Below are positions 1 to 64,000 of a DNA stretch of 64,000 nt, piece after piece. Source of the stretch: an uncultured Solirubrobacterales bacterium (GTDB taxonomy: Bacteria; Actinomycetota; Thermoleophilia; Solirubrobacterales; JACPNS01); the NCBI GenBank assembly GCA_937128795.1, contig CAKZMQ010000001.1, positions 310,001 through 374,000 on the forward strand, written 5' to 3'. A program made the translations under genes and the position numbers. The stretch's first letter is position 1. The number at the start of each line of letters is the position of its first letter. A model generated the notes under the pieces. It did not search any database. It was not told the DNA's origin and saw only the letters and a program-made list of their open reading frames with translations.

Positions 1-444
1 GCCCGGGGCACCGTAGATGAAAAGCGGGTTGAACGCCTGCGCAGGTTGTTCGGCGACGGCCAGCGCGGCCGCGTGGGCGATGTGGTTCGATTTGCCGATT
101 ACGAACTGGCTGAAGGTGTATTTGGGGTTCAGCGCAGTCGACGGCATCGATCCTGTGCTGGATTGATCCGCCGCCAAGACATCTATTCCTGGGTCGTCGA
201 CGACGTCCGACGCGACAAGCGCGATGCTGACATCAATCCCTGCGACTTGCGAAGCGCACTGCGCAAGCGGTCGTCCATAGCGCAGCTCAACCCAACTTCG
301 CGCTCGTGCGGAGCCAGTAAGCGTCAGCTGCGCCTGCTCGAAGCAAACCGGGGAAAGCTGGGACAACCACGTCTCCGCCACCTCGATGGAAATCTGTGAC
401 GAGAACAGGGCATAGGTTTTTGACCAGAGCTGGTCAGACTGCAT
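1..444 (-). CDS. dnaA: Chromosomal replication initiator DnaA (partial, N-terminal 148 residues)
   Basis: This frame is open from an ATG at 444 to the window edge and has no stop, so only the N-terminal part is present. Residues 1-78 resemble DnaA domain I (start [14 protein letters not shown]), followed by a short linker. Domain III starts near residue 106 with [20 protein letters not shown] and runs into the Walker A region [10 protein letters not shown] exactly at the edge. DnaA binds origin boxes, oligomerises with ATP and opens oriC. A purine-rich ACGGAG lies 7 nt before the ATG. The gene is divergent from rpmH, the usual arrangement beside an origin. Confidence 0.93.
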
Positions 445-728
445 CGCAGGCTCCGTTGCGCGTATTGAATGACTTGGGCGTGCTCGCCGAGGTAAACGAA
501 ATTCGAGCAGTCGGGCGGCTTGAATCGCGTCTTTTTCAGCCCGTTCGTGGCCTCTGAAAGGTCGCTGCGGGGTTCGTTCGACGGACTATAACCGAAGGCT
601 CTTGCAGTAGGAGCGCACCGCGACTTGCCGAGGCCAACAACGTCGCAAAGTCGCACAAAAACGTGTCGTCGGCGGCCTGCAATTAGGAAAACGATTGGAT
701 GGCTCCGAGATGTTTGGCGATTACGGCC
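445..728. other. dnaA-rpmH divergent intergenic region
   Basis: This stretch of about 300 bases separates the divergent dnaA and rpmH genes and must carry both promoters. I see no copies of the DnaA box (TTATCCACA or its complement) and no AT-rich unwinding element, so it does not look like oriC itself. No convincing ORF fits: frames across it lack family features and codon bias. Confidence 0.6.
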
Positions 729-734
729 TATACT
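729..734 (+). promoter_or_regulatory. rpmH promoter -10 box TATACT
   Basis: TATACT lies 18 nt before the rpmH ATG. The 12-mer TATACTGACCGC recurs exactly at 5890-5901 upstream of the BFN-domain gene. No good -35 hexamer stands at 16-18 nt spacing. It is inferred as the promoter of the rpmH-rnpA-yidD-yidC run. Confidence 0.5.
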
Positions 735-752
735 GACCGCTCGGTTCCAACG

Positions 753-887
753 ATGAAACGCACTTACCAGCCAAAGAAACGCAAGCGGGCCCGTGTTCAC
801 GGGTTTCGCGCACGTATGCGCACTCCCGGCGGCCGCAACGTGATCAAGCGTCGTCGCAACAAGGGTCGCAAGCGGCTGACGCCGTAG
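753..887 (+). CDS. rpmH: 50S ribosomal protein L34
   Basis: The 44-residue, very basic product starts [18 protein letters not shown], followed by the family pattern [22 protein letters not shown]34 is a small protein of the large ribosomal subunit. The length is typical of L34. The ATG at 753 is chosen because the frame upstream encodes no L34-like sequence. It is followed 2 nt later by rnpA, the conserved near-origin pairing. Confidence 0.97.
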
Positions 888-889
888 CG

Positions 890-1303
890 ATGTCGACCTT
901 GGCCTCGTCCCGAGCGAAGGGCCGACGTCTTTCCCGCAGCACTGAGTTTCAGCGCGTGTATAGGCAGGGCCGTTCGAAGGCGAACCGCTACCTGGTGCTC
1001 TATTCGTTCGCTCGTGGCGACGACGCGAGCGAAGAATCTCGTTTCGGCGTGTCGGTGGGCCGCAAGGTCGGAAACGCGGTGGTACGAAACAAGGTCAAGC
1101 GCACGATTCGGGAGGCCTTCTCCGAATTGAGCGACGAATTGACCGACGGCCTAGACTACGTCGTGCTCGCGCGCTCCGATTCCGCCGATCTGGTGGAACG
1201 CGAGGGCATGCAGGGCATCAAGCAAGCCCTCAGCGAATTGATTTCGGCAACACCTGGCACGAGCAGTTCTTCGTCGGATGAGACGAGCAGTCCGAACCAG
1301 TGA
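890..1303 (+). CDS. rnpA: Ribonuclease P protein component
   Basis: The 137-residue protein subunit of RNase P helps the catalytic RNA remove 5' leaders from pre-tRNAs. Residues 11-23 carry the N-terminal LSRSTEFQRVYR pattern. Residues 64-75 carry the basic RNA-binding signature VVRNKVKRTIRE. A Ser-rich tail of about 20 residues follows the domain. The stop TGA overlaps the GTG of yidD by 3 bases, indicating translational coupling. Confidence 0.96.
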   Translation: MSTLASSRAKGRRLSRSTEFQRVYRQGRSKANRYLVLYSFARGDDASEESRFGVSVGRKVGNAVVRNKVKRTIREAFSELSDELTDGLDYVVLARSDSADLVEREGMQGIKQALSELISATPGTSSSSSDETSSPNQ

Positions 1304-1716
1304 CCGAATCCGGCTCGCGCCGAACGGTTCGAAACAACTGGGCCATTTCACACCGACCAGCCGTCGACCACCTCCAAGCAAACTTCCCTTATCCAGTGCA
1401 CACGCTCGCAAATAGAACAAGTAGCGCCATCGGCTGGTTGCTGTTGTTGCCGGTACACGCTTATCGCAAGGTGGTATCGCCGATGCTCGGCCCGCGCTGC
1501 CGCTACTACCCGAGTTGTTCGCACTATGCGGTCGAAGCAGTGAAGACCTACGGGCCGATTCGCGGGTTTGTGCTCGCGAGCTGGCGTGTTGTGCGCTGTA
1601 ATCCGCTCAGTGACGGGGGATTCGACTACGTCGAGGACCAGAAACTCTTCCGCAGCATTCGTGACGAACGTCACAAGCATGGCGATTGCGCACACAAGCA
1701 CGGGGTCGCAAGCTGA
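1300..1716 (+). CDS. yidD: Membrane protein insertion efficiency factor YidD
   Basis: The conserved core lies at about residues 45-111. It has a hydrophobic GWLLLLPVHAYRKVVSP segment, then PRCRYYPSCSHYAVEA with the family cysteines, then NPLSDGGFDYV. YidD is a small membrane-associated factor that works with YidC. At 138 residues it is longer than the usual 70-90, because of about 44 extra N-terminal residues. The GTG at 1300 overlaps rnpA, but an in-frame GTG at 1396 would give a normal-sized protein, so the start is uncertain. Confidence 0.88.
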   Translation: MTESGSRRTVRNNWAISHRPAVDHLQANFPYPVHTLANRTSSAIGWLLLLPVHAYRKVVSPMLGPRCRYYPSCSHYAVEAVKTYGPIRGFVLASWRVVRCNPLSDGGFDYVEDQKLFRSIRDERHKHGDCAHKHGVAS

Positions 1717-2534
1717 TGCCGGTCGCGAACATCATCACAGACGTGCTCAGCCCGATCATCGATGTGCTCGATGGCGCGCTGCGCTTTTTCTATTTCGACC
1801 TCGGCATCCCCTGGGGATGGGGAATCATCCTGCTCACCGTAATCGTGCGAATCCTGCTGATCCCGCTGACGTACAAACAGATCACCAGCATGCTGCACAT
1901 GCAGCAGTATCAGCCGCAGATCAAGGAGCTGAACGAGAAGTACAAAGACGATCCGCAGAAGAAGCAACAGGAGTTGATGAAGTTTTTCAAGGACCACGGG
2001 ATCAACCCGCTGGCGTCCTGCTTCCCGTTGCTTGCGCAGCTGCCGTTCTTCATTGCGATGTTCTATGCGCTGCGTGACAGCCAGCTCACCGCGGAGATCC
2101 AGGCCAACGACCCGAGCTGGTTGTTCATCCCGAACCTCGTCGAGGAACCGTCGGGCGCAGTGCTGGTCGTGCTGATCGTGCTCTATGTCGGTTCTCAGCT
2201 GGGGTCGACGATCGTTTCGCTTTCTGCGGCGACGGATCAGATGCAGCGACGATTGATGCTGGCTCTGCCATTCGTCTTCGTGCCGTTCATCATCAATTTT
2301 CCCTCTGGTCTGATCCTCTACTGGATAACGACAAACTTCTGGACCTTGGGCCAATCGTTCTTCGTCAAGTGGCTGAGAATCAAACAGGGCGACCCGGTCC
2401 TCGTCGGAGAAAGTGCTCAGACCAGCGCGGCGGTGGCAGGCGCGAACGGGGGATCCGCGGAGACCGCTAAGCCCACAAAACCACCGCCACCACCACCACG
2501 ACAGAAAAAGAAACGTTCAGGACGGAGGCGCTAG
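1716..2534 (+). CDS. yidC: Membrane protein insertase YidC (Oxa1/Alb3 family)
   Basis: The 272-residue short-form insertase, typical of Gram-positives, inserts proteins into the cytoplasmic membrane alone or with SecYEG. The first core helix carries the essential arginine (R45, in TVIVRILLIP). A cytosolic charged loop at residues 64-95 and further hydrophobic segments around 98-120, 147-170 and 180-215 follow. The tail ends in polyproline and a basic KKKRSGRRR-like stretch. The ATG at 1716 overlaps the yidD stop by one base (TGATG); an upstream in-frame ATG at 1686 lies inside yidD. Confidence 0.95.
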   Translation: MPVANIITDVLSPIIDVLDGALRFFYFDLGIPWGWGIILLTVIVRILLIPLTYKQITSMLHMQQYQPQIKELNEKYKDDPQKKQQELMKFFKDHGINPLASCFPLLAQLPFFIAMFYALRDSQLTAEIQANDPSWLFIPNLVEEPSGAVLVVLIVLYVGSQLGSTIVSLSAATDQMQRRLMLALPFVFVPFIINFPSGLILYWITTNFWTLGQSFFVKWLRIKQGDPVLVGESAQTSAAVAGANGGSAETAKPTKPPPPPPRQKKKRSGRRR

Positions 2535-2541
2535 CCAATTC

Positions 2542-3042
2542 ATGAGTGATGTAGAGACAACAGATCGAGTTTCATCAGACGACACCCGCCAGGCGCAGCT
2601 CGCGACGAGCATCGTCAGCGACATCCTTGCCGGAGCAGGACTCGCGGCCGAAGTCGAGTATTCACAAGAAGGCGACGACATATTGATCGACGTTTCGGGC
2701 GATGATCTTGGATTCGCCATAGGCCGCCGTGCGCAAACACTCGACGCGATTCAGTTGATCGCGTACCTCGTCAGTGCGAAAGCCGTGGACCCGGACGAAC
2801 GCAGACGAGTATCCGTGGATATCGACGAGTATCGTGCGGCGCGAGAAGAAGAACTCTTTGACCTCGCGGACAAAGCCGTTCGCGATGCGCTTTCCTCGGG
2901 CCAGCAGGTGGAGCTGAAGCCGATGACTTCGAACGAGCGGCGCAGCGTTCACCACTACCTGATGGACAACGGCGATGTCGACACTCACAGTGTCGGCGAA
3001 GATCCCGATCGCCGAATCGTCGTAACTCCCGCAGGAAGCTGA
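2542..3042 (+). CDS. khpB: KH/R3H RNA-binding protein KhpB (Jag)
   Basis: The 166-residue cytoplasmic RNA-binding protein normally follows yidC and influences cell elongation and sporulation genes in Gram-positives. A KH domain spans about residues 25-95. The usual GxxG loop reads GRRA at 61-64, so the second glycine is replaced. An R3H domain follows at about 100-165 with the R-x3-H signature in NERRSVHHYL. The N-terminal jag domain of the long form is absent. It starts 7 nt after the yidC stop. Confidence 0.93.
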   Translation: MSDVETTDRVSSDDTRQAQLATSIVSDILAGAGLAAEVEYSQEGDDILIDVSGDDLGFAIGRRAQTLDAIQLIAYLVSAKAVDPDERRRVSVDIDEYRAAREEELFDLADKAVRDALSSGQQVELKPMTSNERRSVHHYLMDNGDVDTHSVGEDPDRRIVVTPAGS

Positions 3043-3061
3043 TCCCGCAAGCCGCGACGAC

Positions 3062-3077
3062 CGTTTCACGTTTTACG
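3062..3077. other. Degenerate parS-like half site
   Basis: The bases CGTTTCACGTTTTACG match 11 of 16 positions of the parS consensus TGTTTCACGTGAAACA. The left half GTTTCACGT is perfect; the right half is mutated. It lies in the khpB-rsmG gap, close to parA-parB. Functional parS sites are normally much better conserved, so this is a weak call. Confidence 0.2.
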
Positions 3078-3111
3078 TCTACGGCCGGCAGAGCGTTTGG
3101 AATCTCAGCAG

Positions 3112-3852
3112 ATGAGCCGCCGCGCAACAACTGCTGACAAACTCGCGCGAATTCGCGACGACTATGCACTGTCAGCTGAGCAATCTGAGAAATTGCTTCA
3201 GCTGGCCGAGCGCACCGTGGATCTTGAGATTTCCGGTACCGCCATCTCGGATCTGTCCACGGCGCTCGACGCCCACGTGGCCGACAGCCTCTCTGGGTTG
3301 CGGATTGACGCGGTCGAAACCGCGCGTACAGCGATCGACATCGGCGCAGGAGTCGGGTTTCCCGGGCTGGTGCTGGCGATCGCCCTTCCAGAGCTGAGGG
3401 TGACTTTGCTCGACAGCGTGAGAAAAAAGATGGAGACGGCGAGTGCCATTGTTCGCGAGTTGGGTCTCGACAACGTGGACTGCGTCTGGGCGCGTGTAGA
3501 GGAGTTTTCGGCGGTTGGCAGCGAAGCACGCGCGAGCTACGACCTCGTCACCTCGCGCGCGCTGGCGCCTCTGGCCGCGCTGCTCGAGTACAGCGCGCCG
3601 TTGCTGCGTGATCCGCACGGCTCGGAGGTTGCGTCGATGGTTGCCTGGAAGGGCGATCCCGACTCCGACGAGCTCGCGGCGGCCAAGACCACTGCCGCAG
3701 TACTCGGCATGCGTATCAGTGAGCCGGTCCCTGTAACGCCGTTCCCGGGATCGCGAGCAAGACAAATCTTCCTCGCCGAGAAGCGGTCTACGACTGATTC
3801 AAGGTTTCCGCGTCGCGCAGGCGTTGCGCTGCGCAAACCACTGTCTGGCTGA
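3112..3852 (+). CDS. rsmG: 16S rRNA (guanine-N7)-methyltransferase RsmG
   Basis: This class I SAM-dependent methyltransferase makes m7G527 in 16S rRNA. The SAM-binding loop reads AIDIGAGVGFPGLVLAI (about residues 73-89), followed by the LLDSVRKKMETA stretch. An earlier motif resembles the family's HVADSL. The ATG at 3112 is preferred; a TTG at 3097 is the alternative. Position between khpB and parA is the standard gidB slot near the origin. Confidence 0.94.
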   Translation: MSRRATTADKLARIRDDYALSAEQSEKLLQLAERTVDLEISGTAISDLSTALDAHVADSLSGLRIDAVETARTAIDIGAGVGFPGLVLAIALPELRVTLLDSVRKKMETASAIVRELGLDNVDCVWARVEEFSAVGSEARASYDLVTSRALAPLAALLEYSAPLLRDPHGSEVASMVAWKGDPDSDELAAAKTTAAVLGMRISEPVPVTPFPGSRARQIFLAEKRSTTDSRFPRRAGVALRKPLSG

Positions 3853-3920
3853 GATCGCAAATTCCGTGAAAAACCCCATGAAATAGCGCGTTCATCGCCG
3901 GATAAGTCCGGTTTCGAGCG

Positions 3921-3926
3921 TAGTCT
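3921..3926 (+). promoter_or_regulatory. parA -10 box TAGTCT, 7 nt before the start
   Basis: TAGTCT ends 7 nt before the GTG of parA, so transcription would begin at or next to the start codon (leaderless). A small hairpin CCGGA-TAAG-TCCGG at 3898-3911 overlaps the region where a -35 box would be. Confidence 0.5.
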
Positions 3927-3933
3927 TCCGGTC

Positions 3934-4791
3934 GTGCAACAGATGTCCGATCCCTCACACCAGTCAGATTCGACTGACGCGGCCGATTCGTCCCGGCCAG
4001 CGGACTCGTCTGCAGAAAACCCGAACTCGGCGCAGACGACGATCTACGCGGTCGCCAATCAAAAGGGCGGCGTCGGAAAGACGACAACTGCGGTCAATCT
4101 CGCCGCATGCGTGGCCGAGGCCGGCTACCCGACATTGCTGGTCGACATCGATCCGCAGGCAAACGCAACGGTTGGGCTCGGGCTGTCAAAGCAAGAATCA
4201 CCGACGATCTATGACGTTTTGATCGGCGATGCGACGATCGCTCAGGCGACCAATGCAACCGAGATCGAGAATCTCTCGGTCGTGCCTTCGGCTCCGGACC
4301 TCGCCGGCGCGAACGTCGAACTGCCACGCATCGCTGGATCGGAGACGATCCTGCGGGACGCGCTCGAGTCCCATCGCGGCCAGTACCGCTTCATCTTCTT
4401 CGACTGTCCCCCCTCGCTCGGACCGCTGACCGTCAATGCGATGGTCGCCGCCGATCGCGTGATCGTCCCGGTCCAGACCGAGTATTACGCTCTCGAGGGC
4501 TTGGCCGATTTGCTCGACACGGTCGGTCTGATCCAGCGCGAGCTCAACCCGCGTCTGGTGATCGGCGGGCTCGTGATGACCATGCATGACGGTCGCACGC
4601 GACTTGCGACCGACGTCGAGGACGAGCTTCGCAAACACTTCCCCGGATTGCTGTTCGAGTCCGTCATTCCGCGCAACGTGCGGGTGGCAGAGGCTCCGAG
4701 TTTTGGCAAACCGGTCACACATCACGATCCACACAGCGCCGGTGCCGGCGCATACTTCGAACTCGCGAAAGAGGTGGCCCTCCGTGGCTAA
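3934..4791 (+). CDS. parA: Chromosome partitioning ATPase ParA (Soj)
   Basis: The 285-residue ATPase has the deviant Walker A KGGVGKTT at about residues 44-51, the A' motif LLVDIDPQANAT near 65-75, and the Walker B-like FIFFDCPPSLGP near 150. ParA binds DNA non-specifically and segregates origins together with ParB-parS. A Ser/Asp-rich N-terminal extension of about 35 residues precedes the domain. The GTG at 3934 fits the -10 box; an ATG at 3943 is possible. It overlaps parB by 8 bases. Confidence 0.96.
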   Translation: MQQMSDPSHQSDSTDAADSSRPADSSAENPNSAQTTIYAVANQKGGVGKTTTAVNLAACVAEAGYPTLLVDIDPQANATVGLGLSKQESPTIYDVLIGDATIAQATNATEIENLSVVPSAPDLAGANVELPRIAGSETILRDALESHRGQYRFIFFDCPPSLGPLTVNAMVAADRVIVPVQTEYYALEGLADLLDTVGLIQRELNPRLVIGGLVMTMHDGRTRLATDVEDELRKHFPGLLFESVIPRNVRVAEAPSFGKPVTHHDPHSAGAGAYFELAKEVALRG

Positions 4792-5686
4792 GACCGAAAC
4801 CAACGGCAACCGTAGAGGGATGGGTCGCGGCCTGTCCGCGATCCTGCCGACAACACCGACCGACCTGACCCAGGATGAACTGCGCCAGTTGCCGATCACT
4901 TCGATCGAGGTCAACCCGCATCAACCGCGCACGAGCTTTGACGAGGAAGCGCTGAACAACCTCGCGGCTTCGATCCAGCAGAACGGAGTGATCCAGCCAC
5001 TTCTCGTGAAGCCGCTGTCGGGAGGCCGCTACGAATTAGTGGCAGGAGAACGCCGATTGCGCGCTTCAAAGCTTGCAGGGGTGGAGAAAGTGCCAGCCTA
5101 CGTGCGAGCCGATCTCGAGGCGAACACCCTTGAACTGGCGCTGGTCGAGAACATGGCGCGCGTCGACCTCAATCCGATCGACGCTGCGCGCGCCTGCGCT
5201 GCACTGGTCGATGACCTTAGCCTGAGCAAGGAGGAGGTCGCCAGGCGCGTCGGTAAAAGCCGCGTTGCTGTTTCCAACCTGATCCGTCTGCTCAACCTGC
5301 CCGATGAAGTGGTCGCGATGGTCGAGGACGGGATGCTCAGCGAGGGTCACGGTCGCGCGCTGCTGCGAGCTGGTGACACGTATACGACTCGCAAGCTGGC
5401 ACATGAAGCCGTCGATCGCGGATGGTCCGTGCGTGAGACCGAGCGGCAGGCCGAGGCCGCGGCGCAGGCCAACGGATCCGCCAAGCCTAAAGCAAAGGTC
5501 GAGACTTCGCGATCTGCCGCTCAGTCCGAAGCGACCGAAGCCGCAAGCGTGATCGGAGACCGTTTCACGAAATTGGTCGGCATCGACCCAGTGGTAAAAG
5601 TCAACGACCGAGGCGTCAAGGTCCGCCTGGAGTTCGCCTCCGTCGAAGAAGCAATGCAGGCCCTCGACAAACTCGAATCCACCTGA
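4784..5686 (+). CDS. parB: Chromosome partitioning protein ParB
   Basis: The 300-residue parS-binding CTPase has the ParB/Srx N-terminal domain (SIEVNPHQPRTSFD at about 40-53) and the GERRLRAS signature at 88-95. It also has a helix-turn-helix near 145-170 (LSKEEVARRVGKSRVAVSN) and a C-terminal dimerisation segment. The GTG at 4784 lies inside the parA stop region and puts GMGRGLSAIL, a typical ParB N-terminus, at residues 12-21. ParA and ParB are translationally coupled. Confidence 0.96.
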   Translation: MAKTETNGNRRGMGRGLSAILPTTPTDLTQDELRQLPITSIEVNPHQPRTSFDEEALNNLAASIQQNGVIQPLLVKPLSGGRYELVAGERRLRASKLAGVEKVPAYVRADLEANTLELALVENMARVDLNPIDAARACAALVDDLSLSKEEVARRVGKSRVAVSNLIRLLNLPDEVVAMVEDGMLSEGHGRALLRAGDTYTTRKLAHEAVDRGWSVRETERQAEAAAQANGSAKPKAKVETSRSAAQSEATEAASVIGDRFTKLVGIDPVVKVNDRGVKVRLEFASVEEAMQALDKLEST

Positions 5687-5739
5687 GCATCCACGAAGCC
5701 CGAGCATCGCGAAATGCGCAGCGTCACCGCACCTCAAGT

Positions 5740-5812
5740 GGGCGATCCAGGATTCGAACCTGGGACCTCATCCTTATCAGAGATGCGCTCTAACCGACTG
5801 AGCTAATCGCCC
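5740..5812 (-). tRNA. tRNA-Ile (anticodon GAT)
   Basis: On the minus strand the 73-nt sequence folds into a cloverleaf. The acceptor arms GGGCGAT and ATCGCCC pair, the D arm contains AGCTCAGTCGGTTAGAGC, the anticodon loop is CTGATAA with GAT, and the T loop is GGTTCGAATCC. CCA is not encoded. It is convergent with parB and divergent from the BFN gene. Confidence 0.97.
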
Positions 5813-5889
5813 GAGAATTCGGGAAGTTTAGCGCCGGTCGGAGGTTCCTGTTGATCGCGCCGAGTGCACGACCTGCGCCGGTGCAACCG

Positions 5890-5895
5890 TATACT
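5890..5895 (+). promoter_or_regulatory. -10 box TATACT upstream of the BFN gene
   Basis: TATACTGACCGC duplicates the 12-mer at the rpmH promoter. The start codon at 5945 is 49 nt downstream, leaving a short leader with a GAGAGGG ribosome binding site, so this gene is not leaderless. Confidence 0.45.
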
Positions 5896-5944
5896 GACCG
5901 CGACCGCGCCGCACGGGCGCTTGTGAGTTAGAGAGGGCTCTGTC

Positions 5945-6433
5945 TTGCGCGAGATGGTGATTTACGGAGTGAGCTTCGACATGGTCGGCAAGCAGCCGAT
6001 CATCTTGTTGAAGGCAGTCGACGGGAACGAGTTCCTGCCGATCTGGATTGGCCACCCCGAAGCCGCGGCGATCTTGATGAAGTTGCAGGGTGCCGACACT
6101 CCTCGCCCGATGACGCACGACCTGATATCCGGCCTGCTCGATGACCTCGAGATCGAATGCACGCAGATCGCCGTCACCGAGCTGCGCGACAACACGTTCT
6201 TTGCGACGATCACCTTGAAGGCCGGCGAGCGCGAGTTGGAGATCGATTCGCGACCGAGCGACGCAATCGCCCTGGCCGTTCGCACCGAGGCACCGATCTT
6301 CGTGGCCGACGACGTGATCGCGGAATCCGCGATCGAATTCGAACATGAGGTCGAGGACACTGAAGAGGTCGTCGACAAGTTCCGCAAGTTTCTCGACGAG
6401 GTCTCGCCCGAAGACTTCGGCGCAGAGGGATAG
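5945..6433 (+). CDS. Bifunctional nuclease (BFN/DUF151) domain protein
   Basis: The 162-residue protein starts MREMVIYGVSFD. It contains the BFN-domain patterns LPIWIGHPEAAAI, RPMTHDLISGLLD and IDSRPSDAIALAVRTEAPIF, followed by an acidic tail. Members of the family have been reported with DNase/RNase activity; the actinobacterial role is unclear. The TTG at 5945 has a GAGAGGG site upstream; an ATG at 5954 is the alternative. It is often a single gene in actinobacteria, as here. Confidence 0.88.
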   Translation: MREMVIYGVSFDMVGKQPIILLKAVDGNEFLPIWIGHPEAAAILMKLQGADTPRPMTHDLISGLLDDLEIECTQIAVTELRDNTFFATITLKAGERELEIDSRPSDAIALAVRTEAPIFVADDVIAESAIEFEHEVEDTEEVVDKFRKFLDEVSPEDFGAEG

Positions 6434-6465
6434 TAACTAACCGCACGAACTCGGATCGGTCTGAA

Positions 6466-6867
6466 ATGAGTACTGAGTTACCGCGCACCGGCATCATCAA
6501 GTGGGCCGACCTGACCGTCGACGGTGCCGATGAAGTCCGTGATTTCTACTCCGCAGTGGTCGGTTGGGAGTGGACCGCATTGCCCAACGACGGCCGCGAG
6601 GACTATGTGATGACGCATCCGGAGAGCGGGGACACGACCGCCGGTATCTGCCATCAAGCCGGCGGTATCAAGGGGCTTCCCCAACAGTGGCTGTTGTACG
6701 TCACCGTCGACGACCTCGACGACTCGATCGCCGCGTGCAGCGCGAACGGCGGCGCGGTCGTATTCGGTCCGCGGGATTCCGAGGCGATGGGTCGCTGGTG
6801 CGTCGTTCAGGATCCGGCCGGTGCCGTGATGGCGCTCACCGAATTGACGCCCGGCGAGGACAACTGA
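6466..6867 (+). CDS. VOC-family (glyoxalase-like) protein
   Basis: The 133-residue protein has one vicinal-oxygen-chelate fold: a first beta-alpha-beta unit IIKWADLTVDGADEVRDFYSAVVGWEW and a second unit with WLLYVTVDDLDDSIAACSANGG and the usual DPAGAVMAL ending. The family includes lyases, dioxygenases and resistance proteins. The substrate cannot be read from this sequence. It lies 32 nt after the BFN gene and converges on ddl. Confidence 0.82.
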   Translation: MSTELPRTGIIKWADLTVDGADEVRDFYSAVVGWEWTALPNDGREDYVMTHPESGDTTAGICHQAGGIKGLPQQWLLYVTVDDLDDSIAACSANGGAVVFGPRDSEAMGRWCVVQDPAGAVMALTELTPGEDN

Positions 6868-6899
6868 CTGGCGACTCGCCGGTTTCCGATCGACTGCCG

Positions 6900-7853
6900 C
6901 TATTCGTTCTGGCCAACCGGATACGCCTGGCGGGTGTTCGCAGTCGCCAGCAAACGCTCGGCCAGTTCGTCAAAGTTGATTCCGGCGGCTTCTGCGGCCA
7001 TCGGCATCAGACTGGTCGCCGTCAGGCCGGGTATCGAATTGACCTCCAGAACCTGCGGGACGTGGTTGTCGGGCACCATGAAATCGACGCGGGCAAAGCC
7101 GTGGCAGCCGAGCAGGTCGAACACCTCGACCGCGGTGTCACCAAGTCGCCCGGCGACGTCGTCGTCGAGCTCGGCCGGGCAAACGAAGTCGGTCTTGCCG
7201 ATCTCGTAGCGACTTTCGAAGTCGTAGAAATCCTGCGAGTTGGGTACGGCCTCGACGGCCGGCAGCGCGACGCCGTCGAGCACGCTGACTGCAATCTCGC
7301 GCCCTTTGATGAACTGTTCGATCAGTACGCGGTCGTCGTAGCTGAATGCGCTGACCAGCGCGCTCGGCAGCGCTTCGTGCGAACCGGCAAACTTGATGCC
7401 GAGGGCGGAGCCCTGACGCGCTGGTTTGACAACCACCGGAAAGCCGAATCCGTGCTCGATCGTCGCCAATGAGTCAGCTGCACCGAGATTGCGGAACGCC
7501 GTGTCGTTGAACGTGACGAAGCGTGGCGTGGCAATCCCGGCTTTCTGCAGTTGAAGCTTGGTCACTGCTTTGTCCATGCACTGGATCGAAGCCAACACGC
7601 CGCAACCGGTGAACGGCAGTCCGAGGATCTCCATCAACTCCTGGACGGTGCCGTCCTCTCCGCCGCGTCCGTGCAGTGCGATGAACACGGCATCGGGCTG
7701 GAGCGTCATCAACTGTTCGACGAGCGATTGGTCGACGTCTATCTCGGTCACCGCGTGTCCGTTAACACGGAGCGCCTCCGCGATGCGCTGGCCGCTGCGC
7801 AGTGAGACCTGCCGTTCCAGCGAGGAGCCGCCCTTGAGCACCGCGACGTTCAT
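6900..7853 (-). CDS. ddl: D-alanine--D-alanine ligase
   Basis: The 317-residue ATP-grasp enzyme joins two D-alanines for peptidoglycan. The N-terminal MNVAVLKGGSSLERQVSLRSG is the family opening. FIALHGRGGEDG, GFPVVVKPARQGSALGI (ATP binding) and the Mg-binding EVNSIPGLTATSLMP near the C-terminus are present. The ATG at 7853 is chosen because an upstream extension to 7931 would overlap the preceding aminotransferase and adds no domain sequence. The two genes lie 16 nt apart on the same strand. Confidence 0.96.
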   Translation of the reverse strand: MNVAVLKGGSSLERQVSLRSGQRIAEALRVNGHAVTEIDVDQSLVEQLMTLQPDAVFIALHGRGGEDGTVQELMEILGLPFTGCGVLASIQCMDKAVTKLQLQKAGIATPRFVTFNDTAFRNLGAADSLATIEHGFGFPVVVKPARQGSALGIKFAGSHEALPSALVSAFSYDDRVLIEQFIKGREIAVSVLDGVALPAVEAVPNSQDFYDFESRYEIGKTDFVCPAELDDDVAGRLGDTAVEVFDLLGCHGFARVDFMVPDNHVPQVLEVNSIPGLTATSLMPMAAEAAGINFDELAERLLATANTRQAYPVGQNE

Positions 7854-7869
7854 CGCACTCCGGCCAGCA

Positions 7870-9300
7870 TCAGGCCTCGTCGCGGTCGAGCCGCTGGGTA
7901 TCTGACGAATCGGGATCAGACGGTTGCTCATCTGTCGCCTGCGCCGCTTCGCCGGATTTCTTCAGCTTGCGTCCGCCGAGCGAAAAAATCCGAGCTCCAT
8001 CGCCCGGTTCTTCGGGTAGCGCCACGGCGCGGTGTTCGCCCGTCATCGTGCGCCAGAGGTCGAGCTGACCGGCGATGACTTCGCCAATGCGCTTGATGCC
8101 TTCGGTGATCTTCTCTTCCGGTACGCCGCTGAAGTTGAGTCGCATCGAGTTGCGACCGCGTGACTCGCCGGATCCGAGATATGCGCCCTCGCCGGGAACG
8201 AACGCAACGTTGTTGCGCAGCGCGAGTGCAAGCAGGTCGGTCGTGTCAAACATCTCCGGCAATGTCGCCCAGATGAACAGACCGCCGTCGGGTTTGGTCC
8301 AAGTCGCCTCGGGCGGAAAATACCGCTCGAGCGCTGCGAGCATCGTGTCTCTGCGACGTTTGTAGATCGCGCCGGCGGTGTGAACCCAGTCGCGCCAGTC
8401 GGCCTGTTCGAAGTAGGTGGTGATCATGAATTGCGCCAGGCCGCTCGAGTTGAGATCCGCTGCCGCTTTGGCAATGCCGGACTTCTCGATCACCGGACTG
8501 GGGGCCTCGATCCAACCCATGCGCAGTCCTGGGGCGAGGATCTTGCTGAACGTCCCGAGATAGATCACGAAGTTGCCACCGTCGAGCTCGCGTAGCGTCG
8601 GCAGTGGTTCACCGGAAAAGCGCAGCATTCCGTATGGATTGTCCTCGACAATCAGCAACTCCCGCTCGTTGGCGAGTTCCACCAAGCGTTCTCGACGCTC
8701 CCGCGACATCGTGACACCGGCCGGGTTGTGGAACGTCGGCACGGTATAGATGAACTTCGGCTGGATGCCCTCGGCGTCGAGCCGAGCAAGCTCCTGCTCG
8801 AGCAGATCGATGCGCATGCCGTTGTCGTCGAGTTCGATCTGAACCGCTTCGGCCTGAAAACTGAGAAAGCTCGGCACCGCGCCCGGATACGTCGGTGCCT
8901 CGGTGATGATCGTGTCACCGGGATTGACGAAAATTCGCGTGATCAGGTCGATCGCCTGCTGGCCACCGGTCGTGACGAGGATGTTGTCGACGTCGGCGTG
9001 GACGTTTTCGGCGGCCATCACTTCGACGATCGCCTCTTTCACGCCGGTAAGCCCATCGGTTGGCGTGTACTGCAGCAGCTCTGCGCCGTGCTTGCGCGTC
9101 ATCTCGACGAACACGCTTTCAAGTAGGTCCCGCGGAAAGCTCTGCGTGTCGGGCAGGCCACCGGCCAAGGTGATCACCTCGGGCCGGTCGGTGATCGACA
9201 TCATGTCGCGCATCGCGCTCTTCTTGACGCCGTTCGTGCGGTCGGCAAGCAGACGCGCGTAGCGTTCAAGATCATGGCGTGTGCTGCGCTGGTTGCTCAT
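7870..9300 (-). CDS. PLP-dependent aminotransferase, class I (2-aminoadipate/MocR-type fold)
   Basis: The 476-residue fold-type I enzyme has the PLP lysine in LGTFSKILAPGLRMGW, the TTGGQQAIDLI pattern, and the NPAGVTMSRERR and VEDNPYG patterns. It resembles LysN-like 2-aminoadipate or multi-substrate aminotransferases rather than AspC. A C-terminal extension of about 60 charged residues follows the domain. The ATG at 9300 is preceded by AGGAAG with good spacing, which excludes the ATG at 9351. The substrate is not identifiable. Confidence 0.9.
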   Translation of the reverse strand: MSNQRSTRHDLERYARLLADRTNGVKKSAMRDMMSITDRPEVITLAGGLPDTQSFPRDLLESVFVEMTRKHGAELLQYTPTDGLTGVKEAIVEVMAAENVHADVDNILVTTGGQQAIDLITRIFVNPGDTIITEAPTYPGAVPSFLSFQAEAVQIELDDNGMRIDLLEQELARLDAEGIQPKFIYTVPTFHNPAGVTMSRERRERLVELANERELLIVEDNPYGMLRFSGEPLPTLRELDGGNFVIYLGTFSKILAPGLRMGWIEAPSPVIEKSGIAKAAADLNSSGLAQFMITTYFEQADWRDWVHTAGAIYKRRRDTMLAALERYFPPEATWTKPDGGLFIWATLPEMFDTTDLLALALRNNVAFVPGEGAYLGSGESRGRNSMRLNFSGVPEEKITEGIKRIGEVIAGQLDLWRTMTGEHRAVALPEEPGDGARIFSLGGRKLKKSGEAAQATDEQPSDPDSSDTQRLDRDEA

Positions 9301-9433
9301 CAATCTTCCTGTCAGTGCGTGATTCGACTCCGTTGAGCGAGCCACCTTCAACTACCGTACACGCCGCTCGCCGATCCATTACGCCGCCGCATCTGCGATA
9401 ACGCAATGGCGACCCGGTGGCGGAGCGACCGAC

Positions 9434-10102
9434 ATGGACTTCATCTGGCACATATTCCAAGCGATCGGCGTCGGTGCCGCGGCCGGGCTTTCGCCCGCAG
9501 TCGGCTTGGCGATGGTGATCGTGTGCGCGGCCGTCGGACTCGGCATCACCACGGCGAACGATGACTATGGCTTTCTCGAATCCGCCGCCGCGGTCGTCGT
9601 CGCGATTCTCATACTGCTCCAATCGATCGCGCTGATCGCGATTCCCGGTGGGATGGCGGCACGGGTCGCCGCCGACCGACCGCGTCTAACCGTGGTCCAT
9701 CTCGCCGTCGCGATCGTGCTCGGTGCTCTCGCCGGCGGGATCGTCTTCGGCGCCGAAAGTGATCCGACCTGGATCGGCCTGTTGTTCGGCGGTGCGTCCG
9801 CTGCGCTCGTCGCGTACGCGTCCGGAGGTCTATTGCGCGGAGTCGGAGAACGGCTCGAAGCCAGTCAGCAGCGTCAGATGAAAAGGGCGAACAAACAGGA
9901 GCAGGAGGCAGCGAAGAAGGACGTCGAGTCCTCGCGACGGGTGATTGCCTTTGCTGTCGACATCGCCGCTGTCGTCGCGGTGATCGTTCCGCTACTACTT
10001 CCTCCCACAGGAGTCATCCTGCCGATCGCCGCCGCTGTTTTGATCGTGCGTGGTCGCCGACGTGCCGAGAAGAAACACGAGGGGCTACGGGTTCTCAATT
10101 GA
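9434..10102 (+). CDS. DUF4126-like multi-pass membrane protein
   Basis: The 222-residue protein has several hydrophobic segments at about residues 5-35, 48-72, 87-105, 112-132 and 175-205. A basic, Gln-rich cytosolic loop around 140-165 (RLEASQQRQMKRANKQEQ) breaks the pattern. The glycine-rich N-terminal part (GVGAAAGLSPAVGLAMV) resembles DUF4126 proteins. Function is unknown. GGAG precedes the ATG by 8 nt. Confidence 0.65.
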   Translation: MDFIWHIFQAIGVGAAAGLSPAVGLAMVIVCAAVGLGITTANDDYGFLESAAAVVVAILILLQSIALIAIPGGMAARVAADRPRLTVVHLAVAIVLGALAGGIVFGAESDPTWIGLLFGGASAALVAYASGGLLRGVGERLEASQQRQMKRANKQEQEAAKKDVESSRRVIAFAVDIAAVVAVIVPLLLPPTGVILPIAAAVLIVRGRRRAEKKHEGLRVLN

Positions 10103-10146
10103 GCGCGGCTCAACTTTCGGTTGGCATGCCATTGCTCCCCGCCGCC

Positions 10147-10152
10147 TAGATT
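10147..10152 (+). promoter_or_regulatory. -10 box TAGATT, 6 nt before the phosphodiesterase start
   Basis: TAGATT ends 6 nt before the GTG at 10159. With no room for a ribosome binding site, the mRNA is predicted to be leaderless. Confidence 0.5.
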
Positions 10153-10158
10153 CAGTAC

Positions 10159-11676
10159 GTGCCCGAAAGCTCCAAAGCGGCCAACTCGTCGAACTCCACG
10201 GGGTCCGCAAAGAAACTGGTTCTCGTCGTGGTCGATGGGATGCGGCCCTCGTCATTGGCCAGCGCGATCGACGACGGTGCGGCGCCCACCTTCGCCAGAC
10301 TGATTCGCGAGGGCTATGCCAGCAGCGAATGCATCTCCTCGTTTCCGTCGCTGACGCCCGTGGCCACGTCGATGATCGTCACCGGTAACGGCCCGGACCG
10401 GCATGGCGTGCCATCGATGCACTGGTACAAGCGCGACGAGCGGCGCTACGTCGACTACGGAATCAGCTTTCCAGCTGCCAGGCGCAGCGGGTTGATCTCC
10501 GTTCTGAAGGACCTCGTCTACCGGATCAATGAGGAACACCTCAGCGCTTCGACGCCGACGTTCTTCGAGTCGCTCGAGCGCGCCGGGATTCGATGCGCCT
10601 GTACGACCTACATGATCTACCGCGGGCCGCACGAGCACGAGTTCATCGGCAGTGGCGTACCGGGGGCGCTCGCCGGAGTCACGGGCATGTCACGCCCCGG
10701 CTACGGTCCGACCGACCTGATCTACGGCGACATCTTCGACTCCCGGGGCACCGATTGCCGCTCCAACTACGGAGTGCCGGGCCGTCGCGATCAACACACC
10801 GCGTGTGCCGGAATCGAAATCGTCGCCGACGGCGGCTACGACTTCTTGCTGCTGTCGTTTCCGGACAACGACAACTACTCGCACCGCCTAGGTCCCGAGG
10901 CGCAGCCGGCTTCGATCGCCAACGCCGACGCGCAGTTCCAGCGGGTGATCGACAGCTATGGGGGATACCGCAGGTTCACAGAGGATCACGCGGTGATCGT
11001 CGTCTCCGATCATTCGCACAGCAAGGTCAATGAAGGGGTCGACCTGCTGCTGATGCTCGCCGAGCACGAGTGGGATGTTCTGGCGCCGCGACAGGGTCGT
11101 CGCAAACGCAATGCCGCGCAGATCGCAGCGAGTCCGGCAGCCCGCGTCGGCAATCTCTATGTGCTTGACGAGGACAGGCTCGGAACCGAGGTTCCGCTGC
11201 TCGTGCACGACCTTCGAAGGCAGGCGACGATTGATCAAGTGCTTTGGCTTGAGGCGGGAAACGAGGCTGCGGTTGCCATGGGAGAGGCTGAGCTGCGATT
11301 CGCACCCGGCACTCAGTACGAGGACTTGCGCGGTCAGAAATGGGATGTGGACGGTGACCTGTCCGCGCTCGGTCTTCAGACGCAGGACGGTCTGATTTTC
11401 AGCGAGCGCTATCCGGACGCACTTGCGCGGAGCTGGTCGGGATTGACATGCGCAGACACCGGCGATGTGATGGTGACGCCAGAAATCGGCTACGAATTCT
11501 TCGACTGGGGCGGCGTCGCCCACGTCGGCGGCGGCACCCACGGATCGCTGCACCACGCCGACTCGGCCGCACAGTTGATCGTCCACGGCACCGGCGAGTC
11601 ACGCGAACACCAATCAACGTGGTCAATCGCCGATATCAACAACCTAATCCTCGAACACTTCACCGCCCGACGCTGA
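10159..11676 (+). CDS. Type I phosphodiesterase / nucleotide pyrophosphatase family protein
   Basis: The 505-residue alkaline-phosphatase-superfamily enzyme has a first metal-binding VVVDGMRP at about residues 24-31. The probable threonine nucleophile lies in SSFPSLTPVATSMIVTG, followed by the HGV of the family. Later metal ligands appear in LLSFPDNDNYSHRLG and VIVVSDHSHSK. There is no signal peptide, so it is probably cytoplasmic. Members hydrolyse phosphodiester or pyrophosphate bonds; the substrate is unknown. The C-terminal GGTHGSLHHADS resembles the last metal-site segment. Confidence 0.85.
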   Translation: MPESSKAANSSNSTGSAKKLVLVVVDGMRPSSLASAIDDGAAPTFARLIREGYASSECISSFPSLTPVATSMIVTGNGPDRHGVPSMHWYKRDERRYVDYGISFPAARRSGLISVLKDLVYRINEEHLSASTPTFFESLERAGIRCACTTYMIYRGPHEHEFIGSGVPGALAGVTGMSRPGYGPTDLIYGDIFDSRGTDCRSNYGVPGRRDQHTACAGIEIVADGGYDFLLLSFPDNDNYSHRLGPEAQPASIANADAQFQRVIDSYGGYRRFTEDHAVIVVSDHSHSKVNEGVDLLLMLAEHEWDVLAPRQGRRKRNAAQIAASPAARVGNLYVLDEDRLGTEVPLLVHDLRRQATIDQVLWLEAGNEAAVAMGEAELRFAPGTQYEDLRGQKWDVDGDLSALGLQTQDGLIFSERYPDALARSWSGLTCADTGDVMVTPEIGYEFFDWGGVAHVGGGTHGSLHHADSAAQLIVHGTGESREHQSTWSIADINNLILEHFTARR

Positions 11677-11734
11677 AAACAAGGTTCCCCGTTGAGCAAA
11701 CCTTGTTCATAGATGAGGGAGTTGAGGTGGGGGG

Positions 11735-11740
11735 TAGGCT
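11735..11740 (+). promoter_or_regulatory. -10 box TAGGCT, 9 nt before the methyltransferase start
   Basis: TAGGCT is followed by 9 nt and then the ATG at 11750, giving a predicted leaderless or near-leaderless transcript. Confidence 0.45.
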
Positions 11741-11749
11741 GTCGCGGCG

Positions 11750-12499
11750 ATGGGCGTGGCAGCGAAACTTCCTGGTCCGGCTCGCCGTGTCGCCGTGCGG
11801 TCGACGCGTGGGATCGTGCGCGCGCTTGGTCTGAAGGGTCGATCTGAGCTTGCTTTCTGGACGGACGTGTGGGATCGGTCGATCCGTGACGGAAACCTAT
11901 GGGGCGAGCGCGCCCTTGAACTTTCAGGGGACGACTCGATCGCCGAGGACTACGTTGGTCGTCGATGGCAGCAGGCCCGGGCCGAAGTGAACCGTGTGCT
12001 GGAAGAGGCGTCGATCGATGATCGCAACTACTTCGATGGCAAGGTCGTGGTCGACATTGGACCCGGTTGTGTCGGCTTCCCAGATGCCTGCCCGGCCAAG
12101 CGGTCATTCGGCGTCGACCCGCTGGCCGAGGCTTATCGGGAGGCCGGTCTGCTGCTGGAGAGCGAGGCGGTCTATCTCGATGTTCCGGCTGAGGACATTC
12201 CTCTGCTGTCCGGCACGGTTGACGTCGTGGTTTGTCGCAACAGTCTCGACCACGTCGATCGACCGACAACGGTGCTCAGCGAGATTCACCGCCTGCTGCG
12301 GACCGGCGGCGAACTCATCCTCAACGTTGACCTCGATCATCCGGCAAGCCCGACCGAGCCGCACGAGATCTCTCGTGAGAGCTTGAGGAGCTGGCTGGCA
12401 GACTTCGAAATTCTTCGCGAGCAGGAGTGGGATCACGGCCACGCCGGCAGCGACCAGCCCGGCCACGCCATTGTCATCGTTGCGCAAAAACCACTTTGA
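11750..12499 (+). CDS. Class I SAM-dependent methyltransferase
   Basis: The 249-residue protein has the SAM-binding motif I VVVDIGPGCVGFPD at about residues 99-112, an acidic GVDPLAEAYREA, and the motif IV-like VDVVVCRNSLDHVDRP. It ends with the LRTGGELILNVDL strand. The fold resembles methyltransferase-11 enzymes, found in polysaccharide, lipid or quinone modification. The acceptor is unknown. It overlaps a GtrA-like membrane protein, suggesting cell-surface glycan chemistry, which is inference. Confidence 0.83.
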   Translation: MGVAAKLPGPARRVAVRSTRGIVRALGLKGRSELAFWTDVWDRSIRDGNLWGERALELSGDDSIAEDYVGRRWQQARAEVNRVLEEASIDDRNYFDGKVVVDIGPGCVGFPDACPAKRSFGVDPLAEAYREAGLLLESEAVYLDVPAEDIPLLSGTVDVVVCRNSLDHVDRPTTVLSEIHRLLRTGGELILNVDLDHPASPTEPHEISRESLRSWLADFEILREQEWDHGHAGSDQPGHAIVIVAQKPL

Positions 12500-12948
12500 G
12501 CCCACGAATTCACACACGTCTGAACGTAGGTATTCGGCAATCGCACAATTGGGTCCAATTGACCAAGTTCGCGCTCGTCGGGGCCAGCGGCTACGTGGTC
12601 AACTTGGTCGCATACGAGGTCGCCCGCAAGGGATTCGACGTGCACTACCTGCTTGCCGCCGTGATCGCATTCTGTTTCGCCGTCACCAACAACTTCCTTT
12701 GGAACAGGCACTGGACCTTCAAGGCGACCGATGGTCACGCGGGCTTCCAGGCCGCTCGCTTCTTTGTCGTCAGCGTGTTCGCGTTGGCCTTCAACCTCGT
12801 GGTGCTGAAGCTGCTCGTGCAGGTCGGCGTCGGCGAGTTCCCCGCGCAGGCGATCGCGATCATCTGCGCGACGCCACTTAACTTCGTCGGCAACAAGCTC
12901 TGGTCATTTCGTGCCGATCGGGTCGACGACACGGCGAAGGCCGGCTAG
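12496..12948 (+). CDS. GtrA-family membrane protein
   Basis: The 150-residue protein has four hydrophobic helices at about residues 19-37, 46-66, 84-108 and 115-135. It carries the family pattern FALVGASGYVVNLVAYE, then NNFLWNRHWTF, and again FVGNKLWSF near the end. GtrA proteins are thought to flip or present polyprenyl-linked sugars. The TTG at 12496 overlaps the methyltransferase stop (TTGA); no better start is seen before the first helix, so start confidence is modest. Confidence 0.85.
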   Translation: MSPRIHTRLNVGIRQSHNWVQLTKFALVGASGYVVNLVAYEVARKGFDVHYLLAAVIAFCFAVTNNFLWNRHWTFKATDGHAGFQAARFFVVSVFALAFNLVVLKLLVQVGVGEFPAQAIAIICATPLNFVGNKLWSFRADRVDDTAKAG

Positions 12949-12958
12949 CCCGACTCGA

Positions 12959-13738
12959 TCACTCCAGCGGTTCGATCAGTTGCGTGACTGCCGTCGCACG
13001 ACCTTCGCGGTCGGCCTCGACCACGACGCCCATCAAGTGTTCGTCGCCCGTCGCGCTGTCGAAGCGCTGCGGCATCCCCGTGCGCAGCTTGGTGATGATC
13101 GCCTCCTTGACGACTCCGATCACGCCTGCGCGCGAACCCGTCATGCCGACGTCGGTGCAATAGGCCGTACCGCCGGGCAAGACGCGCGCGTCGGCCGTCG
13201 GGATATGCGTGTGCGTGCCGACGATCGCCGTGACCCGACCGTCCAGGTGCCAACCCATTGCGACCTTCTCGCTGGTGAGCTCGGCATGGAAGTCGACGAG
13301 CAGCAGATCGGCGTCGTTGCCGATCTCGCGGATGATTGCATCGGCCCTGTCATACGGATTGCCGTTGTTGTCGAGTCCGAACTGGCCGATCAGATTGATC
13401 ACGCCCAGTCGAAGGTTGCCGTTCTCAACGACGACGAAACCCTTGCCCGGGTTTGAATCGTGCTGATTGGCGCAGCGCACGATCGGCTTGCCGGAGTCGA
13501 GGTAGCCGTAAACCTCGCGGTGGCGGTAAGTGTGGTTGCCGAGTGTGATCGCGTCGACGCCGAGGGCAAAAATCTCATCAGCGGTGGCCGGCGTGATGCC
13601 CATCCCACCGGCGGCGTTCTCGCCGTTGACCACGACGAAGTCTGGTTCGTGTTGCTCGCGCAATTTCGGCAGCAACGTGCTCAACGTGCGGCGCCCGGGT
13701 TCGGCGACGACATCCCCGATGAAGATGATCTTCGGCAT
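12959..13738 (-). CDS. YmdB-family metallophosphoesterase
   Basis: The 259-residue calcineurin-like enzyme has metal-binding motifs FIGDVV at the N-terminus, NGENAAGG near 40, LGNHTYRH near 66, DFHAE near 149 and GTHTHIPTADAR near 174. In Bacillus, YmdB hydrolyses 2',3'-cyclic nucleotides and affects biofilm decisions. The length matches the family. It is divergent from the ABC ATPase gene, with both promoters inside 64 bp. Confidence 0.92.
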   Translation of the reverse strand: MPKIIFIGDVVAEPGRRTLSTLLPKLREQHEPDFVVVNGENAAGGMGITPATADEIFALGVDAITLGNHTYRHREVYGYLDSGKPIVRCANQHDSNPGKGFVVVENGNLRLGVINLIGQFGLDNNGNPYDRADAIIREIGNDADLLLVDFHAELTSEKVAMGWHLDGRVTAIVGTHTHIPTADARVLPGGTAYCTDVGMTGSRAGVIGVVKEAIITKLRTGMPQRFDSATGDEHLMGVVVEADREGRATAVTQLIEPLE

Positions 13739-13744
13739 TGCGCG

Positions 13745-13750
13745 AGTCTA
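13745..13750 (-). promoter_or_regulatory. ymdB-like gene -10 box TAGACT, 6 nt before the start
   Basis: On the minus strand TAGACT is followed by 6 nt and then the ATG at 13738. This predicts a leaderless mRNA. Confidence 0.5.
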
Positions 13751-13789
13751 GATGCGTCGACTAGAGGCCCGACGACAACAGGTTCTGGT

Positions 13790-13795
13790 TATGCT
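13790..13795 (+). promoter_or_regulatory. ABC ATPase gene -10 box TATGCT, 7 nt before the start
   Basis: TATGCT is followed by 7 nt and then the ATG at 13803. This supports that ATG over the in-frame ones at 13752 and 13791. Confidence 0.5.
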
Positions 13796-13802
13796 CGCGC
13801 GC

Positions 13803-14510
13803 ATGCCGCTGCTCGAAGGTCGAGAACTCGTCAAGCGCTACGGCGACAAGGCAGTTCTCAATTCAGTTTCTGTGTCCATCGACTCCGGGGAGAGCGTGGC
13901 GATCGCCGGCCCGAACGGGGCCGGCAAGACGACGCTGCTCTCAATTCTTGCCGGAGTGCACAAGCCCGACGCTGGCGAAGTCGTCGCTGACAACTCTCGT
14001 TTGGGCTGGGTTCCGCAGCGCGCAGCCGTCTACGGCAAGCTGACAGTTCGTGAGAATCTCAAGCTCTTCGGCAAGCTCGAAAGGGTGGACGACGTCGACG
14101 GATCGGTGAGTCGCATTCTCGAGCGAATCGAACTGACGCATCGTGCCGACGACCGCGCCGAGAATCTCTCGGGCGGCATGCGCCAACGGCTCAGCATCGG
14201 AATGGGATTGATCAGTGATCCAACGGTGCTTCTGCTCGACGAGCCTTCGGCCGCACTGGATCCACTCCAGCGCGAGCGCCTATGGGAGTTGCTCGGATCA
14301 TTGGTGAGCCACGGCATCGCCCTGGTCTTTTCCACCCACGCAGCCGGCGAGGTTGAGGGACACGCCTCGCGCGTACTGATTCTGGACGGCGGCGACCTCT
14401 TGTTCGACGGCCGACCGAATGACATCGGCCCCGGCGCCCACTTCGAGCTGGCATTCATCAACTTCCTGCGCGAGCGACGCAGCACCGCTGCCGGGAGCGA
14501 AACCCGATGA
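13803..14510 (+). CDS. ABC transporter ATP-binding protein
   Basis: The 235-residue ABC ATPase has Walker A GPNGAGKTT at about residues 34-42, a Q-loop near WVPQRAAVYG, the signature LSGGMRQRLS, Walker B VLLLDEPSAALDP and the H-loop STHAAG. It is an NBD of the exporter type that pairs with ABC-2 permeases. The start follows the -10 spacing. It overlaps the permease gene by 4 bases (ATGA), so the two form an operon. The cargo is unknown. Confidence 0.93.
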   Translation: MPLLEGRELVKRYGDKAVLNSVSVSIDSGESVAIAGPNGAGKTTLLSILAGVHKPDAGEVVADNSRLGWVPQRAAVYGKLTVRENLKLFGKLERVDDVDGSVSRILERIELTHRADDRAENLSGGMRQRLSIGMGLISDPTVLLLDEPSAALDPLQRERLWELLGSLVSHGIALVFSTHAAGEVEGHASRVLILDGGDLLFDGRPNDIGPGAHFELAFINFLRERRSTAAGSETR

Positions 14511-15844
14511 GGCTCCGCCATCTACTCGGAAAAGATTTGCGCCTGTTGCGTCGCACGCCGACGATCGTCGTACTGCTCGCGCTCTATCCCGCTCTGGTCG
14601 CGATCCTGATCGGCCTCGCCGTTGGTCGCCCGCCGACCAAGCCGCGCGTTGCGATCGTCAACCAGGTGCCTGCCGATCAACGCGCACTCAGCGTTGGTGG
14701 CAAGCGGTTCGATCTCGACAAACTTGTCAAAGCGCTTTACGACAACGTCGACGGCTACGACGTCAAGGATCGCGCGGCGGCATTGCAGGAAGTCAAATCC
14801 GGCGACGCCGTCGCGGCGGTCGTGATCCCGTCGACGATCGTCGAGGACCTCGAGTCACAGTTAGGGCAAGGCACGATCGAGGCGATCTTCGACGAGTCGG
14901 ATCCGACTCGCAAGGCCTACGTCGAGAACACGATCAAGGGCCTGCTGGTCGACACCAATCGCGAACTGACTCGAAGATTCACCGACGTCGCGCTCGACTA
15001 TCTCGACATCGTCGTCAATGGAGGCGAGATCGGCTTCGGCGGTCAGACGACGAAGATCCTCGGACTGAAGAAGGGCGAGGACATTCTCCCGAGAGTGCTT
15101 CCCTACATTCCGGCAGACCAACGGGCCGACGTGATCAAACTCGCGGAATCGTCGCGGCTTGCCCGCGTCGGCGCGAGTAACGCAGACTCATTGCTCGAAC
15201 GCGTGGGCGAACCGATCAAGCTCAAGAACAACCCCGTCGGCACCAACTCGTCGCTCTCGTCGCTTGCCGTCGCGGTCGCGGTCGCGGTCTCCGCGATGTT
15301 CGTCGCACTGCTGCTCGGCGCCGGCATGCTCGCGTACGAACAGGAGGATCAGATGATCACGCGGCTGCTGCGCGGACTGGCCTCGCGCAACACGATCGTG
15401 ATCGAGAAGACCGTGCTGGCCGGCATCTGCGCATTGGTCGTGGGCACGGTGATGGTGCTCGCCTTCGGCTTGTTCGTCGACATCCGATGGAGTCGTGCGT
15501 GGGCCTGGTGGCCCGCGATCATGCTCGCCTCGGTCGGTTTCGGTGCCGCAGGCGTTGCCGTCGGCGCGGCGAGCGGCGACGTGCGCGCCGCATCGCTCGC
15601 ATCGTTCATGCTCGGGCTGCCGTTGGCGGCGGCTGCGTTGGTGCCAAAAGGCGCGATCGCGGACGGTCTCTACAACGCTCTGCAGGCGATCAATGCCCTG
15701 TTCCCGTTCCAGCCGTCGCTCGACCTGATCCGCGCCGGACTCTCACCCGGCTTTGATGCGCTCGTTCCAGCATTGCACCTAGGAGTGTTGATCACGGTCT
15801 ACTGCCTGCTCGCAAGCTGGGCGATCAAGCGCCGCACGACCTGA
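14507..15844 (+). CDS. ABC-2 family transporter permease
   Basis: The 445-residue permease has one N-terminal helix at about residues 18-40, then a large extracytoplasmic region to about 245. Five or more helices follow (around 248-275, 300-322, 335-360, 365-390 and 415-440). This resembles ABC-2 permeases with a large extracellular insert, such as the YhgE/CcmB-like groups. It is coupled to the ATPase upstream. The substrate could be lipid, peptide or drug; nothing in the sequence decides it. Confidence 0.86.
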   Translation: MRLRHLLGKDLRLLRRTPTIVVLLALYPALVAILIGLAVGRPPTKPRVAIVNQVPADQRALSVGGKRFDLDKLVKALYDNVDGYDVKDRAAALQEVKSGDAVAAVVIPSTIVEDLESQLGQGTIEAIFDESDPTRKAYVENTIKGLLVDTNRELTRRFTDVALDYLDIVVNGGEIGFGGQTTKILGLKKGEDILPRVLPYIPADQRADVIKLAESSRLARVGASNADSLLERVGEPIKLKNNPVGTNSSLSSLAVAVAVAVSAMFVALLLGAGMLAYEQEDQMITRLLRGLASRNTIVIEKTVLAGICALVVGTVMVLAFGLFVDIRWSRAWAWWPAIMLASVGFGAAGVAVGAASGDVRAASLASFMLGLPLAAAALVPKGAIADGLYNALQAINALFPFQPSLDLIRAGLSPGFDALVPALHLGVLITVYCLLASWAIKRRTT

Positions 15845-15905
15845 GCCCAGTGTTTCCGGCAAGAACTGTGTCTCCAACAAGAACTGCTTTCAGGCGGCGG
15901 CGCAG

Positions 15906-15911
15906 TACAGT
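15906..15911 (+). promoter_or_regulatory. hemB -10 box TACAGT, 6 nt before the start
   Basis: TACAGT ends 6 nt before the hemB ATG, so a leaderless transcript is predicted for hemB-hemL. Confidence 0.45.
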
Positions 15912-15917
15912 GGATCG

Positions 15918-16907
15918 ATGGCATTTCCAGCAACCAGACTGCGGCGGCTGCGCGCTACGCCGGGCATTCGATCGCTCGTTCGCGAGACCGACCTGACGCC
16001 CGCACACTTGATCGCGCCGATCTTCGTTGTCAGCGGCGAGGGTCGCCGCGAACCAATCGAGGCGATGCCGGGCATCGAACGGTTCAGCCCCGATCTCGCG
16101 GCGCTTGAGGCCGCAACGCTAGAGGCGCTCGGAGTGGCAGGGGTTCTGCTTTTCGGTATTCCCGACGAGAAGGACGAGATCGGCAGCTCGGCATGGGACC
16201 CCGACGGACCGGTCCAACGTGCAACCGAAATGATCAAGACGCTGACGTCCGAACTGACGGTCGTCACGGATGTCTGTCTCTGCGCATACACCACGCACGG
16301 CCACTGCGGAGTGATCGATGGAGACGGTCGGATCGACAACGACGAGACGCTTGAGTTGCTCGCACGCACCGCGATCTCGCATGCGGCCGCAGGTGCCGAT
16401 GCGGTGGCACCAAGCGACATGATGGATGGACGAGTCGGCGCGCTGCGTTCGGCCCTCGATGAGGAAGACTTCACGACCACCGCGATCATCGCCTACAGCG
16501 CCAAATATGCGAGCGCCTTCTATGGGCCGTTTCGTGACGCAGCCGACAGTGCGCCATCGGTCGGCCCAGGTATACCCGATGATCGCCGCGGATACCAAAT
16601 GGATCCGGCGAATGCCCGCGAGGCAGTCCGCGAGGCGCTGCTCGACGTTGAGGAAGGGGCGGACATCGTGATGGTCAAGCCCGGTCTGCCCTACCTCGAC
16701 GTCATCAATCGCGTCCGCGATGCCGTCCCCACGCCGGTCGCCGCATACAACGTCAGCGGTGAGTACGTGATGATCAAGACGGCAGCGGCCAGCGGTCAGC
16801 TCGACGAACGCGCTGCGGTTTCGGAGGCGCTGCTTGCCCTGCGCCGCGCTGGTGCCGACGTGATCGTCACCTACCACGCCAAAGACTTCGCGCACTGGCA
16901 ACAGTGA
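15918..16907 (+). CDS. hemB: Delta-aminolevulinic acid dehydratase (porphobilinogen synthase)
   Basis: The 329-residue enzyme condenses two 5-aminolevulinate molecules to porphobilinogen. The zinc-cysteine cluster is VCLCAYTTHGHCG near 120-132. Catalytic lysines lie in IAYSAKYASAFYGPFRDA and MVKPGLPYLD. It also carries the ligand-binding VAPSDMMDGRVGALR. The length is standard. It overlaps hemL by 4 bases (GTGA), so these two C5-pathway enzymes are coupled. Confidence 0.97.
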   Translation: MAFPATRLRRLRATPGIRSLVRETDLTPAHLIAPIFVVSGEGRREPIEAMPGIERFSPDLAALEAATLEALGVAGVLLFGIPDEKDEIGSSAWDPDGPVQRATEMIKTLTSELTVVTDVCLCAYTTHGHCGVIDGDGRIDNDETLELLARTAISHAAAGADAVAPSDMMDGRVGALRSALDEEDFTTTAIIAYSAKYASAFYGPFRDAADSAPSVGPGIPDDRRGYQMDPANAREAVREALLDVEEGADIVMVKPGLPYLDVINRVRDAVPTPVAAYNVSGEYVMIKTAAASGQLDERAAVSEALLALRRAGADVIVTYHAKDFAHWQQ

Positions 16908-18235
16908 CCGACGCTCGACCGCACAACGGTGGGCCGGGCAGTACGTCGTCCGATCGCAACGCGAACTCGCGGGCGCTGTTCTCCCGTGCCCGCCGCGTGA
17001 TGCCGGGCGGCGTGAATTCACCGGTTCGCGCAATGCGCTCGATCGACCGCGAGCCACTGTTCATCGAACGCGCCTCCGGCTCGACGATCGTCGACGTCGA
17101 TGGCGCCGAATTCGTCGACTACGTCTGTTCGTGGGGTCCGTTGATCCTTGGGCACGCTCAGAGCGACGTGATCGATGCGGTCACCCGAGCTGCGGCAGCC
17201 GGCTCCACCTACGGTGCCCCGACGGCGATTGAGGTCGAACTCGCCGAAGCGATCGTCGAGCGAGTCCCGGGTTTGGAGATGATCCGCATGACGTCCTCGG
17301 GCACCGAAGCGGCGATGTCGGCCGTGCGTTTGGCCCGCGCGGCGACTGGGCGGGACAAGATTCTGAAGTTCGCCGGTGCCTACCACGGCCACAGTGATTC
17401 GCTGCTCGTTGACGCGGGGTCCGGCCTGGCAACACTTGCGGTCCCGGGCAGTCCGGGGGTTACGCGGGGCGCCAGCGAGGACACGATCGTGATCGCCTGG
17501 AACGACGGCCAGGCGCTCGCGGCAGCCTGTCGGCAACACGAGTTCGCAGCGATCATCGCCGAACCGCTGCCGGCAAACATGGGCCTGGTACCGCCGGAGC
17601 GGGAATTCTTGAAGCAACTGCGCCAGCAGGCCGACGACAACGGCGCTTTGCTGATCTTCGACGAGGTGATCAGCGGATTCCGCGTGGCCCCCGGCGGCAT
17701 GCAAGAGCTGTCGGGCGTCGAAGCCGATCTCGTGGTGCTCGGCAAGATCGTCGGCGGCGGATTGCCGGCAGCGGCGTACGGAGGACGCCGTAGCTTGCTC
17801 GAACTGATCGCCCCCGAAGGCGACGTCTACCAAGCGGGAACGCTTTCCGGTAATCCGCTGGCGATGGCAGCTGGTCTCGCGACGATCTCGCAACTCGACG
17901 CGGACGCCTATGCGCAGCTCGCCAGCACTACGCAACGACTGGACGACGGTTTGCGAGCGGCGGCGTCGGCCACCGACACGGCGCTCAGCGTCGTCAGCGA
18001 ATGCGGGCTGCTCACAGTCTTCTTCGCCGATCGACCGCCAAGCAACTACGAACAAGCCAAGGCCTGTGATCTCGACGCGCACGCCGCGTGGTGTCGCGGC
18101 CTGCTCGACCGAGGGATCTACGCTCCGCCATCGCAGTTCGAGGCGTGGTTTCCGTCGCTGGCGCACGATGAACCTACGATCGACGCGACGATTGCAGCAG
18201 CAGCTGACGCGTTCACCGAGATCGCGACCCGATGA
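16904..18235 (+). CDS. hemL: Glutamate-1-semialdehyde 2,1-aminomutase
   Basis: The 443-residue PLP enzyme converts glutamate-1-semialdehyde to 5-aminolevulinate. It has the N-terminal VMPGGVNSPVRAM, SSGTEAAMSAVRLARA, and KFAGAYHGHSDSLLVDAGSG. LIFDEVISGFRV and the PLP lysine in VVLGKIVGGGLPAAAYGG are also present, as is the GTLSGNPLAMAAG motif. About 25 extra polar N-terminal residues precede the domain. It feeds HemB, encoded immediately upstream. Confidence 0.97.
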   Translation: MTDARPHNGGPGSTSSDRNANSRALFSRARRVMPGGVNSPVRAMRSIDREPLFIERASGSTIVDVDGAEFVDYVCSWGPLILGHAQSDVIDAVTRAAAAGSTYGAPTAIEVELAEAIVERVPGLEMIRMTSSGTEAAMSAVRLARAATGRDKILKFAGAYHGHSDSLLVDAGSGLATLAVPGSPGVTRGASEDTIVIAWNDGQALAAACRQHEFAAIIAEPLPANMGLVPPEREFLKQLRQQADDNGALLIFDEVISGFRVAPGGMQELSGVEADLVVLGKIVGGGLPAAAYGGRRSLLELIAPEGDVYQAGTLSGNPLAMAAGLATISQLDADAYAQLASTTQRLDDGLRAAASATDTALSVVSECGLLTVFFADRPPSNYEQAKACDLDAHAAWCRGLLDRGIYAPPSQFEAWFPSLAHDEPTIDATIAAAADAFTEIATR

Positions 18236-18636
18236 ACGGCGCCAAAGAACATGCATCCAGAGCTCGACTGCCCGACGATCAGTTGATCGCGGCGCATCGC
18301 AACACCACCCCGGCGAGTGCGATCGAGGATGCCGAATGCCTGCGGATTGCCGCGGCCGAGGTCGTTCGCGAGGGATACCTGCTGCACTACGGCGATTCCC
18401 GCTACTACGACTTCGCGGACGAGGATCTAGCCCTGCTCGCCGCCGATCGAATGTATGCATCTGGCCTCGACCTGTTGGCTCGCGCTTCCGACACAGAAGC
18501 AGTCGGAATGCTGGCGACTCTGATCGCTGGTTGTGCGGAAGCTCACGCAGTCGGTGAGAGTGCGCGTGCCGACGAGTTATGGGCCTCGACATTGGCTATG
18601 CTTGCGCCCGGTTCCGATGCCGACGGACCGGTCTGA
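18232..18636 (+). CDS. Hypothetical protein downstream of hemL
   Basis: I do not recognise a family in this 134-residue product. It is soluble and mostly helical. Residues 40-75 contain an aromatic and acidic cluster (GYLLHYGDSRYYDFADEDLALL), followed by Ala-rich helices. There are no cysteines apart from C41 and C105. The ATG overlaps the hemL stop (ATGA), so it is translated with hemB-hemL. It precedes the Rieske gene by 76 bp, and a role in haem or cytochrome supply is only a guess from position. Confidence 0.75.
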   Translation: MNGAKEHASRARLPDDQLIAAHRNTTPASAIEDAECLRIAAAEVVREGYLLHYGDSRYYDFADEDLALLAADRMYASGLDLLARASDTEAVGMLATLIAGCAEAHAVGESARADELWASTLAMLAPGSDADGPV

Positions 18637-18712
18637 AACGGCCTTTGTTCCGTCGTCACCGGCAATCGCTCTTCTCGTCTTTCGTTGATCACAGTCGAAC
18701 GAAGCTCGCGCG

Positions 18713-19366
18713 ATGACCCCCGAAAAAGAAACCAAAACTCCGAAGTCCAAATTCACGGCCGACCGCGGTTGGCCCGGCGCCTTCGAGGGCGAGACCGTCA
18801 CGCGACGTCACTTCATGACGGGGGTTGCGCTGGGCGCAGGTGGGATAGCGTCGGCGATGTTCGCACTGCCGGCGCTCGGTTTCGCGCTCGGACCGATATT
18901 CGAGAAGACCGAACATCGCTCCTTGCTGGACGTCGGCGCGGTCGAAGACTTCCCGGCCGACACCTACACCCCACAGGTCGTCACGACCGTGGCGGGAATC
19001 GGCGAAGTCGGCAAGATCCTTCTTTACATCCGCAAGAACGACAACCCGACTCCCGAACAGAGCTGGCCGTTCGTCGCGATCTCCAACCGCTGCGCCCACC
19101 TCGGTTGCCCGGTTCGTTACATCGAGGCTGCGAAGTCCTTCATCTGTCCCTGCCACGGTGGCACCTACGGCTTCGAGGGCGAAGTCACAGGCGGTCCGCC
19201 GGTGCGACCGCTCGACCGCTTCGAGACCTACGTCGAGAACGGCCGTGTGTTCGTCGGCGAGCGCTTTTCCGTCAATTCGCAGCTCGAACGCGTACCGACC
19301 CGCGACCCGGGTGCGCACGTCGACGGTTTCTGGCAGGTCCTCTACCCACCGCGCCCGACCACCTGA
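18713..19366 (+). CDS. qcrA: Rieske iron-sulfur protein of the cytochrome bc complex
   Basis: The 217-residue protein has an N-terminal polar segment, then a twin-arginine-like RRHF before a hydrophobic anchor at about residues 36-60. The Rieske domain carries the cluster motifs CAHLGC and CPCHGG near 124 and 145. It transfers electrons from menaquinol to the c-type haem. The RR before the anchor suggests Tat export, consistent with tatA-tatC further along the window. It is followed by cytochrome b after 24 nt. Confidence 0.95.
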   Translation: MTPEKETKTPKSKFTADRGWPGAFEGETVTRRHFMTGVALGAGGIASAMFALPALGFALGPIFEKTEHRSLLDVGAVEDFPADTYTPQVVTTVAGIGEVGKILLYIRKNDNPTPEQSWPFVAISNRCAHLGCPVRYIEAAKSFICPCHGGTYGFEGEVTGGPPVRPLDRFETYVENGRVFVGERFSVNSQLERVPTRDPGAHVDGFWQVLYPPRPTT

Positions 19367-19390
19367 TCGACCGACGGACGCGACTGAATC

Positions 19391-20233
19391 ATGCCGAAGA
19401 TGCCAAAACCTTCCAACCCGTTGCACAAGAAGGTCTCCGACCTGCCCAAGCCTCCGATGCCTCCGCTGCCGCCGTCGCTCCGTCCCAATCCGAAGCCCAA
19501 GGAGCGCAGCGAGGTGACCGTCGGCGAAGCCGCTGCCGCCGGCGGAACGAGCGTCGTTGCCTGGATCGACGAGCGCACCAGTGGTTCCGGGTTCCTGCGC
19601 GGCTTCCTCTTTCGCAAGGTTCCCAAAGGCGTCAACTGGTGGTACACGCTCGGTTCGGCGACGATGTTCGCTTTCATCGCGCAGGCCTTCACCGGCGTCT
19701 TCCTGGCGATGTACTACGACCCCAACCCGACGGTCGCCTACGAGTCGATGCGCCACATCAACAACGAGGTCTTTCTGGGCGAATTCGTCCACGGAATGCA
19801 CAAGTGGGGCGCAACGGTGATGACCGTGCTGCTCTTTGTGCACATGGCGCGAACCTTCGTTTTCGGCGCCTACAAGTATCCGCGTGAGCTCAACTGGGTC
19901 GTCGGTGTCCTGCTCTTGATGATGACGATGATGATGGGCTTCACCGGCTACCTGCTGCCGTTCGACCAGCGTTCCTTCTGGGCCACGATCGTCGGCGTGA
20001 ACCTCAATGGCACGGGACCGATGATCGGCCCGTACCTTGCCGACTTCCTGCGCGGAGGCGCCGAATTCGGTTCCACGACATTGCCGCGCTTCTATGCGAT
20101 TCACATGATGCTCGTGCCCGGACTGATCGCCGCACTCATCGGTATCCACCTTTATTTGGTCGCCAAGCTCGGCACCACGGCACCACCGTGGGTCAAGGCC
20201 GAGATTCCCGGCCAGGACGAGAAGCGGGTCTAG
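19391..20233 (+). CDS. qcrB: Cytochrome b (N-terminal, b6-type subunit)
   Basis: The 280-residue protein has a Pro-rich hydrophilic start of about 50 residues and then four transmembrane helices. The paired haem histidines are visible in GEFVHGMHKWGATVMTVLLFVHMARTF and FYAIHMMLVPGLIAALIGIHLYLV (each stretch two His). The RGAYK-like FGAYKYPRE and GYLLPFDQRSFWA match the b6 half of cytochrome b. It holds the two b haems and the quinone pockets. It abuts the next gene with no gap. Confidence 0.94.
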   Translation: MPKMPKPSNPLHKKVSDLPKPPMPPLPPSLRPNPKPKERSEVTVGEAAAAGGTSVVAWIDERTSGSGFLRGFLFRKVPKGVNWWYTLGSATMFAFIAQAFTGVFLAMYYDPNPTVAYESMRHINNEVFLGEFVHGMHKWGATVMTVLLFVHMARTFVFGAYKYPRELNWVVGVLLLMMTMMMGFTGYLLPFDQRSFWATIVGVNLNGTGPMIGPYLADFLRGGAEFGSTTLPRFYAIHMMLVPGLIAALIGIHLYLVAKLGTTAPPWVKAEIPGQDEKRV

Positions 20234-20935
20234 ATGGACGCCAGGCAAAAGGAGCAGTACCTTCGCGAATACAGCGCGCTGAAGGCCAAGGGCAAGCCGT
20301 TCTTCCCGTATGCGGTCGGCAAGGACTCACTGATGGCATGCATCGTGCTGATCGTGATCATCTTCATGTCGCTGATCCTCGGTGCCGAACTCGGTCCGAA
20401 GGCCGATCCGACGACGACTTCATATGTTCCGCGACCGGAGTGGTACTTCTTCTTCCTCTTTGAACTGCTCCGTGTGATCAAGCCGCCGGAGCTGGTTTTC
20501 GTCGCGACGCTCGGTATCCCGAACATCGCGATCGCGCTGCTCGTGCTGTTGCCGTTCTACGACCGTGGTCCAGAGCGTCGACCAGAGCGTCGCCCGATCG
20601 CGATGACCGCGATGGCGCTGACGATCGTCGCGATGACCTATCTCACGCTGCTGGGCGCTTTCGCCGGTTCGCCGACCGAGATCGACATGGAAGTGCCCGA
20701 GCAGTACGTCTACGGCAAGGAAATCGCCGCCAACTCAGGCTGTCTGGGTTGTCACAAATTCGGTGAGAACGGAAACGACGGCCCCGGGCCGAACCTGACC
20801 ACGATCGGCGCGCGCCTGCCGAAACAGGCGATCGAGCGCACGCTCGACAACCCGACTGCGCCGATGCCGAGCTTCCGCGATCTGCCGCCCGAGCAGAAGG
20901 AAGCCCTCGTCAACTTCCTTGCGTACCTGCGCTAG
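20234..20935 (+). CDS. qcrC: Cytochrome bc subunit IV fused to a c-type cytochrome
   Basis: The 233-residue fusion has an N-terminal half with about three helices and the Qo-site motif PEWYFFFLFELLR, as in PetD or the cytochrome b C-terminal half. A cytochrome c domain from about residue 155 follows, with haem-binding CLGCH and a distal methionine in TAPMPSFRDLP. This layout matches Bacillus QcrC rather than mycobacterial bcc subunits. The ATG directly follows the cytochrome b stop. Confidence 0.93.
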   Translation: MDARQKEQYLREYSALKAKGKPFFPYAVGKDSLMACIVLIVIIFMSLILGAELGPKADPTTTSYVPRPEWYFFFLFELLRVIKPPELVFVATLGIPNIAIALLVLLPFYDRGPERRPERRPIAMTAMALTIVAMTYLTLLGAFAGSPTEIDMEVPEQYVYGKEIAANSGCLGCHKFGENGNDGPGPNLTTIGARLPKQAIERTLDNPTAPMPSFRDLPPEQKEALVNFLAYLR

Positions 20936-20972
20936 CGGCGCACTTACGCGAACCTCGCATCGGCCGACTGAC

Positions 20973-20978
20973 TAGGCT
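20973..20978 (+). promoter_or_regulatory. menG -10 box TAGGCT, 7 nt before the start
   Basis: TAGGCT followed by 7 nt and GTG at 20986 predicts a leaderless mRNA separate from the cytochrome operon. Confidence 0.5.
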
Positions 20979-20985
20979 GCGCCCT

Positions 20986-21744
20986 GTGAGCAGTCAACCA
21001 GCCAACTCCTCCGCGGCAGATCCCGTAGCGGCCAAGGGCACGTTGCCCGAGCAGCAGGTGCAGGCGATGTTTGATCGCATCGCCAAGCGCTACGACTTGA
21101 TGAATACCGTGATGACCGCCGGCCTGCACGACGAGTGGAGAGTTCGAGCCGCAGATGTTGCCGACGTTGGCCCGGGTTCTCACGTGCTCGACGTCGCGAC
21201 CGGCACCGGCGACCTCGCGATCGAACTCGCCAAGCGGGTCGCCCCGGGCGGCAGCGTCACGGGCGTGGACTTTGCCGAGGAGATGCTCGCCGTTGCACGC
21301 ACCAAGCAGACATCCGTGTTGGCCGGCGTCGACGCCGAGGTCGTCTTCGAGCAGGGAAATGCACTCGATCTCAAGTACGACGACGACATGTTCGATGCGG
21401 TCACCGTGGGTTTCGGCGTGCGGAATTTCTCCGATCTGGCCGCCGGCCTCACCGAGATGGCCCGAGTTGTTCGTCCGGGCGGCAAGTTCGTGATTCTGGA
21501 GATCTCACAGCCGCAGAAGCCGCCGCTCTCATATTTCTACAAGGCCTGGTTCGACGGCCTCGTCCCGTTCATCGGCAAGTTCGCCGGCGAGGACAGCGCT
21601 TACACGTATTTGCCGAACTCAGTCAAGCGCTTCGCGCGGCCGAGCGAGCTCGCCGGGGTACTGGCCGATGCGGGCACCACAAACGTGCGTTGGATTGCAC
21701 TGGCGGGTGGCATCGTGACGATCCACCACGGGACCGTGGTCTGA
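20986..21744 (+). CDS. menG: Demethylmenaquinone methyltransferase (UbiE/MenG)
   Basis: The 252-residue SAM methyltransferase performs the last step of menaquinone synthesis. It has the family opening VQAMFDRIAKRYDLMNTVMT, the SAM loop VLDVATGTGDLAIEL, FDAVTVGFGVRNFSDL and the PGGKFVILEISQP strand. The GTG at 20986 fits the -10 box. About 20 polar residues precede the conserved domain. It lies between the menaquinol-oxidising complex and a polyprenyl synthase, which fits menaquinone supply. Confidence 0.95.
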   Translation: MSSQPANSSAADPVAAKGTLPEQQVQAMFDRIAKRYDLMNTVMTAGLHDEWRVRAADVADVGPGSHVLDVATGTGDLAIELAKRVAPGGSVTGVDFAEEMLAVARTKQTSVLAGVDAEVVFEQGNALDLKYDDDMFDAVTVGFGVRNFSDLAAGLTEMARVVRPGGKFVILEISQPQKPPLSYFYKAWFDGLVPFIGKFAGEDSAYTYLPNSVKRFARPSELAGVLADAGTTNVRWIALAGGIVTIHHGTVV

Positions 21745-21778
21745 CCAGACGTCGGCAAGTGCGAGGCGGGGCGATCCG

Positions 21779-22771
21779 ATGACCGGCGATACCCGAGCCT
21801 TCCGCGCCCTCGTCGAGACCGTCGGCGAGAGCATCACCGCGCGACTTTCCGACGTCGAGCGACGACTGACGGAACTTGTCGATGCCCGCGATCCTCGTGC
21901 AAGCGGCCCGGCACTCGAGACATTGCGCGCCGGCGGCAAACGACTGCGCCCTCTGCTCGTGCTCACCTGCGGTGCCATCGACGATGCAGACGAAACTCAA
22001 CAACGAGCTTTGATCAGCGCGGGGGCGGCCGTCGAACTGGTGCACATGGCGACGCTCGTTCACGATGACGTACTGGACGACGCAGCGTTGCGGCGCGGCC
22101 GACCGACGGTCTACGCGGAACATGGGCGCGAGCGGGCGGTGCAGACCGGCGACATGCTGTTTGCGATTGCCTTCGAAGAGCTCGCTGCTTCTGGCGACGC
22201 CGATCAGGTGCGCGCGCTTTCCGAAGCCGCGTCCGGTCTCGCCACGGGCGAGCTGCTTCAACGTGAGGATGCGTGGAACGCCACGGTCACGCGCGACCGG
22301 TACCTCCTGCGCTGCTCACTGAAGACCGCTCGCTTATTCGAGGCCGCCGCTCAGCTCGGTGCCCACGCCGGTGGGCGACCAGAGCTCGCGCCGACGCTGG
22401 GCGCTTTTGGTGCAAAAGTAGGGCTCGCGTTTCAGCTCGCCGACGACGTGCTCGACGTCGTTGCCTCCACCGAACAGACCGGTAAGACCCGCGGCGCAGA
22501 CCTGCTCGACGGAACCGTGAACCTGCCGTTGATCGTTGCGACGGAGCGAGACGCTTCACTCGGCGATGTAGAGCTGCGATCGATCACCACTGCCGAACGG
22601 GCTGCGGAAATCTGCGATCGAATCGTTGCGACCGGCGCGCCGGATGACGTCCTCGCGGAAGCGCGAAAATTGATCGCCGATGCCAAAGAACTGCTCGACG
22701 GTCGGGTTACACGAACCGAACGCTCCGTGTTCGAGTCGATTGCTGACCAGGCGGTTGTCCGCAACAAGTAG
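21779..22771 (+). CDS. Polyprenyl diphosphate synthase (menaquinone side chain)
   Basis: The 330-residue trans-prenyltransferase has the first aspartate-rich motif in LVHDDVLDDAALRRGRPT (about residues 97-114) and the second in FQLADDVLDV (about 220). GGKRLRP is near 60 and the chain elongates from allylic and isopentenyl diphosphates. The neighbouring menG suggests it makes the menaquinone tail, like HepT or GrcC1. It ends before a hairpin terminator. Confidence 0.94.
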   Translation: MTGDTRAFRALVETVGESITARLSDVERRLTELVDARDPRASGPALETLRAGGKRLRPLLVLTCGAIDDADETQQRALISAGAAVELVHMATLVHDDVLDDAALRRGRPTVYAEHGRERAVQTGDMLFAIAFEELAASGDADQVRALSEAASGLATGELLQREDAWNATVTRDRYLLRCSLKTARLFEAAAQLGAHAGGRPELAPTLGAFGAKVGLAFQLADDVLDVVASTEQTGKTRGADLLDGTVNLPLIVATERDASLGDVELRSITTAERAAEICDRIVATGAPDDVLAEARKLIADAKELLDGRVTRTERSVFESIADQAVVRNK

Positions 22772-22784
22772 CCCGGACAGGCAC

Positions 22785-22815
22785 GAAAAAGACCGGCTTC
22801 TTGCCGGTCCTTTTC
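22785..22815 (+). terminator. Rho-independent terminator after the prenyl synthase
   Basis: An inverted repeat pairs AGACCGGC with GCCGGTCC around the loop TTCTT and is followed by TTTTC. An A-run precedes the stem, so it could also terminate the minus-strand zinc-ribbon gene that ends at 22883. Confidence 0.85.
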
Positions 22816-22882
22816 GATCTCGGTGTCCCTGGGGGGTAGTTGGAACAGTTTCAGATCTGGCGGACTAAAAGTGCTCGCCGGA

Positions 22883-23263
22883 TTAAAAGTCTTCGGGAAG
22901 AATGTGGCCTTCGCCGAGCGCACCTACGAACGTGTTGATCTCGGTCGCCATATTCGCGTAAGTCAGGTTGCGGAGGTCGCGGACGAGTGAGTCAGTTCCG
23001 CGGTCGAGCAGGCAGTCGAATTTCTCGATCAGTTCCTCGTCCATCACGCCCGGCGCGACGTCTTCGCAGTTCGGACAACGCAGCGTCACACGCCAATGGG
23101 TTCCCTCGGCCTGTTCCCAGTCAATCGGGTAGACCATGTCGCAGTCACAGTGCTGGCAGTGCGATACGTCCTCGATCTTCGATGCGATTGCATCCTCGAG
23201 ACGGCGGCCGCGTACTGCCGAACCGGCTTGCTGCTTCTTGGTCTTGTCGTTTCGTGAGTTCAT
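22883..23263 (-). CDS. Small zinc-ribbon-like protein
   Basis: I do not recognise a named family in this 126-residue product. Two CxxC pairs stand out: HCQHCDCD near residue 37 and RCPNCED near 63, about 25 residues apart, which suggests a single zinc ribbon. The N-terminus is Lys/Arg-rich (MNSRNDKTKKQQ). The C-terminal half is acidic and helical. The ATG at 23263 has GAGG 9 nt upstream; an ATG at 23278 is possible. It converges on the prenyl synthase terminator. Confidence 0.8.
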   Translation of the reverse strand: MNSRNDKTKKQQAGSAVRGRRLEDAIASKIEDVSHCQHCDCDMVYPIDWEQAEGTHWRVTLRCPNCEDVAPGVMDEELIEKFDCLLDRGTDSLVRDLRNLTYANMATEINTFVGALGEGHILPEDF

Positions 23264-23435
23264 TCCGTTGAGCCTCATTGGGGGTGCTGGCTGGTCTGTC
23301 CACGGCTCGTATCGACACCGCCGATTGCGGCCTTTAGTCGAATCTTGGGTATTTCGTTTTACGACCAGCCAGTCACTTGGTGCCTGAGCTGCAGCACGCC
23401 TTCGGAACTCAGCGACTACCCGCCATCGCACCGCC

Positions 23436-23441
23436 TAGACT
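23436..23441 (+). promoter_or_regulatory. dcd -10 box TAGACT, 9 nt before the start
   Basis: TAGACT is followed by 9 nt and the ATG at 23451, predicting a leaderless or near-leaderless transcript. The promoter is divergent from the zinc-ribbon gene. Confidence 0.45.
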
Positions 23442-23450
23442 GCCTGCACG

Positions 23451-24017
23451 ATGGTTCTCAGCGATGGAACAATTCGTGCAGAGATCGAAGCGGGCAGGAT
23501 CGTGCTCGATCCGTTCGAGCCCGACAACGTTCAGCCGGCCAGCGTCGACGTACGCTGCGACCGCCTGTTTCGCGTCTTTCACAATGCGCGCTACCCGTAC
23601 ATCGACGTTCGCAAACCGATGGATGACCTGACCGAGAAGGTCGAGATCGAGGGCGACGAGCCGTTCATACTGCACCCGGGCGAGTTTGTTCTAGGCCAGA
23701 CGCTCGAACGCCTTACCGTGCCAGATGACATGGTCGCCCGGCTAGAGGGCAAATCGTCGCTCGGCCGACTCGGTCTGCTGATCCACTCGACCGCCGGGTT
23801 CGTCGACAGCGGTTTCACCGGCAACATCACCCTCGAGCTCTCAAACGTCGCGAACTTGCCGATCACGATCTACTACGGGATGCCGATCGGCCAGCTTTCA
23901 TTCATGCGCCTTGACGCTCCGGTCGAAAAGCCGTATGGAGCGGACGGCATGGCCAGCAAGTACCAAGGCCAGGCCGAGCCGACGCCCAGCAGCTACCACC
24001 TCAACTTTTCTCGTTAG
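23451..24017 (+). CDS. dcd: dCTP deaminase (probably bifunctional dCTP deaminase/dUTPase)
   Basis: The 188-residue nucleotide hydrolase starts [17 protein letters not shown]. It has [10 protein letters not shown], the dUTPase-like [27 protein letters not shown], and the ending [19 protein letters not shown]. The length and sequence are close to the bifunctional mycobacterial Dcd, which makes dUMP from dCTP directly. Whether the enzyme is mono- or bifunctional is inferred. It is followed 14 nt later by tatA. Confidence 0.95.
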
Positions 24018-24031
24018 GATCGAACAGCGTC

Positions 24032-24280
24032 ATGCCAGGAAATATCGGACTCCCCGAAATCATCATCGTGCTCGTGCTCGTGCTGATCATCTTCGGCCCC
24101 AAGCGCCTACCCGAACTCGGACGTTCGCTCGGCAATGGCATTCGCGAGTTTCGCGGTTCGGTCACGGGCGATCACGACGACAAAGCGAAACCGGCGTCGC
24201 TGGACAAGGGCGATTCGCCCAAGGCGCCGGCCGATGCGTCGGTTGGCTCGGAGCCCGAACACAAGGCCAACGAGCAGTAG
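24032..24280 (+). CDS. tatA: Twin-arginine translocase subunit TatA
   Basis: The 82-residue protein starts with a short periplasmic end, then one transmembrane helix ([19 protein letters not shown]). The hinge [22 protein letters not shown] leads to an amphipathic helix and a charged tail. TatA forms the pore of the Tat system, which exports folded proteins such as the Rieske subunit. TatC lies 107 bp downstream; no tatB is visible, as in many Gram-positives. Confidence 0.95.
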
Positions 24281-24387
24281 CTCGCGCCGCCCGCCGAACT
24301 GTGCCATGTGAAGAAATTTGGCCGTACGGAGTGTTTGGGCGAGCGGTTCTATCTTGAATACAGGCCGATAGCGACAGGACCTGACCG

Positions 24388-25170
24388 ATGGGCAAGATCA
24401 AGCCGATAAGTCACGAAGACGAACTCAGCCTAATCGAGCATCTCGATGAGCTTCGTACGCGGCTGATCATCCTGCTACTCGCCTTCCTGGTCGTCGGCGG
24501 TCTTTGTTTTTGGCAGAACAACGCGATTCTCGAGATCGTCAATGCGCCGCTGCCGCCGGAGATGATTCCTGCGACGTTCGGTGTCTCGGAGGCATTCATG
24601 TCGACGCTGACGGTCTCGCTCTACGCGGCGTTGATCATCGTTTCGCCGTTGCTTGTGTACGAGATCTACGCGTTTGTCGTCCCGGCCTTCAGTGAACAGG
24701 AAAAGCGCGTCGCCCGGCCGTTGGTTGTCGTCGCGCCGCTGCTGTTCATCGCAGGCAGCGCCTTCGGCTACTTCGTCGTACTCCCGGCGGCGCTGAGTTT
24801 TCTGCTCGGATTCAACGACGAAGAGTTCAACATGCTCCTACGCGCTCGCGATTACTACTCGTTCTTCGGAATGACCGTGCTGTCGATGGGCGCCCTGTTC
24901 GAGATGCCGCTGGCGATTCTCGTCGCGGCCCGACTTGGTTTCGTGACGCCGCACCAGCTGCGCACGAACCGACGCTATGCGGTGTTGATCATCGCTGTGG
25001 TTGCGATGCTTCTGCCGGGCACCGACCCGATCACGATGCTGATCTCGATGGTCCCGTTGTTGGTTCTTTTCGAGGCCAGCATTTGGCTGGCCGTGTGGTT
25101 CGGCAGCCCTTCGGATGCGATTTCACAGTCGGCGGATCTCGCCAAATCGAGCGAAGCTGCCAAGGCGTGA
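24388..25170 (+). CDS. tatC: Twin-arginine translocase subunit TatC
   Basis: The 260-residue integral membrane receptor for twin-arginine signals has about six helices. The N-terminal motif LIEHLDELRTRL binds the signal peptide. The first periplasmic loop has the conserved Pro/Phe region, and helices continue near 65-90, 105-130, 150-180, 190-215 and 215-235. AGGACC lies 8 nt before the ATG. The C-terminal tail is short and Ala/Ser-rich. Confidence 0.95.
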   Translation: MGKIKPISHEDELSLIEHLDELRTRLIILLLAFLVVGGLCFWQNNAILEIVNAPLPPEMIPATFGVSEAFMSTLTVSLYAALIIVSPLLVYEIYAFVVPAFSEQEKRVARPLVVVAPLLFIAGSAFGYFVVLPAALSFLLGFNDEEFNMLLRARDYYSFFGMTVLSMGALFEMPLAILVAARLGFVTPHQLRTNRRYAVLIIAVVAMLLPGTDPITMLISMVPLLVLFEASIWLAVWFGSPSDAISQSADLAKSSEAAKA

Positions 25171-25201
25171 GCCCCAATGAGGTAACTTTCCGCCCGGGAA
25201 A

Positions 25202-25948
25202 ATGCTGTTTGATCTCCAAGGACCGCGGAAGACCTTTGTAAAGGTCATTTATCTGGGCTTGGCCATTCTTTTGGCCGGCGGTCTTGTGCTGTTCGGGATC
25301 GGTAGTGACGTCAACGGCGGGCTGGCCGATCTCTTTGGTGGAGGCTCGCGTGGCCAGCTGCAGGACCAAGTTGAGACGGCCGAGGAACGCGTCGAGAAGC
25401 AGCCGAAGAATCCCGAGGCACTGGCCGAATTGATCGGTGCGCGCTACAGCCTTTCCGGTGACAAGGACAACTTCAACTCCGAGACCGGCGAGTTCTCCGA
25501 AGAGGGCAAAGAGCAGCTCGAACTTGCGAAGAAAAACTGGGAGACGTACCTCAAACTGACAAACGACAAGCCGGACGTCACTGCGGCGAACTACGCGGTG
25601 CAGGTCTTTCTCGGGCTGCAGGATGCCAAGGGCGCGATGCAGGCCCAAGAGCTCATTACTGCTCAGGATCCAAACTCTGCGAACTATTTGGCGTTGATGC
25701 TCTACGCCCTCTATTCGGGCGACAGTCTCGTCGCGACCGGTGCCAAGCAGAAGGCCCGCGAGTTGGCAAGTAAGGATCAGATCGACGAGATCAATCAACA
25801 GATCAAGCAGGCCGAGCAGGAAATCGGCCAGCGTAATGAACAGGTTCAAAAGCAGATCCAGGAACAGTTCGCCCAGCAGCAGCAGAACAGTCAGGGCGGA
25901 GCGCCCGGCAACCCGTTCGGCGGCGCCGGCGTGGGTGCCGGCAACTGA
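25202..25948 (+). CDS. Membrane-anchored TPR/coiled-coil protein
   Basis: The 248-residue protein has a single N-terminal membrane helix at about residues 14-35 (VKVIYLGLAILLAGGLVLFGIG). Two or three TPR-like helical repeats follow at about 60-170 (NPEALAELIGARYSL, and NPNSANYLALMLYAL). A Gln/Glu-rich coiled coil extends over residues 195-230, then a Gly/Asn tail. The topology resembles YfgM-like proteins. It sits 31 nt after tatC, hinting at an envelope or secretion role. Confidence 0.72.
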   Translation: MLFDLQGPRKTFVKVIYLGLAILLAGGLVLFGIGSDVNGGLADLFGGGSRGQLQDQVETAEERVEKQPKNPEALAELIGARYSLSGDKDNFNSETGEFSEEGKEQLELAKKNWETYLKLTNDKPDVTAANYAVQVFLGLQDAKGAMQAQELITAQDPNSANYLALMLYALYSGDSLVATGAKQKARELASKDQIDEINQQIKQAEQEIGQRNEQVQKQIQEQFAQQQQNSQGGAPGNPFGGAGVGAGN

Positions 25949-25992
25949 GGCCAGCCCGATCCGCTGATAGTCGGGAATCGGTCCTCTCGGCG

Positions 25993-26021
25993 TTCGACTC
26001 GCAGAAGCAGTTCAGTACCCT
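25993..26021 (+). promoter_or_regulatory. tRNA-Lys promoter candidate TTCGAC-N17-TACCCT
   Basis: A TTCGAC hexamer and a TACCCT hexamer are separated by 17 nt. The predicted start site near 26028 falls at the base of the next hairpin, so the tRNA transcript would begin with it. Confidence 0.4.
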
Positions 26022-26028
26022 TAGCTGA

Positions 26029-26059
26029 GAACGGTGCCCGTCGGGCGCGGTTCTTTTTT
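26029..26059 (+). terminator. Terminator-like hairpin plus T-run 2 nt before tRNA-Lys
   Basis: GAACGGTGCCC pairs with GGGCGCGGTTC with one mismatch and one G-T pair, and is followed by TTCTTTTTT. It could end the TPR gene's transcript, or act in the tRNA leader. It stands two bases before the first base of the tRNA. Confidence 0.6.
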
Positions 26060-26061
26060 AC

Positions 26062-26131
<70 letters not shown>

Positions 26132-26134
<3 letters not shown>

Positions 26135-26242
26135 TTTGGCGGCGGCAGGACGCGATTGCCTGCGTCGTTCGGCGGCTCACGTGCGATTGCACGCTTCGCC
26201 GCCTGCCTCCTTGGCAATCACGCCCATCCGCACGCCAAATGG
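26132..26242 (+). other. Nested inverted-repeat element at the 3' end of tRNA-Lys
   Basis: Outer arms CCATTTGGCG (26132-26141) and CGCCAAATGG (26233-26242) are perfectly complementary. Inside are GATTGCC (26154-26160) with GGCAATC (26213-26219), GGCGGC (26171-26176) with GCCGCC (26198-26203), and GTGC-GATT-GCAC (26181-26192). GGCAGG (26144-26149) could instead pair with CCTGCC (26202-26207). The nested stems span the gap between tRNA-Lys and the next gene. Function unknown. Confidence 0.7.
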
Positions 26243-26274
26243 AGGCGGAACAGGTCTCCGGAGCGAAATGAGGA

Positions 26275-27102
26275 ATGAACGTGACCGACTCAGCGCAGCA
26301 CGAGATGGCGATTGTGGACAGTGAGCTGATGCCTGCTGTCGAGGCGACGATTCCGGCAATTGACGAGGGCTTTCTCCGTGGAGACAGCGTGTTTGACGCG
26401 TTTCGGGTCTATGGTGGGCGGCCGTTCGGGGTTGAGGAGCATCTGGCTCGGCTGGGTCGTTCGGCTGAGGGGATGCGCTTGGAGGGCATCGATTTCGCTG
26501 CGATCGAGCGGGAGATCAGTGAATTGATTGCGGCGCGTGGCGCTGACGAGGACTATGGGCTCAGGGTGGTCTGCACGCGTGGCGGGCACCGTGTCCTGAT
26601 GACTGAATCGGTGAAGATTTTCCCCCCGTCGATTGGCCTGGCCTCGGTTCACTATCGGCCGAACATCGTGCTCGATGGGCTGAAGACGCTTTCTTACGGC
26701 GGCAACGTTCAGGCCAACCGACTTGCCAAGGAGAAGGGATTCGATGAGGCCCTGCTCGTGACGCCCGAGGGGCATGTACTCGAAGCGCCGACTGCAGCGA
26801 TCTTCTGGTCGCCCGACGGAGAACAACTCGTCACGCCACCGCTCGAAGCGGGCATCCTGGATTCGATCACCCGCAGCGTGTTGATCGACGCTCTGGAGGT
26901 GGAGGTTCGCTCGACAATGCTCGAAGAGGTGTTCGCAGCGAAGGAGGCATTTCTCTGTTCTTCTGTTCGCGAAGTCCAGCCGATCGACCGAATCGACGAC
27001 CACAAGATGCCCGTGCCGGGTCCGCGCACAACCGCTGCCAAGCAGGCGCTCGCCGACGCCGTGCAGGCAAGACTCGCCGCGGCTGCCGCGAACACCGTCT
27101 AA
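26275..27102 (+). CDS. Class IV aminotransferase (BCAT/aminodeoxychorismate lyase family)
   Basis: The 275-residue fold-type IV PLP enzyme has an N-terminal domain with DEGFLRGDSVFDAFRVYGGRPFGVEEHLARL. The probable PLP lysine lies in LKTLSYGGNVQANRLAKEKG, followed by FDEALLVTPEGHVLEAPTAAIFW. The family includes branched-chain and D-amino-acid aminotransferases and PabC. The sequence does not settle the substrate. The ATG at 26275 is preceded by a GAGG stretch, 33 nt after the inverted-repeat element. Confidence 0.87.
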   Translation: MNVTDSAQHEMAIVDSELMPAVEATIPAIDEGFLRGDSVFDAFRVYGGRPFGVEEHLARLGRSAEGMRLEGIDFAAIEREISELIAARGADEDYGLRVVCTRGGHRVLMTESVKIFPPSIGLASVHYRPNIVLDGLKTLSYGGNVQANRLAKEKGFDEALLVTPEGHVLEAPTAAIFWSPDGEQLVTPPLEAGILDSITRSVLIDALEVEVRSTMLEEVFAAKEAFLCSSVREVQPIDRIDDHKMPVPGPRTTAAKQALADAVQARLAAAAANTV

Positions 27103-27156
27103 GAGCTGCAGGCCCGCGTGGCCCGGGCCGTCGCGCCGTTCCCCGAGACAAAGACC

Positions 27157-28269
27157 ATGCACGTACTAACGATCATTGGCAACCGACCGCAGTTCGTCAA
27201 GCTGGCAGCCGTCAGTCCGTTGCTGCGCGCGGCGCACACGGAGACGCTCGTCCACACCGGCCAGCACCACGACCGCGACCTTTCCGACGTTTTCTTCGAG
27301 CAACTCGGTCTGCCGGCTCCGGACCACGACCTCGGTATCTCCGGCGGCTCGAACATCGAGCAGACGGCGCGCATGCTCGCCGCTCTCGAACCGATTCTCA
27401 CCGAGGTTGCGCCAGACGTGGTGCTCGTCTACGGCGACACCAACTCCACGCTCGCGGGCGCGCTGGTGGCTGCGCAGAGCAACACGCCGCTCGCGCACGT
27501 CGAGGCCGGACTGCGGTCATTCGATCGCACGATGCCGGAGGAGGTCAACCGCGTGATCTGCGACGTGCTTGCCGATCTGCTTTTCTCGCCGGGGGCCGCA
27601 GCAGCAGAGAATCTTGAGCGTGAGGGTGTCACCGGCGAAGTTGTGATCACCGGCGACGTGATGGGCGACGTGGTGCTCGGCCTCGGCGCAGAGCTCGACC
27701 CCGCCACCACGGCGGCCGATTTCAACGTCGTACCCGGCGAATTCGCTTTGGTCACCGCCCACCGCGCGGCCAACGTCGACGACGCAGCGAATCTCGAGCG
27801 TTTGGTCGAGGTGATCGAATCGCTCGACCTTCCTGTCGTATTCGCCATCCATCCGCGAACGCGCCAACGCTTGAACACCTTCGAGCTGTTCGGACGGCTC
27901 GAATCGATCGCCACCCTTACGTTGACGCCGCCGCTCCCGCACGCAACCACGCTTGCGCTCACCGCCGCTGCACGCGTTGTGCTGACCGACTCCGGCGGAC
28001 TCCAGAAGGAGTCCGTCTGGCTCGGTACGCAGTGCGTCACGTTACGCGAGACCACCGAGTGGATCGAGACGCTGGGCGGCGGCTGGAACACGCTCGTCGG
28101 CCTCGATGTCGATCGCGTCGCGGCAGCAATCGCGGCGGGAGTGCCCGACGGCCCGCCCCCGCAGCTGTATGGCGCCGGGACGGCCGGCGCTGCGGTCGTG
28201 GCAGCGCTTGAGAATTGGCATTCCGAACGTGCCGATCAGTCAGGCGCGGGGATAGAGTCAGCACGATGA
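27157..28269 (+). CDS. wecB: UDP-N-acetylglucosamine 2-epimerase, non-hydrolysing (WecB/WbpI family)
   Basis: The 370-residue enzyme starts MHVLTIIGNRPQFVKLAA. It has THxGQHHD-like HTGQHHDRDLSD, YGDTNSTLAGA, HVEAGLRSFDRTMPEEVNR and GDVMGDVV. The GDVM-type motif is closer to WbpI-like epimerases acting on UDP-2,3-diacetamido uronic acids than to classical WecB, but this is inference. It converts the C2 configuration. It overlaps the next gene by 4 bases (ATGA), starting a nucleotide-sugar operon. Confidence 0.92.
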   Translation: MHVLTIIGNRPQFVKLAAVSPLLRAAHTETLVHTGQHHDRDLSDVFFEQLGLPAPDHDLGISGGSNIEQTARMLAALEPILTEVAPDVVLVYGDTNSTLAGALVAAQSNTPLAHVEAGLRSFDRTMPEEVNRVICDVLADLLFSPGAAAAENLEREGVTGEVVITGDVMGDVVLGLGAELDPATTAADFNVVPGEFALVTAHRAANVDDAANLERLVEVIESLDLPVVFAIHPRTRQRLNTFELFGRLESIATLTLTPPLPHATTLALTAAARVVLTDSGGLQKESVWLGTQCVTLRETTEWIETLGGGWNTLVGLDVDRVAAAIAAGVPDGPPPQLYGAGTAGAAVVAALENWHSERADQSGAGIESAR

Positions 28270-29567
28270 ATGGCGAAGCCAACAGCACAGACGTTCCAGC
28301 CGTTGAGACGATCGGCGTGGTCGGTCTTGGCTACGTCGGACTACCACTCGCCGTCGCGTTTGCCGCAGCTGGACGCGCAGTAATCGGTCTCGACGTCGAC
28401 TCCTCGAAACTTGCATGTCTGCAGGCCGGCGAGAGTTACGTGGAGGATGTCCCGAGCGGCGCGATCGTCGAGAATGCCGACGCGTTCACCTGGACCAGCG
28501 ACTATGCCGAGCTCGCCAGGGCCGACGCGGTCGTGATCGCTGTGCCAACGCCGCTGACGCCAAATCGCGAGCCGGATCTCGGTGCGCTCGTTTCGTCTGC
28601 CACCGCCCTTGCAGGTTTTCTGCGCGAGGGCCAGCTGGTCGTACTTGAATCGACCACCTATCCGGGCACCACTCGCGAGCGACTCGTACCGATGCTCGAG
28701 GAGTCCGGGCTCAAGGCCGGGAGCGATTTCTTCGTGGCGTTCTCCCCTGAACGGATCGATCCGGGCCGTACCGACTACACGATGCGCACCACGCCCAAGG
28801 TCGTCGGTGGCGACGGACCGCAGGCGGCCGCCCGCGCCAAAGCCCTGTATGAACTTGTCTGCGACACAGTCGTCGAGGTATCTGCGCCGGAAGTGGCGGA
28901 AATGACCAAATTGCTCGAGAACATCTATCGCGCGGTCAACATCGCTCTGGTCAACGAAATGGCAGTGATCAGCGACCGCATGGGTATTGACATCTGGGAG
29001 GTCGTCGAGGCCGCCGCGACAAAGCCGTTCGGTTTTTCGAGCTTCAAGCCCGGCCCGGGTTTGGGTGGACACTGTCTTCCGGTCGATCCGTTCTACCTCT
29101 CATGGAAGGCTCGTGAGTACGGCGTCTCCGCAGAGTTCGTCGAGCTCGCCGGGCGAACGAACACGAACATGCCGCGCGTCGCCGCCGCGCGAACGATCGA
29201 GGCGCTGAACAAGGTCGGCGTCGCCAGCTCGAACGCCGAGATCGCGATACTTGGCGTTTCGTACAAACCCGATGTCGGCGATCTTCGTGAGTCACCCGCG
29301 CTCGCGATCATGGGTCAACTCAGGGAGCTCGGGGCATCGCTCAGCTATCACGATCCGCACGTCGAGGCCCTGCCCGGCTTCAACTTGAAATCTGAACCGC
29401 TCGACGAGATTGTGTCGCGCGCCGACCTCACGGTGATCGTGACCGCGCACAGCTCGATCGATTACGCGGCTGTCGTGGCGTCGGCCAAGCAGGTGCTCGA
29501 TTTTCGCGGCGTCACACGCGGGCTGGACATTTCCGCGGCGCAGTCCGAGCGCGTGGTCAGGCTCTGA
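28266..29567 (+). CDS. UDP-N-acetyl sugar 6-dehydrogenase (WecC/WbpA family)
   Basis: The 433-residue NAD-dependent four-electron dehydrogenase has a Rossmann motif GVVGLGYVGLPLAVAFA at about residues 18-34. The central SPERIDPG region and the catalytic-cysteine motif GPGLGGHCLPVDPFYL follow. The C-terminal domain shows ILGVSYKPDVGDLRESPAL. It oxidises UDP-GlcNAc or UDP-ManNAc to the uronic acid. Substrate is inferred from the adjacent epimerase and Gfo/Idh genes. Confidence 0.92.
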   Translation: MNGEANSTDVPAVETIGVVGLGYVGLPLAVAFAAAGRAVIGLDVDSSKLACLQAGESYVEDVPSGAIVENADAFTWTSDYAELARADAVVIAVPTPLTPNREPDLGALVSSATALAGFLREGQLVVLESTTYPGTTRERLVPMLEESGLKAGSDFFVAFSPERIDPGRTDYTMRTTPKVVGGDGPQAAARAKALYELVCDTVVEVSAPEVAEMTKLLENIYRAVNIALVNEMAVISDRMGIDIWEVVEAAATKPFGFSSFKPGPGLGGHCLPVDPFYLSWKAREYGVSAEFVELAGRTNTNMPRVAAARTIEALNKVGVASSNAEIAILGVSYKPDVGDLRESPALAIMGQLRELGASLSYHDPHVEALPGFNLKSEPLDEIVSRADLTVIVTAHSSIDYAAVVASAKQVLDFRGVTRGLDISAAQSERVVRL

Positions 29568-29572
29568 TTCGA

Positions 29573-30616
29573 ATGGCCGCGGGAGCAATTCCAGAGCGTG
29601 TCTCGATTGGCGTAGTCGGGTTGGGTCACTGGGGCCCGAATCTGGCACGTAACTTCGCTGCGCTGCAGGATGTCGACGTAACCTGGCTGTGCGACGGAAA
29701 TTCCGATGCGCTTGAGCGCCAAAGACCGGGACACCCATCGGCGAAGCTGACCGCATCGATCGACGACCTACTCGACGACGACCAGCTCGACGCGGTGGTC
29801 GTCGCGGCGCCGGTTCCAGCGCACGCAGAGCTCGCGACCCGGGTGCTCGCCGCAAACAAGCACGTGTTTGTCGAGAAGCCGCTCGGCGCGACGTTGGCCG
29901 AAGCCGAACAACTCGTGACCGCTGCGCAATCCGGTGACCGCATCGTGATGGTCGGTCATCTGCTCGAGTATCACCCGGCCGTCGAGAGACTGAAAGCAAT
30001 GATCGATGCCGGCGAGCTTGGTGAGATTCGCTACGTGTACTCCACCCGTCTGAATCTCGGCAAGCTGCGCACAGATGAGAATGCACTCTGGAGCCTCGGA
30101 CCACACGATGTCTCGGTCGCGCTCGCGTTGATCGGAGAGGAACCCATCGAGGTCTCCGCGCACGGCGAGGCGTATATGAACGCGGGCGTGGAAGATGTTG
30201 TCTTTGGCTACATGCGCTTTCCCTCCGGCATCGCATCTCACCTCCACCTCTCCTGGCTGGACCCGCACAAGGAACGCCGCATCACGGTTGTCGGGTCCGA
30301 GAAAATGGCGACGTTCGACGACATGCGCATCGAAGGCAAACTGACCGTCTACGACAAAGGTTTCGACCAGAACTTCGAGTCCTACGGCGAGTACCTGGCG
30401 CGCTCCGGTGACATCACGCAACCCCACATCTCGAACGAGGAGCCATTGCGGATCGAGTGCCGCCACTTCGTCGAATGCATCCGCAGCGGCGAAACCCCTC
30501 GTACAGACGCGCTTTCCGGGCTGCGAACCGTGCGCGTTCTCGAGTCGCTTCAGAACTCACTCGATGCTGCTGCCAGTCGCGGCGCATCTGCCACCGAGGG
30601 CGTGACCAGTGGCTGA
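29573..30616 (+). CDS. Gfo/Idh/MocA-family oxidoreductase (WbpB/WlbA-like)
   Basis: The 347-residue NAD-dependent enzyme has the nucleotide loop GVVGLGHWGPNLARNFAAL at about residues 13-31. HVFVEKPLG is the family's EKP motif, near 97. The C-terminal GFO/IDH beta-sheet domain spans from about 130. In the UDP-diacetamido-uronic-acid pathway this family oxidises C3 of UDP-GlcNAcA. The gene starts 5 nt after the dehydrogenase and overlaps the acyltransferase by 8 bases. Confidence 0.9.
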   Translation: MAAGAIPERVSIGVVGLGHWGPNLARNFAALQDVDVTWLCDGNSDALERQRPGHPSAKLTASIDDLLDDDQLDAVVVAAPVPAHAELATRVLAANKHVFVEKPLGATLAEAEQLVTAAQSGDRIVMVGHLLEYHPAVERLKAMIDAGELGEIRYVYSTRLNLGKLRTDENALWSLGPHDVSVALALIGEEPIEVSAHGEAYMNAGVEDVVFGYMRFPSGIASHLHLSWLDPHKERRITVVGSEKMATFDDMRIEGKLTVYDKGFDQNFESYGEYLARSGDITQPHISNEEPLRIECRHFVECIRSGETPRTDALSGLRTVRVLESLQNSLDAAASRGASATEGVTSG

Positions 30617-31325
30617 TTCGACTGCGGCTGATTCGACCGAGTCGATCGCCGCTTCGGCGGTCATCGAGGACGGTGCCGTGATCGGAGCAAATGTCACGAT
30701 CGCCGCCGGCGCAGTCGTTCGGGCCGGATCGGTGATCGGTGACAACTGCGTACTGCAGGAAAACTGCGTCGTTGGCAAACCCCCGGTGTTGGGCTCCGCG
30801 TCAACTGCAAGGTCCGAGGTTGCAACGGCGATTCTCGGTGCCGAGGTGTCGGTGCTCGCCGGAGCGATTGTATTCGCGGGGGCCGAGTTGGCGGACGGAG
30901 TGATCATCGGCGACCACGCGATAGTTCGCGAGAACGTCAGTATCGGGAGGCGTTCGGTGGTTGGTGCCAACGTCGTGGTCGAGAACGAGACGACCGTCGG
31001 CCAACGAGTGAAGATTCAGACCGGTGCCTACGTGACCGCCCAGATGATCGTTGAGGACGATGTTTTCATCGCACCGGCCGTGGTCACCACGAACGACAAC
31101 ACGATGGGACGTCACGCGGCAAATGAGGTGAATCGAGGTCCGATTCTGCGCCGCGGCTGTCGCGTCGGTGCCGCAGCAGTGCTGCTTCCCGGAGTAACCG
31201 TCGGCGAAGAGGCTTTCGTGGCCGCAGGAGCGCTTGTGACGCGAGATGTGAGCCCGAGGATGCTGGCGATGGGCAGTCCAGCGCGGGAGATTCGAAAAGT
31301 CGAGGCTGCAACGACAGAATCCTGA
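30609..31325 (+). CDS. Left-handed beta-helix acyltransferase (WbpD/WlbB-like)
   Basis: The 238-residue protein consists largely of hexapeptide repeats ([LIV]-G-x4), for example AVIEDGAVIGANVTIAAGAVVRAGSVIG and VIIGDHAIVRENVSIG. It ends GVTVGEEAFVAAGALVTRDV. The motif around TTNDNTMGRHAANE resembles the PTNDxxPxR-like turn of sugar N-acetyltransferases. Likely acetyl transfer to the 3-amino sugar produced in the same pathway. The GTG at 30609 overlaps the Gfo/Idh gene. Confidence 0.88.
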   Translation: MADSTAADSTESIAASAVIEDGAVIGANVTIAAGAVVRAGSVIGDNCVLQENCVVGKPPVLGSASTARSEVATAILGAEVSVLAGAIVFAGAELADGVIIGDHAIVRENVSIGRRSVVGANVVVENETTVGQRVKIQTGAYVTAQMIVEDDVFIAPAVVTTNDNTMGRHAANEVNRGPILRRGCRVGAAAVLLPGVTVGEEAFVAAGALVTRDVSPRMLAMGSPAREIRKVEAATTES

Positions 31326-31399
31326 ATCGCCGAAATGATTGAAGTTCCGCGCTCGGCTGCCGATACAAAGCGCGTTACAACAATCGTTGAGGTGGACCC

Positions 31400-34204
31400 A
31401 TGTCAGACGGCCAGTTTCCGCCCGAGTCTCCGCAAGACCCGGTCAACGCCCGAAACACAAGCTCAGAGTTCGATCCCGATCAGGAGCCAGGACTTGCTCC
31501 TATCGGTCAACCGATGCCTGCGGACGCGGGTTCACCGGAAACCGATTCATCCGCCGACGAGACGATCGATCTCCCGACGGGAGGTCAGTATCCCGAAGAC
31601 ATGTTTGGGGTTTCAGACGTCGTCGAAGACGAAGCCGTGATCGAACTGCCGGCAGATGCAACTGCCGGCGGACTTGCCGACGCGGGACTTGAATACGGAG
31701 ATGGATCAGTCGAACCGCTGCCACCGGCGGCCGAACCGCAGCCACTCACCGAAATCTCGCTCGACCCCATCCCCGCGCCACCTGCAGCCGACTCAGTCGG
31801 TGGCGACATGTTCGCCGTCGACGACCTGATGGCGTCGGATTCCGACCAAACGACAGAAGAGGCACCCGCTCCCGACTCGCCGCCCGCGCTTTCGCCTGCG
31901 GCCGGCGGCAGCGAGGAAGCTGACATGTTCTCGATCGACGATTCGATCGGCGACGCGCTCACGGAGGAGCCTCTGACCGACATCCCGGCGGCCGACGCTG
32001 CCAGCGGCAGTGATCTGTTCAGTCTCGATGATGTGGCCAACGACGACCAGCCCCAGGCGGAGTCGGTGCACGACCCGGCACCACTTGCAACCCCGGAACC
32101 GCTGGCAACACCAGAACCGCTCGCAACTCCGGAGCCGCTAGCAACTCCAGAACCGCTCGCAACTCCAGAACCGCTCGCAACTCCGGAGCCGCTCGCGACA
32201 CCCGAACCCATTCAAAGCTCAGAACCGATCGCAAACCCTGAGGCTTCATTTACAACTGAGCCGCCCCAAGCAGCCGAGCAGCCACCGGTGTCCCAACCAC
32301 TCGCGATACCGGAACCGGTCGCGACCCCAGAACCGCTGAGCGCACCGGCCCCCCTTGCGTTCGAGTCAGAGTCACAACAGCCGCCCGTCGCGGCAGACGC
32401 CGACAGTGCAGTCGAGCCGGGTCCCGACCAGGTCACAGAGCAGCCGCTCTCGGATGTCGCCAAGCTGTACTCGCAGGAGCCGCGGGTCGAGGCGCAGCCG
32501 CCGCTCGCAGGCACGGAAATCACGAGTCCTTACGCAGCGGAGCCGCAGGAAGCCGAGGTGTTGGATCCGGCGATGACCGATCTCGAAACCGCTGCGGATG
32601 AGTCCGAATCCGATGCCGCCACGATCGTGAATCCCTATGCCGAACCCGACAACGAAGTCGGGGTACTTGATCCAGCTATGGCTCTGAGCGAGACCGAGCG
32701 CGTCGAGCCCGAGCAGCCGCAAGAGGTCTTTGTCCGCACGGACTCCCAGCACTACGTCGAGAGCAACGAATATGAGCAGGCGGGAACGGACGACTACGCG
32801 CTCCCCGATTTGCCCGCGACCAACCGCTCGGAGAGCGTCGCGCCCCCCGGCATGGAAAACATGGTGATCGGTGGTCTCGTTGTCGCCAACGGAGGTCGTG
32901 CCGCAAAGAAATCACCACTGACCAAATCAGTCGGTGGCAAGGGCAAAGGCAAGTCCAAGGCCAAGTCGCAGCCCAAGCGCAAGGGACTTCCATTCGGTAA
33001 GGGCAAAGTGAGCGTGGCCGACGAAGTCGCTCCGGGCGCTGTCGCTGCGCCTGCCAATGCGCCGATGCACGGACAGATGCCGAACGACCAGACGGTCACG
33101 CAGGCCGCGGAACAATCTACGGAGTACGTCCAGCAGCCACCACCCGCTCAGGCACCACCCGCTCAGGCACCGACCGCTCCGGCACCAGTCGCACAGGTGC
33201 CGGTCGAGGGCAAGACGGGTAAATCACTCGCCGACCGCGTGTTCGGCGAGGCCAAGCCCGGTGAGCGCCACTCATTCTTCGGCTTCAAGTTTGGCGATCC
33301 GGCACCGCTGCCCGGCCAGCCGCAGTTGACGCACTCGCAGCCGATCGCAACCGAAGCGCCGACCGAAGGCAAAAAGAACAAACGCAGTCGCAAGGCGAAG
33401 CCCGCAAAGCAGCCCGACCCGAGCAAGCCTGCCAAGCAGGGCAAATCACTCGCCGACCACGTCTTCGGCGAGGCCAAGCCCGGCGAACGCCACTCGTTCT
33501 TTGGCATCAAATTTGGCGATCCGGCACCGCTGCCCGGTCAGGCCCAGCCAGTTGCGCCCGACATGGGCCAGGCGCCGGTACAACCACAGGTGCAGCCCGC
33601 AGCTCAGCAGGCAGCGTCAGCGCCACAATCCACGCCACAGCCAGTTGCTCCGCTCGTTTCAGCCCCGCCGGCTGCGCCAGCTCCGCCAACAGTTTCAACC
33701 CCGCCAACTGTTCCAGCTCCACCTAGCGCCGACGACTACCAAGGTGCGCAGGTGATTCAGAGCGCAGAAGCCACCACACACGCGCAGGGTAAAAAGAGCA
33801 AGCGTGCCCGCAAGCCGAAAAAACAGAAGGCACCGAAAGCCGCGAAGCCGCCGAAGCAGGGCAAATCGCTAGCCGACCACGTCTTCGGCGAGGCCAAGCC
33901 CGGTGAGCGCCACTCGTTCTTCGGCTTCAAGTTTGGCGATCCGGCGCCGCTGCCCGGACAGGCCCAGCCATTTGCGCCCGACACGGGCCAGGCGCCGGTA
34001 CAACCACAGGTGCAGCCCGCAGCTCAGCAGGCAGCGTCAGCGCCTCATTCCACAAACTCCGCTTTCCCGGGGGGATATCCAGTCGACTTCGCCGAGGGCG
34101 CAGGCCAACATCCCCAGGCGCCAGCGCCCGAAGCAGGCCAGTCCGTCCCAACGCAGATAGTCCCGCCGGTCGAACAGACCGCGCAGGCACAGCAGCGCCA
34201 GTGA
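31400..34204 (+). CDS. 934-residue low-complexity repeat protein, no recognised family
   Basis: No known domain, signal peptide or membrane helix is seen. Residues 1-460 are acidic and Pro-rich. They include four D-[ML]-F-x-[VIL]-x-D motifs (EDMFGVSD, GDMFAVDD, ADMFSIDD, SDLFSLDD) and a run of PEPLAT units at about 229-270. Two copies of a VLDPAM element lie near 385-430. A Lys-rich segment (KGKGKSKAKSQPKRKG) lies near 515-535. Three copies of a 34-residue box at 608, 682 and 822 start KSLADxVFGEAKPGERHSFF. AGGTGG precedes the ATG. It lies 74 bp after the acyltransferase on the same strand. Codon use looks normal, so it is probably expressed. Confidence 0.88.
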   Translation: MSDGQFPPESPQDPVNARNTSSEFDPDQEPGLAPIGQPMPADAGSPETDSSADETIDLPTGGQYPEDMFGVSDVVEDEAVIELPADATAGGLADAGLEYGDGSVEPLPPAAEPQPLTEISLDPIPAPPAADSVGGDMFAVDDLMASDSDQTTEEAPAPDSPPALSPAAGGSEEADMFSIDDSIGDALTEEPLTDIPAADAASGSDLFSLDDVANDDQPQAESVHDPAPLATPEPLATPEPLATPEPLATPEPLATPEPLATPEPLATPEPIQSSEPIANPEASFTTEPPQAAEQPPVSQPLAIPEPVATPEPLSAPAPLAFESESQQPPVAADADSAVEPGPDQVTEQPLSDVAKLYSQEPRVEAQPPLAGTEITSPYAAEPQEAEVLDPAMTDLETAADESESDAATIVNPYAEPDNEVGVLDPAMALSETERVEPEQPQEVFVRTDSQHYVESNEYEQAGTDDYALPDLPATNRSESVAPPGMENMVIGGLVVANGGRAAKKSPLTKSVGGKGKGKSKAKSQPKRKGLPFGKGKVSVADEVAPGAVAAPANAPMHGQMPNDQTVTQAAEQSTEYVQQPPPAQAPPAQAPTAPAPVAQVPVEGKTGKSLADRVFGEAKPGERHSFFGFKFGDPAPLPGQPQLTHSQPIATEAPTEGKKNKRSRKAKPAKQPDPSKPAKQGKSLADHVFGEAKPGERHSFFGIKFGDPAPLPGQAQPVAPDMGQAPVQPQVQPAAQQAASAPQSTPQPVAPLVSAPPAAPAPPTVSTPPTVPAPPSADDYQGAQVIQSAEATTHAQGKKSKRARKPKKQKAPKAAKPPKQGKSLADHVFGEAKPGERHSFFGFKFGDPAPLPGQAQPFAPDTGQAPVQPQVQPAAQQAASAPHSTNSAFPGGYPVDFAEGAGQHPQAPAPEAGQSVPTQIVPPVEQTAQAQQRQ
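32083..32210 (+). repeat. 18-nt tandem repeat encoding (PEPLAT)n
   Basis: About seven tandem units of 18 nt encode PLATPE. The units vary mainly at third positions (ACT CCG GAG CCG CTA GCA and ACT CCA GAA CCG CTC GCA, for example), consistent with selection for the peptide. The run lies inside the 934-residue protein gene. Confidence 0.9.
33443..34044 (+). repeat. Direct repeat, two copies 420 bp apart, in the repeat-protein gene
   Basis: The box starting at 33443 recurs at 33863, exactly 420 bp later. The segment 33565-33624 is identical to 33985-34044 over 60 bases, while the preceding part differs mostly at third positions. An earlier, more diverged copy begins at 33221. This indicates recent duplication or gene conversion within the gene. 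Confidence 0.88.
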
Positions 34205-34291
34205 TCGCGACGCGCTGAATCCACCTGGCGCGACTCAAGGCAAACAGCTGAGCCGCGGAATGGAGCAATCCAGCTGGGTGGTTCGTGCTTA

Positions 34292-35650
<1,359 letters not shown>

Positions 35651-36496
35651 CTAACGGTTGCGCTTCTTCCAGCGAGCTTTGGCCTTGGCGTTGGCCTTCC
35701 GGCACTTCTTGTACTTGATCTTGGCCTTCCTGCTCATGCGCTTTTTGCCGCGCTTGCTGCGCTTGCACTTCTTAGGCTTGAAGATGTCGACCTTGTAACT
35801 CAACACGAGTGGAGCACTCCTGTTTCCTGCGGGGTCGGTCGCCGCGATCGACAGCGTGCGGCGACCGTTGCGAACGGCACCGAGCACGATCGGTGACGCG
35901 CATGCGACGCTCGTGGCACCAAGATTCTTGGAGCACGAAAGATGGGCCGGTTCGGATGTCGAAACGACGAACGTCGGCTTACCCTTGATCACTGGCTTTG
36001 CGACGCTCGGTCCACTGACGAGTGTCAGCGTCGGCGCTATACGGTCGGCGACGAAACTGCGCGTGACGATCGGGCCGTCGAGACCTTCGGCGTTCGGGTC
36101 GCAGGGCGAGTCGCATTCGGTGGCAAAAGTGCGAAAAACGTAGGCCCGCTGGGCTGTCACGAGGAAGTCCTTGCTTATCTGCGTGCAGGTCTTGGTGGCG
36201 CCGTTGCTCGTACAGGCCGGGAAGCTGACGTTCTGGCAGGGGTAGAACAGGAACTCACTGTCCATCGAGCAGTAGAAGTCGACCTCTTTGTTCGCGCTCG
36301 TCACGTAGCTGAGGCCGAATGAAACCGGACGTGCGTTTGTGGCCGCGCCCTCGGCCGGGCCGCTGGTTATCGCGATGGTGCCGGTCGCGCCTGAACTCGA
36401 AGGGATCAGGAGCATGACTCCGATCAGCGCGAAGAGCGCGGCTAGTGCCTTGATGAATTTGGCTGGCGAAGCGCCGAGGTGGACTGGTGGCTGCAA
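35651..36496 (-). CDS. Secreted Ig-like protein with a Lys/Arg-rich tail
   Basis: The 281-residue protein has a signal peptide with the hydrophobic core ALAALFALIGVMLLI. A beta-rich, Cys-containing region follows (about residues 40-215; Ig-like DxTAPTLTLxSGPS repeat style). The last 50 residues are strongly basic (KKCKRSKRGKKRMSRKAKIK). The TTG at 36496 is preferred because GGAGG lies 5 nt upstream; a GTG at 36538 exists. A cell-wall or surface role is likely; no enzyme motif is visible. Confidence 0.75.
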   Translation of the reverse strand: MQPPVHLGASPAKFIKALAALFALIGVMLLIPSSSGATGTIAITSGPAEGAATNARPVSFGLSYVTSANKEVDFYCSMDSEFLFYPCQNVSFPACTSNGATKTCTQISKDFLVTAQRAYVFRTFATECDSPCDPNAEGLDGPIVTRSFVADRIAPTLTLVSGPSVAKPVIKGKPTFVVSTSEPAHLSCSKNLGATSVACASPIVLGAVRNGRRTLSIAATDPAGNRSAPLVLSYKVDIFKPKKCKRSKRGKKRMSRKAKIKYKKCRKANAKAKARWKKRNR

Positions 36497-36587
36497 TGGT
36501 GCCTCCGTGCGAGAGATTGGTCGAAATCGATCGGGCACCCTAGCAGTTGTCGCCGATATGGGTGAAGCACTATCGACAGCGATATGG

Positions 36588-36612
36588 GCGTAGCCGCCAC
36601 GGTCGGCTACGC
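36588..36612. other. Hairpin overlapping the dnaI-like stop codon
   Basis: GCGTAGCCG pairs with CGGCTACGC around the loop CCACGGT, a perfect 9-bp stem. The TAG stop of the dnaI-like gene (36607-36609) is inside the stem. No T-run follows on either strand, so it may stabilise or end the operon transcript without being a classic terminator. Confidence 0.4.
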
Positions 36613-37365
36613 GTTCTGCGCGTTGCCCGAGATGCGACCGGCCGACGGCGCGTCGGTCGAATCCTCGAATGGATCGATCCGTCGGTCACGGCCGAACAGC
36701 ACCTGTACGTCGCACATCTCAACCAAGCGCGAGACTGTGCGTTCGCTGATCTGTTTGCGCAGGTCTTCGACGGTCAGGTTGGTCGTGATCGTGATCGACT
36801 TCCCGTCTTCGTAGCGCTCGTTGACGATCGCATACAGCTGTTCGAGCACCCACTCCGTCTGCTGCTCGGCACCGACGTCGTCGAGGTGCAGGAGGTCGAC
36901 CGCGGTGAGCTTGGCGAACAGCTCGGCGTATGAACTCTGCGAACCAGCGTCGAAGGTGTTTCGGATCTCAGCAAGCAGACGTGGCATCGAATAGATCGCG
37001 ACTGTGTGCCCGGCCTTCAGCGCTTCTTTGCTGACGAGCATCGCCAACGTGGTCTTGCCGGTGCCGGTGTCGCCCTCGAACCAGAGTCCACGCCCGTTCT
37101 CGAGCTGCTTGTCGATCGAGCGGATGTACTTCAACACCGAGCGAGTGACCTCCGGCGGAAATGTCAACGGGCGACCGGAGCTCGTGACTTCGCGGCCGTC
37201 GTCGGAAATGGCGATCCCCGAGAATCGCTTGGGGACGGTCGTCAAGAGCCCACGCGTCCGTGCGCGACGAACTTTCTCGGCGCGACAAACGCACGGAGTG
37301 GCGTCACCGTTCTCATCCAGTACCCAGGTGGCACCGTTGCAATGGGGACAGACGTAATCGGCCAC
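36607..37365 (-). CDS. DnaI/DnaC-like replicative helicase loader ATPase
   Basis: The 252-residue AAA+ ATPase has an N-terminal zinc motif VCPHC...PCVC (about residues 4-28). The ATPase domain has Walker A EGDTGTGKTTLAML near 97, Walker B LLHLDDVGAE near 160, and the arginine-finger area ERTVSRLVE near 210. The layout matches DnaI-type loaders that place DnaB on DNA. It follows dnaB by 4 bases in the same operon. IstB-type transposition helpers share the fold, but no transposase is near. Confidence 0.88.
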   Translation of the reverse strand: MADYVCPHCNGATWVLDENGDATPCVCRAEKVRRARTRGLLTTVPKRFSGIAISDDGREVTSSGRPLTFPPEVTRSVLKYIRSIDKQLENGRGLWFEGDTGTGKTTLAMLVSKEALKAGHTVAIYSMPRLLAEIRNTFDAGSQSSYAELFAKLTAVDLLHLDDVGAEQQTEWVLEQLYAIVNERYEDGKSITITTNLTVEDLRKQISERTVSRLVEMCDVQVLFGRDRRIDPFEDSTDAPSAGRISGNAQNA

Positions 37366-37369
37366 TTAG

Positions 37370-38872
37370 CTAGAGATCCGGTATGTCGTCGTAGCCGTCG
37401 CTGACGCGCGCCGCCGGGACTCGGTCGGGCGATCCGCCACTCTGGCTGCTGCTTTGTCCACGGCCCTGCCCCTTGGGAAGGTTGGCGAACTTCGGGTAGT
37501 GACTGAGGAAAGTCAGCTCGATGTCGCCGACCGGACCGTTCCTGTGCTTGGCCACGATTATCTCTGCGATGCCCTGCTTCTCCGAGTCTTCGCGTAGGTA
37601 GTACTCCTCGCGATAGATAAAACTCACGAGGTCCGCGTCCTGCTCGATCTGGCCCGATTCCCTCAGGTCTGAAAGTTGTGGCTTGGGGGGATTTCTGCTC
37701 TCGACCGCGCGCGAAAGCTGGCTGACGCCGATCACCGGCACGTCCAGCTCACGGGCGAGGATCTTCAGGCCACGACTGATCTGAGCGACCTGTTCGACGC
37801 GGCTGTCGCGACCGTCGTTGGCACGCAGCAGCTGGAGGTAGTCGACGATGATCAGGCCGAGGCCCTGGCCGTCCTTGCCAAGCGATTTGCCGTGCAGCCG
37901 ACGTGCCTTCGCGCGCAGTTCGAGAATGTTGATGTCGGAGGAGTCGTCGATCCAGAGCGGCGCCTTTGAGAGTTCCTCAGCGGAGCGCATGACGGCCGGC
38001 CAGCGGTCCTTCTTGATCTTCCCCTTGCGCAGCGCGTCGCCATCGATCTTGGCGTGGGATGAGATGAAGCGCTGGGCGAGTTCGGTTTTGGACATCTCTA
38101 GTGAGAAGAGCGCGACGGGAAATCCCGCCAGCGCTGCGTTCTCGGCGATGTTCGTGACAAGGGCCGACTTGCCCATCGACGGACGCGCTGCGATGATGAT
38201 CAGGTTTCCGGGCTGGAAACCGCCGGTCAGCTCGTCGATGTCGCGGAAGCCGGTCGGCGTTCCCGTCAGCGCGTTGCCCTCGAGCGACTGCTTCTCGAGT
38301 TTCTCGAGCTCTTCGTGCAGCACCTCGCCGATCTGGACCAGCTCCCCGGTCTGGCTGTCCTGGGCAACTTCGAAGACTCGCTGCTGGGCGCGCTCGAGCA
38401 GTTCCTTCGGGTCGCCCTCTCTGGTCGCGATCGACTCTTGAATCTCTTGGCTCGCGCGCAGCAGTCCTCGGAGCAGCGAGTTCTCTTTGACGATCTGGCC
38501 GTATTGCTTGGTGTTGCCGATTGCCGGGATTCGCTCGACCAGGGTCTCGACGTAGTCCTTGCCGCCGGCCTCCTCGAGCAGGCCAGTCTCGGTCAGCTGA
38601 GCCGACACCGTCAGCGTGTCGATCGGCTCGCTCTTGGCCTGCAGCTCGATCATTGCGCGATAGATCAGGCGATGGCGCGGGCGGTAAAAGTCGTCTGGCT
38701 GAAGGTGCACTTCGACCGAGATCGTGTCGAGCCACCGCTCGGCGAGCATGATCGAGCCGAGGACCGAGGTCTCGGCCTCTTCGTCATGCGGCGGCACACC
38801 TCCGGCGAAGCCGTTGCCACCCCCGTTGCCACTTGTATTGGCGGGCATCATTTGAAGATTCTGGTCAGCCAC
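37370..38872 (-). CDS. dnaB: Replicative DNA helicase DnaB
   Basis: The RecA-fold replicative helicase of about 500 residues has an N-terminal domain beginning PPHDEEAETSVLGSIML. The C-terminal domain carries Walker A ARPSMGKSALV, Walker B LIIVDYLQLL and the R-finger region RHRNGPVGDIELTF. The GTG at 38872 is chosen; a TTG at 38887 and an ATG pair just downstream are alternatives, none with a strong ribosome binding site. Its product drives fork unwinding, loaded by the protein encoded next. Confidence 0.95.
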   Translation of the reverse strand: MADQNLQMMPANTSGNGGGNGFAGGVPPHDEEAETSVLGSIMLAERWLDTISVEVHLQPDDFYRPRHRLIYRAMIELQAKSEPIDTLTVSAQLTETGLLEEAGGKDYVETLVERIPAIGNTKQYGQIVKENSLLRGLLRASQEIQESIATREGDPKELLERAQQRVFEVAQDSQTGELVQIGEVLHEELEKLEKQSLEGNALTGTPTGFRDIDELTGGFQPGNLIIIAARPSMGKSALVTNIAENAALAGFPVALFSLEMSKTELAQRFISSHAKIDGDALRKGKIKKDRWPAVMRSAEELSKAPLWIDDSSDINILELRAKARRLHGKSLGKDGQGLGLIIVDYLQLLRANDGRDSRVEQVAQISRGLKILARELDVPVIGVSQLSRAVESRNPPKPQLSDLRESGQIEQDADLVSFIYREEYYLREDSEKQGIAEIIVAKHRNGPVGDIELTFLSHYPKFANLPKGQGRGQSSSQSGGSPDRVPAARVSDGYDDIPDL

Positions 38873-38981
38873 GTCGAATACCGTCAAAGCAGTTCGGCGT
38901 GGTGAACGCGCTATTTGCGGATATCGAGCGCAGCCGAGTCGGGCGATTCAGTGACCGGCTGAAGAGCGCGGCCACTTCGCC

Positions 38982-39434
38982 TCACTCCGCTGCGGTGATG
39001 ATCGTCTTGACGTCGGCAGTTACGCCGTCGTGAACGTCCACCTTGATCGTGTAGGTGCCTACCTCGCGGATCGGCTCCTCGATGTGGATGTCCTTGCGGT
39101 CCAGCCGCACGCCACGCGCATCCTTGATCGCCTCAACGATCTCCTTCGGCGTGACCGAACCGAACAGGCGACCCTCTGGACCGGCCGGTTCGGCGATCGT
39201 CAGCACGGTCTTGTTGAGAAGACCGGCGATGTCACTGGCGCGCTCGGCGCGATCGATGGCGGCCTGCTCGGCCTCTTCCATCAGCCGTTTGGCCAACTCG
39301 ATCGTCTTCTGGTTCGCTGTTGTCGCCAGCTGGCGAGGCGCGAGGAAGTTGCGCAGGTAGCCGGGAGCAACGTCAACGACGTCGCCCTTCTCGCCGAGTT
39401 TCTCGACGTCCTGCAAAAGGATTGCCTGGGTCAT
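38982..39434 (-). CDS. rplI: 50S ribosomal protein L9
   Basis: The 150-residue protein starts MTQAILLQDVEKLGEKGDVVDVAPGYLRNFL, the standard L9 opening with the GY-RN-L signature. A long connecting helix (residues 50-80) and the C-terminal domain with GRLFGSVTPKEI follow. It belongs to the rpsF-ssb-rpsR-rplI-dnaB-dnaI cluster and lies 14 nt after rpsR. Confidence 0.97.
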   Translation of the reverse strand: MTQAILLQDVEKLGEKGDVVDVAPGYLRNFLAPRQLATTANQKTIELAKRLMEEAEQAAIDRAERASDIAGLLNKTVLTIAEPAGPEGRLFGSVTPKEIVEAIKDARGVRLDRKDIHIEEPIREVGTYTIKVDVHDGVTADVKTIITAAE

Positions 39435-39448
39435 CTGACAGACCTCGC

Positions 39449-39715
39449 TTAACGCTCTGCGACGTAGGGAAGCAGCGCGATCTCGCGAGCACGTTTGACG
39501 GCGCGCGCGATCTGCGTCTGGTGACGACGGCAGCTACCGGTGTTGCCACGGCCCTTCAGCTTGCCACGCTCGCTGACGAAACGACGAAGCGTCTCGACGT
39601 CTTTGTAGTCGACGTGGTCGACTTTGTTCTGACAGAGCGAGCACGACTTGCGGCGGCCGCCGCGAGGATCACGACGGTCACGCTTGGAAGTGCGGGGTTT
39701 TGGCTTGGGTGGCAT
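39449..39715 (-). CDS. rpsR: 30S ribosomal protein S18
   Basis: The 88-residue basic protein has a charged N-terminus and the zinc-type CSLC with a partner Cys at TGSCRRHQ (C+ paralogue form). The S18 core is IDYKDVETLRRFVSERGK-like (VDYKDVETLRRFVSERGK), followed by IARAVKRAREIALLPYV. S18 binds S6 on the 30S platform. It lies between ssb and rplI as usual. Confidence 0.97.
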   Translation of the reverse strand: MPPKPKPRTSKRDRRDPRGGRRKSCSLCQNKVDHVDYKDVETLRRFVSERGKLKGRGNTGSCRRHQTQIARAVKRAREIALLPYVAER

Positions 39716-39837
39716 TCGGTTTCGTTCCTTTGTGGGTCCAGACCGTTTCGGGTCCGGCGTGTCGGGGTGCCGTGGTGCGGCAGACCGACTTCAGTAAGTT
39801 GAATTTCCGCGCCGGAACCCGAAACTTGCGTCTGGCT

Positions 39838-40305
39838 CTAGAACGGAATGTCGTCTTCAGAAGCTGACGACGACACAGCCGCGCCAGCGGGCTGGAAGTC
39901 CGAATTGTCGACCGGAGTGTTGGTCGACGGCGCGAAACCATTCCCGTTCCCGCCGGAAGAGCCATCATCACGGCTTCCGAGGAACTGGACGGTGTCGGCG
40001 ATTATATCGACGGATTGCCGCTTATTGCCTTCCTTGTCCTGCCACTCGCGCCAATCGAGGCGACCGTCGACGGCGACGGGTCGACCCTTGGAGAGGTATT
40101 TCGCGGCGTTCTCGCCCTGCGCGCCCCAGACCTTGACGTTGAAGTAGTTCGGCTTGTCGACCCACTGGCCGGACTCGTTGTCCTTGCGCCGACCGTTGAC
40201 GGCGATTCGCAGATCGCAAACGGCTGTGCCCGACGGGAGGTTGTTGACGACGGGATCCGCCGTGAGGTTGCCGGTGACAATCACGCGGTTGATGTTCTGA
40301 GCCAT
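39838..40305 (-). CDS. ssb: Single-stranded DNA-binding protein
   Basis: The 155-residue protein has an OB fold (residues 1-112): NINRVIVTGNLTADPVVNNL, VNGRRKDN, NYFNVKVWGAQGENAAKYLSKG, and VDGRLDWREWQD. A Gly/Asn/Ser-rich linker follows, then the acidic C-terminal tip DDIPF, which recruits replication and repair partners. The gene has its own promoter candidate with an SOS-type box 114-127 bp upstream, separate from rpsF. Confidence 0.96.
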   Translation of the reverse strand: MAQNINRVIVTGNLTADPVVNNLPSGTAVCDLRIAVNGRRKDNESGQWVDKPNYFNVKVWGAQGENAAKYLSKGRPVAVDGRLDWREWQDKEGNKRQSVDIIADTVQFLGSRDDGSSGGNGNGFAPSTNTPVDNSDFQPAGAAVSSSASEDDIPF

Positions 40306-40413
40306 GACTGTTGAGTTTCCTTTCGTGCTTTGTTGTTGGTGCCGGACCGACTGGCCGAGCTCGTGTTAGAGCCCTGTCGCTGTAGCGGTCCAGTCAACTT
40401 GATCTTGGGACTA

Positions 40414-40432
40414 GTTATAGAACGTCTGTTCG
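40414..40432 (-). promoter_or_regulatory. LexA-type SOS box with adjacent -10 (TATAAC) before ssb
   Basis: On the minus strand CGAACAGACGTTCT (40432-40419) matches the Gram-positive/actinobacterial LexA operator CGAAC-N4-GTTCG with one terminal mismatch. It overlaps TATAAC (40419-40414) by one base, so LexA bound here would block polymerase. The transcript would run into ssb and not rpsF. Confidence 0.6.
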
Positions 40433-40450
40433 ATGGAATTAACGCCAAAT

Positions 40451-40475
40451 GCCCGTGTTTTACGCAAACACGGGC
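40451..40475 (-). terminator. Hairpin between rpsF and ssb
   Basis: GCCCGTGTTT and AAACACGGGC form a stem around TACGC, a 10-bp inverted repeat. On the minus strand it follows the rpsF stop by 71 bp and is followed only by ATTTGG, a weak T-run. It probably terminates or attenuates rpsF transcription before ssb. Confidence 0.55.
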
Positions 40476-40545
40476 GAATTTTCACGATTCTTTGCCGATC
40501 GTTACGCGGACGTTGCAATGGTCGCGACTGTCGCGATCCGCAGAG

Positions 40546-41127
40546 CTACTCGGCGGGTGCTTCTTCGGCGGAGGGCGGAGTTGCCTCGGCCGGCGCTTCA
40601 GATGCCGATTCTGCTGATGCGGCGGCCTCTTCAGCGGGCGCCTCGGCGGCAGGTACGTCGGCGGCAGGCGCGTCGGCGGCAGGCGCGTCAGCTTCCGCCG
40701 GTGCGGCACCGGCGGCGGGCGCCTCGGCAGCTGGCGATTCCTCGATGTCCCGCGTGGGGGTTGCCGAGGCTTCGCGCGGCGGGCGCTCGTATGCACGTTC
40801 TTCGCGCTTGAACAGCGGTGGGTTGTCGGGCAGGTCGCCGCCCTCGGTTTCGAAGATACGGAATCGCAACACGCCCTCGGTCAGCTTGAGGCCACGATCG
40901 AGTTGCTCGATCGATTCGGGCAGGGTTTCGAACTGGAAGACGTGGTAGGCCGCCTGCTCGTGGTGATCGATCAAGTACGGCAGCTGACGCGTGCCCCAAT
41001 CCTTCGTCGCCTTGATCGCGCCGTGCTGGTTGATCAGCGACTGGGCGTCGGTGACGATCTTTGTGCGGGTGTCGGTCGGCGCGTCGGCATCGAGCAGCAC
41101 GACCAGGTCATAAGTGCGATTAGACAT
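40546..41127 (-). CDS. rpsF: 30S ribosomal protein S6 with a long Ala/Glu/Pro tail
   Basis: The first 95 residues match S6 (RTYDLVVLLDADAPTDTRTKI, KDWGTRQLPYLIDHHEQAAYHVFQFE, LRFRIFE). The remaining 98 residues are an acidic Ala/Pro/Glu-rich extension (AAEAPAAGAAPAEADAPAAD), about as long as the domain. S6 binds S18 on the 30S platform. Extended S6 tails occur in some bacteria, but this one is long. It begins the rpsF-ssb-rpsR-rplI-dnaB-dnaI cluster. Confidence 0.95.
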   Translation of the reverse strand: MSNRTYDLVVLLDADAPTDTRTKIVTDAQSLINQHGAIKATKDWGTRQLPYLIDHHEQAAYHVFQFETLPESIEQLDRGLKLTEGVLRFRIFETEGGDLPDNPPLFKREERAYERPPREASATPTRDIEESPAAEAPAAGAAPAEADAPAADAPAADVPAAEAPAEEAAASAESASEAPAEATPPSAEEAPAE

Positions 41128-41269
41128 GAATGAGAAAGCTTCTTTGCTCTGGATTGTTGGACGCCCAAGAACGACGCGCGGGCGGAATGAGGTGAAAACG
41201 AACTGCGCGGCGTGAAAAAAAATCGCGCGCAGGGGGGTAAACGTTAGCCGCTCAAACCCTTAAATAGAT

Positions 41270-41782
41270 ATGGGGACCAATTCGCAGCGGATTAATTCGA
41301 CCGACCGCAAGACTCCATCCGTCGCGGTCGAGTATCGCGTCAGATGGGGCAATGTTGCGCTGGCGCTGGCGGGGTTGGTGGCCGTCATCGCGGCGATGGC
41401 TCTGCCGTCTGAATCAAAAGTCCGAACTGAAACGAAGGCGCCAGCGCTCGCGAGCGAATCGCCCGGCGTCGTCACCGGCACTCCCATTGATTCCGCAGGC
41501 GGCCCGCTTGCGGATGCCTCCGCCGCCCTAACGCGCCCGGAGGAGCCACCTCGAAGCGCCGTCAGGCGTTCCGGGACGAACGCGTCGACGCGTGCAAAAA
41601 CGACGAGACGCGCAAAAAAGACGAGACGCGCCGGCAGCAAGGCAGTGCCTCGCGCCAACGCTCCCCGTACGCGGCCCGGAACGCCTGCACCTGCTCGACA
41701 AACCGCGCCTCAGCGATCCCCCACCCGACAAACCCCGACCCAGCATTCCGAGGAGTCCGTCGATCGCGAATTCGGGCTCTGA
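41270..41782 (+). CDS. Membrane-anchored basic low-complexity protein
   Basis: The 170-residue protein has one membrane helix at about residues 27-45 (GNVALALAGLVAVIAAMAL). A Pro/Ser/Thr-rich linker and a strongly basic Arg/Lys/Pro tail follow (SRAKTTRRAKKTRRAGSK-like, residues 105-165). No family is recognised. The orientation (long tail outside) is inferred. It lies 65 bp before the secreted 541-residue protein on the same strand. Confidence 0.7.
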   Translation: MGTNSQRINSTDRKTPSVAVEYRVRWGNVALALAGLVAVIAAMALPSESKVRTETKAPALASESPGVVTGTPIDSAGGPLADASAALTRPEEPPRSAVRRSGTNASTRAKTTRRAKKTRRAGSKAVPRANAPRTRPGTPAPARQTAPQRSPTRQTPTQHSEESVDREFGL

Positions 41783-41847
41783 ACCCGCATCCAGCCGCGG
41801 AAACCAACGGCGCCAACCACGCGCCTATGAGAACAACAAGGAGAAAC

Positions 41848-43473
41848 ATGACTCGTCACAAAAACCTCACGCTTGCATTCGCCGTCGTCGTGGGAATGGC
41901 GCTCTGTTTTGCGGCTGCGCCTTCTCCGGTACTTGCCGGTACGTACAAGGTCTATTCGTGCAAAACGCCTGACGGACGCGACGCGCCGACCGATGGTTGG
42001 TTTGCCACCGGATTCGCGACGTTCTCGTCATTCGCCAACAACTGTCAGAACGGCGGTTCGATGCAAGTGGTCCTGGGCGGTCCCGCGCAACCGGCCGGAA
42101 GCTCCTACGTCGGCTGGGGCTTCGACACCGCCGGGCCGCGCATCGTGGACTACAAGATCCATCGCTCTGGCACCTCGACGGCGATCGGTCACGGCACATC
42201 GGCGTTGCTGTACTCGGCGCGCGAACACAACGATCCGAGTGGCGCCCGCGGAGTCGACTACTGCGCGAGTTTTCAGGGCTGCCTGGGTGTCGGCACACCG
42301 GCGGCAGGCGCTGCTTCGGGCAATCTCCTTCACCAGAGCGGCGCACAACTTCCGAGCGATCTGACTGCCTGGTACATCTCCGTGGGCTGCGGCGGCTTTG
42401 CCGGCTACTCGTGCAACCCACTGGCCGGTTTCACGAATCACGGATCGGCATACGTCCACGCGGCAGAGTTCACGCTCGTCGATGACGACGCACCGCAGGT
42501 GGGGAGCGTCCGCGGCGACATCGCACAATCGTCGACCATTACCGGTACTGCGGGAATTGCTTTTCACGCGAGTGACGCGGGCTCCGGAGTGCACCGCGCA
42601 GCGATCGAGGTCGATGGCGTCGAGGTCGTCTCCGGCACACCGAACCGCTACAGCGGTCGCTGCGTGCGCGTCGGTCAGGCCGGAACTTTGAACGACTTCT
42701 ACTTCCGGCAACCATGCCCGCTCGAACAGCCAGTGGAGCTGACATTGCCGACCGTCACGATCGCCGACGGTCCCCACACCGTTCGTGCTCGCGTGTTCGA
42801 CGCGGCCGGAAACGGCACGACCGCCTTCGGTCCCAAATTGATATCGGTGACGAACAGCTCGGTGCCGGTTCTACCGTTCGTTGCTGCGCGCTTCGATCCC
42901 GACCAGCCACGACGTCAATCGACCGACTACGGCCGACGCAGAACGCTCAGCGGCCGGCTTCTGAATGCGAATGCAGCCCCGATCCCGAATGCGGCGCTGC
43001 GTGTGCACGAGACGATCGCCCGCGCAGGCGCGATGCGTCGACTGGTCGCCACGCTCGTGACCGACAACCTCGGCCGCTACAGGTATCGTCCGCCCGCAAC
43101 CGCGAGCCGCGACGTGCTGATCGAACATGCGGTCAGCGGCGCAAGCACGACCAGCTCGGTGATCGTCACGTCGCGTCTGCAACTTCGCGCACTGCGGTCG
43201 CGCGTTCCCGCCTTTGGGCGCATGGTTCTGCGTGGCAAAATCCCCAGCGAGCGCAGCTTGCGTCGCGTGACCGTGGAGATTCAAGCCAAATCCGGTCGCC
43301 GCTGGAAGACCGTCGGCGTACGTCGCGCGACTCCGGGCGGTGTGTTCGCGTTTCGCTACAAGTTTCGGCGTACGGCCCGAGCCTCGCTGCAGTTTCGTGC
43401 GCGTGCGCGGCGCAGCTCGGATCTGCCGGTGCTTCCACGTGCGTCTCGCACTGTCCGGCTGAAAGTCGGCTAG
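41848..43473 (+). CDS. Secreted Ig-like multidomain protein
   Basis: The 541-residue product has a signal peptide with the core LTLAFAVVVGMALCFAAAP and cleavage after VLAG. The first domain (residues 25-225) has several Cys and a GTYKVYSCKTPDGRDAP start. Ig-like and bacterial-surface segments follow (DDDAPQVGSVRGD, GSGVHRAAIEVDG, RVFDAAGNGTTAFGP), then Arg-rich beta-sandwich repeats. AAGGAG lies 6 nt before the ATG at 41848. Similar cell-surface proteins are common in Solirubrobacterales. Its stop overlaps the otsA stop on the opposite strand (CTAG). Confidence 0.78.
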   Translation: MTRHKNLTLAFAVVVGMALCFAAAPSPVLAGTYKVYSCKTPDGRDAPTDGWFATGFATFSSFANNCQNGGSMQVVLGGPAQPAGSSYVGWGFDTAGPRIVDYKIHRSGTSTAIGHGTSALLYSAREHNDPSGARGVDYCASFQGCLGVGTPAAGAASGNLLHQSGAQLPSDLTAWYISVGCGGFAGYSCNPLAGFTNHGSAYVHAAEFTLVDDDAPQVGSVRGDIAQSSTITGTAGIAFHASDAGSGVHRAAIEVDGVEVVSGTPNRYSGRCVRVGQAGTLNDFYFRQPCPLEQPVELTLPTVTIADGPHTVRARVFDAAGNGTTAFGPKLISVTNSSVPVLPFVAARFDPDQPRRQSTDYGRRRTLSGRLLNANAAPIPNAALRVHETIARAGAMRRLVATLVTDNLGRYRYRPPATASRDVLIEHAVSGASTTSSVIVTSRLQLRALRSRVPAFGRMVLRGKIPSERSLRRVTVEIQAKSGRRWKTVGVRRATPGGVFAFRYKFRRTARASLQFRARARRSSDLPVLPRASRTVRLKVG

Positions 43474-45020
43474 GCGGTCGTCGCTTCGGAGGCAGCGCTT
43501 CGCAGTTCGCGTCGCCGAGTGATGTCGGCCAATTGATCGTTGATCCAGTCACCGGGGTTGCGCTCGGTGACTGCAACCTTCAATCCGGCGGCGCGCTGTG
43601 AACGTTCCTCCATCGGCATCGAAAGAGCGCGGTGGATCGCGTCGGCCTGTTCCTGAATGTCAAACGGGTTCACGGAGATCGCGAACTCGCCGAGCTCTTC
43701 GTGCGCACCGGTGTTTTCGGAAAGAATCGATACGCCATGGCGTTCGTTGATCAGTGGGCCTTCCTTGGCGACGAGGTTCATACCGTCGAACATCGGATTG
43801 ACGATCAACAGGTCATAGTGCTTGTACTCGGCGATCGCCTCGTTGACGTCATCCCTCATCCTCAGATCGATTGGCATCCAGTCGGGCGTGCCGTGGCGGT
43901 GGTTGACCACGGCGACAAGCGCTTCGATTTTCTCCAGGTACTCGGCGTATTCGGGCACGTCCGTACGTGACGGCATCAGGTGCGCAATGAACGTCACCTG
44001 CTCGATGAACTCCGGGTGTTGCTCGAGGAACAGATCGAATGCCGTGAACCCGCGCAGCACGTTCTTCGAGAGGTCGGCGCGATCGACGCGCAGGATCAGG
44101 TGATCGCGACGGCGCCGCAGGATCTCGCGCTCGAACTCGTGTACGCCCGGCTTTTGCGCGGTCCGCATGAATCCCTCGGCGTCGATCGGCAGGGGATATG
44201 CGCGCACCCAGGTCTCGTGCCCGTCGAGCAAAACGCGACCGTTCTCTTCGTCGACCTCCGCGCCCTCGACCAATTCGCGACAGCAGAGCAGGAAGTTGCG
44301 TTTGTAGGACTGCGTGTGAAAGCCGACGATGTCGTTGGCCAGTACGCCGCGGTAGATCTGCTCACGCATGCGGTTCGGCAACACGCGCCAAGCATCTGGC
44401 TGCGTCCACGGGATATGGATGAAGTGGTGCAGGAAAACGTCGGGCCGCGCGGCGCGGATCATTCCGGGCATCGTGTAGAGGTGGTAGTCGTGAACCATCA
44501 CGATCGGGTCTTCGGCACCTTCGATCTCGGCGAGCACAGCGCTGGCAAGATCCTGGTTGACGACTTGGTAGCCATCGTCGAAGGCGGCCACCTCTTCGCG
44601 GCGAACGTCGGGCGCGTTGGACAGGTCCCAGAGATAGTGCTGGATGAACCACAGCATCGGATTGGCGATCACGTTGTAAAAGCCGTCGTAGGCATCTGGG
44701 TCGCTGCTGACCAGGCGCACGCGATACTCGGTGTCCTGCGTCGGGCTGACCGAAAATGCCCGTTGGTCGTGCTCCGCACTGACAACCGCATCCTCCTCAG
44801 TCATGGCCGAGGCCACCCAGAGCGTGTCGGTGCGGTGATTGACCAACCCGGTCAGCGCGGTGACCAGGCCGCCGGTACCGCGTTTCTCGAATCGAATGCC
44901 CTCGGCGTCGAGGTCGTAGGTGATCGGACCACGGTTGGACACAAGCACGAGCGGTGCATTCGCCAGCGCGTCGCGCTCAGACGCATTGCTTGAACCGTTC
45001 TGACCGTTTGGCTGCGCCAT
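43470..45020 (-). CDS. otsA: Trehalose-6-phosphate synthase
   Basis: The 516-residue GT20 enzyme joins UDP-glucose (or GDP-glucose) to glucose-6-phosphate. The N-terminal VLVSNRGPITYDLD, GLVTALTGLV, VMVHDYHLYTMP, HFIHIPWTQPDAWRVLP and the C-terminal LLIVNPMFDGMNLVAKE are visible. A 20-residue hydrophilic start precedes the domain. No otsB phosphatase is next to it. The start fits a -10 box 6 nt upstream. Confidence 0.94.
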   Translation of the reverse strand: MAQPNGQNGSSNASERDALANAPLVLVSNRGPITYDLDAEGIRFEKRGTGGLVTALTGLVNHRTDTLWVASAMTEEDAVVSAEHDQRAFSVSPTQDTEYRVRLVSSDPDAYDGFYNVIANPMLWFIQHYLWDLSNAPDVRREEVAAFDDGYQVVNQDLASAVLAEIEGAEDPIVMVHDYHLYTMPGMIRAARPDVFLHHFIHIPWTQPDAWRVLPNRMREQIYRGVLANDIVGFHTQSYKRNFLLCCRELVEGAEVDEENGRVLLDGHETWVRAYPLPIDAEGFMRTAQKPGVHEFEREILRRRRDHLILRVDRADLSKNVLRGFTAFDLFLEQHPEFIEQVTFIAHLMPSRTDVPEYAEYLEKIEALVAVVNHRHGTPDWMPIDLRMRDDVNEAIAEYKHYDLLIVNPMFDGMNLVAKEGPLINERHGVSILSENTGAHEELGEFAISVNPFDIQEQADAIHRALSMPMEERSQRAAGLKVAVTERNPGDWINDQLADITRRRELRSAASEATTA

Positions 45021-45026
45021 GCGGCA

Positions 45027-45032
45027 AGCCTA
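45027..45032 (-). promoter_or_regulatory. otsA -10 box TAGGCT, 6 nt before the start
   Basis: On the minus strand TAGGCT ends 6 nt before the ATG at 45020; a leaderless otsA mRNA is predicted. Confidence 0.5.
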
Positions 45033-45096
45033 CCCGAGGGGCGCGCGCCGGACGTGACGGTCACGTCGATCGAGTGGCTAAATGCTGCGCCGACGG

Positions 45097-46548
45097 CTAA
45101 GCGTGGTCACCATCACCACTCGACAGCCTGAACGTGAAAACCGTCTCGCCCGGCTGAGACAGCACCGTTAATTCGCCGCCCATCGCCAGCGCCATCTCTT
45201 TGGCGATCGACAACCCCAAACCGGTCCCGCCGGTCTTGTCTCCGGTGTGGAAACGATCGAAGATCCGGTTGATGTCCTCCGGAGGGATTCCGGGACCGTT
45301 GTCGCTGACCGTCACGAGCACATGGCCGTCCTCATCGCGAGCGTCGACACCAATCGCAGTCCCATCAGGAGTGTGATGCAGAGCGTTGTCGATCAAGATC
45401 CGCACAATCTGTGCGGTGCGATCGGGATCGCAGTACGCGCGAAGGTCTTCCGGCACATTGACGGTTACCTCGCTCTCCTCGTTGGCCGCCTGTGGATCGA
45501 ACTCTCGAGCAACTCCCTTGGCCAGTTTGCATAGATCCACGCGTTCCATCTGAATGTCGACCGAGCCGGTGTCGAGTTTGGACAGGTCCAGCAGGTCGGT
45601 TGCGAGCTTGGTCATTCGATAGATCTGATCGTGCATGATGTTGAGGAACTCCGATTGCGTCTGTTCGTCGAGGTCCTCCTCGCGCATCAACTCGACGTAT
45701 CCGCCCAGCGAGAACAACGGTGTGCGGAGTTCGTGGCTGGCGTTGGCGATGAACGCTTTGCGCGCACGGTCGGCCTGCCCCAATCGGTCCTGCATCGTGT
45801 TGAAGGCGCGCGCCACCTCACCGATTTCGTCGTCGGCATCGACCACCAGCGGCTCGGCAAAGTTGCCGTTCGCCACCGCACGCGCGGCCAGTTCCAATCG
45901 GCGCAGCCGACGCGCCATGTAACTCGAGGCGAGAAGACCGGCGATCAGCGCTATCACCAGAGCAAAGACGCCGGCGACGATGTTTCTGCGCGCCTGCTGT
46001 CGAACGATTTCGGTGACGCCCGACAGCGACGTCGTGTAGACCACTGCACCGACTGGATTGCCGTTGACGATCAGCGGCGAGGCCGCCTCGGCATGCAGGC
46101 CGGTGGTGCCGAAGTTCGACACTCCGCTGGCCACCTGGCCCGTTCGCAGCGCCTCCGCAGCGATCGTGTCGTCGAACGGTTTGCCCTGTTGCGTCTCGCC
46201 GCTGGGATCGACGAACACCGTGAATCGTGGGTCGAACAACGTGCGGCGATCCTCCACCGCGCGCAGGATCGCCACGCGCGTACCAACCGTCGCCGAGACC
46301 TTCGAAACCTCTTCGACCCAGATGTCCGGAACGTTCAGCGACTGGTCGCTCACCGTGGCGGCATTCGCGAATCCGGCATTGAAGCGACCGGCGATCTGTT
46401 CCATCGCGTCGACGCGGTCATTGCGCAGTCGCTGCTCAAGACGCGGAACGACCATCAAAAAGTTGACGCTCACGGCGATCAGCGTGACGCCGAAGAAAAG
46501 CAGCGTCAGCTTTTCGCGAATGCCCCACCTGAACTTGCGGTTGTTCAT
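45097..46548 (-). CDS. Membrane sensor histidine kinase
   Basis: The 483-residue kinase has helices at about 12-32 and 190-213 flanking an extracytoplasmic sensor region. A HAMP-like segment follows (MARRLRRLELAARAVANGNF). The phosphoacceptor box is NASHELRTPL (His near 270). The ATPase domain has N-box DNALHHTP, G1 DNGPGIP and G2 GTGLGLSI. The sensor ligand is unknown. It follows the response regulator gene by 40 bp on the minus strand. Confidence 0.93.
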   Translation of the reverse strand: MNNRKFRWGIREKLTLLFFGVTLIAVSVNFLMVVPRLEQRLRNDRVDAMEQIAGRFNAGFANAATVSDQSLNVPDIWVEEVSKVSATVGTRVAILRAVEDRRTLFDPRFTVFVDPSGETQQGKPFDDTIAAEALRTGQVASGVSNFGTTGLHAEAASPLIVNGNPVGAVVYTTSLSGVTEIVRQQARRNIVAGVFALVIALIAGLLASSYMARRLRRLELAARAVANGNFAEPLVVDADDEIGEVARAFNTMQDRLGQADRARKAFIANASHELRTPLFSLGGYVELMREEDLDEQTQSEFLNIMHDQIYRMTKLATDLLDLSKLDTGSVDIQMERVDLCKLAKGVAREFDPQAANEESEVTVNVPEDLRAYCDPDRTAQIVRILIDNALHHTPDGTAIGVDARDEDGHVLVTVSDNGPGIPPEDINRIFDRFHTGDKTGGTGLGLSIAKEMALAMGGELTVLSQPGETVFTFRLSSGDGDHA

Positions 46549-46588
46549 CGTCGCCTACCTCGGGGCCACCGGGCCGCTCGGGCCGCGT

Positions 46589-47296
46589 CTACTCGTCGCG
46601 GAAGCGGTAGCCGACGTTGCGCACCGTGAGGATGTACTCCGGGTTGCCGGCGTCGGGCTCGATCTTCTCGCGCAGGTGGCGGATGTGCACGTCGACGGTG
46701 CGGATGTCGCGGTAGGCCGAATCGCCCCAGACTCGCTCAAGCAAAGATTCGCGCGTCAGCACGCGACCCGGTTCGGATGCAAGTGCCATCAGGATCTCAA
46801 ACTCCATGAACGTCAACGTCACCGGCTCACCGCTCACGGTCACGATCCTCTTGCCGGGATCGATCACGACGTTGCCGGTCTCGATCACGCGTTCCTCAGG
46901 TTTGCTCTGGCCGTCGCCGGACATACCGGCACGTCGCAGCGCCGCTTTCACGCGCGAACGGAACTCGCGCAGACTGAACGGTTTGGTCATGTAGTCGTCG
47001 GCGCCAAGCTCGAGCCCGATCACCTTGTCAACCTCGTCGGCGCGCGCGGTCAGCATCACGATCGGCACGTTGCTCTCGGAGCGGATCTCCTTGCAGACCT
47101 CCAGGCCGTCGAGTTTCGGCATCATGATGTCGAGCACGACAAGATCGAAACTGCCCGCGCGAAACTTCTCGAGCGCCTCCTCGCCGTCGCCGGCCACGAT
47201 GACGTCGTAACCGTCTTTCTTCAGCGGGAACTCAAGCATGCGCTGGATCGGCGCTTCATCGTCGACCAGCAGGATCGTCGCAACGGGGGCTTCCAC
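46589..47296 (-). CDS. OmpR/PhoB-family response regulator
   Basis: The 235-residue regulator has a receiver domain with the phosphorylation site in VVLDIMMPKLDG (Asp near 55), the acidic pair DDE, and KPF near 105. The winged-helix domain ends with RTVDVHIRHLREKIEPDAGNPEYI and VRNVGYRF. It would be phosphorylated by the adjacent kinase. Its gene is upstream of the kinase gene, the usual order. Confidence 0.95.
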   Translation of the reverse strand: MEAPVATILLVDDEAPIQRMLEFPLKKDGYDVIVAGDGEEALEKFRAGSFDLVVLDIMMPKLDGLEVCKEIRSESNVPIVMLTARADEVDKVIGLELGADDYMTKPFSLREFRSRVKAALRRAGMSGDGQSKPEERVIETGNVVIDPGKRIVTVSGEPVTLTFMEFEILMALASEPGRVLTRESLLERVWGDSAYRDIRTVDVHIRHLREKIEPDAGNPEYILTVRNVGYRFRDE

Positions 47297-47412
47297 GTTT
47301 TGCAGCTTAGAGGCTGGACCACGGGAAAGTGTGGTGATGCTGGACGCTTAAAGCCCAGCTAACGAGCGATTAAGAACATCGATCGGTTGATTTCGGTGGC
47401 GACCGAGGCTCA

Positions 47413-47418
47413 TAGACT
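47413..47418 (+). promoter_or_regulatory. -10 box TAGACT, 7 nt before the M28-like gene start
   Basis: TAGACT followed by 7 nt and the GTG at 47426 supports that start over the upstream TTG at 47387, with a leaderless mRNA. Confidence 0.45.
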
Positions 47419-47425
47419 GCAGCTC

Positions 47426-49123
47426 GTGCCACCGGGACTGCTCGAGCCAAGGCTCTACCGCGCCGCGTTCGCCCCCGCGCTGCTCGCGGTCGTGGTGCTG
47501 GCCTTTTCGCTCCAGGATCAGGCTAGATCGATCGCATCCGAGCTGGCGCCACCGAGCTTCAACGCGCAACGGGCGATTACGATCGCCGATCAAATAGTCG
47601 AGAATGACGGTTCTCGCGAAAGCGGTTCGCTGCAAGACGATCGCACGGCCGATCTCGTGCAGGCCAGGCTGTCGACATTCGGGTTCGGCGCCGCTCGCTA
47701 CAGATTTGACGCTACGACTCTCAACGGCAAGCGGACTCTCACCAACGTCGTCGGCGTGCGACCCGGCCCATCCGATCGTCGCCTGTTGATCCTCGCCTCG
47801 CGCGACGGATCTGACGGCAAACTCGAACGAGCCGGCGCGTACGAGACCGGCGTGCTGCTCGAACTGGCGCGCGTGCTCCAAGGCCGAGCGTTCGAACACA
47901 CGTTGGTGCTGGCGTCCACGACCGGCGGAGTCGACGGCGGCCTCGGCGCGGCCGAGCTGGCCAAATCTCTCCGACGGCCGGTCGACGGCATCCTCGTGCT
48001 TCGCAACGTTGCGGCAGCTCGCGAGGGCGCACCCGTGCTCACAGTCTTCGACAGTCGCCTGGAGCCGGATCCAGTGTTCGAGCGGACGATCGAAGTGCTG
48101 ACCGCGGCCGACATCCCGGGGGGTTCGGAGAACCGATCGATTCCAGCCCAATTGGTGCGGTTGGCGTTCCCGCTCGGACTCGGCGAGCAAGCCACCTTCC
48201 CGAGCAATGGATTGACTGCCGCCGCCGTCAGCCCGGGAGGTGAGCCGTTGGCGCCGCCGGTCGACGCACCGTTCGACCCCGTCAACTCGATCGGTCAGAT
48301 CGCGCTTCGCATGCTCACCACCTTCGACGGAAGTTTTCAGCCCGCCGCACCGCAGACCAAACCGCTGGCGGTCGCCGGGAAGTCGATACCGCAGTGGGCG
48401 TTGACGCTGCTGATCGGAACCCTGCTGATCCCACTGCTCGTTGCGGCGATCGACGGATGGGCTCGTGCGCGGCGGTGGAGACAGTCCGCCGTGCGCGGGT
48501 TGCTGGCGCCACCGATCGCTTTCGTCTGGCTGCTCCTGCTCGGGTTGCTCCTGCGAGGAATCGCACTGACCGGTCTGATCGACGCACCTTCACTACCGCC
48601 AAACCCATTGGCGTTCAGCGCTACCGCGCCGATCGTCATCGGGTTCGTGATCGCTCTACTTGCTCTGGTCGGCGTCGTGGTCGCTGCGGCCTCGGCGAGG
48701 CAGGGAACTCCGAAGGGCGGGGAATCGGGTTTCGCACTTTGGCTCGCAGCCGCCGCGGTCGTCGTGTTCGTGATCAATCCGATCGCCGCCGCGTTTCTCG
48801 TGCTGCCGTTCCATCTGCTCGCACTGTTGCTGCTCACCGGTGGCGCGTCTAGGCGCAAGGTCGTGGCGATGACCGTCGTCGGGCTGGCCCCGATCGCGGC
48901 AGCGGCCACGTACTACCCCGTGGTGCTGGGCATTCCCGTGCTCGAGACAGTCGGTTATGCGGTGCTGTTGCAGGCTGGCGGATTCGTAGGCTTGCTGGCG
49001 TTGGTCGGCGGATGTCTGGCGGTCGCAGCGGGACTCAGCGCATTCCTGCACTTGCTTTGGACGGCCCCTCGGCCCGGCACGACAAATGGCTTGGCGGCTC
49101 CGCTTTCGCCTTTCCGGCCTTAG
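47426..49123 (+). CDS. M28-peptidase-like domain fused to a multi-helix membrane domain (probably inactive)
   Basis: The 565-residue protein has one N-terminal helix (about 12-27). An extracytoplasmic domain at residues 45-300 aligns with the M28 pattern: TNVVGVRPG, LLILASRDGSD, GAYETGVLLELARVLQG and LVLASTTGGVDGGLGA. In active M28 enzymes these contain H-x-D, N-D and E-E. Here the metal His is absent (ASRD), GAND-like reads GAYE, and the EE pair reads VD, so catalysis is unlikely. Seven or so helices follow from about 310. The M28-plus-helices layout recalls eukaryotic GAA1, but that is only an analogy. Confidence 0.65.
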   Translation: MPPGLLEPRLYRAAFAPALLAVVVLAFSLQDQARSIASELAPPSFNAQRAITIADQIVENDGSRESGSLQDDRTADLVQARLSTFGFGAARYRFDATTLNGKRTLTNVVGVRPGPSDRRLLILASRDGSDGKLERAGAYETGVLLELARVLQGRAFEHTLVLASTTGGVDGGLGAAELAKSLRRPVDGILVLRNVAAAREGAPVLTVFDSRLEPDPVFERTIEVLTAADIPGGSENRSIPAQLVRLAFPLGLGEQATFPSNGLTAAAVSPGGEPLAPPVDAPFDPVNSIGQIALRMLTTFDGSFQPAAPQTKPLAVAGKSIPQWALTLLIGTLLIPLLVAAIDGWARARRWRQSAVRGLLAPPIAFVWLLLLGLLLRGIALTGLIDAPSLPPNPLAFSATAPIVIGFVIALLALVGVVVAAASARQGTPKGGESGFALWLAAAAVVVFVINPIAAAFLVLPFHLLALLLLTGGASRRKVVAMTVVGLAPIAAAATYYPVVLGIPVLETVGYAVLLQAGGFVGLLALVGGCLAVAAGLSAFLHLLWTAPRPGTTNGLAAPLSPFRP

Positions 49124-49384
49124 CGGCGCCTCGCGTCGAGTCGAACTCTGGCCGGTCTCGACACGGTTGCCAAAACAGCTCCGTCGGACGGAGTTGAGTC
49201 ATAGATCAACGATCGTCGGATGTTGCTCGGGTGTCGATTCTCCGACAACGTACGTGTATCTGCATTTCATCCGACCTCAGTCGGACGCCGAACGCTGATT
49301 CCCTCCACTGCAGTACGGCGCACACCGCATCACCACGCCACCGTTGATCTTCACCGATTCACGCGGAGAGGACCGTTCCACGAG

Positions 49385-49390
49385 TATGTT
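49385..49390 (+). promoter_or_regulatory. -10 box TATGTT, 7 nt before a small ORF
   Basis: TATGTT is followed by 7 nt and the ATG at 49398. It supports expression of the small ORF as a leaderless mRNA. Confidence 0.35.
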
Positions 49391-49397
49391 GACCACA

Positions 49398-49628
49398 ATG
49401 CACGAAAACTCCCCCAATCGACCGTTCAACCAACCGATCGGTACCGCGTTCGGAATCGACTACGCGATCGATCCGTCGCTCGTCGCCGATTCGTTGATTG
49501 CGCGGCTGGAGCGAATGGCTGATGAGCGGGCCGAGTATCGTCGCGCCCTGATCCACGCCGTCGAAACGATCCCGTCAGAAGTGTTCGAATCCGCTGACGA
49601 CGACGACGCGTCCGTCGCTGTCCAGTAG
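49398..49628 (+). CDS. Small hypothetical protein overlapping the thiL 3' end
   Basis: The 76-residue product starts MHENSPNRPFNQPIGTAFGIDYA. It has a helical middle (DSLIARLERMADERAEYRRALIHAVE) and an acidic end (DDDD). No family is recognised. It overlaps the last 54 bases of thiL in the opposite orientation. The -10 box 7 nt upstream and helical character support it; the short length limits confidence. Confidence 0.5.
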   Translation: MHENSPNRPFNQPIGTAFGIDYAIDPSLVADSLIARLERMADERAEYRRALIHAVETIPSEVFESADDDDASVAVQ

Positions 49629-50570
49629 CCGCGCCGACGCGTCTTCATTTGCCGGTGGTCCAATACTGCCGATCGCAGTAAGAGTCGCTCTGTTCTGGGC
49701 GCAGACGCGCTGGGCCTCTGCCAGGGACTCACCGGGCAGCGCGACGAGCAACTCGTACTCCTCGCCGCTGGCTGCGGCAAGCGTCGTCGGGTCACGCCCC
49801 AGTCGGTCCGCGAATTCAGCCGCCGCGGGGTCGATCGGCAACCGCGCAAGCTCGATCTCGACGTCGTGGCCCGAAGCTCGCGCGAGGTTGTCTGCGTCGC
49901 GTGCGACTCCGTCAGAGACGTCAAGCATCGCGCTGATGTCCAGTCCGGCCAGCGCGCGTCCGAGCTCGATCTGCGGTGTCGGCGCCAACTGTCGTGCTGT
50001 CAACCGCTGGCGTAGCTGGGCGGGCACGGTCGGCGGGTCGTCGGCCGCGAGCAGCTCGATCGCTGCGGCCGAGGCGCCGAGCGTTCCTGTAACGGCGACT
50101 ATGTCGCCCTGCGTCGCGCCGGCGCGCGTGATCACATCGTCAAATCGGTCTGCGTAGCCGACGACGGTGACGCTGAGCCACAGCACCGGGGACTCAGTGA
50201 GGTCGCCGCCGCCAACGACGGCATTCGCCTGCTCGGCGGCCTCGGCTATTCCGGCAGCGAGTTCGACGAATTCATCGCCGTCCACATCGGCAGGAATACC
50301 TGCGGCTACGTACACCTCGGCGGCAAGTGTGCCCATCGCAGCAAGATCGGACAGGGCCGCTGCCGTTGCCTTTCGCCCGATCGCTCGCGGGGGATACGTC
50401 TTCCGAAGAAAATGCACACCTTCGACAACGGCATCGACCGAGGTGACGATGTATTCGCCGCCGCTGCGCACAACGGCCGCGTCGTCACCGATTGCCAGCG
50501 ACGATGCCGGTCGTTGCCTGCCGAAGAGGGCTGCGAGCTGGTCGATGCGGTCTGTTTCGCTGGCGGCCAT
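49575..50570 (-). CDS. thiL: Thiamine-monophosphate kinase
   Basis: The 331-residue AIR-synthase-fold kinase has IGDDAAVV and DAVVEGVHFLRKTYPPRAIGRKA near the N-terminus. GGGDLTESP, the glycine-rich VTGTLG and MLDVSDGVARDADNLARAS follow. It phosphorylates thiamine monophosphate to the diphosphate cofactor. The ATG at 50570 follows a -10-like TAGCGT by 9 nt; a GTG at 50579 is possible. It lies 42 bp after the GT-C gene on the same strand. Confidence 0.93.
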   Translation of the reverse strand: MAASETDRIDQLAALFGRQRPASSLAIGDDAAVVRSGGEYIVTSVDAVVEGVHFLRKTYPPRAIGRKATAAALSDLAAMGTLAAEVYVAAGIPADVDGDEFVELAAGIAEAAEQANAVVGGGDLTESPVLWLSVTVVGYADRFDDVITRAGATQGDIVAVTGTLGASAAAIELLAADDPPTVPAQLRQRLTARQLAPTPQIELGRALAGLDISAMLDVSDGVARDADNLARASGHDVEIELARLPIDPAAAEFADRLGRDPTTLAAASGEEYELLVALPGESLAEAQRVCAQNRATLTAIGSIGPPANEDASARLLDSDGRVVVVSGFEHF

Positions 50571-50579
50571 CGGCGTCAC

Positions 50580-50585
50580 ACGCTA
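50580..50585 (-). promoter_or_regulatory. thiL -10-like box TAGCGT
   Basis: On the minus strand TAGCGT is 9 nt before the ATG at 50570 and directly touches the GTG alternative. It is a weaker member of the leaderless set. Confidence 0.3.
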
Positions 50586-50612
50586 CTCGTCGCTGTGCAG
50601 GATCGATCCCCG

Positions 50613-51947
50613 CTAGAACGGAATCGTGATCGCCATCGTGTAGCCGGCGAAGACAACGGTCGCGATCGTCAAAGCACGATTGCGCGCGAGAGCGGTGAAG
50701 GGCAGTAGCCAAAGCAGGTACCAGGGCACGAGCCAGGCCGAAGCAACCAGCACGCCGAGTGTCGCCCAACCAGCGTTCGCGATCCAGGTGTCCGGCAGTC
50801 GGAAACTGCGCCAAAGCAGGTAGATCACCAGCGCCACCAAGAGCAGCAGAAGCACGCCGCGAACGACGTCGGTCGTCGCGGCTCGGTCGACGCCGCCAAA
50901 CAGCCAATCGATGCCGTCCACCGTCTTGTGCGGAATCGAGTATCTACTCGATCGATCTTGGTTCGACGAAATCAAATTGATTGCGCCGACCGCGTCGCTG
51001 CCGAACGCGACCAGCGCCGTCAGCAACGTGAGTGCGGCTCCGGCTGCCATTCCGAGGAACATCCTCGACCGCTCACGGGCCGCAACAAGCATGAACGGCA
51101 GGGGCACGGCCGCGGAGGCCTTCACGCCGATCGCCAACGACGAGACGAATCCGCCGGTACCGGCGCGCGCGGCGCCAAACACCCCAAGGGAAACCGCGAT
51201 TCCGGCGAAGACGATCAGCATCACCATCGCTTCGTTGTGCGCGCCTCCGACGACGTGCACGAGCGTCGCCGGGCAGAGACCGATGATTGCCACTGCGCGG
51301 CGCGGTTCGACATCGATCTTCGCGGCGATCCGACCGACCAGATAGATCAAAGCGAGACTGGCGGCCATCGCCAGCGACTTGAGCACCCAGAACGCCGAGG
51401 CAACCGGCAACCACGCGAGCGGATACGTCAACAGTGCAAAAAACGGCCCGTAAACGTTGACGGCATCCTTCGATCCGGCGAATCCGAAGACGGGATCCTG
51501 CGGGATGTCAAACGGTCTGTAGGCGTAGGGGTTGAGCTCGTGCACCACACCAAGTCGCGCGTAGGCGATGTAGCTGAAGACGTCTTGCGAGAGCAGCGGC
51601 GGCGCAAGTAAAAAGACGACATGTAGTCCGATCACTGCGGTCCAGACAAGCCGCAGCGTGAGGGCCTGCGCCTGCCAGACGAGTCCGGCGTACAGAAGCA
51701 TCGCCAGCATCAGAACGCCGTAGTAGATCCAGCCGGCGTCGGAGCTTGCCAGCGACTGCGCACCGGCGAAACGGAACACGCCGAGCAGCCAGTCCGGCGA
51801 ACCACCGACCGTCGCGAGCACGATCTGCGATTGCGCGACCGCAGGCGCGGCGGCGAGCCAAAGTGAGACGAGCGCGAAAGCTGCCAGCAGTATTCGCGGG
51901 CCCCACGACCGTGCGGGGGAGAGCGTCGCGCGTGCCGCGGTCTCCAC
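50613..51947 (-). CDS. GT-C type polyprenyl-phosphate-mannose-dependent mannosyltransferase-like membrane protein
   Basis: The 444-residue protein has about 11 transmembrane helices. A GT-C signature region follows the third, with LLSQDVFSYIAYARLGVVHELNPY carrying the acidic catalytic pair. AHNEAMVMLIVFAGIAV and SAWLVPWYLLWLLPF are typical of MptA/MptB and GT87 enzymes. These use lipid-linked sugar for cell-envelope glycans. It overlaps the PBP stop by one base (TAGTG). Confidence 0.8.
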   Translation of the reverse strand: METAARATLSPARSWGPRILLAAFALVSLWLAAAPAVAQSQIVLATVGGSPDWLLGVFRFAGAQSLASSDAGWIYYGVLMLAMLLYAGLVWQAQALTLRLVWTAVIGLHVVFLLAPPLLSQDVFSYIAYARLGVVHELNPYAYRPFDIPQDPVFGFAGSKDAVNVYGPFFALLTYPLAWLPVASAFWVLKSLAMAASLALIYLVGRIAAKIDVEPRRAVAIIGLCPATLVHVVGGAHNEAMVMLIVFAGIAVSLGVFGAARAGTGGFVSSLAIGVKASAAVPLPFMLVAARERSRMFLGMAAGAALTLLTALVAFGSDAVGAINLISSNQDRSSRYSIPHKTVDGIDWLFGGVDRAATTDVVRGVLLLLLVALVIYLLWRSFRLPDTWIANAGWATLGVLVASAWLVPWYLLWLLPFTALARNRALTIATVVFAGYTMAITIPF

Positions 51948-54073
51948 TAAGCGGCCGGGGCGCCGCCGTCAGGCGATGCCGGTGGAGCGGGTTCCGGGGC
52001 GGGCTCGGGCTCGGGCTCGGCGGGCGTCTTCTTGGTTTCCTTCTTTTTGTCCTTTGATTCCTTCTTCTTTTCCTTCTTCTTGCCCTCTGTGTACTCCTCG
52101 TCGTCGGCCTTGTGCTTGGCACCGTCCCGCTTGCCCTGGGATGCATACTTGCCCTGGAACGCCTTGCCCTCGAAGGGCGTTGTCGGCTCAGGGAAGTCCT
52201 TGCACTTGTTGCCGACCGCCTTGCCCATGAACTTTCCCCAGATCGTCGTCGGCAGCGATCCGCCGTTGACGGATCCAACGCCGGGGACGTTCGTCATCGG
52301 TCGCTGGGCATCGGGGTAGCCAACCCAGACTGCGGTCGAAAGGCCCAACGTGTAACCGACGAACCATGCGTCGCGAAAGCTGTCGGTCGTGCCGGTCTTG
52401 CCGGCGGCCGGGCAGGTGAAGTAGGCACGTGAACCGGTGCCGGTGCCGCCCACGACGTTCTGCTGGAGGATCTTTGTCGCCTCGTATGCCTCGCCGTCGG
52501 TGAAGACACGCTTGTGCACCGGTTTGGTGACCACGTCTTCCTTGTCACCGGGAAACACGACGCGGTTGATCACTTCCTGCCGCGGGCGTACGCCACCCGC
52601 TGCGATCGTTGCGTACGCACGGCTCATCTCAAGTGGAGAGACTCCGCGCTCCAAGCCGCCGAGACCTTCGGCGGGGTAGCCGTTGAGCTTCGAACGAATA
52701 CCCATGTCGCGGGCGGTCTGCTTGACGTTTTTCGGCCCGACGTCGAGGTCGAGCTGGATGTAGACGGAGTTGTCGGAACTGAGCGTCGCGCGAACGAGAT
52801 TGATCGTTCCGTTGTAGTTGTTCGAATAGGTCTTGACCTTGATCGGGCCGTAGGGAGTGTCCTTCAGATCGATTGGATGTGAGCTGTACGTCGTCGAGGT
52901 GGGGCTGATGCCCTGGCGCAACGCGGTCATCAGCACCATCGTCTTGAACGCGGAACCGGGTTGACGCGAACCCTGGGCCGCCAGGTTGAACTGACTCTGG
53001 CCGTAGCCACCGCTGCTGGCCATTGCTTTGACGTAGCCGGTCTTCGGGTCGGTGGCGACCACGGCGCTGCTCGGCGGGTCGGCCATGTTCAGCGTGGAAT
53101 TGATCGCGTCGCGCGCGTACTGCTGAGCTTTTCGATCGATCGTCGTGTAGATCTTCAAGCCACCGCGGCGCACGGTGTTGATTCCGTACTTGTCGATCAG
53201 CCGCTGCTTGACGTAGTCGAAGAAGTAGGGCTCGCGAATCTTCGTGTAGCGCGTGCCGCGTTTGACGCGGAGCGGGGATGCGATCGCATCCTTCATTTCG
53301 CTCTGTGTGATGTAGCCGTGCTCACCCATCTTTGCGAGCACTTCGTTGCGACGCGCGACCGCGGCCTGCGGATTGAGGAACGGGTTGTAATCCGTCGGTG
53401 CCTGCGGCAGTCCGGCCAGCAGGGCGCTTTCTGAGAGGTCGAGATCCTTCGCGTTCTTGGCGAAGAACGTCTGCGCTGCTGCCTGCACGCCCATCGCCGA
53501 CTGGCCGCCCACCGTGCCGTAGGGCGCGGAGTTGAGGTACTGATCGAGAATCCACTTCTTCGACCGTTCACTCTCGAGTTCGCTGGCCAGCTTCGCTTCG
53601 CGAATTTTACGTTTGTAGTCGCGCTTGGGCTGGTCGATGTAGAGATTGCGGACCAGCTGCATCGTGATCGTCGAACCACCTTGGACGGTCTTGCCGCTGC
53701 TGGCGTTGCGTACTGCGGCGCGCACGATCGCGCTGTAATCGACGCCGCTGTGCTTGTAGAAGCGCTCGTCCTCGATTGCGATCGTCGCGTCCTTCATGTC
53801 CTGCGGAATACGCGTCCAGGGAACCGGCGTGCTGATCTCGTCGGACTGGATGTAGCCCAGCAGCGAACCGTTGGAGGCGTAGACCGAAGAAGTCAGACCA
53901 CGGTTGACCGGCTTGCCCAGCGGCGGCGCGCTCGCGGCAATCGCGATCACGTATCCGAGGCCGGAAAACCCGGCAATGGCTCCGAGCACGAACAGCACGA
54001 CGGTGCCGATCGCAATCGGTCCGTGGCGATTTCCGCGCCGCTTACGGCGCTTGCGTCTTTCTCGTGCAGTCAT
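51947..54073 (-). CDS. Class A penicillin-binding protein (PBP1A family)
   Basis: The 708-residue peptidoglycan synthase has an N-terminal membrane helix (about 18-48). A GT51 domain follows with EDERFYKHSGVD and the GGSTITMQLVRNLY motif. The transpeptidase domain has SxxK in GSAFKTM, SxN in SDNS and KTGTTDSF. The tail of about 90 residues is Lys/Glu- then Pro-rich (EGKKKEKKKESKDKKKE). It polymerises and crosslinks glycan outside the membrane. Confidence 0.95.
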   Translation of the reverse strand: MTARERRKRRKRRGNRHGPIAIGTVVLFVLGAIAGFSGLGYVIAIAASAPPLGKPVNRGLTSSVYASNGSLLGYIQSDEISTPVPWTRIPQDMKDATIAIEDERFYKHSGVDYSAIVRAAVRNASSGKTVQGGSTITMQLVRNLYIDQPKRDYKRKIREAKLASELESERSKKWILDQYLNSAPYGTVGGQSAMGVQAAAQTFFAKNAKDLDLSESALLAGLPQAPTDYNPFLNPQAAVARRNEVLAKMGEHGYITQSEMKDAIASPLRVKRGTRYTKIREPYFFDYVKQRLIDKYGINTVRRGGLKIYTTIDRKAQQYARDAINSTLNMADPPSSAVVATDPKTGYVKAMASSGGYGQSQFNLAAQGSRQPGSAFKTMVLMTALRQGISPTSTTYSSHPIDLKDTPYGPIKVKTYSNNYNGTINLVRATLSSDNSVYIQLDLDVGPKNVKQTARDMGIRSKLNGYPAEGLGGLERGVSPLEMSRAYATIAAGGVRPRQEVINRVVFPGDKEDVVTKPVHKRVFTDGEAYEATKILQQNVVGGTGTGSRAYFTCPAAGKTGTTDSFRDAWFVGYTLGLSTAVWVGYPDAQRPMTNVPGVGSVNGGSLPTTIWGKFMGKAVGNKCKDFPEPTTPFEGKAFQGKYASQGKRDGAKHKADDEEYTEGKKKEKKKESKDKKKETKKTPAEPEPEPAPEPAPPASPDGGAPAA

Positions 54074-54204
54074 GCTGATGCTCTGGGTATGACGTTCGCT
54101 GGGTCAGGCCTGTGCCCTGCCGCTGGCGCGCTCGTCGACCGCCGGTTGGCGTTAACAACACAGCGGACGGCCACTTGGATGCGGGGTTGTCCCGGGGGCG
54201 AGGC

Positions 54205-54975
54205 CTACTGAGGTACTGGGTCGAGGATACCTGCGTCGCTCAAAATCGCGACCACCTGCTCCCGGGTGGCGAATCGGATCGCTGCCTCGCGTTGTGCGGC
54301 TGCGGCAAAACCGATCTTCAGCTGGACGCGGTCGACCTCGCAGTCGCCGATGTTCACAGTTGATTCCTCGAGTCGATCGCGCAGCAATGCCAGTGCATCG
54401 CTTGCGCGATGTGGGTGCACCCAGACAGCCGCATCGGCCTCAACGGTGCCACCGGTGATCGTCAAGTTCTGCAACGGCGTGGTGGCAATCACGTCGTTTG
54501 GCACCACCAGTCGATGGCCCGATGGCAGGCGCACGAGTGTGTAGGAAAGCGTGATGTCCTCGACCCGTCCCCGCTGGCCCTGCCACTCGATCACGTCGCC
54601 GACGCGAAACGGCTGAACCGTCGAAATCATCATCCCGGCAACGGCGTTCGCGATCACCGAACGCGACGCCATTCCGACGGCGACGCCAATCACGGCGCTG
54701 GATGCCAGCAATGTCGTTGCCGCCGGGCGCAGCACGTCGACCTGGATCAGAGCTACGGCGACACCGATCGCGATCATCGTCAATGCGATCAGACGGCGAA
54801 CCAAACGCAACCTCGTGACCGTCGATTGCGACAGTGGCTCGTTGGCGATTCGCGCCGTCACCCGTCGAGCGCTGCGGGTCAGAAGTCTGTCGACCAACTT
54901 GGCGAGACCGATCGTCACGACGATGATCGCGATTGCGCCAATCCACTCGGAGTTGTCCTTGAGAAATTCGCTCAT
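54205..54975 (-). CDS. Small mechanosensitive channel (MscS family)
   Basis: The 256-residue protein has helices at about 10-27, 60-82 and 85-115. The pore-lining third helix is AATTLLASSAVIGVAVGMASRS with the Gly/Ala pattern of MscS. The beta domain carries QPFRVGDVIEWQGQRGRVEDITL and VPNDVIATTPLQN. It releases solutes on hypo-osmotic shock. The length is near the small-MscS standard. It is divergent from the CPBP gene. Confidence 0.92.
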   Translation of the reverse strand: MSEFLKDNSEWIGAIAIIVVTIGLAKLVDRLLTRSARRVTARIANEPLSQSTVTRLRLVRRLIALTMIAIGVAVALIQVDVLRPAATTLLASSAVIGVAVGMASRSVIANAVAGMMISTVQPFRVGDVIEWQGQRGRVEDITLSYTLVRLPSGHRLVVPNDVIATTPLQNLTITGGTVEADAAVWVHPHRASDALALLRDRLEESTVNIGDCEVDRVQLKIGFAAAAQREAAIRFATREQVVAILSDAGILDPVPQ

Positions 54976-55036
54976 TCGGAGGGCTTTGGGATGTCAGTTG
55001 GCAGGTTCGCCGGTCGGTGTGGCCACAATATGCCCC

Positions 55037-55987
55037 GTGTCCGACGATCTGACTCATCCACCTGTGGCAAAAACCGGTGCCGACGCCTGGCCTTGGTACT
55101 ACTCGCTGACCGCGTTCATCGCCGGATTTGTCGTCGCGCAGGTCTTTATCGTCTTTCTGTTTGCCGTCTGGGCGATCGCCGGCGGCGACGCCGAGAACGA
55201 CACCTGGTTCACGGTGATCGCCTCGGCGATCAACTCGATCGTGTTCGTCGGCGCGGCTGTGTTCATCGCGCGGCTTTCCGGCCCGGTGACGGCACGTGAT
55301 TTCGGCCTGGTGCGCGCGCCGTTCGGTCAGGCGTTGGGCAAATCAATCGCGATCATGGTCGGCTACTTCATTCTGCTGGCTATCTACAACCAGCTCGTCA
55401 ACCTCACGCCGGATGACGCGCCGGAAGAGCTCGGGGCAAACGCTGGAATCCTCGGGATGTTTGCCTTCGCGGTCCTGGTCGCAGTCGTGGCGCCGATCGC
55501 CGAGGAGATCTTCTATCGAGGAATGGTGTTTCGTGCTCTTGCAAATGGCGCGGGCGTATGGCTTGCCGCGATCATCTCCGGCGTACTTTTCGGCGCGGTG
55601 CACATCAACTCGCTCGATGGCGATCGGCTCCTGCAGGTCGTGCCACTCGGCCTGCTCGGCATTCTCTTCGCGATCCTCTATGTATGGGCCGGGACGTTGT
55701 TCGCTCCGATCGCGCTACACGCCACCAATAACGCCCTCGCCGTGCTCGTCTACGCGGAGCGCCAGGACTCGTCGTTCGGCATGGCCCTGTCGGGGGTGCT
55801 CTGGTTGCTGATGATGGTGGCCTGCACCATCGGGTGGCGACTCACCGATCGTGATCGGGGCGGAGCGCCGCCGACCCTACCGCCGGTGTCCCCACCCGCA
55901 GGAGTTCAGCAGACGCCGTACGTCCATCCATCGAGCGCGCCGAGCCAGTCGTTCCTCAGCAATCCCGAACGTCCGGAAGGCCAGTGA
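55037..55987 (+). CDS. CPBP-family intramembrane protease
   Basis: The 316-residue protein has about seven helices. The CPBP glutamate motif lies in PIAEEIFYRGMVFRAL (EE-x3-R) and the second motif in SGVLFGAVHINSLDG with a histidine. ALHATNNALAV supplies the third His/Asn. Such enzymes cleave membrane substrates or prenylated proteins. The tail of about 50 residues is Pro/Ser-rich. The GTG at 55037 is chosen; a -10-like AATATG is close upstream. Confidence 0.88.
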   Translation: MSDDLTHPPVAKTGADAWPWYYSLTAFIAGFVVAQVFIVFLFAVWAIAGGDAENDTWFTVIASAINSIVFVGAAVFIARLSGPVTARDFGLVRAPFGQALGKSIAIMVGYFILLAIYNQLVNLTPDDAPEELGANAGILGMFAFAVLVAVVAPIAEEIFYRGMVFRALANGAGVWLAAIISGVLFGAVHINSLDGDRLLQVVPLGLLGILFAILYVWAGTLFAPIALHATNNALAVLVYAERQDSSFGMALSGVLWLLMMVACTIGWRLTDRDRGGAPPTLPPVSPPAGVQQTPYVHPSSAPSQSFLSNPERPEGQ

Positions 55988-56055
55988 TCGGCGCTTCAAG
56001 CGCGTGCCGTCGCGCGCGCGTCCAGACCCTGCACCCCGGCCGCCCCGCCGTGGAA

Positions 56056-56061
56056 TATCCT
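56056..56061 (+). promoter_or_regulatory. L,D-transpeptidase gene -10 box TATCCT
   Basis: TATCCT is followed by 8 nt and the ATG at 56070, predicting a leaderless mRNA. Confidence 0.5.
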
Positions 56062-56069
56062 TAACCCAG

Positions 56070-57158
56070 ATGAGCGACAACGCCCAAGCCACAAATATCT
56101 CACGCGCGGCACCGACCGCGCTTTTCGTTCTTCTGACCGGCTTGTTCCTGCTGTCGTTCGGCGGCGGATCATCCCGCGCCGATGGTGGCGAGATTCCCGG
56201 GGCGACCTCGGCCACTGGCGCGACTGCTGCAGTCGCGGACGCATCGTCAGTGGATGCCGCGGCGAAGAAACGCGCGTACGCCGGCCCGCCGCGATTCACG
56301 CTCGCCGCCAAGGGTTCGCATCGCTACCGCGGACGCAACTACATTCTGCCGCGCACGCTGCTCGAGATTCGCGGCACCGTCGGCGCCGATCTCGACGGCC
56401 AGATTGTCACGCTGTTGATCAACCGCAACGGCCGCAAAATAAAGTCAGACCGAGTGCGACTGACAACCCGGGGCGGCAAATCGAGCTTCCGCGTGCGATT
56501 CCGTGCCAAGAAAAAAGGCAAGCACGTCTTCAGAGTCTCGCTCACAGACGCCCAACAGGCGCTCGCAAACGCCGGTAGCGGCGTCGGGGTCACAGCGGTC
56601 CGCACGAACATTCGACGCGGCCAATCGGGCGTTGCGATTCGGGTTTTCCAGCAACGCCTCGCTGCCCTCAAGTACGTGGTGCCGACCAACGGCAAGTACG
56701 ACGCCGCGACCGCGCGCGCCTTCATGGCCTTCCGCAAGAACAACTTCATGTCGCGCAGAGAATCCGCCGGAAAGGCAGTTGCGAAGAAACTCGCGGCGGG
56801 CAAGGGGGGCTTCAAGCTGCGCCATCCAAAGGCCGGTCGCCACGTCGAGGTCAGCATCAAGCGCCAGGTGATGGTGTTCGCAGACAAGGGCAGGGTTCTG
56901 CGGATCTACCACGTCTCGACCGGCGCGCCGTCAACTCCAACGATCCGCGGTACCTATCGCGTCTACCGCAAGGACTTCGGCACCAACGCCAAGGGCATGG
57001 TGCACAGCGCGTACTTCATTCGCGGATATGCAATCCACGGCTTTGCCTCAGTACCGAACTTCAACGCCAGCCATGGCTGTGTGCGCGTCCCGATTCCCAA
57101 CGCCGTGTCGATCTTCAATTGGATCAACATGGGCACGCGGATCGACACCTACTACTAG
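56070..57158 (+). CDS. L,D-transpeptidase (YkuD) with a PG-binding domain
   Basis: The 362-residue secreted enzyme has an N-terminal membrane anchor or signal (ALFVLLTGLFLLSFGGG). A beta-rich region follows at about 75-170. The peptidoglycan-binding_1 domain lies near 188-240 (IRRGQSGVAIRVFQQRLAAL). The YkuD domain is at about 250-360 with the catalytic HGF...SHGCVRVP; the cysteine is in SHGC. It makes 3-3 crosslinks in peptidoglycan. It starts 8 nt after its -10 box. Confidence 0.93.
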   Translation: MSDNAQATNISRAAPTALFVLLTGLFLLSFGGGSSRADGGEIPGATSATGATAAVADASSVDAAAKKRAYAGPPRFTLAAKGSHRYRGRNYILPRTLLEIRGTVGADLDGQIVTLLINRNGRKIKSDRVRLTTRGGKSSFRVRFRAKKKGKHVFRVSLTDAQQALANAGSGVGVTAVRTNIRRGQSGVAIRVFQQRLAALKYVVPTNGKYDAATARAFMAFRKNNFMSRRESAGKAVAKKLAAGKGGFKLRHPKAGRHVEVSIKRQVMVFADKGRVLRIYHVSTGAPSTPTIRGTYRVYRKDFGTNAKGMVHSAYFIRGYAIHGFASVPNFNASHGCVRVPIPNAVSIFNWINMGTRIDTYY

Positions 57159-57164
57159 ACGAAC

Positions 57165-57533
57165 ATGCCGCGCGTCGAACGCAGCTTTTTGATCGGCAGC
57201 CTCTTCGGTCCGCTGATCGTGTTGGCGATCGTGGGCATCGACGTCTTTCTGGCGGTTACGTGGTCGCTCGGACTCGCCTCGGTCGACTCGGAGTTCTTTT
57301 CTTTCTGTGCGTCGTTTGACCTGACGTTCGAACTGCTGGTCTCGGGAGTTCCTGGAGTGGCCGCCGTTGGGTTGCTCACCTGGTTCATCGTGAAGCAGAT
57401 GAACGAGCGCCGGTCGGCCGACGCTCAGCTCTCACCGCGCGCTGCAGTGACTGGCGCGCTGGTCAGTGCAGTGCTCGTGCTGACGCTGCTCGTGTCGGGG
57501 GCGACGACGTTCGAGTGCCTCGCCGTCGAGTAG
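57165..57533 (+). CDS. Small multi-pass membrane protein
   Basis: The 122-residue protein has three hydrophobic segments at about 8-32, 53-75 and 95-115. Three Cys stand in FSFCASFD and FECLAVE. No family is recognised. The gene is 6 nt after the L,D-transpeptidase stop, so it may be co-expressed. Confidence 0.68.
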   Translation: MPRVERSFLIGSLFGPLIVLAIVGIDVFLAVTWSLGLASVDSEFFSFCASFDLTFELLVSGVPGVAAVGLLTWFIVKQMNERRSADAQLSPRAAVTGALVSAVLVLTLLVSGATTFECLAVE

Positions 57534-57548
57534 AAGTTCGCGCCGTCG

Positions 57549-57971
57549 CTAGCGGTACCCGGGCGTGAAGCCAGTCACTGAATCGGAGTGGCGCCCGCGA
57601 CCGCTACCGGCCCGCTCAAGCCAATTTGCGCCAAAGCGCAGGCCGAATCCGAAAATGATCACCCCGAAGATCAGCGCAAATCCGCGAATCGTCCATGGCG
57701 ACGGCACTGTCGCCACCTGATGCGCGACGCGCTCGCCGGGCGCGGTGAGCGCGTCGTTGAAGCGATCGAGTTCGAGTCGCCAGCGGGCGGTCCCGTCGCT
57801 GATCATGCGACCGTGCGCATCGCGCGCGATCGTCGTAGGGGTTCCGGAAATTTTTGCCTTCTGTCCGTCTGAAGCGGCGCCGAGTTCGTCCCAGACGAAA
57901 ACGCCGAAGCTGAGGGCAAAGACGGCACATGCAACTGCGGAGATCCAACGGATGAGACTTGGGAGCTTCAC
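57549..57971 (-). CDS. Two-helix membrane protein, hypothetical
   Basis: The 140-residue product has helices near residues 6-26 (LIRWISAVACAVFALSFGVFVW) and 105-122 (WTIRGFALIFGVIIFGFGLRFG). A hydrophilic stretch with DGTARWRLELDRF lies between, so the loop of about 80 residues is probably outside. The GTG at 57971 is chosen. An in-frame ATG at 58208 would add 79 residues whose third-position GC (about 56 percent) looks non-coding, and would overlap the pyrE start. Confidence 0.62.
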   Translation of the reverse strand: MKLPSLIRWISAVACAVFALSFGVFVWDELGAASDGQKAKISGTPTTIARDAHGRMISDGTARWRLELDRFNDALTAPGERVAHQVATVPSPWTIRGFALIFGVIIFGFGLRFGANWLERAGSGRGRHSDSVTGFTPGYR

Positions 57972-58192
57972 TTCCCCAGCCCTGCTTTCTTCGTTTCGCG
58001 CCGATGCGGAATTCGGCTGAATTGCTTGTCCCGTGGAAACCGTCGCGTCGGCTGCCCCGGTTCGGCGAAAATCGAATATCGCCGTTGAATCGATTGTCGC
58101 CGATCTCGACCCCACTTTGAAACCGTTTGGGGCGCCGACCTTAGGTCGATTGGCCACCGGTTGAGTTTCCGAAATCGCGTCCAGATTGCCGT

Positions 58193-58198
58193 TAGGAT
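58193..58198 (+). promoter_or_regulatory. pyrE -10 box TAGGAT, 8 nt before the start
   Basis: TAGGAT is followed by 8 nt and the ATG at 58207. It excludes the upstream ATG at 58186, which lies before the promoter. Confidence 0.5.
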
Positions 58199-58206
58199 GC
58201 TGCGCC

Positions 58207-58758
58207 ATGTCAGCCGCCAAGCAGACTCTGGTCGCCGAACTTCGGGCACACGCTCTCGTGATCGGCGAGGTCGTTCTGACCAGCGGTAAGACTGCCCAGT
58301 ACTACGTCGACGCAAAACGAGCGATCCTGATGCGTCCGGCGTTCATGGCGTTGGGTCAGTTGGTTTCGGAGTTCGCGGACGAGCTCGGTGCCACCGCTGT
58401 GGGCGGAATGACGATGGGCGCGGACCCCGTCGCGTGTTCGGCGCTGGCGGCTGGGTCCGACGCAAAGGCATTCTTCGTGCGCAAGGAACGCAAAGAGCAC
58501 GGTCTGCAGCGGTGGGTCGAAGGTCCGCTGCTCGAGCCCGGCGAGAAGTGCCTGATCGTGGAGGACGTGGTCACCACCGGGGGTTCGACAGTGCAGGCAA
58601 TCCAGCGCGTGGACGCCGAGGGTTTCGAGGTCGTTGGCGTATGCAGCGTTTTGGACCGTTTGGCCGGCGGCGGGGCGGCGATTGCTGCCGTCACAGACGC
58701 TCCGTATCGCCCATTCACCACTATCGATGATGTCCATCCCGACCGGGAAGACCGATAA
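58207..58758 (+). CDS. pyrE: Orotate phosphoribosyltransferase
   Basis: The 183-residue pyrimidine-pathway enzyme has TSGKTAQYYVDAKRAI and GGMTMGADPVACS. The PRPP-binding motif is CLIVEDVVTTGGSTVQAI, and KERKEHGLQRWVEG supplies the catalytic loop. It links orotate to PRPP to form OMP. No other pyr gene is nearby. It is followed after 79 bp by the SCP2-like gene. Confidence 0.94.
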   Translation: MSAAKQTLVAELRAHALVIGEVVLTSGKTAQYYVDAKRAILMRPAFMALGQLVSEFADELGATAVGGMTMGADPVACSALAAGSDAKAFFVRKERKEHGLQRWVEGPLLEPGEKCLIVEDVVTTGGSTVQAIQRVDAEGFEVVGVCSVLDRLAGGGAAIAAVTDAPYRPFTTIDDVHPDREDR

Positions 58759-58837
58759 AGAACACTAAGGGTTCTAACTTTCGGGAGCCCCCGATCCCGC
58801 GTCGCGGGGTCAGACACCGCCGGGACAGCGGTTGCGG

Positions 58838-59257
58838 ATGAGCAGATTCAAATCAAAAAAAGAACTTCGCTTGGTGATCGACGAGGTGATCTCGACGCTA
58901 AGCGATGACGAGGAGATCGGCCCCAAGCTTCGCGAGCTGGGCACGCCGGTTCAGATCACCTTCACCGACTACGAGTTGACGGTCAACATCCGCGCCGGCG
59001 AGAAGCGCGAGCCGAATCTGGTCTGGGCCTGGACCAAACGCGTCAAGTGGAAACCGGTGACGAGTATTGAGGTTTCATCCGGCACCGCAAATCGCTTCAT
59101 GCAGGGACGGCTACGCGTGGCGGCGGCACTCGCGCTGCGCAAGGTCAAGGTCAACGGCAGCCTGACTGCCGGCCTGAAGATCGTTGCCGTGTGCAACCCC
59201 GTCTTCTCGCGCTATCGCGAGCGGATCGAAGAAGAGTTTCCGCACCTCGTCGTCTGA
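58838..59257 (+). CDS. SCP2-like sterol-carrier fold protein
   Basis: The 139-residue protein has the look of an SCP2 domain: LGTPVQITFTDYELTVNI beta-strands, then AWTKRVKWKPVTSIEV, and NRFMQGRLRVAAALALRKVKVNGSL helices. Such domains bind lipids. No enzyme motif is seen. The ATG at 58838 is preferred to the TTG at 58832. It is followed by tRNA-Arg. Confidence 0.72.
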   Translation: MSRFKSKKELRLVIDEVISTLSDDEEIGPKLRELGTPVQITFTDYELTVNIRAGEKREPNLVWAWTKRVKWKPVTSIEVSSGTANRFMQGRLRVAAALALRKVKVNGSLTAGLKIVAVCNPVFSRYRERIEEEFPHLVV

Positions 59258-59291
59258 GCGCCTCGGATGCCAGCGGTAAAGTTGGTTTTCT

Positions 59292-59365
<74 letters not shown>

Positions 59366-59399
59366 TTCGCGGATTCCGACGCCAGTGTTCAAAGTTCAT

Positions 59400-59405
59400 T
59401 AGGCT
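59400..59405 (+). promoter_or_regulatory. -10 box TAGGCT, 6 nt before the SpoIIAA-like gene
   Basis: TAGGCT ends 6 nt before the ATG at 59412, so a leaderless mRNA is predicted. Confidence 0.5.
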
Positions 59406-59411
59406 GCACGG

Positions 59412-59777
59412 ATGATCGAACTGATTGAAAACATGCCCGCCGGAACCGTCGGGTTCCGTGCGGTAGGGACTGTTGAACCCGACGACTACAAGAACGTCCT
59501 CGACCCAGCAGTTGACGAATTGCTGCAGCAGCACGACAAGATCAACATGGTCTATGTAATCGGTGATGACTACGACCGATACAGCGTTGGCGCGATTTGG
59601 CAGGACGCCAAATTCGGCGCGCGCAATCCACACGTCTGGGGCCGCGTGGCGATGGTGACCGACCACGACTGGCTGCGTCACGCGATGGCGATCTTCGGTC
59701 CGATCACTCCAGGCGATTGCAAGGTCTTTCCGCTCTCCGAGCAGGCTGCCGCGATCGACTGGGTCGGCGGCGGCTAG
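59412..59777 (+). CDS. SpoIIAA-like/STAS-fold protein
   Basis: The 121-residue protein resembles the SpoIIAA-like family: MIELIENMPAGTVGFRAVGTVEPDDYKNVLDPAVDELL at the N-terminus, then VYVIGDDYDRYSVGAIWQDAKFGARNP. HVWGRVAMVTDHDWLRHAM and the FPLSEQAAAIDWV ending match the STAS-like fold. The domain lacks the phosphorylatable serine context of anti-anti-sigma factors. Role unknown. Its stop overlaps the AEC stop region (59774). Confidence 0.82.
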   Translation: MIELIENMPAGTVGFRAVGTVEPDDYKNVLDPAVDELLQQHDKINMVYVIGDDYDRYSVGAIWQDAKFGARNPHVWGRVAMVTDHDWLRHAMAIFGPITPGDCKVFPLSEQAAAIDWVGGG

Positions 59778-60685
59778 AACAACTCGATCGCCAGACCGAC
59801 AAGCGCCACCACCATCGTCGTCCAGATGATCGAGCCTGCGGTCAATTTTCGGTCGAGGCCGTAGTTGTTCGCGAGCAGCAGGTTGTTGACGCCAGTCGGC
59901 ATCATCGCCTGCAGGACGTACGCAGTGGGGATGTCGAAGATCCACTTTCCGACCAGCAGCAACGTCGCCGGCAAGAACGTCAGCTTGAGAATGCTCGCCG
60001 CCGCCACGGGCCGGGTGAGCGGCGGCGGAAAACTCAGTTTGTCGAGTTCGCTCTCGCGACGCACAACGATGCCGACGGCAAAGAAGCCGGCCGGAAGGAT
60101 TGCGTAGACGAGGTAGTGCGTCATCTCGCGCGCCCACTCGGGCGAGAGGGAACTCGGCGCGATCAGGGCCAGCGCAGCGGTGAAGAGCAACGGGTTGCGG
60201 GTGAAGTACGACTTGAATCGGTCGCGAACGGTGTCTGCGTGCGTGCCGTACGCCGCGCCGATCGAAAAGGCGATGAACAGCAGCGAGGGCAGCATCACGA
60301 CGATGTCGTAGATGATCGCCGTGTCGAGTTGATCCGTGCCGAGCGCAGCAGCATTGAAGGCGTAGCCGAGGTAGGCGGTGTTCCCCATGACCGCACAACA
60401 GACGAACGCACCAACCTGCGGCCGTGTCAGATTCATCCGCCCAGCAACCGCGAACGCGACGGCCACCAGCAGCAGGTTGCCGACCCAGACGATCGCCAGC
60501 GCCCCGCCTGTCTCGGCGGTGAACTCGTAGGCGGCGAGGTTGAAGAACAAGACCGGCGGGATGATCACCCAGAGGACGAAGTCCATCAGGCGTTTGGCGA
60601 ATCGCTCGGAGGTGTCTGGTTTTCGGTGCGCGAAGAACGCGCCGAGCGAACCGCTCGCAATCATCGTCAGGACGATCCAGATCAC
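59774..60685 (-). CDS. AEC-family (auxin efflux carrier-like) permease
   Basis: The 303-residue membrane protein has about ten helices. It carries the duplicated AEC layout, with VLWVIIPPVLFFNL, VGAFVCCAVMGNTAYLG and the second-half VLQAMMPTGVNNLLLANNYG. Such carriers transport dicarboxylates or other small anions. The GTG at 60685 overlaps the galT stop (GTGA). A longer frame upstream to 61273 is a non-coding shadow of galT. Confidence 0.88.
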   Translation of the reverse strand: MIWIVLTMIASGSLGAFFAHRKPDTSERFAKRLMDFVLWVIIPPVLFFNLAAYEFTAETGGALAIVWVGNLLLVAVAFAVAGRMNLTRPQVGAFVCCAVMGNTAYLGYAFNAAALGTDQLDTAIIYDIVVMLPSLLFIAFSIGAAYGTHADTVRDRFKSYFTRNPLLFTAALALIAPSSLSPEWAREMTHYLVYAILPAGFFAVGIVVRRESELDKLSFPPPLTRPVAAASILKLTFLPATLLLVGKWIFDIPTAYVLQAMMPTGVNNLLLANNYGLDRKLTAGSIIWTTMVVALVGLAIELF

Positions 60686-61716
60686 GACGCGATCACTTCC
60701 CGCAGTTCTGCGGCGGCAAGCTCGGGGGCCGTCGAGTTCGTGGACGATCCGGTTCCCAACTCGAAGCCACTCGGCTGGCTCACGCGCGGCGCGATCTCGA
60801 TACGCCAACAGAAGCTTTCGGCGTCGCGCGGCGCGGTTCGCACCCAAAGGTTCAGTGGCGGTGACGTGCCGAACCGCTCGGCCAAGGCTTTGAGGGCAGT
60901 GAATAGCATTCCGGAGCCGCGTTCCTCGGAATCCTCGAAGTGTGGCTCGGGGTGACGGGGAATGATCGTCAAGCAGTAGGGCGAGGCTGCCGCGAATGGC
61001 GATAGCAGCGCCGCATGTTCGTCGATTGCCACGAGCCGCTCGCCGTTGCGCACCTCTTCGGCGAGCAGGTCTTGCACGAGGTCTCGCCCCTGCGTGTGTT
61101 CGTAGTACGAGCGCATCCGTTCGCGTTCGCGCGCGACGAGCGGCGGCACGAACGGCAGTCCAAAAAGTTGCGTATGGGTATGTGCGATCGTCGCGCCCGC
61201 GGCGGAACCTTCGTTGGTCGAAAGATGCACGTATGCGGTGTCTTTTGCATGCGCGGCGATTCGCAGCGCCCAAACGCGCAGGCAGTTGGACAGTTCCTCC
61301 GGTTCAAGTGCTGCCAGCTCAGAGACTGGGCCGGGGTGGTTCACGATCACCTCGTGTGCGCCGTGCGCGAAACCGCTGGTCAGCAGTTGCGGCATGCCAC
61401 GTGCGACCCCGAGTGGATCAATCGGTGCTTCGCTTGGAGCGGCATCGACTAGCGAAGGGAAGGCGTTGGGGATGCAACGCACTCGCCAGCCGGGAGCATC
61501 GGCCTCACCGCCCCCGGGCCGGTCGGCGAAAATCTCGGGCGGGGTTCGCGACTCGTTCCCTTCTGCGAAGGGGTCGTCGTCCTCGAAGATCGCGGGATGT
61601 GGCTGAACTGGAAGTAGGCCGCCGGGTCGTTCGGCTCTGCCTCCGGCAATGATCACGCGGTTGCCGTTCAGAGGATCGATTCGCACCTGCGGCAACACAT
61701 CAACCAGCTCGCTCAT
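60682..61716 (-). CDS. galT: Galactose-1-phosphate uridylyltransferase (GalT/HIT superfamily)
   Basis: The 344-residue enzyme exchanges uridylyl between UDP-glucose and galactose-1-phosphate. The N-terminal VLPQVRIDPLNGNRVIIAGGRAERP, GAHEVIVNHP and the catalytic HxHxQ-like AHTHTQLFGLPFVPP are present. The Fe/Zn-binding C-terminal part includes IIPRHPEPHFEDSEE. Some residues deviate from E. coli GalT, and a related nucleotidyltransferase is possible. The start follows a -10 box by 7 nt. Confidence 0.85.
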   Translation of the reverse strand: MSELVDVLPQVRIDPLNGNRVIIAGGRAERPGGLLPVQPHPAIFEDDDPFAEGNESRTPPEIFADRPGGGEADAPGWRVRCIPNAFPSLVDAAPSEAPIDPLGVARGMPQLLTSGFAHGAHEVIVNHPGPVSELAALEPEELSNCLRVWALRIAAHAKDTAYVHLSTNEGSAAGATIAHTHTQLFGLPFVPPLVARERERMRSYYEHTQGRDLVQDLLAEEVRNGERLVAIDEHAALLSPFAAASPYCLTIIPRHPEPHFEDSEERGSGMLFTALKALAERFGTSPPLNLWVRTAPRDAESFCWRIEIAPRVSQPSGFELGTGSSTNSTAPELAAAELREVIAS

Positions 61717-61723
61717 GCGTGCA

Positions 61724-61729
61724 AGCCTA
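61724..61729 (-). promoter_or_regulatory. galT -10 box TAGGCT, 7 nt before the start
   Basis: On the minus strand TAGGCT is 7 nt before the ATG at 61716, within the 31-bp gap to citrate synthase. Confidence 0.5.
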
Positions 61730-61747
61730 CGAGTACAGCGTCTGGCG

Positions 61748-62866
61748 CTAAAGAGTCTCGGGCACGTCGGCGATCGGCCGCGGCCCGGGGCCGACGTACT
61801 TCGATGACGGCCGAATCAGTCGGCCCGTGATCTTTTGCTCGAGAATGTGTGCCGACCAGCCCGCAGTGCGCGCGCAGGCGAACAATGGCGTAAAGAGGTC
61901 TGGCGGCACTTCTGCGAAGTCGAGCACGACCGCCGACCAGAACTCGACGTTGGTGGCGAGTACGCGGTCGGGCTTGCGGGCGTGAAGCTCGGCGAGCGCG
62001 GCCTGTTCCAGCGCCTCGGCCACTTCATAACGTGGGGAGTTGACTTCGGCGGCGGTGCGGCGAAGCACGCGAGCTCGCGGATCTTCGGCGCGGTAAACAC
62101 GGTGACCGAAGCCCATCAACCGCTGACCACTGTCGAGCGCATCCTTGACCCACTTCTCGGCGTCGCCGGAGGCCTCGACCGCGTCGAGCATGTCGAGAAC
62201 GCGCGACGGGGCGCCACCATGGAGTGGGCCGCTCAACGCGCCGACGGCACCCGACAGCGCGGCTGGCACGTCGGCTCCGGTTGAGGCGATGATGCGGGCC
62301 GCAAAAGTAGATGCGTTCATCCCGTGCTCGGCGGCGCTTATCCAGTAAGCGTCGATCGCCTTCACGTGGCCGGGGTCGGCCTCGCCGCGCCAGCGGGTCA
62401 AGAAGCGTTCTGAGATCGAATTGCACTTGTCGATCTCTTCTTGCGGCACGGGCGGAGCGCCGATGCCACGCGCCGACTGGGCAACGTGGCTAAGCGCCAT
62501 CACGCTGCAGCGTGCGAGGTCTGCCCTGACCACAACTGGGTCGAGGTCGAGAACCTCCTTGAAGCCCCACTCCTGAGCGAGCATCGCCAACGACGCCTGA
62601 AGGTCCACGCGCGCGTCACCGGTACGGACTGTCAGCGGATGTTGCTCGGCCGGCGGCAGTCCCGGCTTGAAGGTTCCGTCGACGAGCAATCCCCAGACCT
62701 GCTCGAATGGCACCTTGCCGACGAGGTCCTCGATGTCGACGCCGCGATAACGCAGCGCGCCGCCTTCGCGGTCGGGCTCGGCTATCTCCGACGCGAACGC
62801 AATCACACCTTCAAGGCCATCGAGGACCTCGGGGTGCTGCGACATGTCGATCGGAGGGGGATTCAT
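61748..62866 (-). CDS. gltA: Citrate synthase (GltA/PrpC family)
   Basis: The 372-residue type of citrate synthase is shorter than E. coli GltA. It has the catalytic His in AAEHGMNASTFAAR and in GPLHGGAPSR, and Asp in the FWSAVVLDF segment. Further motifs are YRGVDIEDLV, FGHRVYRAEDPRA and FTPLFACARTAGWSAHILEQ. It makes citrate from acetyl-CoA and oxaloacetate; 2-methylcitrate activity cannot be excluded. It is 34 bp after the TlpA-like gene. Confidence 0.93.
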   Translation of the reverse strand: MNPPPIDMSQHPEVLDGLEGVIAFASEIAEPDREGGALRYRGVDIEDLVGKVPFEQVWGLLVDGTFKPGLPPAEQHPLTVRTGDARVDLQASLAMLAQEWGFKEVLDLDPVVVRADLARCSVMALSHVAQSARGIGAPPVPQEEIDKCNSISERFLTRWRGEADPGHVKAIDAYWISAAEHGMNASTFAARIIASTGADVPAALSGAVGALSGPLHGGAPSRVLDMLDAVEASGDAEKWVKDALDSGQRLMGFGHRVYRAEDPRARVLRRTAAEVNSPRYEVAEALEQAALAELHARKPDRVLATNVEFWSAVVLDFAEVPPDLFTPLFACARTAGWSAHILEQKITGRLIRPSSKYVGPGPRPIADVPETL

Positions 62867-62899
62867 CGAGAGGCCTGAAAATATCGCAGATCGCTTGGG

Positions 62900-63487
62900 T
62901 CACTCATTCGGCTTGTATCCCGTGTATCGCGTGAGCTTCTCCTTGAACTCCGCGAGCGAACTGAACGGCCCGGCCTCTACATAGACGAGTCGTCCGTCGG
63001 TGTCATAGAAGTTCGTCACTGGTGCGCCAGCCGTTGGCGGGAACTGTTCCGCGATTCTCAAATTGGGATCGAAGTAGCTCGGATACGGCACCGGATACTC
63101 CTTCAGGAAATCCACAGCCGCACCGCGCGAGTCGTTGTAGTTGACACCAAGAAACGCGACATCACCACCTAATTCCTTTGCGGCCTCTTGAAGGATTGGG
63201 AACTCGGCTCTGCACGGTCCGCACCAGTGCGCCCATTTGTTCGCCACCACTGGCAGGCCCTTGAGATGCTTCAACCGCGCATCGAATGCCTCCGACTCGC
63301 CGGGCAGCAGCTCGTTGGCCTGGTCGACGATCGCTACGAGCCGACGGTCGGACCCCGTGAGGTCGGGCGTCACCGCTTCCACGTTTGTGAACGTCGGTTC
63401 GGTTGAGGGATTGTCACGCAGCAGCGCAACGGCCAGCGTTGCCACCAGTCCGCAGATCAGAACAATCACAGAGACACGACCGACCAC
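62900..63487 (-). CDS. TlpA/ResA-like thiol-disulfide oxidoreductase
   Basis: The 195-residue protein has an N-terminal anchor (VSVIVLICGLVATLAVALL), a linker, and a thioredoxin fold with the active-site WCGPC in NKWAHWCGPCRAEFPIL. The family insert FLGVNYNDSRGAAVDFLKEY and PVTNFYDTDGRLVY (cis-Pro region) are visible. It probably reduces extracytoplasmic disulfides, for example during cytochrome c maturation. GTG start at 63487. Confidence 0.93.
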   Translation of the reverse strand: MVGRVSVIVLICGLVATLAVALLRDNPSTEPTFTNVEAVTPDLTGSDRRLVAIVDQANELLPGESEAFDARLKHLKGLPVVANKWAHWCGPCRAEFPILQEAAKELGGDVAFLGVNYNDSRGAAVDFLKEYPVPYPSYFDPNLRIAEQFPPTAGAPVTNFYDTDGRLVYVEAGPFSSLAEFKEKLTRYTGYKPNE

Positions 63488-63537
63488 GGCGTCAAACGCT
63501 ACTCCGTCGACGAATGTGATTTGGCGATCTTTCGCGG

Positions 63538-63543
63538 TATACT
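63538..63543 (+). promoter_or_regulatory. Strong -10 box TATACT upstream of the RNA candidate
   Basis: TATACT here repeats the rpmH-type -10. The predicted start site is near 63549-63550. There is no ribosome binding site or ORF immediately after it, consistent with a non-coding transcript. Confidence 0.5.
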
Positions 63544-63548
63544 GGGTG

Positions 63549-63718
63549 ACAGTTACTTCGCCTCAAAGGTGATCCGATTGAGCCGCTTGGGCGGCAGGAA
63601 AAGCAGAGCGGATCAAACCTTGGGGCCCTGGCAAGACGGTTCTTTCCTCTTTCGACTCGAGGCCACGAAGCTTTACCGGCGCCCACTATCTGGGTTCTGA
63701 ATTCGAGCGTCAAGTCAC
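63549..63718 (+). ncRNA. Structured non-coding RNA candidate (possibly 6S RNA)
   Basis: The region of about 170 nt has several complementary pairs. GTGAC at 63546-63550 pairs with GTCAC at 63714-63718, and GATCCG at 63571-63576 with CGGATC at 63609-63614. GCCGC at 63582-63586 pairs with GCGGC at 63591-63595. CCCA and TGGG flank the loop CTATC near 63682-63694. The GCGCCCAC near the 3' side and the size recall 6S RNA, but I did not align it to the family. No coding frame fits. The identity is uncertain; structured RNA is the safer call. Confidence 0.4.
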
Positions 63719-63818
63719 ACGTCGCATCTATGCGATGTGGCAAAGGGATTACTTCGTATCCGTAGCCAGAGCAAGTTTGCATGACTCAGTCACCAATGAC
63801 ACTCATCCAGTAGAGACA

Positions 63819-64000
63819 ATGGGTTCAAGCGCCCCAAATGCCGACGACATCAAGCGTGTCGAGGAGTTGATCCGCGAACCGCTGGTACTCAACGGCGACG
63901 ACCCGCAGGTCGCACTCGCCCCCGGCACGATTCGCCGTCGCGCGTTCGACGATGCGTTCGCCGAGATCGAGGCGGGCAACGACGAGGTTTCGCGCGAGTG
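63819..64000 (+). CDS. Unidentified protein, N-terminus only
   Basis: The open frame starts MGSSAPNADDIKRVEELIREPL and continues VLNGDDPQVALAPGTIRRRAFDDAFAEIEAG up to the window edge, with no stop. Third-position GC is high, supporting coding. No family can be recognised from 60 residues. It lies 100 bp downstream of the RNA candidate on the same strand. Confidence 0.6.
   Translation, partial: MGSSAPNADDIKRVEELIREPLVLNGDDPQVALAPGTIRRRAFDDAFAEIEAGNDEVSRE

Follow-up and report, generated by a model that had tools for sequence, protein, structure and literature searches.

A genus-restricted disordered repeat protein of Solirubrobacterales probably shares a WhiG-type regulon with type IV pili

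A gene encoding a 934-residue disordered repeat protein, which we call X, very probably belongs to a pilus and c-di-GMP regulon of the WhiG type like that of Rubrobacter, and its promoter suggests that X is most likely produced alongside type IV pili. The gene occupies positions 31400–34204 on the forward strand of the window, the 64,000-nucleotide stretch of DNA analyzed here, and is an intact open reading frame without an internal stop. We compared the genome of the window (G000) with those of four congeners (G001–G004) and found X at the same locus in all five. By these sequence comparisons X is a real, genus-restricted gene, as indicated by its constant position and by a dN/dS of 0.22–0.40 in its N-terminal half (most pairs are close to saturation in dS). 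When the order was searched with an N-terminal profile, X turned up in these five genomes and in none of 227 others.

An earlier, sequence-only reading of the window had described X as lacking any recognized domain or membrane helix, and family searches and hydropathy analysis agree. The protein is low in complexity and rich in proline and alanine; it has no match over cut-off in Pfam or NCBIfam and nothing convincing in the PDB, and its best 19-residue Kyte–Doolittle mean, 0.91, gives no membrane helix. The first ~500 residues are acidic throughout, with a net charge of about −6 to −13 per 50 residues. They are followed by a conserved SVAPPGM..LVVA segment and a Lys-rich stretch (together 32834–33007; all features within X are on the forward strand) and then by Pro/Ala/Gln linkers that bear three near-identical boxes. 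The boxes start with KSLAD at residues 608, 682 and 822 (box 1, 33218–33319; box 2, 33440–33541; box 3, 33860–33961), and the basic KKxKRxRK stretches reported ahead of the last two are present as KKNKRSRK (residue 658) and KKSKRARK (residue 798), respectively. Several further elements had been overlooked. Four acidic motifs of the DMF[SAG] kind begin at about residues 68, 137, 176 and 206, namely EDMFGVS (residues 67–73; 31598–31618), DMFAVDDL (residues 136–143; 31805–31828), DMFSIDDS (residues 175–182; 31922–31945) and DLFSLDDV (residues 205–212; 32012–32035). There are also two NPYA..EAxVxDPAM motifs and a tandem array of the six-residue unit ATPEPL (18-nt unit; 32075–32208), and the SVAPPGM..LVVA segment ahead of the Lys-rich sequence had likewise gone unremarked.

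At the DNA level, identity between the boxes is 88–89% over 114 nt; for copies 2 and 3 it is 92% over 209 nt, so that the duplicated unit is longer than 34 residues. Synonymous differences between copies far outnumber replacements (dN/dS of 0.03–0.08), a pattern that gene conversion may partly explain. The 34-residue box had been proposed as the repeated element, and its three copies are real in the window; across species, the conserved unit is the core alone. The G000 box reads KSLADxVFGEAKPGERHSFFG[FI]KFGDPAPLPG, and a related box in G002 and G003 is 53% identical to it. In G001 and G004, the box is reduced to a ~10-residue core, KSFFGIKYG, with at least four and at least six copies, respectively. 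The part that stays constant across the genus is K-x-FFG[IF]x[FYVI]G (mostly K-x-FFGIK[FY]G); flanks and copy number differ, and the boxes of the long-box species also have invariant Gly, Pro and Asp positions. In the N-terminal part, G000, G001 and G004 each have four acidic motifs (DMFS[IV]DD type), and G002 and G003 have three; two NPYA..EAxVxDPAM motifs and PEPL-type arrays are found across the genus.

The box corresponds to no known domain in Pfam, NCBIfam or the PDB. We rejected one candidate, the ThermoDBP ssDNA-binding domain (ssDBP_DBD, PF18361), for which X scores 23.3 bits and one box 13.8 bits against a cut-off of 25 and which recurs in the PDB only at an E value of 0.8. A search with the box across 201 genomes of the order returned, outside X, just matches at E values of about 0.01 and above, which is chance level. 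Two marginal candidates, G002:C25 (E value of 0.14) and G001:C21 (E value of 0.58), contain no frame with the core motif and were set aside. AlphaFold assigned X a mean pLDDT of 37 from a two-sequence alignment, a value that fits disorder as weak evidence. A prediction for two boxes reached a mean pLDDT of 59 and hinted at a short helix and a hairpin in one of them, a signal too weak to claim a defined fold.

Comparison of the five loci suggests how X came about. The G002 protein ends in an intact RDD membrane domain and the G003 protein in an internally deleted one, and X has no RDD domain in the other three species. Each of the four relatives also has, downstream of X, a separate RDD gene whose product carries a Pro-rich tail. 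Neither X nor any other gene in the G000 genome (93.8% complete) encodes an RDD domain (PF06271), and only about 88 bp separate X from its convergent neighbor purA (34292–35590, reverse strand), with the RDD gene of the relatives missing from between them. At a more distant Thermoleophilaceae locus (L048:6306-7079), a 258-aa Pro-rich RDD protein takes the place of X before purA, and X is absent. The most economical inference is that the Pro-rich tail of an RDD protein encoded here grew into X, which afterwards lost the RDD domain step by step. X resembles the Pro-rich RDD proteins in its position before purA, in its Pro-rich tail and, in G002 and G003, in the fused RDD domain itself. It differs from them in that the tail has been enlarged to more than 800 residues with new motifs and in that X has lost the domain in three species, one of which, that of the window, lacks it genome-wide. 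The same graded loss could mean that X is a decaying remnant, a tail that lost its function along with the RDD domain. We consider this very unlikely, because the frame is open in all five species, the N-terminal half has the dN/dS given above, and both the promoter and the motifs are conserved.

All five genomes share the gene order aminotransferase, wecB-type epimerase, UDP-sugar dehydrogenase, oxidoreductase, hexapeptide acyltransferase, X and purA, with contig ends interrupting it in G003 and G004. X lies next to the upstream genes in each of the five. From the position of X behind the nucleotide-sugar operon, whose last gene is the acyltransferase (30609–31325, forward strand), the sequence-only reading had proposed a scaffold for surface polysaccharide assembly; such a protein would collect the UDP-GlcNAc 2-epimerase, UDP-sugar dehydrogenase, oxidoreductase and acyltransferase at the membrane. 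The conserved order, the shared strand and the short gap in front of X (75–83 bp in the five species) speak for this proposal, as does a family 2 glycosyltransferase gene in G002 that has a WhiG-type promoter in front of it. No terminator is obvious in the gap, and transcription could therefore continue into X from the sugar operon. However, adjacency is all that ties X to polysaccharide, and two observations count against the tie. X has its own conserved WhiG/FliA-type promoter of the kind common to type IV pilus genes, whereas the window has no convincing site of this kind before the sugar genes, and a related family keeps the upstream sugar genes at the equivalent locus without X. We thus consider a sugar-enzyme scaffold unlikely. 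A hybrid of the two ideas would have the sugars made by the upstream enzymes decorate pilin; pilins can carry glycosylation. The scaffold-like architecture remains plausible apart from its polysaccharide part, given the low complexity, the short repeated motifs, their conservation within variable linkers across five species and the low pLDDT of X.

The promoter of X, TGAAGTTC-N11-GCCGATAC, spans 31340–31366 on the forward strand, 34 bp before the ATG, and is kept in all five species. It departs from the WhiG/flagellar consensus TAAA-N15-GCCGATAA at 2 of 12 positions. Each of the five genomes has a single copy of the exact core AAGTT-N12-GCCGATA, and that copy lies before X. A matrix built exclusively from pil promoters gives the X site 17.6 bits and ranks it first in the four other loci and second in the window; this matrix is expected to yield ~0.03 sites in 64 kb and 2e-5 in a gap of 75 bp, figures to be read with the caveat that the training sites were chosen by consensus near pilus genes.

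In Streptomyces, the WhiG regulon serves sporulation. A FliA/WhiG sigma factor is encoded in all five genomes (TIGR02479, about 279 bits; cut-off of 189.6), and a relaxed promoter motif gives 37 sites in these genomes as compared with 4 for a reversed control. Such sites precede X and a second PilT-like ATPase in every genome (the latter from coordinates in G004), pilM in G000, G001, G002 and G004, pilB in G000, G001 and G002, and membrane GGDEF proteins in G000 and G003, with the identities of the pilus genes confirmed by Pfam. Five of the six exact sites in G000 lie before pilM, pilB, the PilT-like gene, a GGDEF gene and X; the remaining one (C1:37257) seems to be a chance occurrence within what, judged by eye, is an apparent recombinase gene. 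Besides these targets, the regulon takes in a small zinc-ribbon-like protein, in G002 a glycosyltransferase, and some secreted proteins.

This content matches that of Rubrobacter radiotolerans, in which predicted WhiG promoters drive type IV pilus and DGC/PDE genes under control by RsiG-c-di-GMP-WhiG, according to a report that also places a single-motif RsiG in Thermoleophilia (PMC8325347). The two systems are alike in promoter type (−35 TAAA, −10 GCCGATAA), sigma family and pilus and GGDEF targets. The passages considered from that report do not mention a disordered repeat protein as a target, which X appears to be here. The match in regulon content is the basis on which we propose that X is made together with pili. 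The RsiG motif E(X)3S(X)2R(X)3Q(X)3D has no match in the sequence stretches examined, which cover part of the genomes.

Co-regulation with pilus genes is not proof of a role in the pilus machine. X is also limited to one genus, whereas type IV pili are far more widespread, and so it cannot be a core component of the pilus. The reading that we find best, and to which we give about an even chance, is that X acts in the cytoplasm as an intrinsically disordered scaffold for the type IV pilus system in this genus, by analogy with the HubP/FimV hubs. These hubs are tied to type IV pili and have a long, acidic, mostly unstructured cytoplasmic part with imperfect repeats whose number varies between close species (PMC12918733), the same kind of fast-changing, repeat-bearing region as is found in X. 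X has no sequence relation to them and lacks a LysM domain and the C-terminal TPR/FimV domain (no Pfam match); it would thus only work like a HubP/FimV protein rather than being one. The X of the window also differs from these hubs in having no membrane segment of its own; a link to the membrane, if there is one, would run through an RDD protein.

As a pilus scaffold, X would be made when pili are made and would bring components of the pilus machine together on the inner side of the membrane. Its acidic N-terminal half, with the DMFS[IV]DD motifs, and its basic C-terminal half, with the Lys-rich segment and the K-x-FFGIK[FY]G boxes, would present multivalent binding motifs on flexible linkers, and these motifs might bind client proteins, one another or acidic lipids. 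The RDD membrane protein, either fused to X or encoded alongside it, would tether X in four of the five species; with this tether lost in the species of the window, the boxes and basic stretches there would have to anchor X alone.

Binding to acidic lipids could instead be the whole function. In that case, X would coat the membrane electrostatically in the manner of MARCKS, with basic stretches and Phe boxes that bind to acidic lipids until a signal frees them, and it would alter the membrane or envelope in the sessile state rather than act on the pilus. The basic-aromatic boxes, the RDD partner in four species and the charge polarity would all suit such a protein, but the invariant Gly, Pro and Asp positions of the long boxes exceed the needs of a lipid patch, and we judge this reading improbable.

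The pilus-scaffold reading can be carried further, although only tentatively: X may be the founder of a set of genus-specific pilus organizers, a charge-polarized disordered hub derived from a membrane-protein tail, whose repeated DMFSIDD and KSFFGIKYG motifs would draw PilM and the pilus ATPases together at the membrane, under the control of WhiG and possibly of c-di-GMP. If so, X would be the actinobacterial counterpart, in function, of HubP/FimV, with an independent origin, and it would illustrate a route from a membrane-protein tail to a pilus scaffold. It would likewise show that promoters can assign disordered proteins to a pathway where sequence similarity fails. Membership of the regulon would make an orphan low-complexity protein a testable part of the known WhiG switch and would place a WhiG regulon with a new target in an uncultured genus.

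On the reverse strand of the window (22883–23336), a small protein of 131 aa with CxxC pairs and no Pfam match follows a 17.9-bit WhiG-type site, TAAAG..TGTCGATAC; its orthologues in G001 and G003 also have such a site, and G004 has one at the corresponding distance from X. The family 2 glycosyltransferase of G002 (L151:6848-8350, reverse strand), which follows the promoter TGAAG..TGCCGATAG, possibly ties the regulon to an exopolysaccharide. Two GGDEF proteins of the regulon (L167:20-1396, reverse strand; L096:1287-2576, forward strand) have long disordered N-terminal regions that are probably extracytoplasmic, and a 429-aa G001 protein with a signal-like N terminus and no Pfam match (L012:12578-13963, reverse strand) has a 19.3-bit WhiG-type site ahead of it. 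The PilB of G001 (L141:15713-17599, forward strand) carries an MshEN domain, a fold that binds c-di-GMP in other ATPases, so that c-di-GMP may act on pili at two levels.
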